A stretch of 64,000 nucleotides of DNA from Paramagnetospirillum caucaseum (GTDB lineage Bacteria > Pseudomonadota > Alphaproteobacteria > Rhodospirillales > Magnetospirillaceae). The position numbers were made by a program, and so were the translations under genes. The stretch covers positions 1-64,000 of the forward strand of contig NZ_AONQ01000004.1 of the NCBI RefSeq assembly GCF_000342045.1. Reading direction: 5' to 3'. The notes under the pieces were generated by a model that saw only the letters and a list, made by a program, of their open reading frames with translations, made no database searches and was not told the origin of the DNA. This document shows, piece by piece, positions 1-64,000 of the stretch (the stretch's first letter is position 1; each line of letters opens with the position of its first letter).

Positions 1-266
1 GGGGGCGTTGAAGAATGCGGCCTGGGCAGAATGCTGCCGGATCGAACCGGGGCAGGGCATAACCTGAATGATGCCGTTTTTGGATGATATCTGTTTAGTT
101 TCATAGATTTACCTGGGAAAAGCCAGAAACCCCTCTGGTCCCTTCCTAATGGACAAGAACGGAATTAGTTAATGAGTTCGTATCTGTTTAAAAGAACTGT
201 TCCAATTGAGAATGGTAGCTGAGGAGCGAAGCTGCGTATGACATTGAATTGCATCCTGCATTTAAC

Positions 267-280
267 TTGATTGAGATCAA
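267..280. promoter_or_regulatory. FNR/Anr-type box TTGAT-N4-ATCAA
   Basis: The sequence TTGATTGAGATCAA is a perfect match to the FNR/CRP-superfamily consensus TTGAT-N4-ATCAA and lies in an AT-rich non-coding stretch. No gene inside the window starts just downstream on the plus strand, so the likeliest target is a gene to the left of position 1 read leftward. That assignment is inference. Confidence 0.5.
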
Positions 281-317
281 TGTAGATAATTCTAATTGTA
301 CACTTGATTGAATACGC

Positions 318-376
318 ATTGGTATAAACTACATCCCAATTTGGAGGAGCGAGGGGCGACATTGGATTATACCAAT
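318..376. repeat. 10-bp perfect inverted repeat ATTGGTATAA / TTATACCAAT
   Basis: ATTGGTATAA at 318-327 is the exact reverse complement of TTATACCAAT at 367-376, with 39 bases between. The right arm also lies within a smaller dyad (ATTGG-N6-CCAAT, 361-376). It sits directly 3' of the recombinase gene, where an attachment site or element end could be, but no target-site duplication is visible. Confidence 0.4.
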
Positions 377-392
377 ACAGCGTTACAGTAGT

Positions 393-1049
393 TCAATCCA
401 ACATCGCCAGCATCCGCTTGACTTGAACGGCTTGCCATTTTGCGCCGTTCGATGTTGGGATGCCTCGTTCATTCAGGGCCCTGGCAATGCCACTGAGACT
501 GGAAACACCACTGGCCCGAATTGCAGCAACCTCAGGCATTAAATCCAGTCGCTTGGCCTTCTCCCGCTTCGCCTGGGCCGCCTTGGCCCGATCATCCTCG
601 GACGGCACGTAGCCTCGGAAACCTCCGAGAACAGCACCACGGGCTTTGGCAGCGGCTAGGGCCGCCTTTGTCCGGGCGCTGATCCTTTCCGCCTCGTCCT
701 CCGCTACCAGGGCCATGATGCCCACCGTAAGCCGGTTGGCGTCGGACATATCGCAGGCGACGAACTCCACACCTGCGTCCCGAAGGTTCAGCAGGAACGC
801 GGCGTTACGGGCCAGCCTGTCCAGCTTGGCGATAACCAGGACTGCCTTGTGGAGGCGGCAGGCGGCCAGGGCAGCGGCAAGCTGCTGCCGGTCGGATTTC
901 TTGCCGCTCTCGACTTCCGTGAACTCAGCCACTGGAGGCCAGCCCTTGGCAGCCAGGAAGGACCGAACAGCCTCCCGCTGGGCTTCCAGGCCCAAGCCAG
1001 ACCTGCCCTGTTTGTCGGTGGATACCCGATAGTAGGCGACGTATCGCAT
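393..1049 (-). CDS. Serine recombinase / resolvase family protein
   Basis: Site-specific DNA recombinase of the resolvase/invertase family, acting on DNA through a covalent serine intermediate. The N-terminus RYVAYYRVSTDKQ carries the catalytic serine in the usual Y-x-R-V-S context, followed by GLEAQ, the AKLDRLARN helix typical of the fold, and an AEDEAERISARTKAAL long-helix region. The last ~50 residues contain a putative small helix-turn-helix (GIARALNERGIPTSNGAKW). At about 218 residues it is resolvase-sized, not a large phage integrase. I chose the ATG at 1049, which gives the usual MRYVAYYRVS start; a GTG at 1061 is an alternative. A long dyad overlaps the start region. It probably mobilises or marks the accessory segment at 1-2.8 kb. 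Confidence 0.88.
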   Translation of the reverse strand: MRYVAYYRVSTDKQGRSGLGLEAQREAVRSFLAAKGWPPVAEFTEVESGKKSDRQQLAAALAACRLHKAVLVIAKLDRLARNAAFLLNLRDAGVEFVACDMSDANRLTVGIMALVAEDEAERISARTKAALAAAKARGAVLGGFRGYVPSEDDRAKAAQAKREKAKRLDLMPEVAAIRASGVSSLSGIARALNERGIPTSNGAKWQAVQVKRMLAMLD

Positions 1050-1053
1050 AGCC

Positions 1054-1089
1054 TTACACACCTCTCAATGTTCGTTGAGTGATGTGTAA
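1054..1089. promoter_or_regulatory. 36-bp imperfect dyad at the recombinase start
   Basis: Nested inverted arms: TTACACA (1054-1060) pairs with TGTGTAA (1083-1089), and CTCAA (1064-1068) pairs with TTGAG (1075-1079), all about one centre at 1071/1072. It covers the region just upstream of the recombinase ATG. Small serine recombinases bind imperfect dyads of about this size as crossover or operator sites, so this is a plausible recombination or autoregulation site (inference). Confidence 0.5.
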
Positions 1090-1108
1090 TGCTCGCAGGC
1101 GGGTGCTG

Positions 1109-1471
1109 TCAACCTACCGCGCTGGTGCTGGGGACAGCTGGAGCAAGCCCCTCTTCTCGATCCCACTCATCCCGCGACATCGGCGGGCACCAGCCTTCGC
1201 ACTGTTTGACATAGGCGGAATACCGCTCGTCTGCCGTTTCCCGCCTCTGCTTCTGCAAACGCTCCTGTTGCTCCAACCGCTCCAGAAACTCAGCCGTTTC
1301 CCGCTTCTGCCTTTTATCGCGGTTGTGGGCAAGCCAAAGCCCAACGCCAATGGCAGCAACCACTATGGCATTCAGGCGGGAGCTAAGAATAGCATCAGCG
1401 ATTTGACGCAGTTGGCTCGCCACGAAGAGAATTCCGAAGCCGATGGCGAGATAGCGCAAACCCTTGCTCAC
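1109..1471 (-). CDS. Small membrane protein of unknown function
   Basis: A 120-residue protein with two hydrophobic stretches near the N-terminus (about residues 7-22 and 34-48), then a charged, probably helical segment rich in K, R, E and Q (residues 50-85) and a short tail with a C-x3-C pair (CEGWC). No family is recognised. Its ATG overlaps the stop of the upstream secreted protein by four bases (ATGA), so the two are translationally coupled. Coupling to a Rap1a-like protein suggests a paired envelope function, but this is inference. Confidence 0.6.
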   Translation of the reverse strand: MSKGLRYLAIGFGILFVASQLRQIADAILSSRLNAIVVAAIGVGLWLAHNRDKRQKRETAEFLERLEQQERLQKQRRETADERYSAYVKQCEGWCPPMSRDEWDREEGLAPAVPSTSAVG

Positions 1472-1932
1472 TGGCGACCGTCACAAGGGAATTTCTCCTG
1501 CATCGCCTTGGAGAAGGTAATTGACCATAGATCGTGGAGAAATTCCGGATGCCGTTTGACGTACTGAACGAATATACGCACCTGCATCTCAGTAGTTGAC
1601 CCGCCAACAACACAACCAAACTGCGCGGGGAATGAACTTGCCGCAAGGTTTTTATCGACACCAGAGGCGACAATGGAGCCTATGGCGGCAGCAAACCCTT
1701 CACTTAGGCCTGTAATTCTTGCTACGCATCCTTGTGCATCGACCCTGGCGCTCCAGACAGCAGGCGGCCACTGTTCGGATGCACTGTATGCATCGTCAAA
1801 GAACTTTTCGGCCTGGATACACTGGTCAAACACGCGCTTGGTGGAATAGAGCGGATAATCGGCTGCGACGGCAGAGGATGCGGCTAGCGCCAGCAGGGTG
1901 GCGGCAGGCAAGGCCAAACAACGCATGAGCAT
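1468..1932 (-). CDS. Secreted Rap1a/Tai-like immunity-family protein
   Basis: About 154 residues, starting MLMRCLALPAATLLALAASSAVAAD, a clear Sec signal peptide with an AVA-A cleavage site. The C-terminal half follows the Rap1a/Tai pattern: a Cys in FGCVVGG, then a helix ending YVKRHPEFLHDLW and a final KFPC. Rap1a/Tai proteins are periplasmic immunity proteins against type VI amidase effectors, but the fold also occurs in orphan proteins. I chose the ATG at 1932 because GGGGGGAG lies six bases upstream; a longer reading start at 1983 lacks this site. No effector or T6SS gene is nearby. Confidence 0.7.
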   Translation of the reverse strand: MLMRCLALPAATLLALAASSAVAADYPLYSTKRVFDQCIQAEKFFDDAYSASEQWPPAVWSARVDAQGCVARITGLSEGFAAAIGSIVASGVDKNLAASSFPAQFGCVVGGSTTEMQVRIFVQYVKRHPEFLHDLWSITFSKAMQEKFPCDGRQ

Positions 1933-2124
1933 GAGAACTCCCCCCAGGACGGTGGACACGACAGGCGGAAAGCCGCTCGCCAAACTAGCAACAAATATCG
2001 TTTTACTACGCGCCAGATTGCGCAGTCAACGCGCTGGCTCTTGCCGAATGCGCAGCACTTTACTATTCAGTTGCGTAGAAAAGTGGCCCTGCAAATCTCC
2101 GCCCCATAAGGCAGGAGACGCCAA

Positions 2125-2565
2125 ATGTCACATCCACCCGCCGCAATCGGCCAGAGACTTCGTAAGGTTCGGGATGACCTGGGACTTACGCAAGTCGAGA
2201 TGGCAAGCCGGGTGAGAGTTGCGTCTCGCACTTGGCAAAGTTGGGAACGTGCAGAATACTACCCCACTGCCGAAGCACTTGGCTTCCTTGCCGAGCAAGG
2301 AGTTGATATCAATTGGATGCTCACTGGCAACATGACAGCGCCCACCCAGACCTCCACGCAAAATGCTGCATCATCAAGCATCGTGGTATCTGCCAAGGAC
2401 CGTGCCCATGTTGATCCAGGTGAACTTGTCATAGACATTCTCACGCCACTACTGCGTCAAGCAGTGGAGGACGCGAAGAAGGTTGAAGACATTGATTGGT
2501 TGGGTACGGCGACGAAATTCGCCTTGCAATATTCCCTGAAGTACGCCGAGCGGCAGCGCCGATAG
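2125..2565 (+). CDS. XRE-family helix-turn-helix regulator
   Basis: A 146-residue DNA-binding protein. Residues 7-60 form a Cro/C1-type HTH (IGQRLRKVRDDLGLTQVEMASRVRVASRTWQSWE), followed by LGFLAEQGVDINWMLTG, the WMLTG ending common in phage-type repressors. The C-terminal half (80-146) is a helical region of unknown fold with no visible S24 peptidase. GGAG lies seven bases before the ATG. It is divergent from the Rap1a-like gene with a 190-bp AT-rich gap and probably controls the accessory segment. Composition is AT-richer than the core genes, consistent with transfer. Confidence 0.85.
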   Translation: MSHPPAAIGQRLRKVRDDLGLTQVEMASRVRVASRTWQSWERAEYYPTAEALGFLAEQGVDINWMLTGNMTAPTQTSTQNAASSSIVVSAKDRAHVDPGELVIDILTPLLRQAVEDAKKVEDIDWLGTATKFALQYSLKYAERQRR

Positions 2566-2826
2566 CCCTTGCCCCGATCAACCGCCTCGGAGCGCCACAG
2601 GCAGCCCCTTCCCCTGCGGGAGGCAACGGAATAGCTTTGCCCGTCTTACGGCCCGGAAATCGCCCTTGGCTTGGACGGCCTTAACGGCTATCAGTGGAAC
2701 ATGGAAGGGGAACACGACGCTCCCCTCCCGCCTAGGGTTTCCAAGGTTTCTGCGACTTTGCTAATGTGGTGGACGCTCCTGCCGGGCCCGCCAAATTCCT
2801 CCCGATGATGAATTCCGGCGCCGTCT
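2566..2826. other. Intergenic region at the right edge of the accessory segment
   Basis: No gene with supportable start and codon pattern is seen. The composition returns to the GC-rich norm of the core genome across this stretch, so a segment boundary may lie here, but I find no direct repeat or tRNA end marking it. Confidence 0.4.
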
Positions 2827-4284
2827 TTAGCGCGGCGCCGAGAAATCGACCGGTACCGCCGGCCCGCCTGGTTCGGCGGGCATGGCGGGCCATACCGGGT
2901 CGTGGGCGGCCATGGGCGGGCTGGGCAATTCCCAATAGGCCCGCGTCTCTTCGAAACGGGCGACTGGCCCCAGGAAGCCCAGGCGGCCTTCCGGGGCGTC
3001 GCGGGTCAGCTCCAGGGCGCGGATGGTCTCGGGCGGCACGGTGATGCCGTCCGGCCTGGGGCTGATCCGGCCCAGGGACTGAATCCACATGGCGGTGCGC
3101 GACAGCGAGACCCGCACATGGTAGCTGCCGCCCTCGGCCGCCCGGCGCAGCAGCGCCACCGCCATGCCGTAGGCCGCCAGATAGCCGGTGACGTAGTCGT
3201 TGGGAATCACCGGGCTGACCCGGGGTCCGGCCAGCGATCCGTCGGCCACCGCCATGCCCGAGGCCGCCTGGGCCAGTTGCTCCCAGCCCCGCCGGTCCCG
3301 CCACGGGCCGCCGTCGCCATAGCAGCTGAGCGACATGCAGATGATGCCGGGCCGCAGGCGCGCCGCCTCCTCTACCGGGAAGCCCAGCCCGGCCACCGCG
3401 CCGGGGCGGTAGTTCTGGGCGAAGATGTCGGCCTCGGCCAGCAGGGCGCGCATGCGCGCGGCTTCGGGCTGGCGCTTCAGGTCCATTACGGTGGACAGCT
3501 TGCCGTGGCCGGTGTCCAGGATGAAGGCCGGGATGATCGGCCGGTCGGGCGGGCGGATGCGCAGCACGGTGGCGCCCTGCTCCGCCAGGGTGCGGGTGGC
3601 GGTCGGTCCGGCCAGCACGTCGGTGAGATCGACCACCCGGATGCCCGACAGCGGCCGGGCGGCGGGCCGGAACGGTTCGGGCGGGCTGTCGCCGACGCGC
3701 TCGACGGTCACCAGCGGCTGGGCGGCCAGCCAGGCTCCCTGGGGATGGGCCCGCCATTCCTCGGCGCTGCGGCCCACAGCGCCGCACAGGCCGCGTCCGG
3801 CGACGGCGTCCTCCAACTCGAAGGCGTCCCACTCGGCGATCCTGGCGCGGATGCGCTCCAGGGAATTGGGACAGTCCAGCAGGTCCAGCAGGCCGTTGCG
3901 CAGGTGCGGATAGCCGGCATGGAGGTGGATGGAGCGGCCATGGCGGCAGGGATGGAAATTGGTCAGCGGGTAGGCGAGGTCGGTATAGGGCACGGGATAG
4001 CCGCGCCGGGTCAGCAGCAGCACCGATTCCAGGGACAGCGCCGCCGCCCCGGCATCGACCTCGACGCCTTGGCGCCGGCCGCTGCGCCGGCGCCATATCT
4101 CGGCGATGGCGGCGCCGTGGGCGGCCAGGACGGCGGCGGCGGCATCCCCCACCCGGTGGGTGGTGGGAAAATAGGGGTCGCCGCCGGTCATGCGCACCGG
4201 GCCGCCCGGACGTTCCGCCAACCCGCCCAGCGCCAGCAGTTCGTCCAGGGCCTTGGCCGAGGGAGGGGCTGCCTGCACCGACAT
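2827..4284 (-). CDS. CaiB/BaiF-type CoA transferase (family III)
   Basis: A 485-residue class III CoA transferase, moving CoA between carboxylic acids via an aspartyl-CoA intermediate. The C-terminal two thirds show the family signatures: GIRVVDLTDVLAGPTATRTLAEQGATVLRI (about 215), GHGKLSTVMDLK, ADIFAQNYRPG, and PNDYVTGYLAAYGMAVALLRR, whose Asp is the likely nucleophile. The first ~200 residues resemble a second, partial copy of the fold without a clear nucleophile, as in longer members of the family. Substrate cannot be read from sequence. It stands alone, with a 169-bp gap before the next minus-strand gene. Confidence 0.85.
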   Translation of the reverse strand: MSVQAAPPSAKALDELLALGGLAERPGGPVRMTGGDPYFPTTHRVGDAAAAVLAAHGAAIAEIWRRRSGRRQGVEVDAGAAALSLESVLLLTRRGYPVPYTDLAYPLTNFHPCRHGRSIHLHAGYPHLRNGLLDLLDCPNSLERIRARIAEWDAFELEDAVAGRGLCGAVGRSAEEWRAHPQGAWLAAQPLVTVERVGDSPPEPFRPAARPLSGIRVVDLTDVLAGPTATRTLAEQGATVLRIRPPDRPIIPAFILDTGHGKLSTVMDLKRQPEAARMRALLAEADIFAQNYRPGAVAGLGFPVEEAARLRPGIICMSLSCYGDGGPWRDRRGWEQLAQAASGMAVADGSLAGPRVSPVIPNDYVTGYLAAYGMAVALLRRAAEGGSYHVRVSLSRTAMWIQSLGRISPRPDGITVPPETIRALELTRDAPEGRLGFLGPVARFEETRAYWELPSPPMAAHDPVWPAMPAEPGGPAVPVDFSAPR

Positions 4285-4395
4285 GACGTTGTTCTCCGCA
4301 CGCTAGGCAACTAAGAATAACTCATACGCCGTTCGTACGTATCAGTTATATACACTCCTTACCCTATCGCTACTTTAGCAGAAATAGAAGGGCCT

Positions 4396-4425
4396 GATGC
4401 GGCCAGACATCCATCCGGCCGCATC
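4396..4425 (-). terminator. Hairpin downstream of the hemerythrin-receiver gene
   Basis: GATGCGGCC (4396-4404) pairs perfectly with GGCCGCATC (4417-4425) around a 12-base loop, 29 bases after the minus-strand gene ending at 4454. On that strand it is followed by a moderately T-rich stretch (CCCTTCTATTTC). A likely terminator. Confidence 0.5.
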
Positions 4426-4453
4426 CAATGGCTGTTTGCGGCGAGGGATGTTC

Positions 4454-5272
4454 TCAGGTTTTGACCGCAAGGTTCAGCAGGCGGCCCAGATTCCTGGGGT
4501 CGAAATCCTTGGGATAAAGGCCGCTGGCGCCGGCATTCATGGCGTTCTGGATGGCGTCGGCATCGTCGGAGGCGGTGAGCAGCAGCAGGGGAATGCGTGA
4601 GATATAGGCCTTTCCGCTGCAGCGCAGGGCCCCGGCCACGGCGGCGCCGTCCATGGGCTCCATCTCCAGGTCGCAGAACACCAGGTCGGGAACCGGGTCG
4701 CCGAAGGCCAGTTCCAGTCCTTTGAAACCGTCCGCCGCCTGCAGCACCCTGGCGGCGCCCAGGCCGGTCAGCAGCTCGGCCAGCCTTGTCCGGCTTTGCG
4801 GATCGGGGCCGATGATCAGGGCGGCCAGATCGGGCGAGGCCAGCCGTTCCGCCGCCGCCGGTTCCTTGGGGGCGGCCACCCAGTCGCGCATGCTGGTGTC
4901 ATACTTCTTGACGTGGCCGATCAGCCAGGCCTTGAGCAATTCGTTGACCTCGGTCACCGAGGCTTGGTTCAGCGGCTTGGTCTTGGCGATGAAATAGGTC
5001 CTGGCGATCTCGCGGACCTGATCCAGCAGGGATTTGTGCTCGTGGTGGTGTCCCTGCTGGTGGGGGTAGAGGCATTGGCGCTGGATGCGCTCCTCGCGCG
5101 CGAAATGGTCCCTTCCGTAGGCCAGCAGGGATTTCAGGGTCTCGTGCAGGACCTGGGAGTTGTTCTCCGTCTTCGAATGCTCGAGGAATTCGTTGATGAT
5201 CTCGATCAGGCGCTGGTGATCGGCATCAATCACCGGGTGGCCGATGCGCAGGTCGTCGGTCAATTCAAGCAT
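4454..5272 (-). CDS. Bacteriohemerythrin-receiver fusion protein
   Basis: A 272-residue cytoplasmic protein with two domains. Residues 1-130 are a bacteriohemerythrin with a complete di-iron ligand set: H19 (IDADH), H56-x3-E60 (HFARE), H75-x3-H79 (in HHHEH) and H120-x4-D125 (HVKKYD). Residues 148-270 are a two-component receiver with D157 in the acidic pocket, phosphoacceptor D201 (LVFCDLEM) and a Thr in LLLTAS; the usual C-terminal Lys is in YPKD. There is no output domain. The order suggests oxygen binding at the di-iron site modulates or is modulated by phosphorylation. No kinase is adjacent. The gene is monocistronic. Confidence 0.9.
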   Translation of the reverse strand: MLELTDDLRIGHPVIDADHQRLIEIINEFLEHSKTENNSQVLHETLKSLLAYGRDHFAREERIQRQCLYPHQQGHHHEHKSLLDQVREIARTYFIAKTKPLNQASVTEVNELLKAWLIGHVKKYDTSMRDWVAAPKEPAAAERLASPDLAALIIGPDPQSRTRLAELLTGLGAARVLQAADGFKGLELAFGDPVPDLVFCDLEMEPMDGAAVAGALRCSGKAYISRIPLLLLTASDDADAIQNAMNAGASGLYPKDFDPRNLGRLLNLAVKT

Positions 5273-5333
5273 CGGCTCTTCCCCCGGAACGCCATAATTC
5301 CATGGTCATATATAACACGCTCCGGGGTGGGAG

Positions 5334-5891
5334 CTAATAGGCATAGCCGATCTTCAGCATGGTGAGCCAGTTGTCGGCGCTGGACGCATTGCCCACCCGC
5401 TCGTTGCCGGTCCACTGATAGCGGCTTTCCAGGCCGACCATCAGCTGGCCCGCCGTGTAATAGGCGCTGGCCCCCAACTGGGCGGTCCACATGTCGGGGC
5501 TGGGTCCGCTATCGCTGTGGGTGAAGATCCAGCCGACGCCCGGACCACCGCCGACCCACAGATTCTCGACGATGGGGATCATGTAGTGGGGATTGAGCTC
5601 CAGGGTCTGAAGCTCCAGGCCGCCGTGGTCGAAGCGGTTGTAGCTGAACTGGTCGCGGATCTTGCCGTAGGGCAGCTGGAACAGCGGATCGTCGATGGCG
5701 ACCTCGAAGCCGCTGGCCAGGCCAGAGCCGGCCGAGGAATCGGGAACCATGGCCCCCATCTTGAGGGCGACGGTGGTGTTGGCGGACCAGCCGGGCTGCG
5801 ATGCGGCCGGGAAGGCCCATTCTCCGCCCCACGCGGGCAGGGCGAAGGCCGTCAGGGCGAGGGTGGCGGCGACGAGAAGGCGTTTGCGCAT
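5334..5891 (-). CDS. Predicted outer-membrane beta-barrel protein
   Basis: 185 residues. The N-terminus (MRKRLLVAATLALTAFALPAWGGE) is a signal peptide. The mature part shows alternating amphipathic strands with many aromatic and Gly residues and ends in KIGYAY, a C-terminal aromatic typical of barrels inserted by the Bam complex. The size fits a small 8-stranded barrel. No specific family is recognised and no function can be given. It reads in the same direction as the hemerythrin-receiver gene, 61 bases upstream of it, and may share a transcript. Confidence 0.65.
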   Translation of the reverse strand: MRKRLLVAATLALTAFALPAWGGEWAFPAASQPGWSANTTVALKMGAMVPDSSAGSGLASGFEVAIDDPLFQLPYGKIRDQFSYNRFDHGGLELQTLELNPHYMIPIVENLWVGGGPGVGWIFTHSDSGPSPDMWTAQLGASAYYTAGQLMVGLESRYQWTGNERVGNASSADNWLTMLKIGYAY

Positions 5892-6045
5892 GGCGGACCT
5901 CCCTGCTGCGGGTGGAACGCGCTCCTATCCATGGAGTCTGGGCCTTGCCGGGGTCCGCTTCAATGACCGGCCTCACACAACCGCATTGCAGGAATAGCGG
6001 GAACCGCCGTTGCGCCGCCCGGCCGGTTCGGCCAATATCCGCCTC

Positions 6046-8340
6046 ATGTCCGATCCCTTCGCCCTCGACGACGAGGCGCCGCCCGCGCCGCCTTCGCCCC
6101 GTGCCGCCGGCCCCCGTGCTTCCGAGCCCAGGCCGGTGCCGCCCGACGCCCCCTGGCTGAAGGGCCTCAACCCCGAGCAGTTCCAGGCGGTGACCGCCAC
6201 CGACGGGCCGGTGCTGGTGCTGTCGGGGGCGGGAACCGGCAAGACCAAGGTGCTGACGTCGCGCCTCGCCCATATCCTGGCCTCCAATCTGGCCCAGCCC
6301 TGGCAGTGCCTGGCGGTGACCTTCACCAACCGCGCGGCGCGCGAGATGAAGGAGCGGGTGGGCCAACTGGTCGGCCCGGTGTCGGACGGCATCTGGCTGG
6401 GCACCTTCCACTCGCTCTGCCTGCGCATCCTGCGTTCCCACGCCGAGGCGGTGGGGTTGGGCGGCGACTTCACCGTGCTGGATTCCGACGACCAGACGCG
6501 GGTCCTGAAGCAGGTGATGGCCGAGGCCCACATCGATCCCAAGGCCACGCCGCCCCAGGGGCTGATGGCCGTCATCCAGCGCTGGAAGGACCGCGCCGTC
6601 ACTCCCGACAAGGCCGCGTCCGAGGGCGGGGCCGACGGGCAGGCCAAGGCGCTGTACCGCGCCTACCAGGAGCGGCTGCGGGCGCTCAACGCCTGCGATT
6701 TCGGCGACCTGCTGCTGCATGTGCTGACCGTGTTCCTGTCCGATCCGCAGGCGCTGGCCCGCTGGCAGGGCCGCTTCCGCTACCTGCTGGTGGACGAGTA
6801 CCAGGACACCAACGTCGCCCAGTATCTGTGGCTGCGCCTGCTGGCCCAGACCCACCGCAACATCTGCTGCGTCGGCGACGACGACCAGTCCATCTATTCC
6901 TGGCGCGGCGCCGAGGTCGGCAACATCCTGCGCTTCGAGAAGGACTTTCCCGGCGCCAGGGTGGTGCGGCTGGAAAGCAACTACCGCTCGACGCCCCACA
7001 TCCTGGCGGCGGCCTCGGCGCTGATCGCCAACAACGAGGGACGGCTGGGCAAGACGCTGCGTCCGGGCCTTGTCCACGATGCCGAGGCCGTCGAGAAGAT
7101 CCGCACTATGGCGGTGTGGGACGGCGAGGCCGAGGCGAGGCTGGTGGTCGAGGAGATCGAGACCCTGCAGCGACGGGGCGAAAGGCTGGCTTCCATGGCC
7201 ATCCTGGTCCGCGCCGGCTTCCAGACCCGCGAGTTCGAGGAACGCCTGATCACCACCGGTATTCCCTACCGCGTCGTCGGCGGCCCGCGCTTCTACGAAC
7301 GGCTGGAGATCCGCGACGCCATGGCCTATCTGCGCCTTGTGGTGTCGGCCGCCGACGGGCTGGCCTTCGAGCGCGTCGTCAACACGCCCAAGCGCGGCCT
7401 GGGCGAGGCGGCCGTCCAGACCATCCACATGGCGGCCCGCGCCGAGCGGGTGCCGCTGCTGGAGGCGGCCCGGCGGCTGGCCGGCACCGACGAACTGAAG
7501 CCCAAGCCGCGCCAGGCACTGGCCAAGTTCGTCGAGGATGTGGACCGCTGGCGCTCGTTGCTGGATTCCATGCCCCACGCCGAACTGGCCGCCACCATCT
7601 TGGATGAATCCGGCTATGTGGACATGTGGAAGGCCGACAAGTCGGCCGACGCGCCGGGGCGGGTGGAGAACCTGAAGGAATTGGTGGCGGCGCTGGAGGA
7701 ATACGAGTCGCTGGCCAGCTTCCTCGAGCATGTCGCCCTGGTCATGGAGAACGATTCCTGCGCCGAGCAGGACAGCGTGGTGATCATGACCCTGCACGGC
7801 GCCAAGGGGCTGGAATTCGACTCGGTGTTCCTGCCCGGCTGGGAGGAGGAGGTCTTCCCCCATGTCCGGGCGCTCTCGGAATCCGGCACCAGCGGGCTGG
7901 AGGAGGAGCGGCGCCTGGCCTATGTCGGCCTGACGCGGGCCAGGAAGCGGGTGCTGGTCACCTTCGCCGCCAACCGCCGCATTTACAACCAGTGGAAGTC
8001 GCAGCTTCCCTCGCGCTTCGTCGAGGAACTGCCCGAGCCCCACGTGGAGCGTTCGGGCGAGCGCGGCCTTTACGGCGGCGGGCTGGGGGAATCCAAGGCG
8101 GCCTGGAACGATCCCGCCTGGAGCCGCGCCCGTTTCGGCCAGAACCGGCCGGCCGCTCCCACCAGTTGGAGCCAGCCCAAAGCGCGCGAGAGCGAAGGCG
8201 GCTTCACGGCGGGCGCCCGCGTCTTCCACGATAAGTTCGGCAACGGCACCGTGCTCGCCATCGACGGCAACAAGCTGGAAATCGCCTTCGACAAGGCGGG
8301 AACCAAGAAGGTGCTCGACAGTTTCGTTTCGGCGATTTGA
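6046..8340 (+). CDS. uvrD: UvrD/PcrA-type superfamily 1 DNA helicase
   Basis: About 764 residues, normal for UvrD/PcrA 3'-5' helicases of nucleotide-excision and mismatch repair. The helicase motifs are complete: Walker A SGAGTGKT, motif II LLVDEYQDT, motif III GDDDQSIYSWRGA, motif IV RLESNYRST, motif V LHGAKGLEFDSVF and motif VI RRLAYVGLTRAR. The C-terminal 45 residues (ARVFHDKFGNGTVLAIDGNKLEIAFD) form the Tudor-like module that binds RNA polymerase in PcrA. I chose ATG 6046 (MSDPFALDDE); an in-frame ATG at 6010 would add 12 residues. Internal AddA/RecB-like nuclease motifs are absent. Confidence 0.95.
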   Translation: MSDPFALDDEAPPAPPSPRAAGPRASEPRPVPPDAPWLKGLNPEQFQAVTATDGPVLVLSGAGTGKTKVLTSRLAHILASNLAQPWQCLAVTFTNRAAREMKERVGQLVGPVSDGIWLGTFHSLCLRILRSHAEAVGLGGDFTVLDSDDQTRVLKQVMAEAHIDPKATPPQGLMAVIQRWKDRAVTPDKAASEGGADGQAKALYRAYQERLRALNACDFGDLLLHVLTVFLSDPQALARWQGRFRYLLVDEYQDTNVAQYLWLRLLAQTHRNICCVGDDDQSIYSWRGAEVGNILRFEKDFPGARVVRLESNYRSTPHILAAASALIANNEGRLGKTLRPGLVHDAEAVEKIRTMAVWDGEAEARLVVEEIETLQRRGERLASMAILVRAGFQTREFEERLITTGIPYRVVGGPRFYERLEIRDAMAYLRLVVSAADGLAFERVVNTPKRGLGEAAVQTIHMAARAERVPLLEAARRLAGTDELKPKPRQALAKFVEDVDRWRSLLDSMPHAELAATILDESGYVDMWKADKSADAPGRVENLKELVAALEEYESLASFLEHVALVMENDSCAEQDSVVIMTLHGAKGLEFDSVFLPGWEEEVFPHVRALSESGTSGLEEERRLAYVGLTRARKRVLVTFAANRRIYNQWKSQLPSRFVEELPEPHVERSGERGLYGGGLGESKAAWNDPAWSRARFGQNRPAAPTSWSQPKARESEGGFTAGARVFHDKFGNGTVLAIDGNKLEIAFDKAGTKKVLDSFVSAI

Positions 8341-8353
8341 TAAGTATGAATGT

Positions 8354-8411
8354 GTCATGCCCGGACTTGACCCGGGCATCCATGGACCCCCGGATCAAGT
8401 CCGGGGGTGAC
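8354..8411. repeat. Palindromic intergenic repeat element
   Basis: A 58-bp imperfect palindrome. The left half begins GTCATGCCCGGACTTGACCC, and the right half read in reverse complement begins GTCACCCCCGGACTTGATCC. This GTCAT..CCGG..TTGACCCGG pattern is typical of short palindromic repeats scattered between genes in alphaproteobacteria. It lies between uvrD and prmA and could form a stable hairpin in the uvrD transcript. A related half element occurs at 41314-41343. Confidence 0.8.
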
Positions 8412-8458
8412 GATGATGAAACCGAGGGATGTGGCAAACATCCACATGGAGATCAACC

Positions 8459-9358
8459 ATGCCCCCCGTCTTCCCCGATATCTGGCGCCTGCGCCTCACC
8501 GTCTCCATGGAGACCCTTCCGGTGTTCGAGGAGGTGTTCGAGCGCCACGCCGAGGCGGTGACCATGTTCATGGAGGACCGCTCCGGCATTTCGGACGGTG
8601 AGTGCGACTGGTTCCTGGAAGGCTTCTCCCGCACGCCGCCCGAGCGGGCCGCCATCGTCGCCGCCCTGGCCGCCATGGCCGCCGCCAACGGCATCGATTC
8701 GCCGCCGCTGGAGATCGAGATGCTGCCCAACGTGGATTGGGTGCTGGAGAACCTGCGCGACTTCCCACCCATCGCCGCCGGGCGCTTCTTCGTTCACGGC
8801 TCCCATTGGGAGGGCAGGCCGCCGGTGGGCGCCATCGGCATCGAGATCGACGCCGGCACCGCCTTCGGCTCGGGCGAGCACGCCACCACGCGGGGCTGCC
8901 TGCTGGCGCTGGATTCCCTGGCCAAGAAGCACCGGCGCCGGCACGTGCTCGATCTGGGCTCGGGCTCGGGCATTCTCGGCATCGCGGCGGCCAAATGCTG
9001 GTCCGCTATGGTGGTGTGCACCGATATCGACCCCTCGGCGGTCAAGGTTCTGGCCGGCAACGCCGCCAATAACGGCGTCGCCCGCTATGTCACCGCCGTG
9101 GTCAGCGACGGCTACCGCAATCCGGTGGTGGGCCGCGGCAAGCCCTACGACCTGATCTTCTCCAACATCCTGGCGCGGCCGCTGTGCCGTTTCGCCCCCG
9201 ACCTCGCCACCCATCTGGCTCCTGACGGGCTGGCGGTGCTGTCCGGCCTGCTGGAGCGGCAGGAACGCATGGTCATGGCCAATCACGAACGCCAGGGGCT
9301 GACGCTGAAGCGGCGGATCGTCATCGATGGCTGGGCGACCCTGATCATCGGGCGCTAG
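8459..9358 (+). CDS. prmA: Ribosomal protein L11 methyltransferase-like protein
   Basis: A 299-residue SAM-dependent methyltransferase. The N-terminal domain (1-110) matches the PrmA substrate-recognition region in length. The catalytic part has the PrmA signatures IEIDAGTAFGSGEHATTRGCL, motif I VLDLGSGSGILGIAAAK, TDIDPSAV and DLIFSNILARPL. PrmA trimethylates ribosomal protein L11. I chose ATG 8459 (MPPVFPDIW) because GGAG lies nine bases upstream. It follows uvrD after the palindromic repeat. Confidence 0.92.
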   Translation: MPPVFPDIWRLRLTVSMETLPVFEEVFERHAEAVTMFMEDRSGISDGECDWFLEGFSRTPPERAAIVAALAAMAAANGIDSPPLEIEMLPNVDWVLENLRDFPPIAAGRFFVHGSHWEGRPPVGAIGIEIDAGTAFGSGEHATTRGCLLALDSLAKKHRRRHVLDLGSGSGILGIAAAKCWSAMVVCTDIDPSAVKVLAGNAANNGVARYVTAVVSDGYRNPVVGRGKPYDLIFSNILARPLCRFAPDLATHLAPDGLAVLSGLLERQERMVMANHERQGLTLKRRIVIDGWATLIIGR

Positions 9359-9395
9359 GATCGGGTCCATACCTTAGACCGTCAGACATAGTATG

Positions 9396-9417
9396 TATGA
9401 CCTGAGAATCGGTCATA
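9396..9417. promoter_or_regulatory. Inverted repeat TATGACC-N8-GGTCATA
   Basis: A perfect 7-bp inverted repeat with an 8-base spacer, in the gap between prmA and the chemoreceptor gene, 48 bases before the latter's start. GTATG and CATAC motifs flank it on each side. It could be an operator for the chemoreceptor or part of the prmA terminator; no T-tract follows, so I favour an operator. Confidence 0.35.
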
Positions 9418-9464
9418 CGACGACATACTTGTCCTGAATCGTTTCCCGTTTTGGGGAGGGGTTC

Positions 9465-11471
9465 ATGGGTACGATTCATCTGTCGCTGAAGATGAGGATT
9501 TTCGCCGCCGTCGGGCTGGTGGGGCTGGCGGCGGTGGCCATGGCCCTGCTGGGCATCCGCTCCATGGCCACCTATCACCAGCATGTGGTGGAGATGCAGA
9601 GCGCTTCGCAGCGGGCGGTGATCGGCGAGAAGGTCAACGGCCTGATCAATGCGGTGGTGATGGATTCGCGCGGAATCTACATGAGCCGCGACGCCAAGGA
9701 GGCGGAGAAATTCGCCCCCGCCATCCTGAAGAACGTGGCGGAGATCAACCGGCTGATGGGCGAGTGGGCCACCCTGGTCCCCGAGGCCGAGCGCGCCGCC
9801 TTCAAGCCGGCCGCCGAGCACGCCGCCCAGTTCGCCGCCTTCCGCAGCGAACTGGTGCGCCTGGGGCGCGAGGTCGGCACTGTCGAGGCCCGCCTGTTCG
9901 GCGACAACGACGCCAACCGCGCCAACCGCCAGGCGCTGAACAAGCAGATCGAGACCCTGGCCGCCGCCAACGCCGCCAAGGTCACCCAGGTGGTCAAGGG
10001 CCTGGACGAGTTCTACGAAAGCCGGCTGCAGGCCATGATCTGGCTGGCGGTGCTGGGGCTGGCCGCCGGCATCGGCTGGGCGGCATGGACCGCCTTCAAG
10101 CGGGTGTCGCAGCCCATCAACCGCATCACCGCGACCATGCAGGACCTGGCCGGCGGCAATCTGTCGGTGGGCATCCCCTCGGTGGAGGCCCATGACGAGA
10201 TCGGCGACATGGCGCGCGCCGTCCAGGTGTTCCGCGACGCCATGCGCGAGGCGGAAGCCCTGCGCGCCGCCCAGGAAGGCGAACGCGAGACCGCCTATGC
10301 CGAACGGGTCTCGGCGCTGCAGAACATGGCCGAGACGGTGGAACTGGAAACCCGCGCCGCCGTCGAGCAGGTGGCCAGTCAGACCGCGCTGATGGCCGAC
10401 AATGCCGGCCAGATGGCCCATTCGGCCGGAGCGGTGGGCGGCAGCAGCCAAAGCGTCGCCTCCGCCGCTACCCAGGCGCTGACCAATGCCCAGACGGTGT
10501 CGGCCGCCGCCGAGCAGCTGTCAGCCTCGATCCGCGGCATCGGCGAGCAGATCGCCATCGCCGGCCGGGTGACCGGCGGCGCGGTGAATGCCGCCGGCAG
10601 GGCCCAGGACACCATCACCCGCCTGTCGGCGGCGGTGAACCGCATCGGCGAGGTCGCCAACCTGATCCAGAGCATCGCCAGCCAGACCAACCTGCTGGCC
10701 TTGAACGCCACCATCGAGGCGGCGCGGGCGGGCGAGGCCGGAAAAGGCTTCGCCGTGGTCGCCAACGAGGTCAAGAACCTCGCCAACCAGACCGCCAAGG
10801 CCACCGAGGAAATCTCGTCCCAGATCGGCGAGGTCCAGGCCAGCACCGCCGATGCCGTCGCCTCGGTGACCGAGATCACCGGGGCCATCAAGGAGGTGGA
10901 GGGCGTTTCGGTCAGTGTGGCCGGCGCCATCCGCCAGCAGGATTCCGCCACCCAGGAGATCGCCCGCAATATCGCCCAGACCACCCAGGCCGCCCAGGAG
11001 GTGGCCGAACGCATCGCCGAGGTCTCGGCGGAAGCGGGCATCACCGGCGAGCGCGCCGCCCGGGTCAACGACATCTCGCTGGACGTGGCCCGCTCCATCG
11101 AAAGCCTGAAATCCGTGCTGATCCGGGTGGTGCGCACCGCCACCAAGGAGGTGGACCGCCGCAACGTGCCGCGCTACGCCCTGGGGGTGAAGGGCTCGGT
11201 CGATCTGGACGGCCAGGAGGTCCCGGTGGTGTTCGACGAGGTTTCCGAGCAGGGATTGACCATCCAGGGCGACGTCTGCCCGGTGGGCAAGGGCATGCGG
11301 GTCAATGTGCGCATCGAGGGCTGCTCGATGGCGCTCGCCATGGTCGGCCGCGAATGCGAGAACGGCCGCCTGCACGGCAATCTCGAACTGACCCCGGAGG
11401 TGGAGGACCGCTGGCAGCAGGAGTTCCAGCGCCTGATCGCCGGCCGCCGCCCCATCCGCGACGCCGCATGA
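9465..11471 (+). CDS. Methyl-accepting chemotaxis protein with C-terminal PilZ domain
   Basis: A 668-residue chemoreceptor. One membrane helix (about 11-30), a ~160-residue periplasmic helical sensor, a second helix (about 188-208, [19 protein letters not shown]), a HAMP linker (to ~262) and a signalling domain with the conserved tip ([30 protein letters not shown]). After it comes a PilZ domain (about 565-660) with the c-di-GMP signature RRNVPR and DEVSEQG. The receptor can thus plausibly read c-di-GMP directly and adjust CheA signalling. GGGGAGGGG lies just before the ATG. A G/C-rich hairpin follows the stop. No che gene is nearby. Confidence 0.93.
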
Positions 11472-11551
11472 GCGGGGCGGTGAAGCGTCATGCTTCGCCC
11501 TGCTCCGCCACAATTCGTTGCGTCCCGTCGAAATGTTGGACAGGGCTGCTC

Positions 11552-11565
11552 TTGATGAGTATCAA
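11552..11565. promoter_or_regulatory. FNR-type box upstream of the GGDEF-EAL sensor
   Basis: TTGATGAGTATCAA is a perfect TTGAT-N4-ATCAA palindrome centred 51.5 bases before the start codon of the GGDEF-EAL gene at 11610. If activation uses the usual position near -41.5, transcription would start about 10 bases before the ATG. The spacing and target (a heme-type sensor) make anaerobic or redox control likely. Confidence 0.65.
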
Positions 11566-11609
11566 GGACGTGGGGAGTAGGGCGTTGACCTGATGTATTC
11601 CGGGGGGAA

Positions 11610-13649
11610 ATGGACAACGTGAAGATCAAGGCCAGGATCAGCATCACCCGCGTGGTGTTTCTGCTGTCCCTGACGGCCACCGTGCTGGCGCTGGGCGTGG
11701 TCGTCCTCATTTCCGGCCATGTGCGCGAGAAGTCGGTGCACGACCTTGCCCGCGACGAGGCGCGGCAGACCTCGACCCTGGTGTTCGAGACCCTGTACGC
11801 CGCCATGCGCAAGGGCTGGAGCAAGGACGAGATCGGCGACGTGATCACCCGCCTGCAGGCGGCGCTGCCCGACCTGTCCATCCATGTGATCCGCGGCCGT
11901 CCGGTGATCGAGCAGTACGGCGAGTACGCCAACGACGCCGCCATCGTCCGCCACGACCCGCTGCTGCAGGAGGTGTTCGCCTCCGGCAAGGAAACCCTGC
12001 TGCCCAGCCCCACCGGCATCCGCTACCTCTATCCCCTGGTGGTCAAGGAGGAGTGTCTGGCCTGCCATACGGTGGCCAAGGTGGGCGACATCAACGGCGT
12101 CATCGACATCGTCTATCCGGTGCATGCGCTGAAGGTGTCCCTGGACTACGTGCTGAACACGGTGTTGGCTTATTTCTTCGCCATCCTGCTGCTGCTGTCG
12201 GCGGCGCTGTACTTCAAGCTGAAGATCTTCGTGGCGCGCCCCATCACCAACATGGTGGGGCTGATGCAGGAGATCATCCAGCACACCGACCTGTCCCGGC
12301 GGGTGGAGACCAACGGCATCATCGCCGAGGTGGCCGACCTCTCCGACTACTTCAACAAGCTGCTGCGCACGGTGGAGGACTACCAGCACCGGCTGGAGGA
12401 CCTGTCCATCCGCGACCCGCTGACCCGGCTGTACAACCGGCGCAAGTTCGACGAGTTTCTTGACCACGAGATCGACCGCGCCCAGCGGCACGGCCATCCG
12501 TTCTGCGTCGCCCAGATCGATCTCGACGATTTCAAGAACATCAACGACACCTTCGGCCATCCCATCGGCGATCTGGCGCTGAAGGAACTGGCCAGCGTGC
12601 TGTACCGCGAGGTGCGGCGCACCGACGTGGTGGCGCGGGTGGGCGCCGACGAGTTCTCGGTGCTGCTGCCCGAAACCACCATGGAGGAGGGCATCGCCGC
12701 CGCCGAGAAGCTGCGCCAGGCGGTGGCCGATTGCCAACTGGGCCTGCCGGTGGGCGGCGTGCGCATCACCGCCTCGGTCGGGCTGGTGAGCTATCCCGAC
12801 AATGCCGACGACGCCCAGAAACTGGCCATCGCCGCCGACGTGGCCATCTACAAGGCCAAGCGCTCGGGCAAGAACCAGGTGGCGGTGATCGGCGAGGGCG
12901 AGGACGCCACGGTGGCCATCTTCAGCCAGGGCGAGATGGTGCGCAGCGCCCTGGCCGAGGGGCGGCTGGTGCCGTTCTACCAGCCCATCGTCGCCGCCCA
13001 GGACGGCTCCGTCGCCGCCTACGAGGTGCTGGCCCGCGTGGTGGACGGCGATCAGGCGGTCTGTGCCGGCGACTTCATCGAATCCGCCGAGGAACTGGGG
13101 CTGGCCGGCGAGATCGACGCCGCGGTGTTCGACGGCGCCCTGGCCGCCATGGCGGCGGGCAAGCTGGGCGACGCCAAGATCTTCGTCAACCTGTCGGCCA
13201 AGAGCCTGACCGACCGCGAGCGCATGATGGCCATCCCCCGCCGTCTGGCCGAGGCCGGGGTGGCCGCCGACCGGGTGGTGCTGGAGATCACCGAGCGGGA
13301 AGCCCTGCCCCATTTCGGCGACATCGTCGCCATGATCAACGAGTTGCGCAGCACGGGGCTGGGCTTCGCGCTGGACGATTTCGGCTCGGGCTTCTCGTCG
13401 TTCCTCTATCTCAAGTACATCACCGTCGATTACGTCAAGATCGAGGGCAGCTTCATCCGCCATGTGGTCACCGACGAGCGCGACCGCATCATGGTCGAGC
13501 ACATCCACTCCATGGCGCGGCGCTTCGGCATGATCACCATCGCCGAGTTCGTCGAGGACGAGGCCACCATGGTGCTGTTGCGCAAGATGGGGATAAATCT
13601 CTGCCAGGGCTTCCACATCGCGGTGCCCAAGCCCATCGACAGGCTGTGA
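11610..13649 (+). CDS. Membrane heme-c-type sensor with GGDEF and EAL domains
   Basis: 679 residues. A membrane helix (about 13-36), a periplasmic sensor containing CLACH (C149-x2-C152-H153), a second helix (183-204), a HAMP linker, GGDEF (265-425) and EAL (435-675). The CxxCH motif followed by GDINGVIDIVYPV fits the DUF3365/Tll0287-like heme-binding sensor family. The cyclase signature is GADEF (345-349) rather than GGDEF, while an inhibitory RxxD site (R336-D339) is intact. The EAL catalytic set looks complete: E472 (EVL), NLS, EITE, LDDFGSG, VKIEGS, AEFVE and QGF. Most likely a phosphodiesterase gated by a periplasmic heme and perhaps by c-di-GMP or GTP at GGDEF. An FNR box lies upstream, and the stop overlaps the next ATG. 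Confidence 0.93.
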   Translation: MDNVKIKARISITRVVFLLSLTATVLALGVVVLISGHVREKSVHDLARDEARQTSTLVFETLYAAMRKGWSKDEIGDVITRLQAALPDLSIHVIRGRPVIEQYGEYANDAAIVRHDPLLQEVFASGKETLLPSPTGIRYLYPLVVKEECLACHTVAKVGDINGVIDIVYPVHALKVSLDYVLNTVLAYFFAILLLLSAALYFKLKIFVARPITNMVGLMQEIIQHTDLSRRVETNGIIAEVADLSDYFNKLLRTVEDYQHRLEDLSIRDPLTRLYNRRKFDEFLDHEIDRAQRHGHPFCVAQIDLDDFKNINDTFGHPIGDLALKELASVLYREVRRTDVVARVGADEFSVLLPETTMEEGIAAAEKLRQAVADCQLGLPVGGVRITASVGLVSYPDNADDAQKLAIAADVAIYKAKRSGKNQVAVIGEGEDATVAIFSQGEMVRSALAEGRLVPFYQPIVAAQDGSVAAYEVLARVVDGDQAVCAGDFIESAEELGLAGEIDAAVFDGALAAMAAGKLGDAKIFVNLSAKSLTDRERMMAIPRRLAEAGVAADRVVLEITEREALPHFGDIVAMINELRSTGLGFALDDFGSGFSSFLYLKYITVDYVKIEGSFIRHVVTDERDRIMVEHIHSMARRFGMITIAEFVEDEATMVLLRKMGINLCQGFHIAVPKPIDRL

Positions 13650-14140
13650 TGACGGCGGCCACGCCCGACGACCTGTTCGCCCTGTTCGACCGCCTGGACA
13701 TCCGGGCGGTCACCCACCGGCATGACCCGGCCTTCACGGTGGAGGAAGGGCACCGGGTCTGGGGTTCGATCCCCGGCGTCCACTGCAAGAACCTGTTCCT
13801 CAAGGACGGCAAGGGGTGGCTGTGGCTGGTGGTGGCCCCCGCCGACCGGCGCATCGATCTCAAGACCCTGCCGGGGCGGATCGGTTCGGCGCGACTGTCC
13901 TTCGGTTCGGCGGCGCTGCTGGCCGAGGTGCTGGGCATCGAGCCAGGCTCGGTGACCCCCTTCGCGGTGATCAACGATCCCGGTCACCGGGTCACGGTGG
14001 TCCTCGATGCCGGGATGATGGCCGAGGAGCGGATCAACTATCATCCGCTGCGCAACGACATGACCTCGACGCTGAGTCCGGCGGAGTTGCTCCGCTTCCT
14101 CGGCCATACCGGCCATATGCCTCTGCTGGTCGAACTATAG
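13649..14140 (+). CDS. YbaK/ProX-type aminoacyl-tRNA deacylase
   Basis: A 163-residue single-domain editing protein of the YbaK/ProX family, which removes mischarged amino acids (commonly Ala from tRNA-Pro). Visible signatures are HDPAFTVEEGHRV, GVHCKNLFLKDGKG, a conserved Lys in CKNLF, GSVTPFAVIND and the C-terminal NYHPLRNDMTSTLSP. The length matches ProX. The ATG shares one base with the stop of the GGDEF-EAL gene (TGATG), so it is translationally coupled to a signalling protein, an odd pairing without an obvious logic. Confidence 0.9.
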   Translation: MTAATPDDLFALFDRLDIRAVTHRHDPAFTVEEGHRVWGSIPGVHCKNLFLKDGKGWLWLVVAPADRRIDLKTLPGRIGSARLSFGSAALLAEVLGIEPGSVTPFAVINDPGHRVTVVLDAGMMAEERINYHPLRNDMTSTLSPAELLRFLGHTGHMPLLVEL

Positions 14141-14220
14141 CCGGGGTATTGCCCCGCCTCCCCGGTTTGCGCTATTTCCTTTGCGGGAACTAGGTATTTC
14201 GACAGGGGATGTGTCCGAAA

Positions 14221-14874
14221 ATGGCGATGACCTCCTTGCTGCGCGTCGCGACGGCTGTGGTGCTGGCACTGGGGGTGGTCCTGGCGCCCGCCGCCGGCCG
14301 GGCCGCCGATGTGGAACTGGGGCGCAAGACCGTGCAGGCCGCGGTGGACGAGGGGATCTCCACCTTCGTCGGCCAGAAGCGCCCGCTGTCCGAGCGCAGC
14401 CGTCTGCTGGACGACCTGCTGCGCCGCTACGTCGATCCGCCCATGCTGTCGGCCAGTATTCTCGGGCGCTATTGGGGCAAGATCAGCGCCGCCGAGCAGG
14501 TCGCCTTTTCCGAGCTGTTCGTCCGCTATCTGGTGACGTCCTACGTGGGCATCCTGGGCCGCGCCGAACCGGGCACCACCCTCAAGATCAATGACGGGCT
14601 GGACCTGGGCGGCAAGGTCAAGGTGCTGTCCACCGCCTCGCTGCCCTCCCAGCCGGGCGAGCCCATCCCGGTGGAGTGGGAGGTGGCGACCACCGCCGAG
14701 GGCAAGCCGGTGATCATGGACCTGACCGCCCAGGGCGTCAGCCTGATCCGCGCCATGAAGGACGATTTCGCCTCGGTGCTGCGCTCGTCGGGCGGCAAGA
14801 TCGAGCCGCTGATGGAGGCCCTGCGGCGCAAGATCGAATCCAACGAAAAGGTCAACGCCGCCCAGGCGGGGTGA
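14221..14874 (+). CDS. MlaC/Ttg2D-family phospholipid-binding protein
   Basis: About 217 residues with a signal peptide (MAMTSLLRVATAVVLALGVVLAPAAGRAAD). The mature part matches the MlaC pattern: RSRLLDDLLRRYVDPPMLSASILGRYW, FSELFVRYLVTSYVGILG and, near the end, VIMDLTAQGVSLIRAMKDDFASVLRSSGGKIEPLMEALR. MlaC carries phospholipids across the periplasm between MlaA and MlaFEDB. No other mla gene is here. AGGGG fits ATG 14221 at ~10-base spacing better than ATG 14209, to which it is adjacent. Confidence 0.87.
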   Translation: MAMTSLLRVATAVVLALGVVLAPAAGRAADVELGRKTVQAAVDEGISTFVGQKRPLSERSRLLDDLLRRYVDPPMLSASILGRYWGKISAAEQVAFSELFVRYLVTSYVGILGRAEPGTTLKINDGLDLGGKVKVLSTASLPSQPGEPIPVEWEVATTAEGKPVIMDLTAQGVSLIRAMKDDFASVLRSSGGKIEPLMEALRRKIESNEKVNAAQAG

Positions 14875-14886
14875 GGGGGCGCCGCT

Positions 14887-15375
14887 TCAAGATCCCAGAT
14901 AGACCAGCCTCTCGCCTTCCTTGAAGTCGCCCGAGGCGGCCAGGTCCTTGAAGAAGTCGGCCACGGCGCGGGCCGGGCCGGTCAGAGCGTTGATGGGGCC
15001 GGGCTTCAGCCCCAGGCCGTGAGCCTTGAGCAGGCGCGGCTCGACCTCCTTGGTGGCGAAGAACAGCGCCACGTCGTCGCCCTTGGGCGCCGCCATCAGG
15101 GTCAGGCGGGCGGCGTCGGCGTACTGGACCAGGAACAGGCCGGGGGCCAGGCGGGCGGCGCGGGCCTTGCCGGTGGGACCGTCCTTGGTGGCCACGTCGT
15201 ATTGCTTTTCCGCCGCGTTCCAGGTCACCCGTACCTCTACCCCGTCGGGGCGGCGGTAGCGGCCGTCCTTGACGCCGTCCACCCGGATGGAGGCCGCGGC
15301 CGGAACGGTGTCGCCTTCCACCTGATAGCAGGCGGGCAGGAGCAGCAGGAGCAGCAAGGCGGCGAGACGGCGCAT
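14887..15375 (-). CDS. Predicted lipoprotein of unknown function
   Basis: 162 residues with a lipoprotein signal MRRLAALLLLLLLPAC, the LPAC lipobox placing the lipidated Cys at residue 16. The rest is a compact, mostly beta region (DGRYRRPDGVEVRVTWNAAEKQYDV) with no recognised family. It is convergent with the MlaC gene (12 bases between stops) and divergent from guaA. Confidence 0.7.
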   Translation of the reverse strand: MRRLAALLLLLLLPACYQVEGDTVPAAASIRVDGVKDGRYRRPDGVEVRVTWNAAEKQYDVATKDGPTGKARAARLAPGLFLVQYADAARLTLMAAPKGDDVALFFATKEVEPRLLKAHGLGLKPGPINALTGPARAVADFFKDLAASGDFKEGERLVYLGS

Positions 15376-15507
15376 GGATAATCCTTCCGGCGGAATTCGT
15401 CAGGACCCTATCACCGCCGGGTGGCGTGTGAAATTGACCTCGGCCAAGTACTTGTTCCGCTCTGGACGAATCGCTAAAGTCCCGCCCTTGTATCCCCGGA
15501 GGAAGTC

Positions 15508-17064
15508 ATGTCCGAGCGTATCCTGATCGTCGATTTCGGCTCGCAGGTGACCCAGCTGATCGCGCGCCGCGTGCGCGAGGCCGGCGTCTATTGCGAAATC
15601 CACCCCTTCAACCGGGTGAGCGTCGACAGCATCCGTGCGTTCGGCCCCAAGGGGGTGATCCTGTCGGGTGGCCCGGCCTCGGTGGCCGATTTCGGCTCTC
15701 CCCGTGCGCCGGACGGCCTGTTCGAGATGGGTCTGCCCATCCTGGGGATCTGCTACGGCCAGCAGACCATGTGCGAGCAGTTGGGCGGCAAGGTGGAGCC
15801 CGGCGACCACCGCGAGTTCGGCCGCGCCATGCTGAAGGTCTCCGGCGAGCCCTGCGCCCTGTTCGACGGCATCGCCGTCAAGGGCGACGAGGTTCAGGTG
15901 TGGATGAGCCACGGCGACCGGGTGACGGCCATTCCCGCCGGCTTCAAGGTGGTGGCTACCTCCGAGGGCGCGCCCTTCGCCGCCATCGCCAACGCCGACA
16001 AGCGCTTCTATGGCGTGCAGTTCCATCCCGAGGTGGTGCATACTCCCATCGGCAAGCAATTGCTGTCCAATTTCGTCCACAAGATCGTCGGCTGCGCCGG
16101 TGACTGGACCATGAAGGCCTTCCGTGCCCAGGAAATCGCCAAGGTGCGCGAGCAGGTCGGCAAGGGCAGGGTGATCTGCGGCCTGTCGGGCGGCGTTGAT
16201 TCCTCGGTGGTGGCGGCCCTGCTGCACGAAGCCATCGGCGACCAGCTGACCTGCGTCTTCGTCGATACCGGCTTCATGCGCTCGGGCGAATCCGAGCAGG
16301 TGGTCAGCGTCTTCCGCGACCGCTTCAACATCAAGCTGGTGCACAAGGACGCCTCGGCGCTGTTCCTGGACAAGCTGGCCGGCCTCACCGACCCCGAGAG
16401 GAAGCGCAAGATCATCGGCGCCACCTTCATCGACGTGTTCGAGGAGGAGGCCCGCGCCGTGGGCGGCGCCGATTTCCTGGCCCAGGGCACGCTCTACCCC
16501 GACGTGATCGAGAGCGTCAGCTTCACCGGCGGCCCCAGCGTGACCATCAAGAGCCACCACAACGTGGGCGGCCTGCCCGAGCGCATGAACATGAAGCTGG
16601 TCGAGCCGTTGCGCGAGCTGTTCAAGGATGAGGTCCGGGCCCTGGGCCGCGAGCTGGGCCTGCCCGCCGACATGGTCGGCCGCCATCCCTTCCCCGGCCC
16701 CGGCCTGGCCATCCGCATCCCCGGCCAGCCGCTGACGCGGGAGAATCTGGACATCCTCAGGAAGGCCGATGCCATCTATCTCGAGGAAATCCGCAAGGCC
16801 GGCCTCTACGACGAGATCTGGCAGGCCTTCGCCGTGCTGCTTCCGGTCCGTACCGTCGGCGTCATGGGTGATTCGCGCTCCTACGACTACGCCTGCGCGC
16901 TCCGTGCCGTGACCTCCACCGACGGCATGACGGCCGACTTCTATCCCTTCGACATGGCTTTCATCGGAAGGGTGGCGAATCGGATCATCAACGAGGTCAA
17001 AGGCATCAACCGGGTGACTTACGACGTCACCAGCAAGCCGCCGGGGACGATTGAGTGGGAATGA
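15508..17064 (+). CDS. guaA: GMP synthase (glutamine-hydrolysing)
   Basis: 518 residues, the normal length. Converts XMP to GMP with glutamine and ATP, the last step of de novo GMP synthesis. The N-terminal class I amidotransferase has GICYGQQTM (catalytic Cys) and QFHPEVVHT (His and Glu). The ATP-pyrophosphatase P-loop is [11 protein letters not shown], and the C-terminal dimerisation domain ends in the family-typical [13 protein letters not shown] precedes the ATG. It is monocistronic. Confidence 0.98.
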
Positions 17065-17073
17065 GGCCGCCGG

Positions 17074-17544
17074 TCACTGGATGACCGCCCGGCTGCGTTC
17101 CACTTCGGCGACCAGCCGGTCGAAGCCGTGGCCGGTGCCTTCCCGCCGCGGCGCTATGTCGGGCTCGCCCCGCAGGAACACCGCCTGCTCCGTATAGAGC
17201 ATCGCCGTCCCGGCCGGCGACGGGGTGAACTCCACCGTCACCATGGAGCTGGAAACCAGTTCTCCGTCGGTGCGCATGGTGAAGGCGTAGACGATGTGCC
17301 GCGCCGCGACGATGTCGAGGTAATGGGCGCGGAACTCGTGCACGCGGCCGTCCGGTGCCCGCAACCGGCTGATTTCGCCGCCGCCGTTGCGGAAGTCCAG
17401 GGATGCCTCCTCCTGCCGCCAATCGGGGTGGCAACTCGTCCACCGCCGCTTCAGTTCCGGCTCGGAGAAGAAGCGGAAGGCATGGGCGGGGCTGCCGGGC
17501 AGCGTGCGTTCGATGATGAAGGATGTGTGGCTGTACGGGCTCAT
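17074..17544 (-). CDS. SRPBCC/AHSA1-type domain protein
   Basis: A 156-residue protein of the START-like SRPBCC fold (AHSA1/ActivatorHsp90 type). It starts SFIIERTLPGSPAHAFRFFSEPELKRRW, the typical first strand and helix of the fold, and continues with GGGEISRLRAPDGRVHEFRAHYLDIVAARHIVYAF and a C-terminal helix. The gene overlaps the ArsR regulator by four bases (ATGA), a common ArsR-SRPBCC arrangement. The ligand or client is unknown. Confidence 0.88.
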   Translation of the reverse strand: MSPYSHTSFIIERTLPGSPAHAFRFFSEPELKRRWTSCHPDWRQEEASLDFRNGGGEISRLRAPDGRVHEFRAHYLDIVAARHIVYAFTMRTDGELVSSSMVTVEFTPSPAGTAMLYTEQAVFLRGEPDIAPRREGTGHGFDRLVAEVERSRAVIQ

Positions 17545-17888
17545 GGTGCGGACGGTCCTTGCTCCGGCTCCTCGGTCATCAGCTGTTCAAGGCGGTCGAA
17601 GGCCTGTTCCAGCAGGCGCTTATGGCCGGCCAGCCAGTCGTCGATGGATCGCAGCGCCTGCGGCCGGACCTGGAAGGTCCGCACACGCCCGGCCTTTTGC
17701 GACGTCACCAGCCCGACGGCCTCGAGAATCTTCAGATGCTTCACGGCGGAGGGCATGCCCATGCCGCCGGCCTGGGCAAGATCCTTCACCGACGCCGGGC
17801 CCCGCGCCAGCCGGTCGACCATGCCGAGGCGGCGGGGGTCGGACAGCGCCTGGAAAAGCTGATTAAGCGTCTCGCCATTGGTTTCCAT
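17541..17888 (-). CDS. ArsR-family winged-helix repressor
   Basis: 115 residues: QLFQALSDPRRLGMVDRLARGPASVKDLAQAGGMGMPSAVKHLKILEAVGLVTSQKAGRVRTFQV is a full ArsR winged HTH. No metal-binding Cys motif is present in the DNA-recognition helix, so the signal is probably not a soft metal. The start codon lies inside a perfect palindrome (17881-17898), and a second copy of the same half-site pattern lies 51 bases upstream. Autorepression of this regulator and its coupled SRPBCC gene is therefore very likely. Confidence 0.92.
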   Translation of the reverse strand: METNGETLNQLFQALSDPRRLGMVDRLARGPASVKDLAQAGGMGMPSAVKHLKILEAVGLVTSQKAGRVRTFQVRPQALRSIDDWLAGHKRLLEQAFDRLEQLMTEEPEQGPSAP

Positions 17889-17898
17889 ATATGGAAAC
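17881..17898. promoter_or_regulatory. Operator 1 of the ArsR-SRPBCC operon
   Basis: GTTTCCATATATGGAAAC is a perfect 18-bp palindrome of the form GTTTCC-N6-GGAAAC that contains the ArsR start codon. Bound repressor here would also block translation start or transcription through the leader. Confidence 0.7.
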
Positions 17899-17927
17899 TA
17901 ACCCCGGGAGTGGCGGAGAGGCAAGGG

Positions 17928-17953
17928 AAAAGTTTCCGATCTGGGAAACTTTT
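17928..17953. promoter_or_regulatory. Operator 2 of the ArsR-SRPBCC operon
   Basis: AAAAGTTTCC (17928-17937) and GGAAACTTTT (17944-17953) form a perfect 10-bp inverted repeat with a 6-base spacer. The core GTTTCC-N6-GGAAAC is the same as operator 1. Centre-to-centre distance is 51 bp, close to five helical turns, which would put two bound dimers on the same face. Confidence 0.7.
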
Positions 17954-18133
17954 GTCGCTGGCCGGCTCTTCCGGTTGTGGCGGCGGCGGAAAGGGAAGGC
18001 GGATGTGATCCAAGGTGATGTGCGCCCATCATCTTTCGTCAATATTATCGTTTGATGAATGAGGGCTCCACCCGATTGTCCTTATCCTTATTCCAGGTAC
18101 AATTCCCTATATTCGTCACCAGGGATTCGGATA

Positions 18134-18370
18134 ATGGGGATGCAGGATAACGGGCGGTGCGCCTTCGACAGGCTGATCGGTCTGGCCGGTGAAGCCGAAC
18201 TGGCCGAGCATGCCCTGTCGGTCCTGCGCAATGCCGGCTCCTGCAGTGCCTTGCTGTCCTGCCCGCGCCGCCTGGGCTGCTCCTGGATGGCCATGATCCT
18301 GGCGACCCGGCTGTCCGAGGCGGCCATCGCCGCCGCCGAGCACGACCGGGTCTTGGCTCTGTCGGCTTAG
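18134..18370 (+). CDS. Small protein of unknown function
   Basis: A 78-residue predicted protein (MGMQDNGRCAFDRLIGLAGEAELAEH...). It contains four Cys (one near the N-terminus, three between residues 37 and 49) and an otherwise helical composition. No family is recognised. A weak AGGGA lies 10 bases before the ATG. It heads a run of three small genes that precede a hemerythrin. The reading frame's G/C pattern is compatible with coding, but this is the least certain of the three. Confidence 0.45.
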   Translation: MGMQDNGRCAFDRLIGLAGEAELAEHALSVLRNAGSCSALLSCPRRLGCSWMAMILATRLSEAAIAAAEHDRVLALSA

Positions 18371-18456
18371 GCTTCGGCCCCGGCGCATGATCGCCCCGCC
18401 AATCCCGCATGGAAGTTGTGGTTGAGAATCGCTCTCGCCCCCCCTATCATCGCCGT

Positions 18457-18720
18457 ATGACGAATTGTGACCTGCCCACGGCCTGTCAAAGCAAGTTCGC
18501 GGCGACATCCAATTGCATCGAGTGTGGGATCTGGGTGGACGCCCTGGTCATTTTGGGCGATATCGCCCACTGCCCCGAGGATGCCACCTGTTCCCACCAT
18601 GACGCCTGTGCGCGCGAGGTGGAACGGTGCGCCGGCGATCTGCACCAGGGGGCTCCGGTCCGCTCCCGGCTGGTGGACAGGTTGCGTCACCTGATCTCGC
18701 CGGTAACGGCCTTTCGTTAG
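18457..18720 (+). CDS. Small Cys-rich protein of unknown function
   Basis: An 87-residue protein with eight Cys (4, 10, 20, 23, 39, 45, 51, 58), including CIEC and a cluster HCPEDATCSHHDAC. The even spacing and two adjacent His suggest a metal-binding or disulphide-stabilised fold. No signal peptide. I chose ATG 18457 (MTNCDLP); an upstream ATG at 18409 would add 16 residues without Cys. It lies between two other small genes. No family recognised. Confidence 0.5.
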   Translation: MTNCDLPTACQSKFAATSNCIECGIWVDALVILGDIAHCPEDATCSHHDACAREVERCAGDLHQGAPVRSRLVDRLRHLISPVTAFR

Positions 18721-18763
18721 TTTCCGATGATCCTGGGATTTCGATGGGTGCATGGAGGTGGAC

Positions 18764-19024
18764 ATGCAGGGAGACGATTTGTCCGGTCATAATGACGGGG
18801 GGCAGGCCTGCGCCGGCCATGGCGGCGCCAGCGGCCTGCCCTGTGCCGGCTGTCCCGAGGCGGTGGCCTCGGTGAGCCGCGGCGTCCACGGCAGCGACCT
18901 CAGCCGTTCCGACCATGACAATTGCTGGGTGGTGCGCATCGGCCACCTGGAGAAGCTGCGCAGCGACGATCCCTGCCTAGCCTGTTCCTTCTTCCGCAAC
19001 CGGGCGCAATTGCTGGCCGGATAG
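18764..19024 (+). CDS. Small Cys-rich protein of unknown function
   Basis: An 86-residue protein with six Cys (16, 27, 30, 54, 71, 74), including two C-x2-C pairs (CAGC and CLAC) and several His. The pairs look like metal or redox ligands. GGAGG lies five bases before ATG 18764, which decides the start. A strong terminator-like hairpin with a T-tract follows (19043-19073), and a hemerythrin gene comes next. Not a recognised family. Confidence 0.6.
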   Translation: MQGDDLSGHNDGGQACAGHGGASGLPCAGCPEAVASVSRGVHGSDLSRSDHDNCWVVRIGHLEKLRSDDPCLACSFFRNRAQLLAG

Positions 19025-19042
19025 AGCGGCGTGCGCCAACAG

Positions 19043-19073
19043 GCCCCATATCCCCATGGCGGATGGGGCTTTT
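19043..19073 (+). terminator. Rho-independent terminator-like hairpin
   Basis: GCCCC (19043-19047) and ATCC pair with GGAT and GGGGC (to 19069) around CCATGGC, followed directly by TTTT. It ends the small-gene run before the hemerythrin gene. Confidence 0.6.
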
Positions 19074-19137
19074 CCTTGCGTCCCGGCGGCAAAGGCGTAA
19101 ATTGCCGCCGTTTCATTGGAGTCGGGAAGGCGCGGCG

Positions 19138-19542
19138 ATGATTCCTCGGCATGCGGTCATCCGGTGGGGCGATCCCCTGTTGCTGGGGGTCGGCTTCGTC
19201 GATCACGACCATTGCGAGGCGGTGGAGATGATCAACCGCCTGGCCGCCGCGGCTCCGTCCGAGCGCCTTGACCTGGCCCGGGCCTTCGCCCGCCACTGCG
19301 CCGGCCATTTCGCCCGTGAAGAGGCGATGATGGTGAAGACCGGGTTCTTCGCCCTCGACCCGCACCGCGACGAGCACCGGCGGGTGATCGCCCAACTGGA
19401 CGAGGTGATCGGCGCCCTGGAAGGCGGCGATCCTTGCGAGGATTACTTCGCCGTCGAACTGCCGCAATGGTTCCTGGAGCACCGGGCGACCATGGATTAC
19501 GTCACCTCGGGCTTCGCCCTCGAACACGGCTGGGCGGAATAG
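19138..19542 (+). CDS. Single-domain bacteriohemerythrin
   Basis: 134 residues, the usual size of bacteriohemerythrins, oxygen-binding di-iron proteins used for storage, delivery or sensing of O2. The full ligand set is visible: H25 (VDHDH), H57-x3-E61 (HFAREE), H76-x3-H80 (HRDEH) and H115-x4-D120 (HRATMD). GGAAGG lies before ATG 19138. It stands alone behind the terminator at 19043-19073. A second hemerythrin, fused to a receiver, is at 4454-5272. Confidence 0.92.
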   Translation: MIPRHAVIRWGDPLLLGVGFVDHDHCEAVEMINRLAAAAPSERLDLARAFARHCAGHFAREEAMMVKTGFFALDPHRDEHRRVIAQLDEVIGALEGGDPCEDYFAVELPQWFLEHRATMDYVTSGFALEHGWAE

Positions 19543-19620
19543 AGCGATATGCGCCAAGTCTGGCCCGCATCGCGATTTACGGCCATTGAGGCGCGCGCTT
19601 AGGCAGAGGGCGAGACAAGG

Positions 19621-21432
19621 CTACAGCGCCGCCGTCGCCCGTTCCAGCCAGTCCCGCTCCGCCGCGTCCTCCAGCAGCGGCCCGATCTCGTCCCGTACCT
19701 GGGCGTGATAGGCGTTCAGCCATTCCCGTTCCCCGGCCTCCAGCAGCTCCACCGCCACCAGGGCGCGGTCGATGGGCGCCAGGGTCAGGGTCTCGAACCC
19801 CAGCAGGTCGCGCTCGGCCCCCGCCGGGGCGGGCTGCGGCGTCACCAGCACCAGATTCTCGATGCGGATGCCATAGGCGCCGGTCTTGTAGTAGCCGGGC
19901 TCGTTGGACAGGATCATCCCCGGCCTCAGCGCCACGCTGTTGCCCACCTTGGAGATGCGCTGCGGCCCTTCGTGCACCGACAGGAAGCTGCCGACCCCGT
20001 GGCCGGTGCCGTGGTCGTAGTCCAGCCCCGCAGCCCACAGCGGCCGGCGGGCCAGCACATCCAGCTGGCTGCCGGTGGTGCCGGCGGGAAAGACGGCCCG
20101 CGCCAGGGCGATGTGGCCCCTGAGCACCAGGGTGAAGCGGCGTCGCGCCTCGTCCGGGGCGGCGTCGCCGACCAGCACCGTGCGGGTGATGTCGGTGGTG
20201 CCGTCCAGGTACTGGGCGCCGGAATCCACCAGATACAGCTCACCCGCCGCCAGGGGGCGGTTGGTCTTGGGTGTCGAGTGGTAGTGGACGATGGCGCCGT
20301 TGGCCCCCGCCCCCGAGATGGTGGGAAAGGACAGGCCGCGGAAATGTTCGCCGGGACGGCGGAAGCCTTCCAGGGCGTCGGCGGCGCCCATCTCGTCCAC
20401 GCTGCCGCTCCGGGTGGCGCGGTCCAGCCAGGCGAGGAAGCGGACCATGGCGGCGCCGTCGCGGTGGTGGGCGGTGCGGGTGCCGGCCATCTCGACGGGG
20501 TTCTTGCAGGCCCGCGGCAGGGCGCAGGGGTCGGCGCCGCCCTCGACCCGGGCCCCCGCCGCCCGCAGGGTCTCCCAGACCTGGAAGGGGGCGGAGGAGG
20601 AATCCAGGCGGACCCGCTTACCGTCCCGTCCCAGCCGGCGCAGCGCCGCCTCGAACCGGGCGGGGGCCGCCGCCCGCACGCCGTCGCCCCAGCCCGCCGC
20701 CACCTGGGGGGCGATGCGGCCGGGTTCCAGGAACAGCTCCACCGAGGAATCGGCATGGAGGATGGCGAAGGCAAGCGGCAGCGGCGTGAAGGCCACGTCG
20801 TCGGCCCGGATGTTGAGCAGCCAGGCCACCGATTCCGGCGCGCTCAGCACGGCGGCGTCCAGGCGCTCGCGCGCCAGTTCGGCGGCGATGTCGCCGCGCT
20901 TGCCGGCGGCGGAACGGCCGGCGAAGGCTTCGGGATGGGCCGTCACCGGGGAGGCGGGCGGCGCCGGGCGGTCGGTCCACACGGCGTCCAGGGGGTTGTC
21001 CGGGCAGGGGACCAGGACGGCCCCCACCCGCTCGCAGGCGTTGGTCAGGATCTGGACCTGGTCGGGGGTGTGCAGCCAGGGGTCGAAGCCCAGGCGGTGG
21101 CCCTGGTCCAGCACCTCGCCCAGCCAGCGCTGGGGCGGATGCTCGGTCAGGTGCAGGGGGGCGAACAGGGTGGTGTCCACCTCGCTTAGCACCTGCAGGG
21201 TATAGCGGCCGTCCACGAAGACCGCGGCCTTGTCGGCCAGCACCACCGCCGCCCCCGCCGAGCCGGTGAAGCCGGTCAGCCAGCCCAGGCGCTGGGCCGA
21301 GGGCGGCACGTATTCGCCCTGGTGCTGGTCGGCGCGCGGCACCACGAAGCCGGTCAGGTTGCGGCGCTCCAACTCGCGCCGCAGGGCGGCGAGGCGGAGG
21401 GAAGCGGCGGCCGGTGAGTGCTGAGTGGTCAT
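19621..21432 (-). CDS. Xaa-Pro aminopeptidase (aminopeptidase P, M24B)
   Basis: 603 residues, the long three-domain form that resembles eukaryotic cytosolic APP1 rather than the ~440-residue E. coli PepP. Removes N-terminal residues preceding proline. Two creatinase-type N-terminal domains are followed by the pita-bread domain with metal ligands in YLVDSGAQYLDGTTDITRT (two Asp), GHGVGSFLSVHEGP (His), SNEPGYYKTGAYGIRIEN (two Glu). No signal peptide, so cytoplasmic. It is monocistronic on the minus strand. Confidence 0.93.
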   Translation of the reverse strand: MTTQHSPAAASLRLAALRRELERRNLTGFVVPRADQHQGEYVPPSAQRLGWLTGFTGSAGAAVVLADKAAVFVDGRYTLQVLSEVDTTLFAPLHLTEHPPQRWLGEVLDQGHRLGFDPWLHTPDQVQILTNACERVGAVLVPCPDNPLDAVWTDRPAPPASPVTAHPEAFAGRSAAGKRGDIAAELARERLDAAVLSAPESVAWLLNIRADDVAFTPLPLAFAILHADSSVELFLEPGRIAPQVAAGWGDGVRAAAPARFEAALRRLGRDGKRVRLDSSSAPFQVWETLRAAGARVEGGADPCALPRACKNPVEMAGTRTAHHRDGAAMVRFLAWLDRATRSGSVDEMGAADALEGFRRPGEHFRGLSFPTISGAGANGAIVHYHSTPKTNRPLAAGELYLVDSGAQYLDGTTDITRTVLVGDAAPDEARRRFTLVLRGHIALARAVFPAGTTGSQLDVLARRPLWAAGLDYDHGTGHGVGSFLSVHEGPQRISKVGNSVALRPGMILSNEPGYYKTGAYGIRIENLVLVTPQPAPAGAERDLLGFETLTLAPIDRALVAVELLEAGEREWLNAYHAQVRDEIGPLLEDAAERDWLERATAAL

Positions 21433-21693
21433 GGCGGAAATTTAGTCCATCTGCCGGGGCTCAGGTAGGGGGTATTTGGGCTCTCTAAAATTGGAACAGC
21501 TTGGGTCTGAAGATTGCGGAATATGCAAATCCCATGAATACCGCAATGCAGCATCAGTATTTGATCGGGTAAATACCCTAGCCGGAAGCCCAGTGCCCTA
21601 AGTCTTATCTTTAATAAGTGTGGAAAAGTGAGTAGCATTGGTAATAATTTTGGATGGGTAACTGCCGTATGCAAGCTCTCAAGGTGAGATGAT
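21433..21693. other. AT-rich leader between aminopeptidase P and a 278-residue orphan
   Basis: No gene seen. The 261 bases are AT-richer than their surroundings and serve two divergent genes. Small inverted repeats are present, such as GTATTT-N8-AAATAC near 21559. AAGGTGAG just before 21694 is a ribosome-binding site. Confidence 0.4.
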
Positions 21694-22530
21694 ATGGGAG
21701 CGCAGGAAACGGTGCCGGCCATCGAACCGGGCGGCGCCATGGTGCCGAGAGAACCGGGAGGCAAGCGATGCCGCAGTGTCGCGGCGGTCGCCATCCTCGC
21801 ATTGACCGATATCCTGGAAGAATCGGCGGTCGACGGCACCGTCACCATGGACGATGTCCGCCGGGTCGCCAAGGCGGTGCTGGCCGCCCGCGGCCCGCTG
21901 GGCGAGCATTATTCCCTGTGGGAGGACGGCTGCGACGCCGCCTTCACCCTGCGGCGCATCGAGCAGCAGCGCACCGATTTCATGGGGCGGATCATCACCC
22001 GGCCCTTCTCCAACTGTTTCGACGACAAGAACAGCGGCATCGAGCGCAAGCATCTGCCGCAATTCTTCGCGGCGGTGCGCATGATCATCGGCGAGGAACC
22101 CTACGACCTGCTGCGCACCCGGGCCGGCAAGGCCGCCGAGCGCCACCGTCTCGAGGACGGGACGGTCGCCTGGGGTGATTTCTATGCCGACGAGGAGGTC
22201 CGCGCCATCTTCGAGGAGGTGCTGGTCACCATGGCGCGCAGCTTCCGGCGCTTCGAGCCGCGCAAGGACTGGTTCCTGATCATCATGAATTCCAGCCCGT
22301 CCTCGGTCTCCACCGCCTCCAACGCCTTCATCCCCAAGCGGCCCGAGGACAAGGTGCTGCGCGAGTTCAGCGAGGCCCACATGGTGCGGCTGTTCCAGGC
22401 CCTGTTCGCCTCCTGCCGGCCCGACGCCTTCTCGCCCGAGCGCAAGGCGGCCTTCATGGAGAAGTGGGGCAGCGAGCCGGAAAAGGTGTTCGGCACGCTG
22501 TTCGTCAGCCTGGCGGAGATGGCGCAATAG
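21694..22530 (+). CDS. Conserved-looking protein of unknown function
   Basis: A 278-residue soluble protein, no signal peptide or membrane helix. Residues 30-75 are helical (AAVAILALTDILEESAVDGTVTMDDVRRVAKAVL). The middle has RRIEQQRTDFMGRIITRPFSNCFDDKNSGIERKHLPQFFAAVRMIIG, and near residue 185 RKDWFLIIMNSSPSSVSTASNAFIPKRPEDKVLREFSEAH. Codon pattern is that of a genuine high-GC gene, and AAGGTGAG supports the start. I cannot assign a family or function. It is convergent with ctaB (31 bases between stops). Confidence 0.7.
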   Translation: MGAQETVPAIEPGGAMVPREPGGKRCRSVAAVAILALTDILEESAVDGTVTMDDVRRVAKAVLAARGPLGEHYSLWEDGCDAAFTLRRIEQQRTDFMGRIITRPFSNCFDDKNSGIERKHLPQFFAAVRMIIGEEPYDLLRTRAGKAAERHRLEDGTVAWGDFYADEEVRAIFEEVLVTMARSFRRFEPRKDWFLIIMNSSPSSVSTASNAFIPKRPEDKVLREFSEAHMVRLFQALFASCRPDAFSPERKAAFMEKWGSEPEKVFGTLFVSLAEMAQ

Positions 22531-22561
22531 CGCCCCTTCCCCTTCCTGCCAGTGCCCCTTC

Positions 22562-23413
22562 CTACCAGTGCTTGTCCACGAACACCGCGATGAACAGCAG
22601 CAGCAGATAGGGCATGGAGGCGGCGAAGTTCCAGCCGGCCCAGCGGCGCGACGGATCCTTGACCAGCACCACGTTGAAGCCCAGCAGCACGGCGCCCGAC
22701 AGGGCGGCGATGATGCCGTAGGCGTTGCCCAGCAGGCCCAGCCACCACGGCAGCAGCGACGAGGCCACCAGGGCGGCGCTGTTGGCCAGGATCCACCAGG
22801 CGGTGCGCTGGTTGCCCACCACCACCGGCAGCATGGGAACCCCGGCCTGGCGGTAATCGTCGGCCAGCAGGATGGCCAGTGCCCAGAAATGGCTGGGCGT
22901 CCACAGGAACAGCACCAGGGCCAGCACCATGGGCAGCATCCACTGGGTCTGGTCCACGGCGGCTGCTCCGGCCAGGATGGCGAAGCTGCCGGCGGCACCG
23001 CCGATGATGATGTTGGTCCAGTGGCGGCGTTTCAGCCAGACGGTGTAGATGGCCACGTAGACGAAGCCGCCCAGGAACAGGTGCAGCGCCACCACCCAGT
23101 TGAACACCGTGCTGGCCAGGGCCATGCCGGCCACCATCAGCACCACCGCCAGGCTGAAGCCCACCGCCGGGGTGCCGGCCCCGGTGGCCATGGGGCGGCG
23201 CGAGGTGCGGCGCATCAGCCGGTCGATGTCGCGGTCCCAGACGTGGTTGAACACCGCCGAGGCCGCCGAGCCGAGAACCATGGCCAGGGTCAGCAGCAGC
23301 ATGGCCACCGGGTCGACCTTGGTCGCCACGGCGCCATAGCCGGTGATCGCGGTGAGCGCGATCATCAGCGCGATGCGCGGCTTCAAAAGCTCGATGAATT
23401 GCCTGAACGTCAA
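22562..23413 (-). CDS. ctaB: Protoheme IX farnesyltransferase (heme O synthase)
   Basis: UbiA-superfamily membrane prenyltransferase that converts heme B to heme O, the precursor of heme A for cytochrome oxidases. Signatures are NHVWDRDIDRLMRRTSRRP (N-x3-D-x3-D) and a second DDYRQAGVPMLP, within about nine membrane helices. I set the start at a TTG (23413) with GGAGG five bases upstream, giving 283 residues; an ATG at 23509 would overlap the DUF420 gene by 64 bases. It closes a minus-strand run right after DUF420. No oxidase subunit gene is in the window. Confidence 0.93.
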   Translation of the reverse strand: MTFRQFIELLKPRIALMIALTAITGYGAVATKVDPVAMLLLTLAMVLGSAASAVFNHVWDRDIDRLMRRTSRRPMATGAGTPAVGFSLAVVLMVAGMALASTVFNWVVALHLFLGGFVYVAIYTVWLKRRHWTNIIIGGAAGSFAILAGAAAVDQTQWMLPMVLALVLFLWTPSHFWALAILLADDYRQAGVPMLPVVVGNQRTAWWILANSAALVASSLLPWWLGLLGNAYGIIAALSGAVLLGFNVVLVKDPSRRWAGWNFAASMPYLLLLFIAVFVDKHW

Positions 23414-23445
23414 ACCCGCCTCCGCGCCCGCGGTTGCTCCGCGGG

Positions 23446-23868
23446 TCAGGTGTATAGATGATACAGCATAAGATACACAACGATGCCGGTGATAGAAACG
23501 TAAAGCCACAGCGGCAACGTCCAGCGGGCGATTTTGGGGTGGAGGTCGAAACGGCCCCTCAGGGCGCGCAGCAGGGTCAGCGCCACCAGGGGCAGCGCCA
23601 CGGCGGCCAGGATCACATGGCTGATCAGCAGGGCGTAATAGACCGGCCGCACCGCGCCGGTTCCCCGGAACACGAAGATCGGGGCGGCGAAGTGGTAGAC
23701 CACGTAGAAGACCAGGAACAGGCCGGAGGCCGCCACGGCCCCCAGCATGGCCTTGCGGTGGCTGTCCTTGCGCCCCGCCCGGATGTGGACGAAGCCGGCG
23801 ATCAGGAAGCCCAGCGACACCGCGTTGAGGAAGGCGGTGACGTGGGGCAGGGTGGTGGCTGCGGTCAT
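23446..23868 (-). CDS. DUF420 membrane protein (CtaM-like)
   Basis: A 140-residue protein with four membrane helices and conserved His residues (VYHFAAPIFVFRGTGAVRPVYYALLISHVILAAVALPL; LHPKIARWTLPLWLYVSITGIVVYLMLYH), which fits DUF420. In Firmicutes the DUF420 member CtaM is needed for heme-copper oxidase maturation. Adjacency to ctaB supports a role in oxidase or heme A assembly. It begins seven bases after the permease stop and ends 32 bases before ctaB. Confidence 0.85.
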   Translation of the reverse strand: MTAATTLPHVTAFLNAVSLGFLIAGFVHIRAGRKDSHRKAMLGAVAASGLFLVFYVVYHFAAPIFVFRGTGAVRPVYYALLISHVILAAVALPLVALTLLRALRGRFDLHPKIARWTLPLWLYVSITGIVVYLMLYHLYT

Positions 23869-23875
23869 GGGGGTC

Positions 23876-25105
23876 CTACCACGTCATCCAGCCGCCCAGG
23901 CGCAGCCAGGCGACGGCGAGGCCCATGGTCAGCAGGGTCATGGGAATGCCGGCCCGGGCGAAATCGCCGAACGACAGGCGGCAGCCAGCGCTGGCGGCGC
24001 GCTCGGCGACGATGATGTTGGCCATGCTGCCCACCAGCAGGAAGTTGCCGGCCAGGGTGGAGAGCAGGGCCAGCCCGGTCAGGGCGCCGGGATCGGGGGT
24101 GGGCCACACCGCCAGGATCAGCATCACGGCGGGCACGTTGCCGATGGAATTGGAGGCGGCCAGGGCCACCGGCACCATGGCCTTCAGGGTGTCGGGGAAC
24201 CAGCCGTGCTCGGCCAGCCAGTTGACCCAGTGGCGCGCCATGTCGGTGTCGGCGAAGGCGCCGGTGACCACGAACAGGCAGGCGAACAGCAGCAGCAGGT
24301 GCCAGTCCACCAGGCCGATCATCTCGCGCGAGCTCATGCGGCGGCTGGCCAGCAGCAGGGCGGCGATGACCATGGCGCCCACCTCGCGCGGCAGGGGCGC
24401 GGCGAACAGCAGGGCCAGGATGGCCAGCGCGATGCCGCCCTTGACCGCCTGCCAGCGATGGCCCTCGGCCGGTGGATGGGCGGGAACCGGCACGGGCGAG
24501 GCGTCCAGTTCGCGCCGCCAGACCCAGGCGACGCAGTAATGCACCGCCACCAGCGACAGGGCGGCGGGGGCGGCGCAGGCGGCCAGGAAGTTCCAGAAAT
24601 CCAGCCCGCCCACCTGGCCGATCAGGATGTTCTGGGGATTGCCGATCAGGGTGGCGGCGCTGCCGGCATTGGCGGCGCCCACCAGGCCCAGCAGGTAGGG
24701 GCGGGGGTCGAGGCCGCGCCGCCGGATGCCCTCGGCGATGATCGGGGTCATGGCGAAGCACACCACGTCGTTGGCCAGCACCGCCGACAGCCCGCCCGAC
24801 ACGGCGATCACCAGGGCCAGCAGCCGCCGGGCCGAACCGGGGGACTCGGCGACCCTGGTGGCCACGGCGCCATAGACCCCGGCCAGTTGGAACTGGGCCG
24901 AGACGATCATCAGGGCGAACAGCAGCAGCAGGGTCGGCACGTCGATGGAGGTGCCCATGGCCTTGACGCCCACCTTGCCCGACACCAGCAGCACCACCAC
25001 CGCCAGCAGGGCGATGCCGGTGCGGTCGAGCTTCAGCCCCGGCACCGAGCCGACGGCCATGCCGAGATAGGTGAGGAAGAAGACGGCGACGACGAAACTG
25101 TCCAT
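23876..25105 (-). CDS. ArsB/SLC13-type (ion transporter superfamily) permease
   Basis: 409 residues with 10-12 hydrophobic helices. The two-fold repeat typical of the ion transporter superfamily is visible: NDVVCFAMTPII...AGSAATLIGNPQNILIGQVGG in the first half and ALAASNSIGNVPAVMLILAVW...GNFLLVGSMANIIVAE in the second. Relatives include ArsB, CitM, NhaD and SLC13 carriers, so the substrate may be an anion (arsenite, dicarboxylate, sulfate) or Na+/H+. AAGGGAAGG precedes ATG 25105. Located between an SDR gene and the DUF420-ctaB pair; no arsenic genes nearby. Confidence 0.85.
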   Translation of the reverse strand: MDSFVVAVFFLTYLGMAVGSVPGLKLDRTGIALLAVVVLLVSGKVGVKAMGTSIDVPTLLLLFALMIVSAQFQLAGVYGAVATRVAESPGSARRLLALVIAVSGGLSAVLANDVVCFAMTPIIAEGIRRRGLDPRPYLLGLVGAANAGSAATLIGNPQNILIGQVGGLDFWNFLAACAAPAALSLVAVHYCVAWVWRRELDASPVPVPAHPPAEGHRWQAVKGGIALAILALLFAAPLPREVGAMVIAALLLASRRMSSREMIGLVDWHLLLLFACLFVVTGAFADTDMARHWVNWLAEHGWFPDTLKAMVPVALAASNSIGNVPAVMLILAVWPTPDPGALTGLALLSTLAGNFLLVGSMANIIVAERAASAGCRLSFGDFARAGIPMTLLTMGLAVAWLRLGGWMTW

Positions 25106-25152
25106 GCCTTCCCTTATGGCCTGTCGGCGGAGCCTGGGCAAGCCCCGGGAAT

Positions 25153-25911
25153 TTACTTCATCGGCATTCGCGCCGCGATGCGGTCCATCCATGCGCTGGG
25201 CAGGCAGCCGGCCATGCGGGCCATGACGTGCATGGGCCAGGGAAAGGCGATGCGGCCCCGGTTGCCTTCCAGGCCGCGCGCCATGATCCGGCTGGCCCGT
25301 TCCACATCCATCAGGAAGGGCATGCGGAACCGGTTCACCGCCGTCATGGGCGTTTCGACGAAGCCGGGGCAGATCACCGAGACGCCGATCCCGGACGGCG
25401 CCAACTCGCCCCGCAGCCCCTCGCCCCACACCCGCATCGCGGCCTTGGAAGCGCAATAGGCCGGCGCGCCGGGAAATCCCCGGAAGCTCGCCAGGGAACT
25501 CATGATGCCGATCTGGCCCCGGCGGCGCGCCTGCAGCAGGGGGATGGCCGGCATGACGGTGTTGAACACCCCGTCCACGTTGACGGCGAAGATGGCCCGA
25601 ACCTGTTCCGCCGTCTCGCCGCCGTCGCCGGTTCCCGCCGAGATGCCGGCATTGGCGATGACCAGGTCGAGGGGACGCAGGGCCTCGGCGGCCTCGACCC
25701 AGCGCGCGGCGGCGGCCCGGTCGGTGACGTCCAGCCGGGTGGCGTGGGCCTCGGCGCCCATGGTCCGGCACTGGCGGACGACCTCCTCCAGCCGGGCTTG
25801 GTCCCGCCCCGACAGGTGCAGGGCGATCCCCGGCGCGGCGAAGGCCCGCGCCAGCCCGGCCCCCAGGCCGGACGACGCGCCGGTGATCAGGATGGAGGAA
25901 AAGCGCGTCAT
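25153..25911 (-). CDS. Short-chain dehydrogenase/reductase
   Basis: 252 residues of the classical SDR family. NAD(P) binding: TGASSGLGAGLARAF at residue 10, LDVTD, and NAGIS. Catalytic: Ser in IMSSLASF, YCASK with Tyr and Lys four apart, and PGFVETPM after. The C-terminus (FPWPMHVMARMAGCLPSAWMDRIAARMPMK) may be membrane-associated. Substrate unknown. Its ATG overlaps the HepT-like stop by four bases. Confidence 0.9.
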   Translation of the reverse strand: MTRFSSILITGASSGLGAGLARAFAAPGIALHLSGRDQARLEEVVRQCRTMGAEAHATRLDVTDRAAAARWVEAAEALRPLDLVIANAGISAGTGDGGETAEQVRAIFAVNVDGVFNTVMPAIPLLQARRRGQIGIMSSLASFRGFPGAPAYCASKAAMRVWGEGLRGELAPSGIGVSVICPGFVETPMTAVNRFRMPFLMDVERASRIMARGLEGNRGRIAFPWPMHVMARMAGCLPSAWMDRIAARMPMK

Positions 25912-26264
25912 CCGCCGTTGCCGTTCTTCTCGTTGAGCAGGGATTTGAGTGGCCCCAGTAGCGGCGGCAGGTCATGGCGGGCCGAATCGAAGACGATGCA
26001 GGGGTCCACCGAATGGTATTCGTGCACCAGGATGTTGCGCATCTCGGTCATGCGGTTCCACGGGATGTTGGGGTGGCGCTCCGCCACCTGGGCGGGAACG
26101 CGCTTGGCCGCCTCGCCGATGATCTCCAGGTTGCGGACCACCGCGTCCACCGTGCGGTCGTCGGCGACGAAGCGGCGCTCGTCCATGCCGTCGATATAGC
26201 GCCGGATGCGCTCGATGGCCTCGATCATGTCCTCGATGCGGACCCGCCAATCCTTGAAGGTCAC
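25908..26264 (-). CDS. hepT: HepT-like ribonuclease toxin of an MntA-HepT pair
   Basis: A 118-residue HEPN-domain protein (DUF86 type). The RX4HXY active site is present: R76-NILV-H81-E-Y83. HepT toxins cleave RNA and are neutralised when MntA adenylylates the active-site Tyr. Start: GTG at 26264, three bases after the mntA stop, with GAGGGAG upstream; no ATG fits. The gene lies directly downstream of the nucleotidyltransferase and overlaps the following SDR gene, so the toxin sits in a larger chromosomal operon. Confidence 0.88.
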   Translation of the reverse strand: MTFKDWRVRIEDMIEAIERIRRYIDGMDERRFVADDRTVDAVVRNLEIIGEAAKRVPAQVAERHPNIPWNRMTEMRNILVHEYHSVDPCIVFDSARHDLPPLLGPLKSLLNEKNGNGG

Positions 26265-26266
26265 GT

Positions 26267-26704
26267 TTACACCACTCCCTCGCCGTAGACCGGCAGACAT
26301 TCGTCCAGGATGCGGCGCTGCAGCCGCGGCTTGATGTTGCCCGAGGTGATGAGGTCCACCGGGCGGCCCAGCAGACCTTCCAGGGCGTGCTTCAGATCCA
26401 CGTAGGCGAACAGCCCGCCGGGCCGGCCGGGGAAGAAGTCCACCATCAGGTCGATGTCGCTGGTGGGCTTGGCCTCGTCCCTGACCACCGAGCCGAACAG
26501 GAACAGCGCCTTGACCCCGAAGCGCTCCATGATGTCGGGCCGCGACTGCAGGCGGCCGATCACCTCGTCGCGGGCGGCCGGGTTGCGGCGGCGCGAGATG
26601 CGTCCGGCATAGGCCTTGACCGCGTCGGCCTTGTCGGCCGGCACGCGCACCACGATTTCCACCACGTTGGGGCGGCCGCGCTCGGGGCGTCTTCGTTCCT
26701 TCAT
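26267..26704 (-). CDS. mntA: MntA-type nucleotidyltransferase antitoxin
   Basis: 145 residues. The minimal nucleotidyltransferase signature GSX10DXD is exact: G71-S72 ... D83-I-D85, in LFLFGSVVRDEAKPTSDIDLMVDF. The C-terminus (ALEGLLGRPVDLITSGNIKPRLQRRILDE) matches the family. It differs from a standard ~100-residue MNT antitoxin by an N-terminal extension of about 45 residues, Arg/Lys-rich then VVEIVVRVPADKADAVKAYAGRI. The extension could bind nucleic acid or HepT. Transcribed with hepT; divergent from yicC. Confidence 0.88.
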   Translation of the reverse strand: MKERRRPERGRPNVVEIVVRVPADKADAVKAYAGRISRRRNPAARDEVIGRLQSRPDIMERFGVKALFLFGSVVRDEAKPTSDIDLMVDFFPGRPGGLFAYVDLKHALEGLLGRPVDLITSGNIKPRLQRRILDECLPVYGEGVV

Positions 26705-26807
26705 GGCAAGAAGGATAGTCCCGCCCCCGTCCGGGGGAAAGCACGGTTGTTGCCCCGCCCCGGCAAGGCTATAAAACCCCCAGACATTTCCGCAGGAGGT
26801 TCCCGCC

Positions 26808-27707
26808 TTGACCGTCGCCAGCATGACCGGCTACGCCCGCGCCGAAGGCCGTGATTCCCAGGGCTCCTGGGTGTGGGAGGGCAAGAGCGTCAACGGCCGC
26901 GGCCTGGAGCTGCGCTGCAAGTCGGCACCGGGCTATGACGGGCTGGAGGTCCACGCCCGCGAAGCGGCGGCCAAGCGGTTGAAGCGCGGCAACGTCCAGC
27001 TGTCGCTCACCGTGCGGACCGAAACCGAGCAGTCCCAGGTCCGGGTCAACGAGGCCATGCTCGAGCAGTTGCTGGGCATCTGCCGCCAGTGGCAGGGCCG
27101 CTATCCCGAGATCACCCCGGCCCGCATGGACGGGCTGCTGGCGCTGAAGGGCGTGCTGGAGCCGGCGGCCGAGGCCGAGACCGGCGATGCCGAATCGCTG
27201 CGCGCCGCGCGGGAGGAGGCTATGCGGGCCTCGCTGGAATCCATGCTCGACCAGCTGGCCGCCATGCGAAGGGTCGAGGGTGCCCGCATCGCCGCCGTGC
27301 TCGCCGCCCAGCTGGACGAGGTCGCCGCCCTGGCCGCCCGGGCGGGCAATTGCGCCGTGCTGCGCCCCGAGGCGGTGCGCGAGCGCCTGCGCGCCCAGGT
27401 GGCCCAGGTGCTGGAGGCCGCTCCGACGCTGCCTGAGGAGCGCATCGCCCAGGAAGTGGCGCTGATCGCCGTCAAGGCCGACGTGCGCGAGGAACTGGAC
27501 CGTCTGGCCGCCCATGTGGCCGCCGCCCGCGACCTGCTGGCCCAGGGCGGGGCCGTCGGCCGCAAGCTGGACTTCCTGGCCCAGGAGTTCAACCGCGAGG
27601 CCAACACGCTGTGCTCCAAGTCGTCGGACGTGGAGCTGACCCGGGTGGGCCTCGACCTCAAGGCCGTCATCGACCAGTTCAAAGAGCAGGTCCAGAACAT
27701 CGAGTAG
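26808..27707 (+). CDS. YicC-family endoribonuclease
   Basis: 299 residues, the normal length of YicC/YloC RNases. The N-terminal MTGYARAEG and VNGRGLELRCKSAPGYDGLE match the family, as does the C-terminal GRKLDFLAQEFNREANTLCSKSSDVELTRVGLDLKAVIDQFKEQVQNIE. A TTG start at 26808 has AGGAGGT seven bases upstream (26794-26800); the ATG at 26823 is 22 bases from it and less likely. Followed five bases later by gmk, the common yicC-gmk pairing. Confidence 0.93.
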   Translation: MTVASMTGYARAEGRDSQGSWVWEGKSVNGRGLELRCKSAPGYDGLEVHAREAAAKRLKRGNVQLSLTVRTETEQSQVRVNEAMLEQLLGICRQWQGRYPEITPARMDGLLALKGVLEPAAEAETGDAESLRAAREEAMRASLESMLDQLAAMRRVEGARIAAVLAAQLDEVAALAARAGNCAVLRPEAVRERLRAQVAQVLEAAPTLPEERIAQEVALIAVKADVREELDRLAAHVAAARDLLAQGGAVGRKLDFLAQEFNREANTLCSKSSDVELTRVGLDLKAVIDQFKEQVQNIE

Positions 27708-27712
27708 GAATT

Positions 27713-28357
27713 ATGAGCGATACCCTTCCCACCGTCAGCCGGCGCGGCCTCATGCTGGTGATGTCGTCGCCTTCCGGGGCGGGCAAGACCACCATCTCGC
27801 GCGCCCTGCTGGAGCGTGATTCCGCCATCGGTATGTCGGTGTCGGCCACCACGCGGCCGCCGCGCCCCGGCGAGGTGGACGGCAAGGATTACCACTTCGT
27901 CACCGTCGAGAAATTCCACGACATGGTGGAGAAACGGGAGTTCCTGGAACACGCCCGCGTCTTCGACAATTTCTACGGCACGCCGAGAGGGCCGGTGGAC
28001 GAGATCCTGCGCTCGGGCCGCGACGTGCTGTTCGATATCGACTGGCAGGGCACCCAGCAGATGGCCCAGAACGCGCGGGCCGATCTGGTCTCGGTGTTCG
28101 TGCTGCCGCCGTCGGTGGAGGAGCTGGAACGCCGCCTCAGGGGGCGCGCCCAGGATTCCGACGAGGTGGTGCGAAAGCGCATGGCCAAGGCCGGCGACGA
28201 GATGAGCCACTGGCCGGAATACGATTACATCGTGGTCAACGTCGATCTCGACAAATCCATCGCCGCCGTCCAGGCCATCCTGGCCGCCGAACGCCTGAAG
28301 CGCGAGCGTCAGGTGGGCCTGCCCGACTTCGTCACCCAGCTGCGCGGCGGAGAGTGA
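27713..28357 (+). CDS. gmk: Guanylate kinase
   Basis: 214 residues. Phosphorylates GMP to GDP. P-loop SPSGAGKTT, then TTRPPRPGEVDGKDYHFV (GMP-binding) and VLFDIDWQGTQQM. Complete and normal in length. Cotranscribed with yicC (five-base gap). With guaA in the same window, two consecutive steps of guanine nucleotide synthesis are present but not in one operon. Confidence 0.97.
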   Translation: MSDTLPTVSRRGLMLVMSSPSGAGKTTISRALLERDSAIGMSVSATTRPPRPGEVDGKDYHFVTVEKFHDMVEKREFLEHARVFDNFYGTPRGPVDEILRSGRDVLFDIDWQGTQQMAQNARADLVSVFVLPPSVEELERRLRGRAQDSDEVVRKRMAKAGDEMSHWPEYDYIVVNVDLDKSIAAVQAILAAERLKRERQVGLPDFVTQLRGGE

Positions 28358-28374
28358 TGTCAGGTGCCGGGAAA

Positions 28375-28391
28375 GCGGGCGTCCCGCCCGC
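28375..28391. terminator. Hairpin between convergent gmk and cytochrome b561
   Basis: GCGGGC (28375-28380) pairs with GCCCGC (28386-28391) around a five-base loop in the 43-bp gap between the two convergent genes. There is no T-tract, so function as a bidirectional terminator is only a suggestion. Confidence 0.35.
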
Positions 28392-28400
28392 AACGGCTTC

Positions 28401-29090
28401 CTAGAAATCCGGCGTCGAGGCGGCGGGCGGCGGGGGAGGCGGCGGCGGCATCCATCCGCCGCGGGCTCCATGGACCGCCACGGCCGCTACCGCCAGGGCC
28501 ACGGCCAGGGCCACCGCGCCGCCGCCCCGCGCCGGTTCGCCCGTCCCCGCCTTCCGGCCGGTCAGCATGGGCCGGACCAGATTCTGCTTCCTGGCGAAGG
28601 CATAGAAGGCGACGGCCGCCAGATGCAGGGCGACCAGGACATAGACCAGCTTGGACAGCAGGTGGTGGATGGCGGTCAGGCCGTTGCTTCGCGCCTTGCC
28701 GGCCAGGTCGTAGAGCGGGCCGGTGAAGGCGATGTCGTCGTTGGCGAACAGCCCGGTGGCGGCCTGCGCGATCAGCACGCCGAGCAGGCAGAACACCGAA
28801 AGGGCGCCCAGCGGGTTGTGCCCGGTTCCCTGCCACTCTCCGCGCAGATACGCCCTGATCCTGGCCGGGGTCGGGAAGAACTGGCCGAAGCGGGCATAGG
28901 TCGATCCCACCAGTCCCCAGGCCAGGCGGAAGGCCAGCAGGCCGACCACCGCCAGGCCGATGCGGCCGTGCAGGGTCATCAGGCCGCCGCCCAGCTGGCC
29001 GCTGACCGACGCGGCGACGATGGCCAGGGCCAGGAACCAGTGGAACAGGCGGGTGGGCAGGTCCCACAGGCGGTAGTCTCGGTGATCCAT
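28401..29090 (-). CDS. Cytochrome b561-type membrane protein
   Basis: 229 residues with four to five membrane helices: an integral di-heme b cytochrome. The start RLWDLPTRLFHWFLALAIVAASVSG has the Arg-Leu-Phe-His-Trp of this family with the first heme-ligand His, TLHGRIGLAVVGLLAFRLAWGLVGS has the second, and LTAIHHLLSKLVYVLVALHLAAV has further ligands. A proline-rich C-terminal tail (8 Pro in a row) follows a last helix. It is directly upstream of the cytochrome c' gene in the annotation order but downstream in transcription (67-bp gap); such b561-cytochrome c' pairs are common and suggest electron transfer to the c'. Confidence 0.88.
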   Translation of the reverse strand: MDHRDYRLWDLPTRLFHWFLALAIVAASVSGQLGGGLMTLHGRIGLAVVGLLAFRLAWGLVGSTYARFGQFFPTPARIRAYLRGEWQGTGHNPLGALSVFCLLGVLIAQAATGLFANDDIAFTGPLYDLAGKARSNGLTAIHHLLSKLVYVLVALHLAAVAFYAFARKQNLVRPMLTGRKAGTGEPARGGGAVALAVALAVAAVAVHGARGGWMPPPPPPPPAASTPDF

Positions 29091-29157
29091 GGCCGGTCTC
29101 GTTCCTCCAAGCGGAACAGGCGCCCGAAGGCGCCTGTGGTGCAAGGGATTCGGGCGT

Positions 29158-29619
29158 TTACTGCTTGATCTTGAACTCGTCGTGACAGCCCTTGCAGGTG
29201 GCGGCCAGCTTGCCGAACTGGTCCTTGGCGGCGGCGGCATCGCCGGCGGCGGCGACCTTGGCCATCTCGTTGGCTTCCTTGTTGAAGGCGGTGGCCACCT
29301 TGCCCAGGGTTTCCTTGTTGGTCCAGAGTTCCGGCTTGGCGCGGGTCTTTTCCCAGCCGGTGCCGGTGTCGGTGCCCGGCAGGTACAGGGCGCCCATGCC
29401 GGAATTGGCGATGGCCTGGATGGCGTTGGCGGCCTTGACCACCTCTTCCTTGTTATAGGCGGCGCCCTCGACGTTCATCTTGATACGGGCCATGTTCCAG
29501 GCCATGAAGCCATAGCCGGACTGGCGCCACTTGATGGCCTCCTCCGGCTTGATCTGGGCGCTGGCGGTGCCGGCAATGGCGACGAGGGCGGCGGCGGCGA
29601 TCAGAAGCTTGAACTTCAT
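29158..29619 (-). CDS. Cytochrome c'
   Basis: 153 residues with a signal peptide (MKFKLLIAAAALVAIAGTASAQ). The four-helix cytochrome c' pattern is present: KWRQSGYGFMAWNMARIK at the N-terminus and a single heme site CKGCHDEFK (C-x2-C-H) close to the C-terminus. Periplasmic; binds NO and CO and helps in NO defence. Cotranscribed with the b561 gene downstream. An 11-bp palindrome (29686-29696) lies upstream. Confidence 0.95.
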   Translation of the reverse strand: MKFKLLIAAAALVAIAGTASAQIKPEEAIKWRQSGYGFMAWNMARIKMNVEGAAYNKEEVVKAANAIQAIANSGMGALYLPGTDTGTGWEKTRAKPELWTNKETLGKVATAFNKEANEMAKVAAAGDAAAAKDQFGKLAATCKGCHDEFKIKQ

Positions 29620-29685
29620 GGCGAGGTCTCCGAAGGGCTTTGGGGAAAGAGAACTTGCAGTCAGGCTAGCTAATATAACCCCTGG

Positions 29686-29696
29686 CGTAAATTACG
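29686..29696. promoter_or_regulatory. Palindrome CGTAAATTACG upstream of cytochrome c'
   Basis: A perfect 11-bp palindrome about 67 bases before the cytochrome c' start. On the gene's strand it is followed by TTATATTAG, a good -10 candidate ~17-20 bases on, so the palindrome would overlap the -35 region, as an operator would. The regulator is unknown. Confidence 0.35.
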
Positions 29697-29721
29697 TATT
29701 GGGTAACAGATTGTTTCATCC

Positions 29722-30693
29722 TCATTGACAGCGGAGGACGATTTTTCCCGTGGCGGCGCGGCCCTTCAGCAGGCCGATGGCCTCCGCCGCCCGGGACAGG
29801 TCCATGACCTTGGAGACATGGGGCGAAAGCTTGCCTACCGCCCACCAGTCCAGGCATTCCTGCATGGATTCGCGGACCAGGGCGGGGGCGATCTTGCGGT
29901 AGGCGCCCCAGTAATAGCCGATCACTGTGACGTTCTTGACCAGCAGGATATTGGCGGGAATCTGCTGCACCGTGCCGCCGGCGAAGCCGATGATCAGAAT
30001 CCTTCCGTCGGCGGCGATGGAGCGCAAGGACGCGTCGAACACCTGTCCGCCGACCGGATCATAGACCACGTCGGCGCCCTTGCCGCCGGTCAGGGCCTTG
30101 ACCCTTTCGCGGATGTCCTCGTCCTTGTAGTCGATGCCGTGGTGGCAGCCGTGCTCCAGCGCCACCTTGACCTTGTCCGGCCCGCCCGCCGTGCCGATGA
30201 CGGTGGCGCCCAGCGCGCGGCCCACCTCGACGGCGGTCAGCCCGACGCCGCCCGCCGCCCCGTGCACCACTAGGGTCTCGCCGGCGCGAAGGTTTGCCTT
30301 GGCCTTGAGGCCCAGATGCGAGGTGCCGTAGGCCACCGGAAAGCCGGCGGCGGTGACGAAATCCAGGGAGTCGGGCAGCACGTAGACGTCGGTCCAGGCG
30401 CATACCGCCTCCTCGGCGAAGGCGCCGCCGGTGACGGTGGCCATCACCCGGTCGCCGGGCTTGGCTGTGGTGACCCCCGCCGCCACTTCGGTGACCACGC
30501 CGGCCAGTTCCATGCCCGGCACGAAGGGCGGCTCCATCTTTTCCTGGTACTTGCCCCCGGTGATCAGCGAGTCGGCGAAGTTCACCCCCGCCGCCTGCAC
30601 GGCGATGCGCACGCCGCCGGGGATCATGGCGGGCGCGGGAAAGTCGGTGACGACCAGGTCCTGGCCGAAAGCGGGGCAGATGACGGCTTTCAT
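29722..30693 (-). CDS. NADPH:quinone oxidoreductase-family protein
   Basis: 323 residues of the zinc-independent MDR superfamily. N-terminal GroES-like domain (MKAVICPAFGQDLVVTDFPAP; GVNFADSLITGGKYQ; PFVPGMELAGVVTEVAAGV) and a Rossmann domain with VVHGAAGGVGLTAVEVGRALGATVIGTAG. No structural zinc Cys cluster. Cytoplasmic; likely reduces quinones or enoyl/alkyl substrates with NADPH. It follows the next upstream gene by 17 bases and is probably cotranscribed. Confidence 0.9.
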   Translation of the reverse strand: MKAVICPAFGQDLVVTDFPAPAMIPGGVRIAVQAAGVNFADSLITGGKYQEKMEPPFVPGMELAGVVTEVAAGVTTAKPGDRVMATVTGGAFAEEAVCAWTDVYVLPDSLDFVTAAGFPVAYGTSHLGLKAKANLRAGETLVVHGAAGGVGLTAVEVGRALGATVIGTAGGPDKVKVALEHGCHHGIDYKDEDIRERVKALTGGKGADVVYDPVGGQVFDASLRSIAADGRILIIGFAGGTVQQIPANILLVKNVTVIGYYWGAYRKIAPALVRESMQECLDWWAVGKLSPHVSKVMDLSRAAEAIGLLKGRAATGKIVLRCQ

Positions 30694-30710
30694 GGGATCT
30701 CTCGAAGATG

Positions 30711-31541
30711 TCAGATGGTGGGGCGGCCGGGAGCGTGTTTCTGTGCGGCCCAAGCCCGCTTCAAGGTGGTGAACAGGACGATCTCGGTGATCTGGTCCCG
30801 CGTCATGCCACCCGACAGTTCTCCCTGGGCGTACTGGACCAGCTCCAGGGGGGCGGCGTTGGAGGCTAGCAGGTTGGTCAGCAGTTCCTTGCGCACCAGC
30901 GGCGGATATTTCAGCACCTCCTTGACCAGCGACACCTTGACCACCAGCGGGATGTTGGGGCTGACGAACAGCCGGTCGACGCACATGGCGTAGATGCCGA
31001 AATCCAGCTTGCCCGCCACGCTACGGGTGAAGTCGAGGAACTCGTCCAGGAAGGAGGGTTCGGAAATCTTCTTGTCGATCAGCAGTTTGATCACGTCGAG
31101 AAAGGCGCGGTAGCGGGTCCGCGCTGGGCCGACATTGCCGCCCAGCTCGGCGGCCAGCTCGCGGATGCGGGCCTCGCGGAAGCCGGCGGCGATCATCGCC
31201 TCGGCCGAGCCGCGCACGCCCTGGTCGAAGGCGGTCTCCTCGATCAGCTGGAACAGCTGCTCGTATTTGGGGCGGTGGCGGGGCGACACCTTGGAGGCGG
31301 CCACCGACAGGGGCAGCATGGCGGCCAGCGCCACCTGGGAATCGCGCGCCACGATGGCGGCCATGGACAGGGCGGCCACGTCGCCCACCGTGCCGTTCAG
31401 CAGGTCGTCGGTGATGACCAGGCGCTCGCCCGGCGCCAGGCTGAGATTGGTGTTGAGCGCCCCGCATTCCATGAAATGCGTCGCCAGATCGGATGGCTTG
31501 GCGGCAAGGGGATCGGCGATGGGGGCGTATGTAGTAGCCAT
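30711..31541 (-). CDS. Protein of unknown function
   Basis: A 276-residue soluble, largely helical protein (ATHFMECGALNTNLSLAPGERLVITDDLLNG; RYRAFLDVIKLLIDKKISEPSFLDEFLDFTRSVAGKLDFGIYAMCVDRLFVSPNIPLVVKVSLVKEVLKYPPLV). Codon use is normal for the genome. I do not recognise a family. The start at 31541 (MATTYAP) or six codons upstream (31559) are both possible. It is followed by the quinone oxidoreductase gene. Confidence 0.65.
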   Translation of the reverse strand: MATTYAPIADPLAAKPSDLATHFMECGALNTNLSLAPGERLVITDDLLNGTVGDVAALSMAAIVARDSQVALAAMLPLSVAASKVSPRHRPKYEQLFQLIEETAFDQGVRGSAEAMIAAGFREARIRELAAELGGNVGPARTRYRAFLDVIKLLIDKKISEPSFLDEFLDFTRSVAGKLDFGIYAMCVDRLFVSPNIPLVVKVSLVKEVLKYPPLVRKELLTNLLASNAAPLELVQYAQGELSGGMTRDQITEIVLFTTLKRAWAAQKHAPGRPTI

Positions 31542-31659
31542 GGTCGCATTCAGCCACAATACCGCCGGACGGGCAAGAGTCTTGGGATTCCTGCGCCTTT
31601 TCCCGGGCGCAGCAAAGTGCTAGGATGGCGAATCTGGTTCGTCTGGAATTGGCAAGAGC

Positions 31660-31902
31660 ATGGTTGAGTCCACTCGCGGTTTCGGCTCGTCGGCATTGAA
31701 CAGCGCGGTTTCGGGAATCCGCGACGTGTTCAGCCGCGACCAGCGCGCCGCCCTCGGCGCCGGCGGCGGCGAGGCGGTGACCGCCATTCAGGGGGCCACG
31801 CCCGCCGGCCCGCGCGGCCGGCGCATGCTGTCGCCCAACACCCCGATGGAAAGCCTGGACCGCAACGCGCCGCGGGGCACCTATCTCGACATTCTGGCCT
31901 GA
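31660..31902 (+). CDS. Small protein of unknown function
   Basis: 80 residues, MVESTRGFGSSALNSAVSGIRDVFSRDQRAALGAGGGEAV..., mostly polar and Gly-rich with a C-terminal SPNTPMESLDRNAPRGTYLDILA. No signal peptide or membrane helix. The strong GC codon pattern and close spacing (six bases) to the Nudix gene argue that it is real. No family assigned. Confidence 0.55.
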   Translation: MVESTRGFGSSALNSAVSGIRDVFSRDQRAALGAGGGEAVTAIQGATPAGPRGRRMLSPNTPMESLDRNAPRGTYLDILA

Positions 31903-31908
31903 GGTCGC

Positions 31909-32415
31909 ATGAAGTCGTCCGGGCCGATTCTTCGTTCCATCCCCGAGGGTGATGACCGCGAGCGGCTGGTCTGCGGCGATTGCGGCTTCGTGCTCTACGA
32001 AAACCCCAAGATCATCGTCGGCGCCGTCTGCACCTGGGGCGACAGGTATCTGATGGTGAAGCGGGCCATCGAGCCCCGGCTGGGCTACTGGACTATGCCC
32101 ATCGGCTATATGGAGCTGGGCGAAACCACCGAGCAGGGAGCGCTGCGCGAGGTGTGGGAGGAAGCCCGCGCCGTGGCCGAGGTGGACGGCCTGCTGGCGG
32201 TGTTCTCCATTCCCCAGATCAGCCAGGTCCACATGATCTACCGCGCCCGCATGGTGACGCCGGAATTCGCCGCCGGGCCGGAAAGCCTGGAGGCCGGACT
32301 GTTCGGCTGGGATGAGATTCCCTGGGATCATCTGGCCTATCCCAACGTCCGCATGGCGCTGGACTACGAGCGTCAGGTCAAGGGCCGCGCCGCCTTCGCT
32401 CCCATCGGGCTATAG
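31909..32415 (+). CDS. Nudix hydrolase with N-terminal zinc ribbon
   Basis: 168 residues. The Nudix box is GYMELGETTEQGALREVWEEARA (final Gly replaced by Ala). A CGDCG motif near residue 22 looks like half of a zinc ribbon, as seen in NudC-like or ADP-ribose type Nudix proteins. The likely role is hydrolysis of a nucleoside diphosphate derivative. Its stop is shared with the convergent TPR gene in the palindrome GGGCTATAGCCC (32407-32418). Confidence 0.88.
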   Translation: MKSSGPILRSIPEGDDRERLVCGDCGFVLYENPKIIVGAVCTWGDRYLMVKRAIEPRLGYWTMPIGYMELGETTEQGALREVWEEARAVAEVDGLLAVFSIPQISQVHMIYRARMVTPEFAAGPESLEAGLFGWDEIPWDHLAYPNVRMALDYERQVKGRAAFAPIGL

Positions 32416-33177
32416 CCCCCGCGCCTCCGCCTCGGCTTCGTCGTGGGAGGCGACGTCCCCGGCCCGCGCGAACATCTTTGCGGCGGCATGCATGGATTTG
32501 CGCGCTTCGTCACGCCGCCCTTCGCCGGCCAGGATGCGGGCCATCAGCCGGGTGCCCTTGGCCTCGCCCAGCAGGTCGCCGGCCTGGCGCAGCAGACCCA
32601 GCGCCTCCTCGCATTCGGCGCGGGCCTTGTCGGCGTGGCCGAGGGCCAGTTGGATGGCGGCCATGGCCTTCAAGGTCCCGGCTTCGCCCAGGGTGTCGGC
32701 CGAGCGCCGGTAGCAGGCCAGCGCCTCGCGGTAGCGGTCCAGCGCCCGGTCCTGGGCGCCGGCGTCGCGCTCCATATGGCCCAGCGCCCGCTGCACGTGG
32801 CCCTGGCCGGACCAGTCGGCGGCGGCCTGGTACAGGTCGAGGGCCGATTGATGGAAGGCGCGGGCGCCCGGCTCGTCGCCCTCGCGCTGGGCGAGGCGGG
32901 CCAGCCGCACCAGGATGCCGCCCTGTTCGCGCTGGTCGCCGCCGCGGGCGTAGAGCTGGCGGGCCTCCACATAGGCCTGGCGCGCCGCGTTGCCGTGGCC
33001 GGTCTCCGCCTCGATGTCGCCCATGCGGCACAGCGCGTCCGCTTCGCCCCGCGCGTCGCCGCTTTCGTGATAGAGCAGGCGGGCTCGCAGGCAGCATTCG
33101 CGGGCTCGCTGTTTTTCGCCGGAAAGCCACAGCGTCTCGGCCTCGTCGAGGACGTGATCGGCTTCGCTTCGGGTCAT
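32410..33177 (-). CDS. Tetratricopeptide-repeat protein
   Basis: 255 residues of about six TPR-like helical pairs (for example GDARGEADALCRMGDIEAETGHGNAARQAYVEARQLYARGG and LGEAGTLKAMAAIQLALGHADKARAECEEALGLLRQAGD). No signal peptide; a cytoplasmic scaffold for protein-protein contacts. The partner is unknown. It overlaps the Nudix gene by six bases at the 3' end. Confidence 0.85.
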   Translation of the reverse strand: MTRSEADHVLDEAETLWLSGEKQRARECCLRARLLYHESGDARGEADALCRMGDIEAETGHGNAARQAYVEARQLYARGGDQREQGGILVRLARLAQREGDEPGARAFHQSALDLYQAAADWSGQGHVQRALGHMERDAGAQDRALDRYREALACYRRSADTLGEAGTLKAMAAIQLALGHADKARAECEEALGLLRQAGDLLGEAKGTRLMARILAGEGRRDEARKSMHAAAKMFARAGDVASHDEAEAEARGL

Positions 33178-33280
33178 GACAGCCCTCCGTGCGGGATTGC
33201 GACGGGACCAGGGTAAACTTCTATCGGGTCGCTACCAAATATTCCTTTTATGTGGAGGCCGGGGGGAATAAAAATCGGAT

Positions 33281-33775
33281 ATGAGGTTGGTCTTGATCCT
33301 TGTCATTGTCGCCCTGCTCCGTCCGTCGGAGGCGCTTGCCGCCGACTGCACCCAGCCGGCGGCGCCCGGCGTGGACTGGCAGCGCTGCTACATGGACGGG
33401 CGCGACTTCACCCGGCACGATCTGACCGGCGCGCGGCTGCGGGAAACCAGCTTTCAGCGCGCCAGGCTGGGTGAGGCGGTTCTGGTCAAGGTCGATGCCT
33501 ATCGGGTACGGTTCATCAGCGCCGTGCTGGCCGGTGCCCGTCTCGACGACGGCCTGTTCGCCGACGCCGATTTCACCAAGGCCAATCTCGGCGGGGCCTC
33601 GCTGGTCGGGGCCGATCTTCGCCGCGCGCGGTTCTTCAACGCCTCGTTGCGGGGCGCGGATCTGAGCGGGGCCAAGACGTTGGGGGCGGAGTTGCTGAAC
33701 GCCGACCTGTCCGGCGCCCGGTGGACGGACGGAAAGACGATTTGCGCCGAGGGTTCCCTCGGCCAGTGCAATTGA
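33281..33775 (+). CDS. Secreted pentapeptide-repeat protein
   Basis: 164 residues with a signal peptide (MRLVLILVIVALLRPSEALAAD). Pentapeptide repeats of the A(D/N)LxX type from about residue 45 to 140 (DLTGARLRETSFQRARLGEAVL; ADFTKANLGGASLVGADLRRARFFNASLRGADLSGA) form a right-handed quadrilateral beta-helix. Cys residues flank the helix (two near the N-terminus, CAEGSLGQC at the C-terminus). Function unknown, probably periplasmic. It precedes the diguanylate cyclase gene by 13 bases and may be cotranscribed. Confidence 0.85.
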   Translation: MRLVLILVIVALLRPSEALAADCTQPAAPGVDWQRCYMDGRDFTRHDLTGARLRETSFQRARLGEAVLVKVDAYRVRFISAVLAGARLDDGLFADADFTKANLGGASLVGADLRRARFFNASLRGADLSGAKTLGAELLNADLSGARWTDGKTICAEGSLGQCN

Positions 33776-33788
33776 GGTTCAGGTAACG

Positions 33789-34847
33789 ATGAAAAGCCCG
33801 GATTCCCTTGATGTCGCCTCCCATTGCGCCCGGGCGGCGCTGGCCATGATGGAGCGGAACAAGGTCCCGCCGCATCCCGAGAATTATGCCATCTGGTACG
33901 CCTATGTCGCCGGCCGCAACCCGGAACTGACCGCCGCCATCGACGCCATCCTGAACGCGGGCAAGAAGTTCACCTCCAAGGTCAATGACGAGCTTTACGA
34001 GCGTTTCGCCGTCTTCCCCCAGGACACCGCCGAACTGCGCGAGGTGGGCCAGCGGGTCGAGGAGGCGGTGGGGCGCGTGCTCGAATACCTGAGCAACGCC
34101 AACCAGGGCACCACCAGTTACGGCGCGGCGCTGGAGGATTTCAGCGGCAAGCTGGCCGACGGGCCGTCGGCCGCCAGCCTGCCCGAACTGGTCGCCGGCA
34201 TCCTGGCCGAGACCAAGGTGATGGCCGACCTGAACCGCCAGCTGGAGCAGCGCCTGGAGAACTCGTCCAACGAGATCGCCCGGCTGCGCAACCACCTGGA
34301 CGACCTGAAGCGCGAGGCCTCCACCGACGCCCTGACCCAGCTGGCCAACCGCAAGCTGTTCGATCATTCGCTCAATCTGGCGGTGCTCGATGCCCGGGCG
34401 TCGGAGGCGCCGCTGTCGGTGCTGATGATCGACATCGACCATTTCAAGCAGTTCAACGACACCTACGGCCACCAGTTGGGCGACCAGGTGCTGAAGCTGG
34501 TGGCGCGCTCGCTGACCGAGATCGCCCAGGCCAAGGATACCGCCGCCCGCTACGGCGGCGAGGAATTCGCGGTGATCCTGCCCGCCACGCCCCTGGAAAA
34601 ATCCATGGAGGTGGCGGAGTCCATCCGCAGCCAGGTTTCCACCAAGCGCCTGACCAACCGCCGGACCGGCCAGGTCCTGGGCCAGGTGACGCTGTCCATC
34701 GGCGCCGCCGTGCTGAAGGAGGCCGAGGCCCCCGATTCCCTGGTGCACCGTGCCGACGAGGCCATGTATCTGGCCAAGCGCGACGGCCGCAACCGGGTGA
34801 AGAGCGAAGCCGACCTGGAAAACCCGATCGAGACGGCGGCGAAGTAG
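33789..34847 (+). CDS. Diguanylate cyclase (GGDEF) with degenerate I-site
   Basis: 352 residues. The N-terminal 140 residues are an unrecognised helical domain (ENYAIWYAYVAGRNPELTAAID; FAVFPQDTAELREVGQRVEEAVGRVLEYL), a coiled coil spans about 145-178, and GGDEF covers 178-340 with GGEEF at 256-260. The residues that would be the inhibitory RxxD are QAKD (247-250), so product inhibition via this site is probably lost. Makes c-di-GMP from GTP. Its stop is directly followed by the ATG of the receiver protein (TAGATG), so they are one unit. Confidence 0.93.
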   Translation: MKSPDSLDVASHCARAALAMMERNKVPPHPENYAIWYAYVAGRNPELTAAIDAILNAGKKFTSKVNDELYERFAVFPQDTAELREVGQRVEEAVGRVLEYLSNANQGTTSYGAALEDFSGKLADGPSAASLPELVAGILAETKVMADLNRQLEQRLENSSNEIARLRNHLDDLKREASTDALTQLANRKLFDHSLNLAVLDARASEAPLSVLMIDIDHFKQFNDTYGHQLGDQVLKLVARSLTEIAQAKDTAARYGGEEFAVILPATPLEKSMEVAESIRSQVSTKRLTNRRTGQVLGQVTLSIGAAVLKEAEAPDSLVHRADEAMYLAKRDGRNRVKSEADLENPIETAAK

Positions 34848-35576
34848 ATGATCCTGGAGCGCCGTGTCATCGTCTTTCCCCGCGCCGACTTTCTCGACGC
34901 CATCCGCCGCTATGGCGAGCGGATCGGCAAGATGCTGCCCGACACCGCGCCCGACCTTCTCGGCTTCGATCCGGCCCAGGACATCGCGCTGACCATCCGT
35001 TTTCCGGCGGTGTTCGCCGGGGCCTCGGCCAAGGATTTCGTCTTCTCGCGCGAGGATGTGGGGCAGGCGCTGACCCTTTATTGCCGGGAGCGCAAGGTGC
35101 CGCTGCCCAAGGATTCGGCCAAGCAGATCGAGAAGTTCAAGGATGGCGCGGCGCTGACCATGCAGATCGGCGGCGGCGGCCTGCACATCATGGTCATCGA
35201 CGACCAGGAGGTCATGCGCAGCATCATCAAGAAGCTGCTGGGCAAGATGAACCCGGCCCAGGTCACCGAGGCCAATGACGGCCTAGTGGCGCTGGAGATG
35301 CTGCGCTCGGGCGACGTGGACCCCGACGTGATCATCTGCGACCTGCACATGGAGAACATGGGCGGCATCGAGTTCCTGCGCACGCTGCGGACCGAGAAGG
35401 GCAATCTCAACAGCCGCAAGCCGGTGCTGATCCTGACCGGCGACAAATCCGACCAGGCCCACGAGATCACCCGCCAGGTGGGCGCCTCCAAGGTGCTGAC
35501 CAAGCCCATCGGCGCCGACGACCTGATCCGCCAGATCAATCTGGTGCGCGGCTATTTCGAGGCAGGGCGTCCTTAA
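34848..35576 (+). CDS. Receiver-domain protein with an unusual N-terminal domain
   Basis: 242 residues. Residues 113-240 are a receiver with acidic pair D118-D119, phosphoacceptor D165 (IICDLHM), T197 (ILTGD) and K219 (LTKPIG). The first ~105 residues (MILERRVIVFPRADFLDAIRRYGERIGKMLPDTAPDLLGF...) are unlike any output domain I know. Adjacent to the cyclase with no gap, so it probably controls or reports on c-di-GMP output; no kinase is nearby. Confidence 0.88.
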   Translation: MILERRVIVFPRADFLDAIRRYGERIGKMLPDTAPDLLGFDPAQDIALTIRFPAVFAGASAKDFVFSREDVGQALTLYCRERKVPLPKDSAKQIEKFKDGAALTMQIGGGGLHIMVIDDQEVMRSIIKKLLGKMNPAQVTEANDGLVALEMLRSGDVDPDVIICDLHMENMGGIEFLRTLRTEKGNLNSRKPVLILTGDKSDQAHEITRQVGASKVLTKPIGADDLIRQINLVRGYFEAGRP

Positions 35577-35595
35577 ACCCGGGGAGGCGTTGCAA

Positions 35596-36309
35596 GTGGG
35601 ACTTTTCCGCTATTGCCGCCTGGCGCTGCGCAGCCTGCAGATTCTCATCGAGCAATTTTCCGCCTTCTGCCGCCTGTCCTGGCTGTGCATGCTGGTCAGC
35701 CTGCTGGGGGTGGCGGTGGCGGAGCGCCATCTGATCGCCGGCGGCGTCACCGAACTGCTGGCGCGCGGCGTCTTCGTGGTGGTGTGGCTGCGGCTGGTCG
35801 GGTTGGGCGAGGTGCCGTCCAGCCGCCACTATTTCCGCCTCGGCCGCCGCGAGACCTTCGGGGCGCTGTCCTGGATGATGGCCGAGATCTTCATCAACTT
35901 TCCCGCCCAGGTGGTTTCCGCCTCGCTGGCCATCGGCACCGGCATTCCCATCGCCGATTCGGTGATGATGCTGTCGGGGCTGGCCAATCTGCTGCTGGGC
36001 GGCATCTACCTGATTCCCGCCGACGCGGCGCTGGTCCGGGGCGGCGTCTCGGACGAGGTTGGCTGGCGGGTTCCCGACCTGATGATCCGCGGCGGCATGG
36101 CGCTGGGCATGGCGGTGTTCGTCTGCTGGCTGCCGTTCAACCTGCTGCAGGAAGGGGTGCGGTTGCTGCCCGAGATGGACCTGGCCGAGGGCTTCTCCCT
36201 GCGCGAGGCGGTGATGGTGCCGGTACGCTTCCTGGGGCTGGCCCTGACCTCGGGGACTCTGGCCCTGGCGTGGAACCGGCTGATGGCCGAGGAGGACGGC
36301 CGGCAGTAG
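35596..36309 (+). CDS. Integral membrane protein of unknown function
   Basis: About 237 residues with five or six hydrophobic helices (LSWLCMLVSLLGVAVAE; LLARGVFVVVWLRLVGLG; MIRGGMALGMAVFVCWLPF; LGLALTSGTLALAW). No family recognised. I chose GTG 35596 (MGLFRYCRLALRS) because GGGGAGG lies eight bases upstream; a TTG at 35590 is too close. Third gene of the cyclase-receiver run (gap 19 bases), convergent with rnhA. Confidence 0.65.
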   Translation: MGLFRYCRLALRSLQILIEQFSAFCRLSWLCMLVSLLGVAVAERHLIAGGVTELLARGVFVVVWLRLVGLGEVPSSRHYFRLGRRETFGALSWMMAEIFINFPAQVVSASLAIGTGIPIADSVMMLSGLANLLLGGIYLIPADAALVRGGVSDEVGWRVPDLMIRGGMALGMAVFVCWLPFNLLQEGVRLLPEMDLAEGFSLREAVMVPVRFLGLALTSGTLALAWNRLMAEEDGRQ

Positions 36310-36310
36310 A

Positions 36311-36775
36311 TCAGCCTTCGGCCCGCATGTCCGCGATGCCCTGACGGGCCAGGGCGTCGGCCCGCTCGTTCTCCGGATGGCCGGCATGGCCCTTGACCCA
36401 GTGCCAGGACACCCGGTGGCGGGCGGCGGCCTCGTCCAGGGCCTTCCACAGATCCTCGTTCTTCACCGGCTTCTTGTCGGCGGTCTTCCAGCCGCGCGCC
36501 TTCCAGCCGCGCAGCCATTCGGTCATGCCCTTCTTGACGTATTCGCTGTCGGTATACAGATCGATGGCGCAGGACCGGGTCAGGGCGTTCAGGGCCTCCA
36601 GCACCGCCGTCATTTCCATGCGGTTGTTGGTGGTCTGGGGCTCGCCGCCCTTCAGCTCCTTCTCGGTCCCCTTGAAGCGCAGGATGGCCCCCCAGCCGCC
36701 GGGGCCGGGATTGCCGGAACAGGCGCCGTCGGTATAGATCTCGACGGATTCGGGCTTGGTTTCGGCGGCACTCAT
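36311..36775 (-). CDS. rnhA: Ribonuclease HI
   Basis: 154 residues, complete. Cleaves the RNA strand of RNA-DNA hybrids. Catalytic residues are visible in order: Asp in [17 protein letters not shown], Glu in RMEMTA, Asp in YTDSEYV, His and Asp in [18 protein letters not shown]. The start overlaps the thrB stop by four bases, so the two are one unit (thrB-rnhA, common in alphaproteobacteria). Confidence 0.97.
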
Positions 36776-37752
36776 GCGATGCCGTACTGGCCGGGACCGC
36801 CGACACCCTGGTGGAAGCGGAGCTTGCGGTAGTACTCCATGGGGTCCTTGCGTTTGACCATGGCGCCGGGCGGCGTGTTCAGCCAGTCGTAGCTCCGCGT
36901 CAGCAAAAAGCGCATGGCGGCGCCGCGCGCCAGCAGCGGCAGGGCCAGCAGTTCGTCGGCCGACAGCGGCCGGACCTTGCGGTAGCCGTTGAGCATCAGG
37001 CGGGCCTTGGTGGCGTTGAAGGCGCCGTCATCCTCGAAGCACCAGGCGTTGAGGCAGATGGCGATGTCGTAGGCCAGGGCATCGGTGCAGGCGAAATAGA
37101 AATCGATGAAGCCCGACATGCGGTCGACGCCCGCCGCCCTGTCGTGCAGGAAGAACACGTTGTCGGGGAACAGGTCGGCGTGGATCAGGCCCACCGGCAG
37201 AGCCTTGGGCCAGTGGGCCTCCAGGTAATCCAGCTCGTCGGCGATGGTCTGCTCGAGATCGGCCTTGATCTCGGCGGCGCGCGGCCGGATGGACTCGAAC
37301 AGCGGCCGCCAGCCGGACACCGACAGGTTGTTGTTCCGGGTCATGGGGAAATCGGCGCCGGCCAGATGCATGGCGGCCATGGCCGGACCCAGCTCGGCGC
37401 AATGGTTCAGCGTGATGCGCCGGGTCCACATGCCCTTGAGGAAACTGACGATGGCCGCCGGCCGGCCGCAGAGCGTGCGCAGCGCCGTGCCGTCGCGTCC
37501 CTTGATGGGGGTGGGGCAGGCCAGCCCGCGCGCCGCCAGATGCTCCATCAGGCCGAGGAAGAACGGCAGTTCATCCGGGTTCACCCGCTTTTCATAGAGG
37601 GTGAGGATGTAGTTCCCCCGGTCGGTCTGCAGCAGGTAGTTGGTGTTCTCCACCCCCTCGGCGATGCCCTTGCACGACACCACCTCGCCGATGTCGTATT
37701 CGGCGGCGAACTCTTCCAGGTCGTCGTCGGAAACCTCGGTGTAGACGGCCAT
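36772..37752 (-). CDS. thrB: Homoserine kinase (ThrB, aminoglycoside-kinase fold)
   Basis: 326 residues of the ChoK/APH-fold type of homoserine kinase, phosphorylating homoserine in threonine synthesis. [39 protein letters not shown] at the N-terminus is family-typical, the phosphotransfer loop is [14 protein letters not shown] and the metal motif is [23 protein letters not shown]. Not the GHMP-type ThrB of E. coli. Cotranscribed with rnhA and preceded by ispH. Confidence 0.95.
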
Positions 37753-37779
37753 GCTCTCTCGGCTGCTTCAGGCTGGAAT

Positions 37780-37805
37780 CGGCGGAAGGTACGACGTTTC
37801 CGCCG
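37780..37805 (-). terminator. Hairpin between ispH and thrB
   Basis: CGGCGGAA (37780-37787) pairs with TTCCGCCG (37798-37805) around a 10-base loop in the 73-bp gap. No T-tract, so it may be an attenuating or RNA-stabilising hairpin rather than a full terminator. Confidence 0.4.
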
Positions 37806-37825
37806 ACGACGCCAGAGGAGAGAGG

Positions 37826-38782
37826 CTATTCCGACAGGGCCTGGGGCAGCTTGAAGGTCACCGTCTCGGTGGTGACGCGGATTTCCTCGATGGTGACGTC
37901 GAAGCGCTCGCGCGCCGCCGCCATCACTTCCTCCACCAGGATTTCCGGGGCCGAGGCGCCGGCGGTGATGCCGAGGCGGTTGACGCCGTCCAGCAGGCTC
38001 CAGTCGACCTCGGCGGCACGCTGCACCAGCACCGAGCGGGCGCAGCCGGCCCGCGTCGCCACTTCCACCAGGCGCGACGAGTTGGAGGAATTGGGCGAGC
38101 CGATCACCATCAGCGCCTCGCAATGGGGCGCGATGGTCTTGACGGCGGCCTGGCGGTTGGTGGTGGCGTAGCAGATGTCTTCCCGCTTCGGCCCGACCAT
38201 GTCGGGGAAGCGGCGCTGCAGCACGTCGATCACCGCCGCCGCGTCGTCCACCGACAGCGTGGTCTGGGTGATGTAGGCCAGCATGGAGGGGTCCTTGGGG
38301 GCGACCGTTTCCGCCTGTTCCGGCGTGCCGACCAGCAGTACGGCGCCTTCCGGCACCTGGCCGATGGTGCCGATCACCTCGGGGTGGCCGGCATGGCCGA
38401 TCATGATGATCTGGCGGCCCATGGCGTGGTGCAACTCGGCCTCACGGTGGACCTTGGTCACCAGCGGACAGGTGGCGTCCAGCGAGGTCAGGCCCCGCCG
38501 GTCGGCCTCGGCCGGAACCGTCTTGGGCACACCGTGGGCCGAGAACACCACGGCGGCGCTGTCGGGAACCTCGTCCAGTTCCTCGACGAACACCGCGCCC
38601 TTGCGGGCCAGGGATTCCACCACGAAGCGGTTGTGGACGATCTCGTGGCGGACATAGACCGGCGCGCCGTACTTCTCGAGGGCCCGCTCGACGATGTGGA
38701 TGGCGCGGTCGACACCGGCGCAGAATCCGCGCGGGCTGGCCAGCACCAGGGTCAGGGGCCTCTTGGCAACGCTTGTGGTCAC
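37826..38782 (-). CDS. ispH: 4-hydroxy-3-methylbut-2-enyl diphosphate reductase
   Basis: 318 residues. Final step of the MEP isoprenoid pathway, giving IPP and DMAPP with a [4Fe-4S] cluster. The three Cys ligands are in [17 protein letters not shown] and [10 protein letters not shown]; other motifs are [23 protein letters not shown] and [11 protein letters not shown]. Complete. First gene of a minus-strand run with thrB and rnhA, a typical alphaproteobacterial order. Confidence 0.97.
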
Positions 38783-38898
38783 TTTGTCGTTCTCCGGTTT
38801 GGCTGGGGGCGCGGGGCTGGCGGCTTGTGTCGGCGCCCCGGCTTCACTACAGTCGGGGGCACCTTTACCAGATCATGTGGCGTTTAAGGAAGTTTGGC

Positions 38899-39444
38899 AT
38901 GAACACCCTTCGCATTGCCCGCCTGCTGTTTCTCGTCCTGGCGGCTCCCCTGGTGCTTTCGGGGTGTGATGCCATGTCCCGCATCAAGGGCAAGACGGCG
39001 CCGCCCTGCCCGCCGGTCTACATCATGTCCGACGCCGCCAAGATCACCAAGTACCGTTCCGGCGCGGGCCGCGACCTGACCGACGTTGAGATGGAAGGCG
39101 AGATCGTCGCTTTCAAGGGTGACTGCGTCTATGACGACAAGGGCGGCGAGGTGTCGCTGCAACTGGCCTTCGAATTACGGCGCGGCCCGGCAGCCCAGGG
39201 CCGGACCCTCGACGTCACCTATTTCGTCGCGGTACCCAAGTTCTATCCCGCCGCAGAAGCCAAGGGGGTGTTCACCTTTCCGGTGACCTTCCCCGATACG
39301 GCGGACCGCCTGCGCGCCACCGACGACGAGGTGGTCATGCGCCTGCCGGTCAAGACCAAGGAACTCATTGATAATTATGAGATCTTCATCGGGTTCCAGC
39401 TGACCCCCGAGGAAATGGAGATGAACCGGCGCAACAAGCGCTAG
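38899..39444 (+). CDS. Predicted lipoprotein of unknown function
   Basis: 181 residues. Lipoprotein signal MNTLRIARLLFLVLAAPLVLSGCDA with LSGC lipobox. The mature part is beta-rich (PCPPVYIMSDAAKITKYRSGAGRDLTDVEMEGEIVAFKGDCVYDD...LAFELRRGPAAQGRTLDVTYFVAVPKFYPAAEAKGVFTF...TKELIDNYEIFIGFQLTPEEMEMNRRNKR). No family name assigned. AAGGAAG lies before the ATG. It is divergent from ispH and ends just before the glycine riboswitch. Confidence 0.75.
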   Translation: MNTLRIARLLFLVLAAPLVLSGCDAMSRIKGKTAPPCPPVYIMSDAAKITKYRSGAGRDLTDVEMEGEIVAFKGDCVYDDKGGEVSLQLAFELRRGPAAQGRTLDVTYFVAVPKFYPAAEAKGVFTFPVTFPDTADRLRATDDEVVMRLPVKTKELIDNYEIFIGFQLTPEEMEMNRRNKR

Positions 39445-39503
39445 GACCTGTCCGACTCCCGTTGACTCCGCCGCCGGCCTGACTAAGATGTGCCGGCACA
39501 GAT

Positions 39504-39712
39504 GATCCCCGTGGGAGAGATCGGCCCGTTCGCGGGCCGGCGCCGAAGGAGCAACCGCCCCTGGAAACTCTCAGGCAAAAGGACCGCGGGGGGATGAAAC
39601 TCTGGAAAGCGTGCCGTCAGACCCTGTAAGGTCCGGCGGCCCACCGACGATGAAAGCCGCACTGTCCCTTTCGGGCAAGGCGGTGAATCTTTCAGGTTCC
39701 CAGACAGAGGGG
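39504..39712 (+). promoter_or_regulatory. Tandem glycine riboswitch
   Basis: Two consecutive glycine aptamers in the gcv leader. Aptamer 1 (39504-39594) is closed by TCCCCG/CGGGGGGA and contains GGGAGAGA, GCCGAAGGAGCAA and CTCTCAGGCAAAAGGACCG. Aptamer 2 (39600-39710) is closed by CTCTG/CAGAG and contains CACCGACGATGAAAGCCG and TTTCAGGTTCCCAGACAGAG. This is the cooperative double form that turns on glycine cleavage when glycine is high. The gcvT start follows 76 bases later. Confidence 0.95.
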
Positions 39713-39788
39713 GGCAAGCCGGGCGACGTCACAGCCATGCCCGGTGCCCTTCAATTCCCGCGCGGCGCGTCCGCGAAGGAGGAACCCG

Positions 39789-40910
39789 GTGTCCGAGTCC
39801 CATTCCGATACGCCCCTGCTGACCGTTCCCCTGGACGCCCTGCACCGTGAGCTGGGAGCCAAGATGGTGCCCTTCGCCGGCTATGCCATGCCGGTGCAGT
39901 ATCCCGCCGGCGTGCTGGCCGAGCATCTGCACACCCGCTCGGCCGCCGCCCTGTTCGACGTCTCCCACATGGGCCAGGCGGAGATCAGGGGGGCCAAGGC
40001 GGTGGAACTGCTGGAGACCCTGGTGCCGGGCGACATCCAGGCGCTGGGGATCGGCAAGACCCGCTATAGCGTCTTCACCAACGACCAGGGCGGCATCCTC
40101 GACGATCTGATGATCAGCAAGCTGGCCGACGACCACCTGTTCCTGGTGATCAACGCCGCCTGCAAGCACGCCGACTTCGCCCATCTGGTCAAGCATCTGG
40201 GCGGCAAGGTGGAACTGCGGATGATCGAGGACCGTTCGCTGCTGGCGCTGCAGGGGCCCGGCGCAGCGGTCGCCATGGCGACATTGTCGCCCGAAGCGAT
40301 CTCCATGACCTTCATGACCATCGCCGAGATCACGGTGGCCGGTATTCGTGTGCTGGCCACCCGTTCCGGCTATACCGGCGAGGATGGCTGGGAGATTTCC
40401 GTGGCCAATGCCGACGCGGAACGGCTGGCCCGCGCCATCCTGGGCGCGCCGGGCGTCAAGCCGGCCGGGCTGGGGGCGCGCGACAGCCTGCGCCTGGAAG
40501 CCGGGCTGTGTCTCTACGGCTCGGACATCGACACCACCACCACCCCGGTGGAAGCCAGCATCGCCTGGATCATGAGCAAGCGCCGCAAGGCCGAAGGGGG
40601 CTTCCCCGGCGCCGCGGTGATCTGCAAGCAACTGGCCGAGGGCGCCCCCCGCCGCCGCGTCGGCATCCAGCCCGACGGCAAGGCGCCGGCCCGCGCCCAT
40701 ACCGAGATCACCGACGAGGCGGGCAACCGCCTGGGCGAAATCTGTTCCGGCGGCTTCGGCCCGTCGGCCGGCGGCCCGGTGGCCATGGGCTACGTGCCCG
40801 CCGCCTTCGCCGCGATCGGGACCAAGTTGAAGCTGGTGGTGCGCGGCAAGGCCATGGACGCCCATGTCTGCGCCCTGCCGTTCGTGCCGCATTCTTATTT
40901 CAAAGGCTGA
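39789..40910 (+). CDS. gcvT: Glycine cleavage T-protein (aminomethyltransferase)
   Basis: 373 residues. Transfers the aminomethyl carbon from the H-protein to tetrahydrofolate, releasing ammonia. [14 protein letters not shown] near the N-terminus, the folate-binding [13 protein letters not shown] and the C-terminal barrel [24 protein letters not shown] mark the family. The start is a GTG (39789) with AAGGAGG six bases before; upstream in-frame starts lie in the leader. First gene of the operon after the riboswitch. Confidence 0.96.
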
Positions 40911-40923
40911 GGGGAAACTTCCA

Positions 40924-41301
40924 ATGAGCAGCAAGCGTTTCACCAAGGATCATGAGTGGATCGAGGTCGCGGGCGATATCGGCACCGTTGGCATCAGCGA
41001 CTATGCCCAGCACGCGCTGGGCGACGTGGTGTTCGTCGAGGTGCCCGACGCGGGCCGCGAGATCGCCAAGGGGGGCGAGGCCGCCGTGGTCGAATCGGTC
41101 AAGGCCGCCTCCGAGGTCTATTCCCCGGTGTCGGGCGTGGTGACCGCCGGCAATGCGGCGATCGTCGACCAGCCCGGCCTGGTCAACGAGGCCGCCGAGG
41201 GCGCCGCCTGGTTCTTCAAGCTGAAGCTCGCCAATCCGGTCGAACTGGACGACCTGATGGATCAGGCCGCCTACGACGCTTATCTCAAGACCCTGGAATA
41301 G
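40924..41301 (+). CDS. gcvH: Glycine cleavage H-protein (lipoyl carrier)
   Basis: 125 residues. Carries the methylamine group on a lipoyl-lysine. The lipoylation motif [14 protein letters not shown] holds the modified Lys, and [34 protein letters not shown] is the family N-terminus. GAGGGGAAACTTCCA precedes the ATG. Second gene, 13 bases after gcvT. Confidence 0.97.
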
Positions 41302-41313
41302 GCTTGGCCGCCC

Positions 41314-41343
41314 GTCATGGCCGGGCCTGACCCGGCCGTGCAC
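41314..41343. repeat. Half palindromic repeat with hairpin between gcvH and gcvPA
   Basis: GTCATGGCCGGGCCTGACCC at its start resembles the half element at 8354. Inside it GGCCGGG (41319-41325) pairs with CCCGGCC (41331-41337) around a five-base loop. It lies in the 81-bp gap of the gcv operon and could lower expression of the P-protein genes or stabilise the upstream mRNA. Confidence 0.55.
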
Positions 41344-41382
41344 GGCTTAAAGTCGAATTGCTGACCTCAAGGTGACCATCCC

Positions 41383-42732
41383 ATGCGCTACCTGCCGCTG
41401 ACCGAGTCCGACCGCCGCGCCATGCTCGACGTGATCGGGGCGAAAAGCGTGGACGATCTGTTCCGCGACGTGCCCCCCTCCGCCCGGCTGGACGGGCCGC
41501 TGCCGCTTCCCCTTCACCAGGGCGAGATGGAGGTGGAGCGCGCCTTCACCCGCATGGCCGGCAAGAACCTGTCGGCGGGTTGCGCCCCCTTCTTCATCGG
41601 GGCGGGAATCTACCGCCACCACATCCCGGCGGCGGTGGACCAGTTGCTGCTGCGCGGCGAGTTCCTCACCGCCTATACGCCGTACCAGCCCGAGGTCAGC
41701 CAGGGCACCTTGCAGATGCTGTTCGAGTTCCAGAGCCAGGTGGCGACCATCACCGGCATGGACGTGGCCAACGCCTCCATGTACGACGGGGCCACGGCAT
41801 GCGCCGAGGCGGCGATCATGGCCTGCCGCATCACCAAGCGGGCCAGGGTGATCGTCTCCGGGGGCCTGCATCCCCATTACGCCGAGACCGTCGAGACCTC
41901 GCTGCGCTACACCGAAATGGAAGCCGACATCCTGCCCCCCGACCCCCTGGGGATGGAGGACATGATCGGCCGGGTGGATTCCAAGACCGCCTGCGTCGTG
42001 GTGCAGAATCCCGGCTTCTTCGGTACGGTGCGCGACCTGCGGCCGCTGGCGGCGCTCTGTCGCGAGGCCGGCGCCCTGCTGGTGGTGATGGTGGCCGAAC
42101 CCACCAGCCTCGGCCTGATCGAATCCCCCGGCGCCATGGGGGCCGACATCGTGGTGGCCGAGGGCCAGAGCCTCGGCATGGGCATGAATTTCGGCGGGCC
42201 GGGCCTCGGCCTGTTCGCCACCCGCGACAAGTATCTGCGCCAGATGCCCGGCCGCCTCGCCGGCCAGACCGTCGACGTGGATGGGCGCCGGGGCTGGGTG
42301 CTGACGCTCTCGACCCGCGAGCAGCATATCCGCCGCGAGAAGGCCACCAGCAACATCTGCACCAATTCCGGCCTGTGCGCCCTGGCCTTCTCCATCCACC
42401 TGACCATGCTGGGCGGCACCGGCTTCGGCCGTCTGGCCGAACTGAACCATCTGGCCGCCACCCGGCTGGAGCAGAGGCTGAAGGCGGTGAAGGGCGTGCG
42501 CGTGCTGCCGCAAAGCTATTACAACGAGTTCGCCGTCCATCTGGGCGACGACGTCGATGCCGCCCAGGTGGTCGATGCCCTGGCGGACAAGGGGATTCTC
42601 GCCGGCGTGCCGGCGTCGCGCTTCTATCCCACATGGCCGGAGCTGAAGCCGGTGCTGATCCTGGCCGCCACCGAGACCAATACCGAGGACGACATGGATA
42701 AACTTGTCGCCGCCCTGAAGGAGGCCGTGTGA
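41383..42732 (+). CDS. gcvPA: Glycine decarboxylase P-protein subunit 1
   Basis: 449 residues, the N-terminal half of a split P-protein. [31 protein letters not shown] is the family start; [48 protein letters not shown]-like sequence follows at ~50-110, with [15 protein letters not shown] and [25 protein letters not shown] further on. The PLP Lys is in subunit 2. It ends in TGATG, overlapping gcvPB. Confidence 0.96.
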
Positions 42733-44225
42733 TGAGCGAGACCATTTCCGGCAACCGCGCCCTGCAGATCGAAGAAAAGCTGATCTTCGAGCTGGACAAT
42801 CCCGGCTGCGTCGCCATCGACCTGCCCGAGCCGGCGCCCTTCGACCTGGACCGCCTGGGCGGCGCGCCGCGGCGGGGCCGGGTGGCGCTGCCCGACCTGT
42901 CCGAGCCCCAGGTGGTGCGCCACTACACCCGCCTGTCGCAAAAGAATTACGGCATCGATAGCGGCTTCTATCCCCTGGGGTCGTGCACCATGAAGCACAA
43001 TCCCCGCCTGTCGGAGAAGGTGGCCCGTCTGCCCGGTCTGGCCGACCTGCATCCGTTGCAGCCGCAGAAGACCGTGCAGGGCGCGCTGGAGGTGATCGAT
43101 ACCCTGGCCCATTGGCTGAAGGAGCTGACCGGCATGCCGGCGGTAGCCATGAGCCCGGCGGCCGGCGCCCATGGCGAGTGGTGCGGCCTGATGGCCATCC
43201 GCAGCGCCCACGAGGACAGGGGCGAAGGGCACCGCAAGCGCGTGCTGGTGCCGGAAAGCGCCCACGGCACCAATCCCGCCTCGGCGGCCATGTGCGGCTA
43301 TACCGTCGATTCCATCCCGGCGCTCGAGAACGGCAGGGTGGATCTGGCGGCGCTGAAGGCCAAGCTGGGCCCCGACGTGGCCTGCCTGATGCTGACCAAC
43401 CCCAACACCTGCGGCCTGTTCGAGACCGAGATCGTCGAGATCGCCGCCGCGGTGCACGGGACGGGGGCCTATTTCTACTGCGACGGCGCCAATTTCAACG
43501 CCATCGTCGGCCGGGTGAAGATCGCCGATCTCGGCATCGACACCATGCACATCAACCTGCACAAGACCTTCGCCACGCCCCATGGCGGCGGCGGTCCCGG
43601 TGCCGGCCCCACCGTGCTGTCGGCGGCGCTGGCTCCCTACGCCCCCGTTCCCTATGTGGTGCATGGGGCGGACGGGCTGGAACTGGTGGAGGGCAAGCGC
43701 GACGGCGCCAAGCCGTTCGGCCGGGTCAAGGGCTTCCACGGCCAGTTCGGCGTGTTCATCCGCGCCTTGGCCTACATCCAGTCCATGGGGGCCGACGGGT
43801 TGCGGCAGGCGTCCGCCGACGCGGTGCTCAACGCCAATTACCTGCTGGCCTCGCTGAAGGAAGACCTGTCGGCCTCGTTCGACGGTCCCTGCATGCATGA
43901 GGCACTGTTCGACGACCGTTTCCTCAAGGATACCGGAATCACCACGCTCGACTTCGCCAAGGCGATGATCGACGAGGGCTATCATCCCATGACCATGTAC
44001 TTCCCGCTGGTGGTGCATGGCGCCCTGCTGATGGAGCCCACCGAGACCGAATCCAAGGACACCCTGGACCAGTACATCGCCGTGGTGCGCGGACTGGCCG
44101 CCAGGGCCAGGGCGGGCGCCGCCGAGGACTTCAAGGCGGCCCCCCGCCTGACGCCGCGCCGCCGTCTGGACGAGACCCTGGCGGCCCGCAGCCCGGTGCT
44201 GCGCTGGAAACCCGCCGCCGAGTGA
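42732..44225 (+). CDS. gcvPB: Glycine decarboxylase P-protein subunit 2 (PLP-binding)
   Basis: 497 residues, the C-terminal half of the split P-protein. Decarboxylates glycine with PLP, whose Lys is in NLHKTFATPHGGGGPG. QKNYGIDSGFYPLGSCTMKHNPR and ESAHGTNPASAAMCGYTVDSIP are typical. AAGGAGG lies seven bases before ATG 42732, which shares one base with the gcvPA stop. Last gene of the riboswitch operon, followed by a strong hairpin. Confidence 0.97.
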   Translation: MSETISGNRALQIEEKLIFELDNPGCVAIDLPEPAPFDLDRLGGAPRRGRVALPDLSEPQVVRHYTRLSQKNYGIDSGFYPLGSCTMKHNPRLSEKVARLPGLADLHPLQPQKTVQGALEVIDTLAHWLKELTGMPAVAMSPAAGAHGEWCGLMAIRSAHEDRGEGHRKRVLVPESAHGTNPASAAMCGYTVDSIPALENGRVDLAALKAKLGPDVACLMLTNPNTCGLFETEIVEIAAAVHGTGAYFYCDGANFNAIVGRVKIADLGIDTMHINLHKTFATPHGGGGPGAGPTVLSAALAPYAPVPYVVHGADGLELVEGKRDGAKPFGRVKGFHGQFGVFIRALAYIQSMGADGLRQASADAVLNANYLLASLKEDLSASFDGPCMHEALFDDRFLKDTGITTLDFAKAMIDEGYHPMTMYFPLVVHGALLMEPTETESKDTLDQYIAVVRGLAARARAGAAEDFKAAPRLTPRRRLDETLAARSPVLRWKPAAE

Positions 44226-44233
44226 CGATCCGC

Positions 44234-44266
44234 ATGAAGGGCGGAGGGAAATCCTCCGCCCTTCAT
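44234..44266 (+). terminator. Strong hairpin closing the gcv operon
   Basis: ATGAAGGGCGGAGG (44234-44247) pairs perfectly with CCTCCGCCCTTCAT (44253-44266) around GAAAT: a 14-bp stem eight bases after gcvPB. There is no T-tract, so it may end transcription with Rho or protect the 3' end. Confidence 0.6.
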
Positions 44267-44356
44267 CACAATGCGCTTCGGAATCACACCAACGTTCACT
44301 TGCCCCACGCCAACCTTTGGCCTAGGCTTTCAAGCCTGAGGACGAGGGGAATGGGC

Positions 44357-46036
44357 ATGGCGGACAAGGACGATCTCGGCCGGTCGAGCGACATGTATGT
44401 CGCCTTCGCCTTCGCGGCTGCCGACGTTCTTCTCGAACTGGATTACCAGGGCAAGACCGCTTTCGCGGTGGGCGCCGCCATGGCGCTGCTGGGACGCGGC
44501 GCCCGGGCACTGACCGGCCAGCCGCTGTCCGGCATCATCCATCCCGGCGACCACACCGCCCTGGCCCAGGCCCTGAAGCAGATGGCCGGCGGCGAGCGGG
44601 TGCGCAACGCCATGCTGCGCGTGCTGCGTCCCGACGGCAAGAATTCCGAGGTGACGCTTTCCGGCTACCGCCACCCCAGCACGCCCGACCGCCTGATGGT
44701 GGCCTTGGGCCATCCCGGCGGCTTCCACGCCCACAAGGAGGACCGGGTGGGCGAGACCGGGTTGCTGGACAAGGACAGCTTCCAGGCCATGGCGGCCAGC
44801 CTGCTGGAAAGCGCCGCGCCGGACGAGCCCTACCAACTGACTCTGGTCGAGCTGCCCAAGATCGACGCCCTGAGCGGCAATGCCGAGGCGCAGGAAGCCT
44901 TGAGCACCGAACTGGGCAACCGGTTGAAGGCGCTGTCGGTGGGCGGCGACGGCGTCGGCCAACTGGATGACGGCAAGTTCGGCGTGCTGCATTCGGCGGC
45001 GGTGTCCGCCGATTCCATCAGCCAGTCGGTGACCCAGGCGGCGGCCGTGGTGCTGCCCGATTCGCCGCCCATCCATGCGACCCTGGCCACCTTGATGCTG
45101 GACGTCGCCGACGTGCCGCCGGAGGAGGCGGCCCGCGCCCTGACCTACACGCTCAACCGCTTCGCCATGGAGGCGGAGAACGGCGGCAACCTCGCCGACC
45201 TGATGAAGGATCTGCAGCCCCGCCTGTCGGCGACGGTCAAGCAGATGAACGACGTGCGCAACACAGTGACGGGCGGCGATTTCGACCTGATGTTCCAGCC
45301 CATCGTCGATCTGTGGACCGGCGTGGTGCACCATTTCGAGTGCCTGGTGCGCTTCAAGGGCGAGGACAACAAGTCGCCCTACGAGACGGTGACCTTCGCC
45401 GAGGACACCGGCATGGTCGGCATGCTGGACATGGCGCTGCTGGAGCGCGCCATCAAGTTCATGCGCTCCAACGTCGCCAATACCGAATCACTCAAATTCG
45501 CCGTCAACCTGTCGGGCTATTCCCTGTCCGATCCCACGGTGGTGCGGCGCTTGAAGGAAATCCTCACCACCACCAAGGATCTCAGGAAGCGCCTGGTGTT
45601 CGAGATGACCGAATCCGCCCAGGTCCGCGATCTCAAGGCGGTCAACGACGTCATCCAGGCCATCCGCCAGCAGGGCCACGAGGTCTGCCTGGACGATTTC
45701 GGCGCCGGCCACGCCGCCTTCCACTACCTGCGCGCCCTGAAGGTGGACAACGTCAAGATCGACGGCTCCTACATCAAGGACGCCATGCGCAACAACGAGG
45801 ACGTCTCGTTCATCAAGGCCATCGTCGGCCTGTGCACCGAACTGGGCGTCACCACCACCGCCGAATACGTCGAGGACGCCGAGACCGCCAACCTGCTGAA
45901 GCTCTTGAAGGTCCGCTTCGGTCAGGGCTGGTATTTCGGCAAGCCGCTGCGCCCGTCGTCGGAGGACATCCGTACCGCCTGGCGGACTCCGACGCTGGGC
46001 TGGAACAAGGGGCTGCTCTACTTCACCAAGGGGTGA
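44357..46036 (+). CDS. PAS - degenerate GGDEF - EAL protein
   Basis: 559 residues, no membrane helix. A PAS-like domain (about 10-115), a degenerate GGDEF (about 130-295) whose active site reads LDDGKF instead of GGDEF, so it cannot make c-di-GMP, and an EAL domain (about 305-550). In the EAL the motif is ECL, with the other catalytic residues present: NLS, EMTES, LDDFGAG, VKIDGS, AEYVE, QGW. Probably a phosphodiesterase or c-di-GMP receptor gated by PAS. I prefer ATG 44357 (GAGGGG seven bases upstream); 44351 is an alternative. It stands alone. Confidence 0.88.
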   Translation: MADKDDLGRSSDMYVAFAFAAADVLLELDYQGKTAFAVGAAMALLGRGARALTGQPLSGIIHPGDHTALAQALKQMAGGERVRNAMLRVLRPDGKNSEVTLSGYRHPSTPDRLMVALGHPGGFHAHKEDRVGETGLLDKDSFQAMAASLLESAAPDEPYQLTLVELPKIDALSGNAEAQEALSTELGNRLKALSVGGDGVGQLDDGKFGVLHSAAVSADSISQSVTQAAAVVLPDSPPIHATLATLMLDVADVPPEEAARALTYTLNRFAMEAENGGNLADLMKDLQPRLSATVKQMNDVRNTVTGGDFDLMFQPIVDLWTGVVHHFECLVRFKGEDNKSPYETVTFAEDTGMVGMLDMALLERAIKFMRSNVANTESLKFAVNLSGYSLSDPTVVRRLKEILTTTKDLRKRLVFEMTESAQVRDLKAVNDVIQAIRQQGHEVCLDDFGAGHAAFHYLRALKVDNVKIDGSYIKDAMRNNEDVSFIKAIVGLCTELGVTTTAEYVEDAETANLLKLLKVRFGQGWYFGKPLRPSSEDIRTAWRTPTLGWNKGLLYFTKG

Positions 46037-46080
46037 GCTTCCCCATTTCCTCCCGCCCGGCTTTGGGATAAGCATGGGGG

Positions 46081-46995
46081 ATGAGTTCGTCCCAGACCCT
46101 GCAGGGTGACATTCCGGTCGGCAACTGGATCGACCGTCACGTCCCCGCCGCCGCCCGGCCCTATTTCCGCCTGATGCGCCTCGACCGGCCCATCGGCACG
46201 TGGCTGCTGCTGTTCCCCTGCTGGTGGAGCATCGCCCTGGCCGGGGAGGGCTGGCCCGACCTCTGGCTGTTCGCCCTGTTCGCCGTGGGCGCCGGGGTGA
46301 TGCGCGGGGCGGGCTGCACCTTCAACGACTGGGCCGACCGCGATTTCGACGGCCGCGTGGCGCGCACCGCCGGACGGCCCATCCCGTCGGGCGCCGTCAG
46401 CCCCACCCAGGCCCTGGCCTTCCTCGGGCTGCAATTGCTGATCGGCCTGGGCGTGCTGATGCAGCTCAACAACTTCGCCGTCGCGGTGGGCATCGCCTCG
46501 CTGCTGCTGGTCTTTCCCTATCCCTTCATGAAGCGCATCACCTACTGGCCGCAGGCGTGGCTGGGGCTGACCTTCAATTGGGGGGCGCTGCTGGGCTGGG
46601 CGGCGGTGAGCGGCCACATGGGCCTGCCCGCTTTGCTGCTCTACGCCGCCGGGCCGTTCTGGACGCTGGGCTACGACACCATCTACGCCCACCAGGACAA
46701 GGAGGATGACGCCCTGATCGGCGTGAAGTCCACCGCGCTGCGCCTGGGCGACGATACCGTCCGCTGGCTGTGGCTGTTCTATCCCATGACGCTCGCGCTG
46801 ATCGGCGCGGCCGGCTGGGCGGCGGGCCTGTCCTGGGCCTTCTGGCCGGGGTTGGCCCTGGCCGGCTTCCACCTGCTGTGGCAGATCAGGACCGTCGATA
46901 TCCACGACGGCGCCGATTGTCTGGCCAAGTTCAAGTCCAACCGTCACTTCGGCTGGCTGGTGCTTCTGGCCATCGTGGCGGGGAAGGTGCTGTGA
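46081..46995 (+). CDS. ubiA: 4-hydroxybenzoate polyprenyltransferase
   Basis: 304 residues, about eight membrane helices. Attaches the polyprenyl chain to 4-hydroxybenzoate in ubiquinone synthesis. The two Asp-rich motifs are NDWADRDFDGRVARTAGRP and YDTIYAHQDKEDDALIGVKSTA. Its last bases overlap the GTG start of the following methyltransferase, so the two are coupled. Confidence 0.95.
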   Translation: MSSSQTLQGDIPVGNWIDRHVPAAARPYFRLMRLDRPIGTWLLLFPCWWSIALAGEGWPDLWLFALFAVGAGVMRGAGCTFNDWADRDFDGRVARTAGRPIPSGAVSPTQALAFLGLQLLIGLGVLMQLNNFAVAVGIASLLLVFPYPFMKRITYWPQAWLGLTFNWGALLGWAAVSGHMGLPALLLYAAGPFWTLGYDTIYAHQDKEDDALIGVKSTALRLGDDTVRWLWLFYPMTLALIGAAGWAAGLSWAFWPGLALAGFHLLWQIRTVDIHDGADCLAKFKSNRHFGWLVLLAIVAGKVL

Positions 46996-47657
46996 CCCCC
47001 GTTTCCGCCACCTTCGAGGCCGCCAGCGCCTTCATCCAGGCCAACACCGAGGTTTCCCACCCGCCGGCCTGTCCCGAGATCAAGTTGTGGACCGCCACCG
47101 AGGTGACGCCGCTGTGGGAAGCGACGGAGGAGGCGCTGCTGCGCGTCAACCTGCCGCCGCCCTATTGGGCGTTCTGCTGGGCGGGCGGACAGGCGTTGAC
47201 CCGCTGGGTGCTGGACCATCCCGAGCTGGTGGCCGGCAAGCGGGTGCTGGACTTCGCCGCCGGGTCGGGGGTGACGGCGCTGGCCGCCGCCAAGGTTGGC
47301 GCTGCCAAGGTCGAGGCCGCCGAGATCGATCCCATGGCCTGCTACGCCATCCGCCTCAACGCCGAGCTCAACGGCGTCGACGTGGAGGTGCTGGCCGACG
47401 ACGTGGTGGGGGCTCCCTGCCGCTGGGACGTGGTGATGGCCGGCGACGTCTGCTACGAGGCGCCCATGACGGCCCATATCTGGCCGTGGCTGGTCAGGCT
47501 GGCCGCCGAGGGCGCCATGGTGGTGATGGCCGATCCTGGCCGCGCCTACCTGCCCAAGACCGGCTTGCTGCGGGTCGGGCAGTACACGGTGGTCACCAGC
47601 CTGGACCTGGAAGACAAGGCCCAACGCGACGTGGGCATCTACAGGATCGTCGGCTGA
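46992..47657 (+). CDS. Class I SAM methyltransferase (ETFB lysine methyltransferase-like)
   Basis: 221 residues. Motif I is VLDFAAGSGVTALAAAKVGAAKVEAAEIDPMA; LWTATEVTPLWEATEEALLRVNLPPPYWAFCWAGGQALTRWVLDHP before it is typical of the METTL20/ETFBKMT and related protein-lysine methyltransferases. The start is GTG 46992, with GGGAAGG upstream, overlapping the ubiA stop (GTGA). A protein substrate such as electron-transfer flavoprotein is possible but unproven; the coupling to ubiA hints at the quinone/electron-transfer context. Confidence 0.85.
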   Translation: MTPVSATFEAASAFIQANTEVSHPPACPEIKLWTATEVTPLWEATEEALLRVNLPPPYWAFCWAGGQALTRWVLDHPELVAGKRVLDFAAGSGVTALAAAKVGAAKVEAAEIDPMACYAIRLNAELNGVDVEVLADDVVGAPCRWDVVMAGDVCYEAPMTAHIWPWLVRLAAEGAMVVMADPGRAYLPKTGLLRVGQYTVVTSLDLEDKAQRDVGIYRIVG

Positions 47658-47660
47658 GCC

Positions 47661-48458
47661 CTATTCCCCCACGTTGAGCAGCGCGCCCCGCACCCGCGCG
47701 CCGTGCCACGCCCACAGGAACAGGCCGGCGCCGAGGGCGAGGTAGAGGGCGTTGAGCGCCAGGGCCGAGGCCAGCAGGTCGAGGCGCATATCGCCCTCGA
47801 ACACCACGGCGCGCATGCCTTCGAAGACGTGGGCGGGCGGCAGCGCCCAGGCCACCGGCTGCAGCCAGGCGGGCAGGGTGGAGATGGGGTAGTAGATGCC
47901 GGCCAGGGGGGCCATGGCGAAGATCAGCACCCAGGCCAGGCTCTCGGCCCCCAGGCCGAAGCGCAGCACCAGGGCGGACACCGCCAGGCCCATGGCCCAG
48001 CCGCTGACCATCAGGCAGAACCAGAAGGCCACCAGGGGCGCGCCTAAGGTGAAGATGGAATAGTGGTAGAGCGGGATGGCCAGCAAGGCGGCGGGCAGCA
48101 CGCCGATCACCGTGCGGATCAGGCTCATGGTCAGCATGGAGATCACCAGTTCGTGGGGGCGCAGCGGGCTGACCGACAGGTGCCCCAGGTTGCGCGACCA
48201 CATCTCCTCCAGGAACGACAGCGCCACCCCCAGATTGCCGCGGAACATCACGTCCCACAGCAGCACCGCGCCGATCAGGATGCCGCCCGCCTGGGCCACC
48301 CAGGTGGAATGCTCGGCGAAGAAGCGGTTGGTGAAGCCCCACACCACCATGTTGACGGCGGGCCAGTAGGCCATCTCCAGCAGGCGCGGCCACGAGCCCT
48401 TGAGGATGTAGAGGTGCCTGAGACACATGGCCTCGATGCGGCGGGTCGAGAGGGTCAT
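47661..48458 (-). CDS. ABC-2 type transporter permease
   Basis: 265 residues with six membrane helices, of the ABC-2 exporter class (NodJ/DrrB-like). LRHLYILKGSWPRLLEMAYWPAVNMVVWGFTNRFF is the family start, and LEEMWSRNLGHLSVSPLRPHELVISML matches the conserved central loop. GGGAGG precedes the ATG. It reads in the same direction as the ATPase, 139 bases downstream of it, with a palindromic repeat between. Substrate unknown. Confidence 0.88.
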   Translation of the reverse strand: MTLSTRRIEAMCLRHLYILKGSWPRLLEMAYWPAVNMVVWGFTNRFFAEHSTWVAQAGGILIGAVLLWDVMFRGNLGVALSFLEEMWSRNLGHLSVSPLRPHELVISMLTMSLIRTVIGVLPAALLAIPLYHYSIFTLGAPLVAFWFCLMVSGWAMGLAVSALVLRFGLGAESLAWVLIFAMAPLAGIYYPISTLPAWLQPVAWALPPAHVFEGMRAVVFEGDMRLDLLASALALNALYLALGAGLFLWAWHGARVRGALLNVGE

Positions 48459-48474
48459 GGCGCGGCCTCCCAGC

Positions 48475-48586
48475 CCCTGTCATCCCGAGCGCAAGCGAGG
48501 GATCTCCGCCTGGAGTGATGGTGCCGATTCTGAAATGCCGGACCAGAAGGAGATTCCTCCTCCCGATGGTCGTCGGAATGACAGGG
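48475..48586. repeat. 112-bp interspersed palindromic repeat element
   Basis: The ends CCCTGTCATCCCGA (48475-48488) and TCGGAATGACAGGG (48573-48586) are inverted repeats differing at one base. Just inside, GGGATCTCC faces GGAGATTCC. The motif GTCATCCCGAGCG..GCGAGGGATCTCC is common in intergenic repeats of alphaproteobacteria. No transposase. It separates the ABC ATPase from its permease. Confidence 0.7.
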
Positions 48587-48597
48587 AGGATGAAGGC

Positions 48598-49341
48598 TCA
48601 TGACGTTGCCTCCGGCCGTTGCCGGTCCCGGGCGATGTCGAGGAACACCTCTTCCATGCTGGCGCGGCCGAAGCGTTCGATCAGGGCGGCGGGCGAGCCC
48701 TGGTCGACGATGCGCCCCTGCTTCATCATCAGCACCCGGTCGCACATGCGCTCGACCTCGGTCATGTTGTGGGACGCCAGCACGATGGTGGCGCCGGTAC
48801 GCTCGCGATAGGCCTGGAAATAGCTCCGCACCCAATCGGCGGTGTCGGGGTCGAGCGAGGCGGTGGGCTCGTCGAGCAGCAGCAGGTCGGGCTTGTTGAG
48901 CAGGGCCTTGGCCAGGGCGACGCGGGTCTTCTGCCCCGCCGACAGCTTGCCCGCCGGGCGGTCGATGAACTCGCCCAGTTCCAGCTCGTCGGCCAGTTCG
49001 GCGATGCGGTCCTTCAGGTGCTCCACCCCATAGAGGCCGCCATAGACCTTGAGGTTCTGGCGCACCGACAGGCGGTGGGGCAGGTCCACATAGGGGCTGG
49101 AGAAGTTCATGCGCGGCAGGACGCGGTAGCGGTGCCGCACCATGTCCTCGCCCAGCACGGTGATGGAGCCGGACGTGGGCAGCAGCAGGCCGAGCAGCAT
49201 GGACAGCGTGGTGGTCTTACCCGCCCCGTTGCCGCCCAGCAGGGCGGTGGTCGAGCCGGCGGCGATGGTGAAGTCGAGGCCGTCCACGGCCTTGACCGGG
49301 CCGAAGCTCTTGAACAGGGACCGGACCTCGACGGCGTTCAA
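48598..49341 (-). CDS. ABC transporter ATPase of an ABC-2 exporter
   Basis: 247 residues. Walker A GGNGAGKTTT, signature LSAGQKTRVALAKAL, Walker B LLLLDEPTASLDPD and switch His in ASHNMTEVE. NodI/CcmA-like. The start is a TTG at 49341 that shares bases with the stop of the upstream EAL-like gene (TTGA); no ATG or GTG fits before the conserved VRSLFKSFGPVKAVDGLDF. This coupling ties the exporter to the two EAL-like genes. Confidence 0.9.
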   Translation of the reverse strand: MNAVEVRSLFKSFGPVKAVDGLDFTIAAGSTTALLGGNGAGKTTTLSMLLGLLLPTSGSITVLGEDMVRHRYRVLPRMNFSSPYVDLPHRLSVRQNLKVYGGLYGVEHLKDRIAELADELELGEFIDRPAGKLSAGQKTRVALAKALLNKPDLLLLDEPTASLDPDTADWVRSYFQAYRERTGATIVLASHNMTEVERMCDRVLMMKQGRIVDQGSPAALIERFGRASMEEVFLDIARDRQRPEATS

Positions 49342-50597
49342 CCTCGGGGACGCGCCCTGAGGCCCCGCTTGCGCGGGTCGCCCTGCACCATGGATTCGAT
49401 GTGGCGGCCCTGGAACAGGGTGATGCCCACCGAATGGCCGTATTCGATGCCGGCCTGGTTGTCGCAGCGGCATAGGATGATGCGGGTGACGCCGATGCGG
49501 CGCAGCGCCTCGGTCTTCTTGTCCTTCTCCTCGGTCAGCGAGGGGTCCCACACCAGCTTGATCAGGTCGGCGCCCAGGCGCTCGCGGTCGACGAAGGGCA
49601 GCTGGGAATAGGTCAGGCCGTCGATACAGATGCGGTAGCCGCGGTCATGGGCGAAGTCGCGCGCGAAGAGATAGCCGCCCAGGTCGGCGAAGATGTCCAC
49701 CTTTTGCAGTTCCAGAACGATGGTGCCGCGCATACCCGCCTTGACGTTGTCGTCGAACACCAGGAATTCCGGCGACAGGATGGTCGAGACGTTGAGGTTG
49801 ATGCTGATGTCGCCTTCCAGGGTGCGGTCGTCGTGCTTGTTCAGCATGGACAGCACGCGGCGGTCGAGCGTCTCGGTCAATTGCTGGAACAGCCAGGGGC
49901 TGGAATTGACGTTGACGCTGGGGAACAGGGTCTGGCGCAGGTCGGCGATGGAGATGAACAGCTCGTGGAACACCGGGGCGGGCGGCGACTTGCCGACCAC
50001 GGCGCACACCGCCTGGCGGCGCATCAGGTTGGCGAGGTCGGCCTGGCCCAGCGATGATTCCACCCGGTGCAGCAATTCCGGGGTAAAGGGGCTGCCCTTG
50101 GGCTTGTTCGCCTGGAGCTTGGCGTCCTGGGCGTTCTTTTCCGAGGTGGCGTTGCGCTTGGCGTTCTCGTCCTGGACCATCTTCTGGGCCAGGGCCAGCA
50201 GCATGTCGTATTCGCGGTCCAGGGAATACCAGGTGCAGAACAGCGCCTGGCGGGTCCGCTGTTCCTCGATCACCAGGGGGTCGTCCGAGAACAGGAAGCG
50301 CAGCTTGACCACCGCCGCCTCAACCTCGTCCTGGGCCTGGGCCTTGTAGATGACCATCAGATCGGCGTTGGCCAGGGTGAACACCTGGGCCTGCATCAGT
50401 TTGACCAACTGCTCGAAGGTGTTGCCGGCGATGCGGGTGTGGTGCTCGCGCCGGTTCTGGGCGGCCAGTCCCGACAGGTGGACATGCACCGCCCGGCGGT
50501 CGTGGCGGTGGCGCTCCAGCCGGTGGATGTAGTCGAGCAGCAGGCTTTCCTGGCTGTTGGGCCGGGGCATGCCGGCGGAAGGCGGAGCGTTCATCAT
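49338..50597 (-). CDS. Degenerate EAL-like domain protein, second of a tandem pair
   Basis: 419 residues, no membrane helix. The second half aligns by pattern to an EAL barrel: INLNVSTILSPEF (NLS strand), IVLELQKVDIF (ExTE strand), RICIDGLTYSQLPF (DDFG strand), LIKLVWD (KxD strand), IILCRCDNQAG (where AEGVE would be) and ITLFQGRHIES (QGY). The EAL motif, the second Asp of DDFG and the Glu of AEGVE are missing, so no phosphodiesterase activity is expected. The first ~130 residues are a conserved helical region shared with the upstream paralog. ATG 50597 overlaps the stop of that paralog (TGATG), and the stop overlaps the ATPase TTG. Confidence 0.8.
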   Translation of the reverse strand: MMNAPPSAGMPRPNSQESLLLDYIHRLERHRHDRRAVHVHLSGLAAQNRREHHTRIAGNTFEQLVKLMQAQVFTLANADLMVIYKAQAQDEVEAAVVKLRFLFSDDPLVIEEQRTRQALFCTWYSLDREYDMLLALAQKMVQDENAKRNATSEKNAQDAKLQANKPKGSPFTPELLHRVESSLGQADLANLMRRQAVCAVVGKSPPAPVFHELFISIADLRQTLFPSVNVNSSPWLFQQLTETLDRRVLSMLNKHDDRTLEGDISINLNVSTILSPEFLVFDDNVKAGMRGTIVLELQKVDIFADLGGYLFARDFAHDRGYRICIDGLTYSQLPFVDRERLGADLIKLVWDPSLTEEKDKKTEALRRIGVTRIILCRCDNQAGIEYGHSVGITLFQGRHIESMVQGDPRKRGLRARPRG

Positions 50598-51928
50598 CAG
50601 CGCAGCGCCTTGAGCACGGGGAACAGGTCCAGCATGTCGTTGTTGCCGCATTCGGCGCGCGGCCGGCCGTTGATGACGGCGTGGCGGTGGGTGCATTGCT
50701 GCAGCGTGCAGGCCGACGACTTGTCGCACTGGGCCATGGTGACGGCGGAGATCATGGAATCCAGGAAGCGGCCCTGGAACATGCGGATGCCCTGGGCCAG
50801 ACCCCACGACACCGAGGTCTCGGAATCGCAGCGCGACAGGATCACCCGGTCGAAGCCCACCGGCCCCAGGGCGGCCAGCAGTTCGGCGGTCTTGATGTCG
50901 TCGAGCATGTCGTTGCTCCACGCCACCTTGACGTAGTCGGTGTCGTAAAGCTCGGCGTCCATGAACTGCAGCGTCACCGGGCTCATGCCGTCCAGCACCG
51001 AGCGGTGCCCGCGCGAGCGCAGCAGGTCCCGCGTGCGGAAAAAGCCGTCCAGGTCGTTGAAGATGTCGAGCAGCTGGAATTCCACCACCAGCCCGGCGCG
51101 GCCCCGGATGCTGGCCTCGAACTGCTGGAACACCGGCGTCTGCACGGTGGCCATGTTGAGGTTGACGGAAAAGGCGCTGGGCATCTTGCGGAAGCCCACG
51201 TCCTGCAGCACCGACAGCACGCGCAGGTCGAGAACCTGCGACAGGTGCTGGAACAGCCAGCGGTTGGACAGGATGTTGACGTCGGGGGCCAGGGCCTTCT
51301 GCAGGTCCATGATGGACATGAAGAATTCCTGGAAGGCCACCTCGGCGTGCATGTTCTCGTTGATGCGGATACAGGCCTGGCGCCGCACCACGCCGGCGAT
51401 GTCGGTGGCGCCGATGCGTTCCAGAACCCGGGTGAGGTTCTTGGCGTCCAGCGGCTGGATCTGCGGCGCGGTGCGCTGGTCGGCCACCGACTTCTTGGCG
51501 TCGATCACCATCTGCCCGCACAGCGAGAAGAAGGAATCGTAATCGGCTTCCAGGTCGTAATAGCTGACGAAGCGGTCCTGTCCGTCGGGGGATTCGGCGT
51601 AGGTCAGCGGGTCGGTGGAGAACAGGGCGCGCAGCTTGTAGACGATGGCGTCCAGGTCGGCGAAGCGGGCATCCTTGCAGATCAGGATGATGTCCGAATT
51701 GGTCATCAGGAACATCTGGCCGCGATAGGCGTCGACCATGGATTCGAACATGCGGAAGGCAATGCGGATGCGGCCCTCCTCCCGGTTGGCCGGGAGAAGG
51801 CGGGACAGGTGCAGGTGCAGCCCTACCCGGCCCTCGCGGATTCTGCCGACCCGTTCGGCAGCATCGTAGAGAAGGCTTTCCGGCGTGACGACTTCCTGCT
51901 GTCTTCCTCCGAACGCGCCTGCGTTCAT
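50597..51928 (-). CDS. Degenerate EAL-like domain protein, first of a tandem pair
   Basis: 443 residues, clearly paralogous to the gene downstream (NRWLFQHLSQVLDLRVLSVL versus SPWLFQQLTETLDRRVLSML; VNLNMATVQTPVF; VVEFQLLDIF; SVLDGMSPVTLQF; YVKVAWS; VILSRCDSE; IRMFQGRFLDS). The EAL Glu and AEGVE Glu are absent. Unlike its paralog it ends in a Cys-rich tail (AQCDKSSACTLQQCTHRHAV...AECGNN) that could bind metal. I chose ATG 51928 over GTG 51934. First gene of a four-gene minus-strand unit ending in the ABC permease. Confidence 0.8.
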   Translation of the reverse strand: MNAGAFGGRQQEVVTPESLLYDAAERVGRIREGRVGLHLHLSRLLPANREEGRIRIAFRMFESMVDAYRGQMFLMTNSDIILICKDARFADLDAIVYKLRALFSTDPLTYAESPDGQDRFVSYYDLEADYDSFFSLCGQMVIDAKKSVADQRTAPQIQPLDAKNLTRVLERIGATDIAGVVRRQACIRINENMHAEVAFQEFFMSIMDLQKALAPDVNILSNRWLFQHLSQVLDLRVLSVLQDVGFRKMPSAFSVNLNMATVQTPVFQQFEASIRGRAGLVVEFQLLDIFNDLDGFFRTRDLLRSRGHRSVLDGMSPVTLQFMDAELYDTDYVKVAWSNDMLDDIKTAELLAALGPVGFDRVILSRCDSETSVSWGLAQGIRMFQGRFLDSMISAVTMAQCDKSSACTLQQCTHRHAVINGRPRAECGNNDMLDLFPVLKALR

Positions 51929-52059
51929 TCGCACCCCGATCTCAACGCGCCGCTATTCCCAAAAGTCGGTCGCAACCCCCACTGTGATCCGCCATATATA
52001 AAGGCCCGGTTACCTGGGTGCAAAAAAGTATCATCGGCGAGGCCCCGGCCCTAGTGGAA

Positions 52060-52797
52060 ATGACAGACCAAACCCATAACGTGCCGCCCGGCACCCGCGA
52101 CTACGCCATCGGCGACATTCACGGGCGGCTCGACCTGCTGGACCGCCTGCTGGCCGACATCGCCGGGGACGTCGCCCGCTTTCCGGCCGGGCGGGTGGTG
52201 GTGGTGTTTCTCGGCGACCTGATCGACCGGGGGACGGAATCCCGCCAGGTGATCGAGCGGGTGTGCGGCGGCCCGCCGGCCGAGGGGCCGCTGGCCGGGG
52301 CGCGCTATGTCTGCCTGCGTGGCAATCACGAAGATATCCTGCTGCAGTTCCTGGCCGATTTCTCCGTCGGGCCGCGCTGGTTCCGCAACGGCGGGCTCGA
52401 GGCGGTGCGCTCCTATGTGGGCGAGGTGGATGCCAGGCTGGCCCACGACCATCCCCGCCTGCAGAAGCTGCTCTACCGGGCGCTGCCCACCCATCACCTG
52501 CGCTTCCTGTCGTCCATTCCCACCCGGCACGAGGAAGGCGACTATCTGTTCGTCCATGCCGGGGTGAGGCCGGGCATCGCCCTGGACCGCCAGGACCCCT
52601 TCGACCTGATGTGGATCCGCGAACCCTTCCTCAGCGCCCGCGAGGCGCGTTCCAAGATGGTGGTGCACGGCCATACCGTGGTGATGGACCCCGAACTGCG
52701 CCCCAACCGCATCGGCATCGATACCGGGGCCTGGCGCACCGGGCGGCTGACCGCCCTGGTGCTGGAAGGCGGCGGGCGGCGCTTCCTGTTCACCTGA
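52060..52797 (+). CDS. PPP-family serine/threonine protein phosphatase
   Basis: 245 residues. Calcineurin-like metallophosphoesterase with the PPP signatures [20 protein letters not shown] and RGNHED, then HAGVRPG and VVHGHT for the other metal ligands, in an arrangement like phage lambda phosphatase and PrpA. Dephosphorylates proteins or small phosphodiesters. Divergent from the EAL-like pair; a TATATAA motif lies in the shared 131-bp gap. I chose ATG 52060 (MTDQTHNVP). Confidence 0.9.
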
Positions 52798-52868
52798 TCC
52801 CCCCTTTTGTCTTGCATGGCGCAAGCGGTTGGGTTAGCAGGCATCAGGCCACCAAGGACCGGGATGCC

Positions 52869-54335
52869 ATGACCGAACTTTCCGCCCTCGTCGAACGCGT
52901 CGAAAAGCTGCGCGGCACCATGGTTCTGTGCATCGGCGATGCCATGCTGGACCGCTTCGTCTACGGCTCGGTGGAGCGCATCTCCCCCGAGGCGCCCATT
53001 CCCGTCCTGTGCATCGAGCGCGAGACCGCCATGCTGGGCGGGGCCGGCAACGTGGTGCGCAATCTGGTGGCGGTGGGCGCCGCCCCGGCCTTCGTGTCGG
53101 TGGTGGGCGACGACACCGCCGGGCGCGAGGTCACCCGGCTGGTGGGCGAGCACGGCGAGATCGACCCCTGCATCGTGGTCGAGCCCGGCCGCCAGACCAC
53201 CATCAAGACCCGCTTCTTCGCCTCGCACCAGCAATTGCTGCGCGCCGACCGCGAGTCGCGCAGCCCGGTGGGCGACGCCATCCGCGACCAGCTGCTGATC
53301 CGGGTCGAGCGCCTGTTGCCCAAGGCCGGGGTGGTGGTGCTGTCCGATTACGGCAAGGGCGTGCTGGCCGAGCCCATCGCCGCCGAGCTGATCCGCCGGG
53401 CCAAGGCGGCGGGCAAGCAGGTGATCATCGACCCCAAGGGCACCGACTACACCATCTATGCCGGGGCCACCCTGGTGACGCCCAACCGCAAGGAACTGCA
53501 CGAGGCCACCGGCATGGCGGTGGACAGCGACGAGCAGGTGGTGGCGGCGGCGCGCCAGTTGATCGAGGCCTGCGGCTTCGAGGCGGTGCTGGTCACCCGC
53601 AGCCAGGACGGCATGACCCTGGTCCGCGCCGACGGCCAGATCAACCACCTGCCGGCCGAGGCGCGCGAGGTGTTCGACGTGTCCGGCGCCGGCGACACCG
53701 TGGTCGCCACCCTGGCCGCCGCCCTGGCCTCGGGGGCCTCGCTGCCCGAGGCGGCCCATCTGGCCAACGTGGCCGCCGGCATCGTGGTCGGCAAGGTGGG
53801 CACCGCCGTGGCCTATGCCAACGAGTTGGTGGTGGCGCTCCACCACGAGGACCTGACCCTGGGCGAATCCAAGATCGTGCCGGTGGACGTCGCCGCCGAA
53901 CTGGTCGATCGCTGGCGGCGCAAGGGCCAGAAGGTGGGCTTCACCAACGGCTGCTTCGACCTGCTGCATCCCGGTCACGTCTCGATCCTGGCCCAGGCCA
54001 AGGCGGCCTGCGACCGGCTGGTGGTCGGCCTGAACTCCGACGCCTCGGTGCAGCGGCTGAAAGGTCCGACCCGCCCGGTGCAGTCCGAGGCGTCGCGTGC
54101 CACCGTGCTGTCGTCGCTGGCCACCGTCGATCTGGTGGTGATCTTCGGCGAGGACACGCCGCTGGAGGTGATCTGCGAACTGAAGCCCGACGTGCTGGTC
54201 AAGGGCGCCGACTACACCATCGACAAGGTGGTGGGCGCCGACGAGGTGCAGTCGTGGGGCGGCAAGGTGGTGCTGGCCGAACTGGTCGACGGCCAGAGCA
54301 CCACCAACACCATCAGGAAGATGAACGGGAACTGA
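52869..54335 (+). CDS. hldE: Bifunctional heptose kinase/adenylyltransferase
   Basis: 488 residues. Two enzymes of ADP-heptose synthesis for LPS core. The N-terminal ribokinase-like domain (1-320) has [34 protein letters not shown] and [14 protein letters not shown]; the C-terminal nucleotidyltransferase (345-488) has [17 protein letters not shown] and LKGPTRPVQ. The full-length fusion is present. First gene of a run with queF and queG (one base before queF). Confidence 0.97.
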
Positions 54336-54336
54336 G

Positions 54337-54798
54337 ATGGGAACCGGCACGGAGCATCTTACCCAACTCGGCCAGGCGGCGGCGCTGCCCGACAGCCCTG
54401 ACGCGGCGGTACTGGAAACGGTGCCCAATCCCCATCCCGGCACCCTCTATCTGGTGCGCTTCACCGCGCCCGAGTTCACCTCGCTGTGTCCGATCACCGG
54501 CCAGCCCGATTTCGCCCAACTGGTCATCGACTACGCCCCCGAATGCGCGCTGGTGGAGAGCAAGTCGTTGAAGCTGTTCCTGGGGTCGTTCCGCAATCAC
54601 GGCGCCTTCCACGAGGATTGCACCATCGCCATCGCCAAGCGGCTGGTGGCGGCCTGCCAGCCGAAATGGCTGCGCATCGGCGGCTACTGGTACCCGCGCG
54701 GCGGCATTCCCATCGACGTGTTCTGGCAGACCGGCGCGGCCCCGGACGGGCTGTGGCTGCCCGACCAGGGCGTGGCCGGCTATCGCGGCCGGGGATGA
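54337..54798 (+). CDS. queF: NADPH-dependent 7-cyano-7-deazaguanine reductase
   Basis: 153 residues, the short type of QueF. Reduces preQ0 to preQ1 in queuosine synthesis. The catalytic Cys is in [11 protein letters not shown] and the family motif [21 protein letters not shown] follows. It starts one base after hldE and overlaps queG by four bases (ATGA). Confidence 0.96.
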
Positions 54799-55850
54799 GT
54801 GGGACGGACGTCAAATCCCTGATCCGCGCCAAGGCCCTGGAGCTGGGCTTTTCCGACGTGGGGTTCGCCCGCGCCCAAGGCTTGCCGGAATGGAAGGCCA
54901 GCCTCGACGCCTATGTGGCCGAGGGCCGCCACGGCACCATGGAATGGATGGCCGAGACCGCCGAACGCCGGGCTGATCCCCAGGTTCTGTGGCCCGAGGC
55001 CCGCTCGGTGATCGTGCTCGGCACCAATTACGCCCCGTCCGGCGATCCGCTGAAGCTCACCCGCCTGCCCGAGCGCGGCAACATCAGCGTCTATGCCCGC
55101 AACCGCGACTATCACGACATGGTCAAGCGGCGGCTCAAGGCCCTGGGCCGCTGGATGGCCGAGGCCTGGGGCGCCCAACTGAAGGTGTTCGTCGATACCG
55201 CCCCGGTGATGGAAAAGCCCCTGGCGGTCCAGGCCGGGCTGGGCTGGCGCGGGCGGCACACCAACATCGTGTCGCGGCGCTTTGGTTCGTGGCTGTTCTT
55301 GGCGGAAGTGTTCACCACAATGGAGATCGAGCCCGACGCGCCGGAGGCCGACCGGTGCGGCTCGTGCCGGGCCTGCGTCGAGGCTTGCCCCACCCATGCC
55401 CTGGACGGCGAGGGGCGTATCGATGCAAGGCGCTGCATCTCCTATCTCACCATCGAGAGCAAGAGCCCCATCCCCGAGGATCTGCGGCCGGACCTGGGCA
55501 ACCGCCTGTATGGCTGCGACGATTGCATGGCGGTCTGCCCGTGGGACAAGTTCGCGCCGCCGACGCGCGAGGCCGACTTTCTGCCCCGCGTCGAACTGAC
55601 GGCGCCGAAGCTGGCCGATCTGGCCCGGCTGGACGAGGAGGGATTCCGCGAGGTGTTCACCGCGTCGCCGGTGAAGCGGGCCGGCTACGAGCGCTTCATG
55701 GCCGGGGTGATGATTGCCATCGGCAACAGCGGCCGTCATGATCTGGCCCGCGAGGCGGAACGGCGGCGGGATGACCCGTCGCCGCTGATCCGCGATGCGG
55801 CCCGGTGGGCCGTTTCAGTCCTCGGCGGCCAGGGCCCGGGCAAGCTGTGA
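54795..55850 (+). CDS. queG: Epoxyqueuosine reductase
   Basis: 351 residues. Converts epoxyqueuosine to queuosine in tRNA with cobalamin and two [4Fe-4S] clusters. Cluster ligands are in [12 protein letters not shown] and [46 protein letters not shown] are family-typical. It is coupled to queF; its last 36 bases overlap the convergent XRE regulator gene. Confidence 0.96.
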
Positions 55851-56270
55851 CAGGGCTTCCTGGTGGCGTTCGTTGGTGATGGAGGTGAAGTTGCGCGCCA
55901 GTTCCAGGCACATGCGCTGGCGGGCGTTCAGATCGCTGGCCCGCCGGTTGTCCAGGCCTTCGTAGAAGAAGCCCACCGGCACGCCCAGGACCTGGGCGAT
56001 CTCGAACAGGCGCCCGGCCGAGATGCGGTTGATGCCGCGCTCATATTTATGGGCCTGCTGGTAGGTGACGCCGATCAGGTCGGCCATCTGCTGCTGCGAC
56101 AGACCGAGCATGATGCGCCGCTCGCGGATGCGGCTGCCCACATGCTTGTCGGTATCGTTGGCCCGGTTCATGGGGCGGGCGGGTTTTGCTCCGGCACGTA
56201 TCGGCATGGCGTTCAGTTGGTCTCTGGCTAAACCGCGTTCAAGCCGCGATTGCTTCGCTGTATCAGGCAT
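55815..56270 (-). CDS. XRE-family transcriptional regulator
   Basis: 151 residues. The HTH (residues 44-100, VGSRIRERRIMLGLSQQQMADLIGVTYQQAHKYERGINRISAGRLFEIAQVLGVPVGFFYEG) is of the type common in alphaproteobacteria, followed by a helical C-terminus ([35 protein letters not shown]). I chose ATG 56270 because GGGAAGGG lies just upstream; ATG 56171 would give a shorter protein without a ribosome site. Its 3' end overlaps queG by 36 bases. A dyad upstream (56323-56337) may be its operator. Confidence 0.85.
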   Translation of the reverse strand: MPDTAKQSRLERGLARDQLNAMPIRAGAKPARPMNRANDTDKHVGSRIRERRIMLGLSQQQMADLIGVTYQQAHKYERGINRISAGRLFEIAQVLGVPVGFFYEGLDNRRASDLNARQRMCLELARNFTSITNERHQEALSQLARALAAED

Positions 56271-56544
56271 GGCTACCCTTCCCCGTGCATAGTCGGAATT
56301 GATAAGGCAAGCAACCCGAAACTCCGAAAGTATCGGAAACCCGAAACCTATATTTAATCGGTCGAGTATAAGATTTTAATTTACTGTGTATATGTCTTGG
56401 TGTGTCGCGCAACCGGGGCGCTCCGGCCCTCCGCCCCGAGGGGTGCCCGAAGCCATTCCGACGAGACAGCCTCGTCGAATGCATATGGCGACGGTCACAT
56501 GGAGCGACCAGATAGAAACGAAAGAATAGGGCTGAAGGCCTAGC
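56271..56544. other. AT-rich leader with possible XRE operator
   Basis: No gene seen in 274 bases. Between 56316 and 56347 TCCGA-N5-TCGGA (56323-56337) is flanked by direct repeats CCGAAAC (56316-56322, 56341-56347), which looks like regulator binding sites next to the XRE gene. The rest, up to about 56400, is AT-rich promoter-like; beyond that GC-rich with no clear signal. Confidence 0.4.
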
Positions 56545-57018
56545 CTATACGGTCAGGTCGACGCCCCGCCCGGACGAGGCCGCGGGATTGGGCGACAGGA
56601 CCTCGAACTCCACCCGGCGGGAACGGCCCGACAGGGTCGAGGCGCGGTCCACGGCGTCGGCATAGGCGGTGTTGCCGTAGGCGGCGCTGCCGGCCACCGT
56701 GGCGGATACCCTTTCCGAGGTTTCCCCGTCCTGCTCCTGGGCCAGGGCCTGGGTCAGGAAGGCGGAAGAGGGGCGAGGAGTGGAGGCCTGCTCCTGCTCG
56801 CGGCGGTCGCTGTCGAGGGTCTGGCGGCGCTGCTCGGTCTTCGCCTCGGCAGCCTGTTGCTGCTGGGCGGAGGATTGCTCCTCGACCTGGGTATTGTCCC
56901 TGGGGTCGAAGCGGTTGCTGACCGCCTGGGTCGCCGCCACGTTGCCGGCCCGCAACGCCCTGATCGCGTCGATCAGGTTCGCTGTGCTGCTTGAGCCGGT
57001 GATGGCGCCGATGGACAA
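56545..57018 (-). CDS. Protein of unknown function
   Basis: 157 residues. Starts MSIGAITGSSSTANLIDAIRALRAGNVAATQAVSNRF, then a Gln/Glu-rich, probably coiled or disordered middle (QVEEQSSAQQQQAAEAKTEQRRQ) and a Ser/Thr-rich C-terminus ending GRGVDLTV. No signal peptide. The composition resembles secreted or flagellar-associated filler proteins, but I do not recognise a family. Confidence 0.55.
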   Translation of the reverse strand: MSIGAITGSSSTANLIDAIRALRAGNVAATQAVSNRFDPRDNTQVEEQSSAQQQQAAEAKTEQRRQTLDSDRREQEQASTPRPSSAFLTQALAQEQDGETSERVSATVAGSAAYGNTAYADAVDRASTLSGRSRRVEFEVLSPNPAASSGRGVDLTV

Positions 57019-57128
57019 CGGTTCCGCTCCGCCGAAGGGTTAAGAAATCGATAATACCCATCGGCGGAGGATTTTCGCAATCGGGTGGAGGCCCGGTGCG
57101 CGATTATTTTGCCGCGCCGTGCGCGCGG

Positions 57129-57728
57129 TTATTTCCCCGGGCCGTGCATGCGCTCGTGCATGGCCCGGTGGTCGGGGTCCCGCATGTGCTCTTCGTGCAT
57201 GGAGCGGTCGGCCGGGTCCTTCATGTGCTGGTCGTGCATGGCCGGGTCATGGGCGTGGCCGTCGGGCATGGCGGGTGCGGCGCCGGGCGGCGCGGCGCCC
57301 TGGGCGACCACCGTCACCGGGACGGTGACCGGCGGGGCCTTGGCGAAGGTCAGCGTCAGGGGAAGGCTCTGGCCGGCGCCGAGGCGGGCCTTGAGGCCGT
57401 CCAGCATGATGTGCAGGCCGCCGGGGCTGAAACGAAGCGCCGCGCCGGGGGCAAGCTCGATGGAATCCTGCCGCTGCATCTTCATGGCGCCGTCGGCGTG
57501 GACGTGGCGGTGGAATTCCACCTTCGCGGCGGCGGGGCTGCTGGCGGAAACCAGCCGGTCGGCCTCGGCCCCCGTATTGGTCAGCGTGATGAAGACCATG
57601 CCCACCCTGGTGTCGGGGCCGGTGGCCCGCGCCCAGGCATCCGCCGTGCTGATCTGGGCTTCGGCGGCGCCGGCCGCCTGTCCCCAACCGAGAGCCAGGG
57701 CGAGGGCAATTCCCAGAACGGTCTTCAT
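57129..57728 (-). CDS. PCu(A)C-type copper chaperone with His/Met-rich tail
   Basis: 199 residues with a signal peptide (MKTVLGIALALALGWGQAAGAAE). The PCu(A)C domain (25-145) has the copper site spread over EFHRHVHADGAMKMQ and GGLHIML. These periplasmic proteins deliver Cu(I) to cytochrome oxidase CuA or hold copper. The last ~47 residues are an added tail very rich in His and Met (GHAHDPAMHDQHMKDP...HEEHMRDPDHRAMHERMHGPGK), likely to bind further copper. Divergent from a HugZ-like gene. Confidence 0.92.
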   Translation of the reverse strand: MKTVLGIALALALGWGQAAGAAEAQISTADAWARATGPDTRVGMVFITLTNTGAEADRLVSASSPAAAKVEFHRHVHADGAMKMQRQDSIELAPGAALRFSPGGLHIMLDGLKARLGAGQSLPLTLTFAKAPPVTVPVTVVAQGAAPPGAAPAMPDGHAHDPAMHDQHMKDPADRSMHEEHMRDPDHRAMHERMHGPGK

Positions 57729-57797
57729 CTGCGATGATCTCCGGCAAGACGGGGGCGCGACAAGGCGCCATTGAACTCCGGGGGGACGGGGAAAGCA

Positions 57798-58541
57798 ATG
57801 AACGAAAAGCCCGAAACGGCCGCCGCCGCCCTGCCCGCCAACAACCGCGCGGCGCTGCGCCGGGTGGCGCGGGCGGTCCGCAAGGCGGCGCTGGCCACCA
57901 GCCTGGCCGAGGGCAAAGACAGCCGTCCCTATGTTTCGTTGGTCACCCTGGCCTTCGATCACGACCTGTCGCCCATCCTGCTGCTGTCGCGGCTGGCCGA
58001 CCATACCCGCAACCTGCTGGCCGACGGCCGTGCCGCCCTGCTGCTCGACGGCACCGACGGCCATGCCAATCCCCAGACCGGGCCGCGCGTCACCCTGACC
58101 GGCAGCGTGGCGGAGAACGACGATCCCCGGCTGCGCCGCCGCTTCCTGGCGCGGCATCCCGGGGCGGCGCTCTATGCCGGCTTCGGTGATTTCGCCATCT
58201 GGCGGATGAGTGTCGAGCGGGCCCATTTCGTCGGCGGCTTCGGCCGTGCCGTGTGGTTCGACGCGCCGCTGGTGGCGCCGGAGCAGGCGGCCCTGATGGC
58301 CGGGGCCGAGGATTCCGTCCTGGAGGCTGTCAACGGCGGCCGTCCCGAACTGGTCGCCGCCCTGGCCGCGCGGGCCGGCGGCGTGGCGGGATGTGGCTGG
58401 CGGCTGGCCGGCATCGATCCCGACGGCTGCGAGCTGGAGGCCGGCGAGACGCAGCTGCGTCTGTCCTTCGATCTGGGTCCCGACGAAGCGCGTCCCCCGC
58501 TTTCCTGCCTGCAAACCCTGGCGGAGAGCCAATCAAACTGA
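57798..58541 (+). CDS. HugZ-like heme utilisation / PNPOx-fold protein
   Basis: 247 residues. N-terminal split-barrel domain of the pyridoxamine phosphate oxidase fold (RKAALATSLAEGKDSRPYVSLVTLAFDHDLSPILLLSRLADHTRNLLADGRAALLLDG) with a C-terminal ~80-residue DUF2470-like extension, as in HugZ, which degrades heme. ARHPGAALYAGFGDFAIWRMSVERAHFVGGFGRA fits the family. The active-site His of HugZ near the C-terminus is not clear. GGGGAAAGC precedes ATG 57798. Confidence 0.8.
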   Translation: MNEKPETAAAALPANNRAALRRVARAVRKAALATSLAEGKDSRPYVSLVTLAFDHDLSPILLLSRLADHTRNLLADGRAALLLDGTDGHANPQTGPRVTLTGSVAENDDPRLRRRFLARHPGAALYAGFGDFAIWRMSVERAHFVGGFGRAVWFDAPLVAPEQAALMAGAEDSVLEAVNGGRPELVAALAARAGGVAGCGWRLAGIDPDGCELEAGETQLRLSFDLGPDEARPPLSCLQTLAESQSN

Positions 58542-58787
58542 TGCGTCGTCGATGCGAATCTGTATCGCTTCAATCCTGCCGTTCTTAAGAATCAGTGAAT
58601 TTTTCCCACCAAGAGCATTGCTCCTGGGACGGCGGGCGGCTATCTTCGCGTCCTCTTTCGCGGCGGCGGCGCAATCCTCAGAAAAAGCGCCTGACCGGCG
58701 GCCGGTCCAAGGAAGGCCCGATCGCTTCGGGGGTATCGTCCCCCGGGCGGCGGGAGGATCGGGTCCTCCGGTCTTTAACGGAGTAGG

Positions 58788-60641
58788 ATGGAAATGACCA
58801 AGAGCGGTATTCCTGGCGGAACCACCATGAACGCCAAATTGCTGGCGTGGGTCGACGAGATGGCGCGGCTGTGCCGTCCCTCCGGCATCCACATCTGCGA
58901 CGGTTCCCAGAAGGAATACGATGCGCTGTGCGAGATGATGGTCGCCGGCGGCACCATGATCAAGCTGAACCCGGCCAAGCGTCCCGGTTCCTATCTCTGC
59001 CGTTCCGACCCCCGCGACGTGGCGCGCGTCGAGGACCGCACCTTCATCTGCTCGCACAACAAGAACGACGCCGGCCCCACCAACAACTGGGTCGATCCGC
59101 GCGAGATGAAGGCGCGCATGACCAAGCTGTACGACGGCTGCATGAAGGGCCGCACCATGTACGTGGTGCCGTTCTCCATGGGCCCGCTGGGCTCGAACAT
59201 CGCCCATATCGGCGTGCAGATCACCGATTCCGCCTATGCCGCCGCCAACATGCGCATCATGACCCGCATGGGCCAGCCGGTGCTGGACATCCTGGGCGCC
59301 GATGGCGATTACGTCGAGTGCCTGCACTCGGTGGGCCAGCCCCTGGCCGAGGGCGAGAAGGACGTCGCCTGGCCGTGCAATCCCGACAACATCACCATCG
59401 CCCACTTCCCCGAGGACCGGCAGATCTGGTCGTTCGGCTCGGGCTACGGCGGCAACGCCCTGCTGGGCAAGAAGTGCTTCGCGCTGCGCATCGCCTCGGC
59501 CATGGCCCGCGACGAGGGCTGGCTGGCCGAGCACATGCTGATCGTCGGCGTGGAAAGCCCCCAGGGCGAGAAGACCTACGTCGCCGCCGCCTTCCCCAGC
59601 GCCTGCGGCAAGACCAACTTTGCCATGCTGGTGCCGCCCAAGGGCTTCGAGGGCTGGAAGATCTTCACCGTCGGCGACGATATCGCCTGGATCAAGCCCG
59701 GCCCGGATGGCCGCTTCTACGCCATCAATCCGGAAGCCGGCTTCTTCGGCGTGGCGCCGGGGACCGGCGCCACCACCAATCCCAGCGCCATCGCCGCCTG
59801 CGCCAGCAACTCCATCTTCACCAACGTCGCCCTGACCGATGACGGCGACGTGTGGTGGGAAGGCCTGACCGACGCGCCCCCCGCCCATCTGATCGACTGG
59901 AAGGGCAAGGACTGGACGCCGGACTCCAAGGACCCGGCCGCCCATCCCAACGCCCGCTTCACAGCGCCGGTCAGCCAGTGCCCCAGCGTCGACCCCGATT
60001 GGGAGAACCCGGCCGGCGTGCCCATCTCGGCCTTCATCGTCGGCGGCCGCCTGTCCAAGAACGCCCCGCTGGTCACCCAGGCCTTCAACTGGGCGCACGG
60101 CGTCTATCTCGGTGCCACCATGGGCTCGGAAGCCACCGCCGCCGCCGTCGGCCAGGCCGCCATCCGCCGCGATCCCTTCGCCATGCTGCCGTTCTGCGGC
60201 TACAACATGGCCGACTACTTCAACCACTGGCTCAACATGGGCCGCACCGTGAAGAACCCGCCGCCGATCTTCCGCGTCAACTGGTTCCGCCGCGACGAGA
60301 ACAACAAGTTCATGTGGCCGGGCTACGGCCAGAACATGCGCGTGCTGAAGTGGATCGTCGACCGGGTCCAGGGCAAGGCCCGCGCCGTGGAAAGCCCCAT
60401 CGGCCTGGTCCCCAAGTACGAGGACCTGGAGTGGAGCGGGCTGGACTATCCGCGCGACAAGTTCAAGGAACTGATGCGCATCGACCGCGAGGCCGGCGTC
60501 GCCGACGCCCGCAGCCAGGAAGAGCTGTTCGACAAGTTCTTCGACCGCGTGCCGAAGGAGATGCTGTTCGAGCGTGAACTGCTGAAGTCGCGCCTGTGGC
60601 GCGCTCCCGCCGTGTGGGAGATGGCCAGCGAGGAAATCTAG
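58788..60641 (+). CDS. pckG: Phosphoenolpyruvate carboxykinase (GTP)
   Basis: 617 residues of the GTP-dependent type. Converts oxaloacetate to PEP in gluconeogenesis. The kinase loop [38 protein letters not shown] and [22 protein letters not shown] mark the family. Many alphaproteobacteria use the ATP enzyme instead. A 246-base leader contains a hairpin GGAGGA/TCCTCC (58753-58769) just before the ribosome site, and a strong terminator follows inside the convergent gene. Confidence 0.96.
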
Positions 60642-61093
60642 TTGGCCGGACCCGGCTGACCGGAGCTTTCGGCCCCCTGCCCGGAAACGGGCGGGGGGTC
60701 TTGCTTTTCGGAGGGCGCTTTGCCGGCATAGGGCGAGACCGCATGGCCGATATTGCGCATCTGCTTGGTGCTGTCGCCCGACCAGGAATGGAAGCGCAGG
60801 GTGCCGTCGGGGCTGAACATCAGCCCGGCCTCACCGCTTTTCACGTCCCAGCCGCCCCAGACATGGGAGGCCACCGGGACGAAATTGACCATCCGCGGGC
60901 CGGAGCGTTGCGCCACGTAGGTCAGCATGCGCGAGCCGTCGGACAGGACCTCGTCGCGGTCGGGCGAGCCCAGCAGGGCGACGGCCTCGTCCACGGTGGA
61001 CTTGCCGCTCTGCAGCCGGGCCAGCTTGTCGGGATTGGCGCCCGAGCATCCCGCCAGCATCGCCACAGCCGCCACCGTCGCCAAAAATCGCAT
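60638..61093 (-). CDS. Predicted small lipoprotein (SmpA/OmlA-like)
   Basis: 151 residues. Lipoprotein signal [18 protein letters not shown] with LAGC lipobox. [43 protein letters not shown] matches the SmpA/BamE-like pattern, in which such proteins sit at the outer membrane. The C-terminus ([22 protein letters not shown]) is disordered, and the bases coding for it contain the pckG terminator. GGGGAG precedes ATG 61093. The stop overlaps the convergent pckG by four bases. Confidence 0.75.
60673..60708 (+). terminator. Rho-independent terminator of pckG inside the convergent gene
   Basis: CCCCCTGCCCG (60673-60683) pairs with CGGGCGGGGGG (60688-60698, one G-U) around a GAAA tetraloop and is followed by TCTTGCTTTT. 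It lies within the coding region of the lipoprotein on the other strand, so both functions use the same bases. Confidence 0.8.
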
Positions 61094-61295
61094 GGAACCG
61101 CTCCCCATCTGATCGCGGCCCATCATGGCCCAAGCCGGCGGATCGGGCAATCGTGGGAGCGGTTCCCTACGCCAAAGGTCCGGGATGAGGGCGGGGCCGG
61201 ATTGGGGGGTTGCCTTCAAAGCCGCCTTCGCCTAGCCTTCGCGCCTACACGGAGTCGCATAATCTTTAATGGCGGCGCCGGAAGAAGGGGAAGAG

Positions 61296-63311
61296 ATGGT
61301 GACCATGAACGGATTGGACCGGCGGGCGATGGCGCTCGCGGTGATGGGATTGCTTGCGCCTGTCGCGGGGGCCTTGGCGGAGGAAGAGGTCGTCGACACC
61401 GTGGTGGTGTCGGATACGGCCGGACGCAGCGCCAAATCCGCCGTCTCATCCTCGCCGGAAGCCTTGCCGGCCTCGGTGACGGTGATGACCGCCGAGGAGA
61501 TCGGACGCCGTCCGGTCAGCCACTACACCGACCTGTTCCGGCCGGTGGCCGGCATGGCCATCGGGCGGTTCCAGCCCGGCGGGCTGGCGGTGGGCATCGC
61601 CATGCGCGGCTATTCCTCCGGCAATCACGGCCGCGAACTGGCCCGCGTGGTGGACGGCATGCCGCTGTCCACGGTGGGCAATATCGGTTCCGCCGATCTC
61701 AACTGGATCATGCCCGAGATGATCGAGCGGGTAGAGGTGATCCGCGGCCCGTTCAGCGCCGAATACGGCGAGGACGCCCTGGGCGGGGCCATCGCCATGA
61801 TCTCCAGGCGGGCCGGGGCCACCCCCATGCTGGCCCTGTCGGGCGGCTCGTCCGCCACCAAACGCGGCATGGCGTCCTACAGCCGGGCCGGGGCGGTCCT
61901 GCCCGGCGGGCTGGTTCCCTACGTGGCGGCCGAGGCCTTTCAGACCGAGGGCTGGCACGACAATTCCGCCTATCTGCGCCGGAACGGCTTCGCCAAGCTG
62001 TCCAAGGATCTGGACGGCGGCATCCTGTCGGTGCGCCTGCAGGCCTCGGACGGCGATTGGGGGGCGCCCAACTACTTCCCCATCGCCGCCTACCGCAACG
62101 GCACGGTGTCGGAACGCGCCGCCGTCAGTCCCAGCGATGGCGGCCTGAGCGGCCTGCGCATGGCGGTGCTCAACTGGATGCCCGCCAACGCGGATCAGGG
62201 ATGGACGGCCAATGCCTACGCCTACAACAATGAGTTCGTCCGCTACGCCACCACCTATGCCACCGGCCAGCAGGTGCGCACCGCCGACCGCCGCAACGTG
62301 GGCGGCGCCACCGTCAAGCGGAGCTGGAGCGGCGAGGTGGCGGGCCTGCCCGGTCTGCTGCTGGTGGGCGGCGATCTGCGCCACGACGACGCTTCCACCG
62401 CCCGGAGCAACACCACTGCCCGGAATTTCCAGTCCTGGGTCTATGACGTGGACTACGGCCGTACCCTGCTGGCCGGCTTCACCCAGGGACAGGTCAAGCC
62501 GCTCCGCTGGGTCAAGCTGACCCTCGGCGGGCGCTACGATCAGGCGTGGTTCGACGTGGACGACAAGCGGGTCTCGGCCGCCTCGGGAGAGCAGGAGACC
62601 GGCGCCTTCAGCCCCAAGGCGGGCATCACCGTCACGCCGCTGCCCGGACTCGACCTGTTCTTCAACCATGGCCGGGGCTTCCGCATGCCCAACGTGCCCG
62701 ACGAATTGCGCACCAACCTGGCCATGAAGGCTCAGAAGCTGACCAGCCAGGAGGCCGGACTCCAGGTGGAACTGCCCCTGGACGCCACCTTGCGGGGGAC
62801 GGTCTGGCACACCACCCAGGATTCGGAAATCCGCTCGGTGGGGGGGATCTACCAGAATCTGGGCGCCTCGCAGCGCGACGGCATCGACCTGGAGGCCCGC
62901 ATCCATCTGGTCAAGGACAGGGACGACCTGCTCGGCCTCCATGCCTCGGCCACCCGCGTCGTGGCCAGGCTGCTCGACCGGGCGCCGTCCACCAAGGTCA
63001 CCGACGTGCCCGACTACATCGTCAATGTGGGCGCCGAGGGACGCCACGCCTTCGATGACGGCGATTATCTGGCCGGCTCGCTCAATATCCAGGTCAACGG
63101 CCGCAAATACGCCAGCGACACCGCCAGCTTGCGGACCAAGCCCTACGAGGTGGTGCAGTCGCGCCTGGAATACGGCTTCGCCTCGGGCCTGTCGGTATTT
63201 GCCGACGGAACCTGGGTCCTGGGCGACCGCTACGCCGAACTGGCCTCCGCCACCATCATCGTCCAGCCGGAATTCACCGCCATGACCGGCATCGTCTACC
63301 GTTTCCAGTGA
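61296..63311 (+). CDS. TonB-dependent outer-membrane receptor
   Basis: 671 residues. Signal peptide MVTMNGLDRRAMALAVMGLLAPVAGALAEEE, then the TonB-box-like region (VVDTVVVSD), plug domain (SVTVMTAEEIGRRPVSHYTDLFRPVAGM; GYSSGNHGRELARVVDGMPLSTVGNIGSADLNWIMPEMIERVEVIRGPFSAEYGEDALGG) and a 22-strand barrel ending in GIVYRFQ. Takes up an iron, cobalamin or other metal chelate using TonB energy. AGGGGAAGAG precedes ATG 61296. The next gene follows after eight bases. Confidence 0.92.
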   Translation: MVTMNGLDRRAMALAVMGLLAPVAGALAEEEVVDTVVVSDTAGRSAKSAVSSSPEALPASVTVMTAEEIGRRPVSHYTDLFRPVAGMAIGRFQPGGLAVGIAMRGYSSGNHGRELARVVDGMPLSTVGNIGSADLNWIMPEMIERVEVIRGPFSAEYGEDALGGAIAMISRRAGATPMLALSGGSSATKRGMASYSRAGAVLPGGLVPYVAAEAFQTEGWHDNSAYLRRNGFAKLSKDLDGGILSVRLQASDGDWGAPNYFPIAAYRNGTVSERAAVSPSDGGLSGLRMAVLNWMPANADQGWTANAYAYNNEFVRYATTYATGQQVRTADRRNVGGATVKRSWSGEVAGLPGLLLVGGDLRHDDASTARSNTTARNFQSWVYDVDYGRTLLAGFTQGQVKPLRWVKLTLGGRYDQAWFDVDDKRVSAASGEQETGAFSPKAGITVTPLPGLDLFFNHGRGFRMPNVPDELRTNLAMKAQKLTSQEAGLQVELPLDATLRGTVWHTTQDSEIRSVGGIYQNLGASQRDGIDLEARIHLVKDRDDLLGLHASATRVVARLLDRAPSTKVTDVPDYIVNVGAEGRHAFDDGDYLAGSLNIQVNGRKYASDTASLRTKPYEVVQSRLEYGFASGLSVFADGTWVLGDRYAELASATIIVQPEFTAMTGIVYRFQ

Positions 63312-63319
63312 GGATCGCC

Positions 63320-64000
63320 ATGAAGAGATTGCTCGTTTCCGCCCTGACCCTGCTGGCCGCCGTTCCCGCCCTGGCCCACGACCTGTGGCTGGAGCCCGAT
63401 CCCGCCGGGGTGCGGGCGGTCTACGGCCATACCGGCGAAGGCGGCGGCGCCGACCGTTCCCGCCTGTTCGAGGTCAACGCCCGGGCGCCGGGCAACCGCA
63501 CGGTCTCGCTGCTCGACGCCGTCAGGCCCGGTTCCGACACCATGCCGCCGCTCGCCATTCCGTCCGCCGCCGAGGGGGCGAGGGTGGCGGCGGCCCGCTA
63601 TGACGGCGGCTTCTGGGTCAAGACCGCCCTGGGCAGCCGCAACACCAACCGGCTGAACGTACCCGACGCCCAGGACAGCCGCTGGTCGCAGAAATTCGCC
63701 AAGCTGGTGCTGCCCGGCGCCCAGCCCCTGGGCGGCGCGGTGGGGCATCGGCTGGAGATCGTTCCCCTGGCCGATCCCTACCGGCTCAAGACCGGCGAGC
63801 CTCTGACGGTCCGCGTCGATCTCGACGGCAGGCCGCTGGCCGGCGCGTCCATCGCCGTCGGCGATCCCAGGAACGAGGCGGTGGTCAAGATCGAGGCCGA
63901 CGGCGCGGGCCTCGCGGCGATTCCGTCCCGGCCGGGCCTCACCCTGCTTTCCGTCTCGCGGAAGCTTGCCGGGTCGGCGCCGCATCTGGCGGCGGAGGAC
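63320..64000 (+). CDS. DUF4198 periplasmic metal-uptake protein, truncated by the window end
   Basis: At least 227 residues, open to the right edge. Signal peptide MKRLLVSALTLLAAVPALAHDLWLEPD; the mature start HDLWLEP is typical of DUF4198, as is RTKTGEPLTVRVDLDGRPLAGASIAVG-like sequence near residue 165 (a carboxypeptidase-regulatory type beta domain). DUF4198 proteins accompany TonB receptors and ABC/ECF systems for nickel, cobalt or iron. Eight bases after the receptor, so cotranscribed. Confidence 0.8.
   Translation, partial: MKRLLVSALTLLAAVPALAHDLWLEPDPAGVRAVYGHTGEGGGADRSRLFEVNARAPGNRTVSLLDAVRPGSDTMPPLAIPSAAEGARVAAARYDGGFWVKTALGSRNTNRLNVPDAQDSRWSQKFAKLVLPGAQPLGGAVGHRLEIVPLADPYRLKTGEPLTVRVDLDGRPLAGASIAVGDPRNEAVVKIEADGAGLAAIPSRPGLTLLSVSRKLAGSAPHLAAED

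Follow-up and report, generated by a model that had tools for sequence, protein, structure and literature searches.

Genes A and B lie in tandem within the window, the 64,000-nucleotide stretch of Paramagnetospirillum caucaseum DNA that was analysed. Our preferred reading, with a probability of about one half, is that they encode a receptor or adaptor pair that acts in the c-di-GMP pathway without catalysis, and that the exporter genes beside them are neighbours by inherited position. The analysis itself showed the fold, the conserved residues, one old duplication, the retention of the genes and their incomplete linkage to the exporter; the ligand, the dimer, the output and the direction of a regBA change are inferred. 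In the proposed arrangement, each protein would have a GGDEF-like domain lacking the GGDEF signature at its N-terminus and an EAL barrel at its C-terminus; the barrel keeps metal site 1 together with the lysine and the QG glutamine, and its second-metal residues are gone.

The coordinates, strand and gene order given in the initial annotation were confirmed by the open reading frames and the sequence, with A followed on the minus strand by B, an ABC ATPase gene and an ABC-2 permease gene (Table 1). Both claimed overlaps were also present. The A stop codon TGA (50599-50597) and the B start codon ATG (at 50597) have one base, 50597, in common, and the B stop codon TGA (49340-49338) overlaps the TTG start of the ABC gene (49341-49339) by the four bases TTGA. 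With starts chosen by a nearest-ATG rule, a 4-base B-ABC overlap was found in 12 of 47 named loci and a 4-base ABC-permease overlap in 21 of 46; in this survey the automatic assignment of A landed on B in about 14 rows. In the P. caucaseum locus, the ABC and permease genes do not overlap and are separated by a 112-bp inverted-repeat element with 14-nt arms that are 93% complementary. The divergent ORF next to A, which we take from its sequence to be metallophosphoesterase-like, has an equivalent position upstream of A in many loci.

Table 1. Features of the A/B-exporter locus, in positions of the window
Feature	Position	Strand	Evidence
Gene A, degenerate GGDEF-EAL protein with Cys-rich tail, 443 aa	50597..51928	-	ORF, predicted fold, EAL profile P 5.5e-8
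A tail, residues 401-427, C-x5-C-x4-C-x14-C	50648..50728	-	conservation across A rows
Gene B, degenerate GGDEF-EAL protein, A paralog, 419 aa	49338..50597	-	ORF, sequence, predicted fold, EAL profile P 7e-7
B stop / ABC start, TTGA overlap	49338..49341	-	sequence
ABC ATPase (DrrA/NodI/ABCA-like)	48598..49341	-	Pfam ABC_tran 1.4e-31
Insert between ABC and permease genes, flanked by inverted repeats	48475..48586	.	14-nt arms
ABC-2 type permease	47661..48458	-	Pfam ABC2_membrane 1e-10; homologue identity
Metallophosphoesterase-like ORF, divergent neighbour of A	52018..52797	+	ORF

The ABC ATPase scored 203 bits against the NCBIfam drrA model, under its cut-off of 312, and its best solved chains were ABCA4 and ABCA7. 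The permease showed 54-77% identity to 14 homologues, and its profile gave no match among solved structures at E 0.1.

A and B are paralogs with 37% identity over 411 columns. Structure prediction placed an EAL-like barrel in both, and the AlphaFold models together with the Foldseek comparison indicate that each is a dual GGDEF-EAL protein beyond a lone EAL barrel. For both models, the best Foldseek matches (rows 1-14 for B and rows 1-18 for A) were the dual GGDEF-EAL structures MorA, RbdA and LapD, over 414-467 aligned columns. The placement of the domains is uncertain because the full-length matches had modest TM-scores by query (0.30-0.41) with an rmsd of about 12-20 Å, and the pTM was 0.57 for B and 0.68 for A. 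HHalign comparison with 27 EAL domains encoded in the P. caucaseum genome was significant over 212-213 columns (P 5.5e-8 for A and 7e-7 for B). Thus, the EAL barrel proposed in the initial annotation was borne out by fold and profile; its EAL-only description overlooked the N-terminal GGDEF-like domain, which is assigned from the predicted fold. By HHalign, this N-terminal part did not match the GGDEF profile significantly (P 0.13-0.16), and the GGDEF signature appears replaced in an alignment that is not significant by sequence.

In Pfam scans for EAL, B of P. caucaseum reached 20.1 bits against a cut-off of 31.3, and A of P. caucaseum gave no match. At E 0.1 or better, the domain was detected in 48 of 49 B rows and 34 of 43 A rows. 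The best homologues reached E 2.1e-9 (B) and 7.2e-9 (A), and some may pass the curated cut-off. A search of solved-structure sequences with A alone returned one chance-level match (E 0.71).

The EAL glutamate had been considered absent from both proteins. In the HHalign profile alignment it corresponds to B E212 and A E201, which are invariant in 49/49 and 43/43 rows, and the claimed absence was therefore rejected. All metal-1 ligand positions (E, N, E/D and D) are kept, as E212, N267, E296 and D326 in every B row and as E201, N256, E283 and D313 in every A row. These four match the metal-1 ligands given in the available part of PMC5301497. The active-site lysine and the QG glutamine are likewise invariant in all rows of both families. 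In total, seven of the nine active-site positions do not vary within either family (hypergeometric P 4e-6 for B and 3e-8 for A). According to an excerpt of PMC6717892, the empty EAL site binds one metal.

The first Asp of the DDFG motif is kept in A and B, and the second is lost: B position 327 holds Gly in 48 rows and Ala in one (n=49), and A position 314 holds Gly in 39, Ser in two, Asn in one and Arg in one (n=43). The loss of the AEGVE glutamate (RocR E352), as claimed earlier, was seen in the alignment of all A and B rows, with C/S/A/T/Y at B 376 and A/S/G/T/V at A 365. Since both residues are lost, normal c-di-GMP hydrolysis by A or B is unlikely on sequence grounds. The Arg of ExLxR is apparently replaced by Ser in 49/49 B rows and 36/43 A rows, in a region where the alignment is uncertain, and such a replacement could weaken c-di-GMP binding.

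It is distinctly unlikely that one or both proteins have kept enzymatic activity, as an EAL variant with a single metal that would cleave pGpG, another phosphodiester or, slowly, c-di-GMP. The strict invariance of the metal-1 positions, the lysine and the glutamine goes beyond the needs of a pure scaffold, but the second DDFG Asp and the AEGVE Glu are missing from every B and A row, and Glu352 is named among the residues required for cleavage in the accessible portion of PMC12943098.

The Cys-rich tail noted for the first paralog is real and conserved in a subset: 21 of the 43 A rows have all four tail Cys, each time together with C367 (21/21), and the tail was missing from the other 22. In B (n=49), Cys is conserved at positions 198 (46 rows), 324 (47), 376 (35) and 378 (40). 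The covariation of the tail with C367, the conserved B cysteines, and the RegB/RegA-like and SCO1 genes found nearby in other groups would fit proteins that sense metal or redox state, unrelated to c-di-GMP, on an EAL barrel serving as a mere scaffold. However, we consider this very unlikely: half of the A rows do without the tail, the invariant EAL site residues are left unexplained, and the presence of the family tracks GGDEF genes. Under the preferred receptor or adaptor reading, a zinc or redox site made up of the Cys4 tail and C367 may be present in one subset of A proteins.

In the order sample, 59 of 60 genomes, P. caucaseum itself among them, had matches to A/B, which argues against A and B being spurious ORFs; that reading was rejected. 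In the class sample, family relatives were found in 110 of 385 genomes. A and B in the order derive from one old duplication; outside the order, a single gene is usual rather than a pair. GGDEF genes were present in 44/44 tested genomes with the A/B family versus 3/9 without it, among genomes chosen for small size and having common ancestry. The retention of A/B, small genomes included, suggests that they have a basic function in c-di-GMP signalling.

The tight coupling of the genes had been interpreted as a sign that their products form one complex and control the exporter. The fold, residues and conservation are consistent with a non-catalytic pair that senses a ligand; exporter control as a general role was unsupported. 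The pair is nearly universal in the order sample, and the permease was found in only 46 of 60 genomes. Among the 14 genomes without it, 13 carry A/B matches, and 11 of these are at least 90% complete. In the class sample (n=385), the permease occurred without a B match in 83 genomes and B without the permease in 53. The exporter as an obligate partner was rejected from these 83 and 53 mismatched genomes and the 14 permease-less genomes of the order, and the co-occurrence expected of a dedicated exporter regulator was not observed.

The EAL-ABC order was found in relatives, with the ABC gene downstream in 44 of the 70 named loci with room to show it. The co-occurrence of B and permease in the class had an odds ratio of 2.5, and the two lay within 10 kb in 17 of 51 class genomes with both placed, P. 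caucaseum included. Outside the order, 16 genomes were linked by this distance. In 12 of them, RegB/RegA-like genes separate B from the exporter; in the other four (G111, G122, G228 and G365), B, ABC and permease are directly adjacent without regBA. Therefore, this direct adjacency also occurs beyond the order, and the direction of the regBA change can only be inferred. In genomes without B, regBA adjoins the exporter in 12 of 20 sampled loci; the representatives of some families there were ORFs read on the reverse strand or mixed ones, and domains were named separately. At E 1e-40, 53 of the 60 order genomes gave no RegB match.

A dedicated regulator of the ABC-2 exporter, in which A/B form a complex with the ATPase and gate export in response to a nucleotide, would account for the overlapping genes here, the 12 loci with a 4-base B-ABC overlap, the frequent downstream ABC gene, the class association and the four directly adjacent loci outside the order. 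It is an unlikely explanation, since A/B persist without the permease in 13 order genomes, the permease persists without B in 83 class genomes, and regBA intervenes in most linked genomes outside the order. In addition, the sampled genomes have common ancestry, and the linkage may be an inherited position. The exporter genes look like an inherited, dispensable neighbour and not a fixed partner of A/B.

In the receptor or adaptor reading, A and B would bind each other, take up a single metal along with a ligand such as c-di-GMP, pGpG or a related compound, and alter their shape so as to act on a protein partner. The exporter probably shares the operon here by inherited position, most simply following loss of an intervening regBA pair. 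It may be co-expressed with A/B and need not be their target. A more elaborate version is highly improbable: an ancient paired pseudo-phosphodiesterase with one metal and a nucleotide and a Cys metal/redox switch on one partner, integrating redox and c-di-GMP and wired directly to an envelope exporter where RegB/RegA no longer intervenes.

Literature searches for such a pair or for an EAL-ABC exporter link found nothing relevant among the papers listed, and the A/B family is not mentioned in the accessible passages of PMC9756655 and PMC5845226. The pair is kept almost throughout the order sample, and the P. caucaseum copies fall under the Pfam EAL cut-off. Pfam-based counts of c-di-GMP genes, such as those in the part of PMC9756655 available, would miss at least such copies. 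The case also serves as a warning: overlapping genes can result from inherited position combined with gene loss.

Several known systems resemble parts of this locus. The ATPase and permease are of the same broad kind as the DrrAB/NodIJ-type ABC-2 exporters, but score under the curated cut-offs of those families. RbdA (PA0861) and MorA, the best full-length structural matches of A/B, are phosphodiesterases with intact EAL motifs, whereas A/B have lost the second-metal residues and the GGDEF signature. FimX has an inactive EAL barrel with a similar fold. It lacks the DDFGTG motif for metal, according to the available part of PMC5301497, whereas A/B retain the first Asp of DDFG and all metal-1 ligand positions. 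LapD is described in the accessible text of PMC3032553 as a degenerate GGDEF-EAL c-di-GMP receptor, a HAMP-containing transmembrane protein whose motifs read RGGEF and KVL. It has the same two-domain module with both domains degenerate and is among the best Foldseek matches; unlike LapD, the A/B models have no extra input domain, the EAL Glu is kept and the genes form a tandem pair. By predicted fold and lost residues, A and B would thus belong with the dual-degenerate GGDEF-EAL modules of the LapD/FimX kind.

A and B, products of the first two genes of the cluster, shared 37% identity, and a third, distant copy elsewhere in the same genome showed 26% identity to A. By eye, this third copy also keeps the pattern Q, E, N, E, D, K, QG seen in A and B.

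Coordinates and arrangement of the four-gene cluster and associated features
Feature	Location	Strand	Size	Remark
A	window 51928-50597	minus	443 aa	first gene of cluster
B	window 50597-49338	minus	419 aa	second gene, after A
ABC ATPase	window 49341-48598	minus	247 aa	third gene, after B
Inverted-repeat element	window 48475-48586		112 bp	14-nt inverted ends; separates ATPase and permease genes
ABC-2 permease	window 48458-47661	minus	265 aa	fourth gene, after ATPase
Separate EAL protein	window 44222-46036	plus		Pfam EAL 6e-63, weak PAS matches; 1.6 kb beyond permease gene
Third paralog	own genome (G000), contig C65, 25378-26460			fetched loci L003, L033

The Pfam scan gave no EAL match for A and a weak one for B (E 0.00046; 20.1 bits, below the cut-off of 31.3). 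Among homologue rows, Pfam EAL at E 0.1 or better was obtained for 48 of 49 B rows and 34 of 43 A rows. AlphaFold models (mean pLDDT 88.6 and pTM 0.68 for A; 87.8 and 0.57 for B) were compared with known structures, and Foldseek placed the dual GGDEF-EAL structures MorA (4rnf), RbdA (5xgb), and LapD (6pwj) at the top for both, with E 9e-12 to 5e-9 within each top ten. The aligned columns numbered 414–442 for A (rows 1–18) and 429–467 for B (rows 1–14), so both the GGDEF and EAL domains were matched. The TM-scores were modest (0.30–0.41 by query) and the rmsd large (about 12–20 Å), which would be expected if the domains are set at another angle and also limits the dual-domain claim. The N-terminal domains have MTNSDI (A) and LANADL (B) aligned to the canonical LGGDEF; this sequence alignment was not significant alone (P 0.13 and 0.16), and the GGDEF assignment therefore rests on fold.

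With 27 EAL domains from this genome as the reference, HHalign aligned the whole domain in both A (P 5.5e-8, probability 95) and B (P 7e-7, probability 92). The EAL glutamate, which the initial annotation reported as missing, is present, being placed at E201 of A and E212 of B. The equivalents of the FQP Gln, EAL Glu, NxS Asn, ExTE Glu, first DDFG Asp, catalytic Lys, and QG Gln were invariant in all 49 B and 43 A rows; thus, seven of nine active-site positions were invariant, far over background (P 4e-6 and 3e-8). The AEGVE Glu was gone in both proteins, and the second DDFG Asp was found in no row; A had Gly there in 39 of 43 rows, and B in 48 of 49. A report on PA3825 names Glu39, Asn98, Asp130, and Asp160 as metal 1 ligands (PMC5301497), which we take as four of the positions kept here. 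This pattern of kept and lost residues makes ordinary two-metal hydrolysis unlikely, and a putative one-metal ligand site looks to be under selection.

The tail of A carries the motif C-x5-C-x4-C-x14-C, whose four cysteines were all present in one set of 21 A rows out of 43, with C367 in exactly that set. Conserved cysteines of B were at positions 198 (46/49), 324 (47/49), 376 (35/49), and 378 (40/49). Judged from these alignments, the cysteines may represent a metal or redox feature, with shared ancestry as the alternative cause.

A match to A was found in 59 of 60 order-sample genomes, our own included, and two or more in 56; weak extra matches similar to the third paralog also appeared in other genomes. 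The single exception (G027, 0.9 Mb) likewise lacked a GGDEF match. Of 40 fetched stretches of order genomes, 38 contained both A and B. B was matched in 110 of 385 class genomes, and all 14 matches at 1e-10 among 398 phylum genomes lay within the class. The place held a single gene in 36 of 40 class-search stretches (including L203, from the order itself) and a tandem in four, and some of these genomes carried further unlinked copies. A midpoint-rooted tree with long branches was built from 90 rows, comprising 22 of the 43 A rows, 25 of the 49 B rows, 42 class rows, and one third copy. It grouped A with the upstream tandem genes of the four other families (support 98/91), and single copies mostly fell with B. 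One old duplication explains this pattern.

All 44 tested genomes that carry the A/B family had GGDEF genes versus 3 of 9 without it, as did 21 of 21 versus 3 of 9 at 1.9 Mb or less (P 0.00014), in genomes chosen by size and not independent, the nine family-free ones coming from those listed in the class-wide B search. The 4.9-Mb genome studied here contains a rich c-di-GMP set, with 52 GGDEF and 35 EAL matches.

Genes A and B have one base in common, and the TTG at which the ATPase gene starts overlaps the stop codon of B, giving TTGA. Of 46 named loci, 21 had a 4-base overlap between the ATPase and permease genes; here the 112-bp element sets them apart, and an 18-base piece of it had no second copy found within the window. 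The region yielded no sigma-70-like promoter. Among the best 80 of 297 named B loci, A lay directly upstream of B in 72 of 75 loci with room, and the ATPase and permease genes lay downstream in 44 and 43 of 70. About 480–640 bp were inserted between B and the ATPase gene in several relatives (L081, L085, L086, L095, and L096). The permease was not found at E 1e-40 in 14 of 60 order genomes, of which 13 had A/B matches, 11 of them at least 90% complete. In the class sample, 57 genomes had both B and permease, 53 only B, 83 only permease, and 192 lacked both, giving an odds ratio of 2.5 (P 1e-4), and the two lay within 10 kb in 17 of 51 genomes with both placed, our own included. The exporter, which the initial annotation proposed to be controlled by the pair, is thus a frequent neighbour and not an obligatory one.

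In 12 of the 16 other linked genomes, RegB-like and RegA-like genes, as we name the HATPase and response-regulator neighbours, lay between B and the exporter. They were on the strand opposite to both in 11; in the twelfth (L192), the order was rearranged and B turned. B, ATPase, and permease genes were directly adjacent in four (G111, G122, G228, G365). In L209 (G287), a B-like gene adjoins an ATPase gene that has no permease next to it, and the genome's permease match is on another contig. Of 20 exporter loci taken from genomes that lack B, 12 had the same RegB-like kinase beside the exporter. Pfam scans of one representative per neighbourhood family identified HATPase, response-regulator, and SCO1 domains. 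The exporter pair often adjoins SCO1, RegB-like, and RegA-like genes and late cobalamin genes (Pfam DBI_PRT, CobS, CobD, His_Phos) in L274–L293, L036–L053, and L188–L206. With at most 29 candidates scored per genome, the kinase was not found at E 1e-40 in 53 of 60 order genomes; in the other seven, it was on a different contig from A/B. The simplest reading is that regBA was lost from between B and the exporter, perhaps repeatedly, leaving B upstream of the exporter; that regBA was instead inserted elsewhere is a less simple, still tenable account.

A and B belong to a widespread, little-known family of paired dual-degenerate GGDEF-EAL proteins and are most likely receptors or adaptors of the c-di-GMP pathway. 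Such proteins are known in kind through the LapD and FimX systems; as far as our paper searches show, the pairing, the putative retained one-metal site, and the cysteine tail are new.
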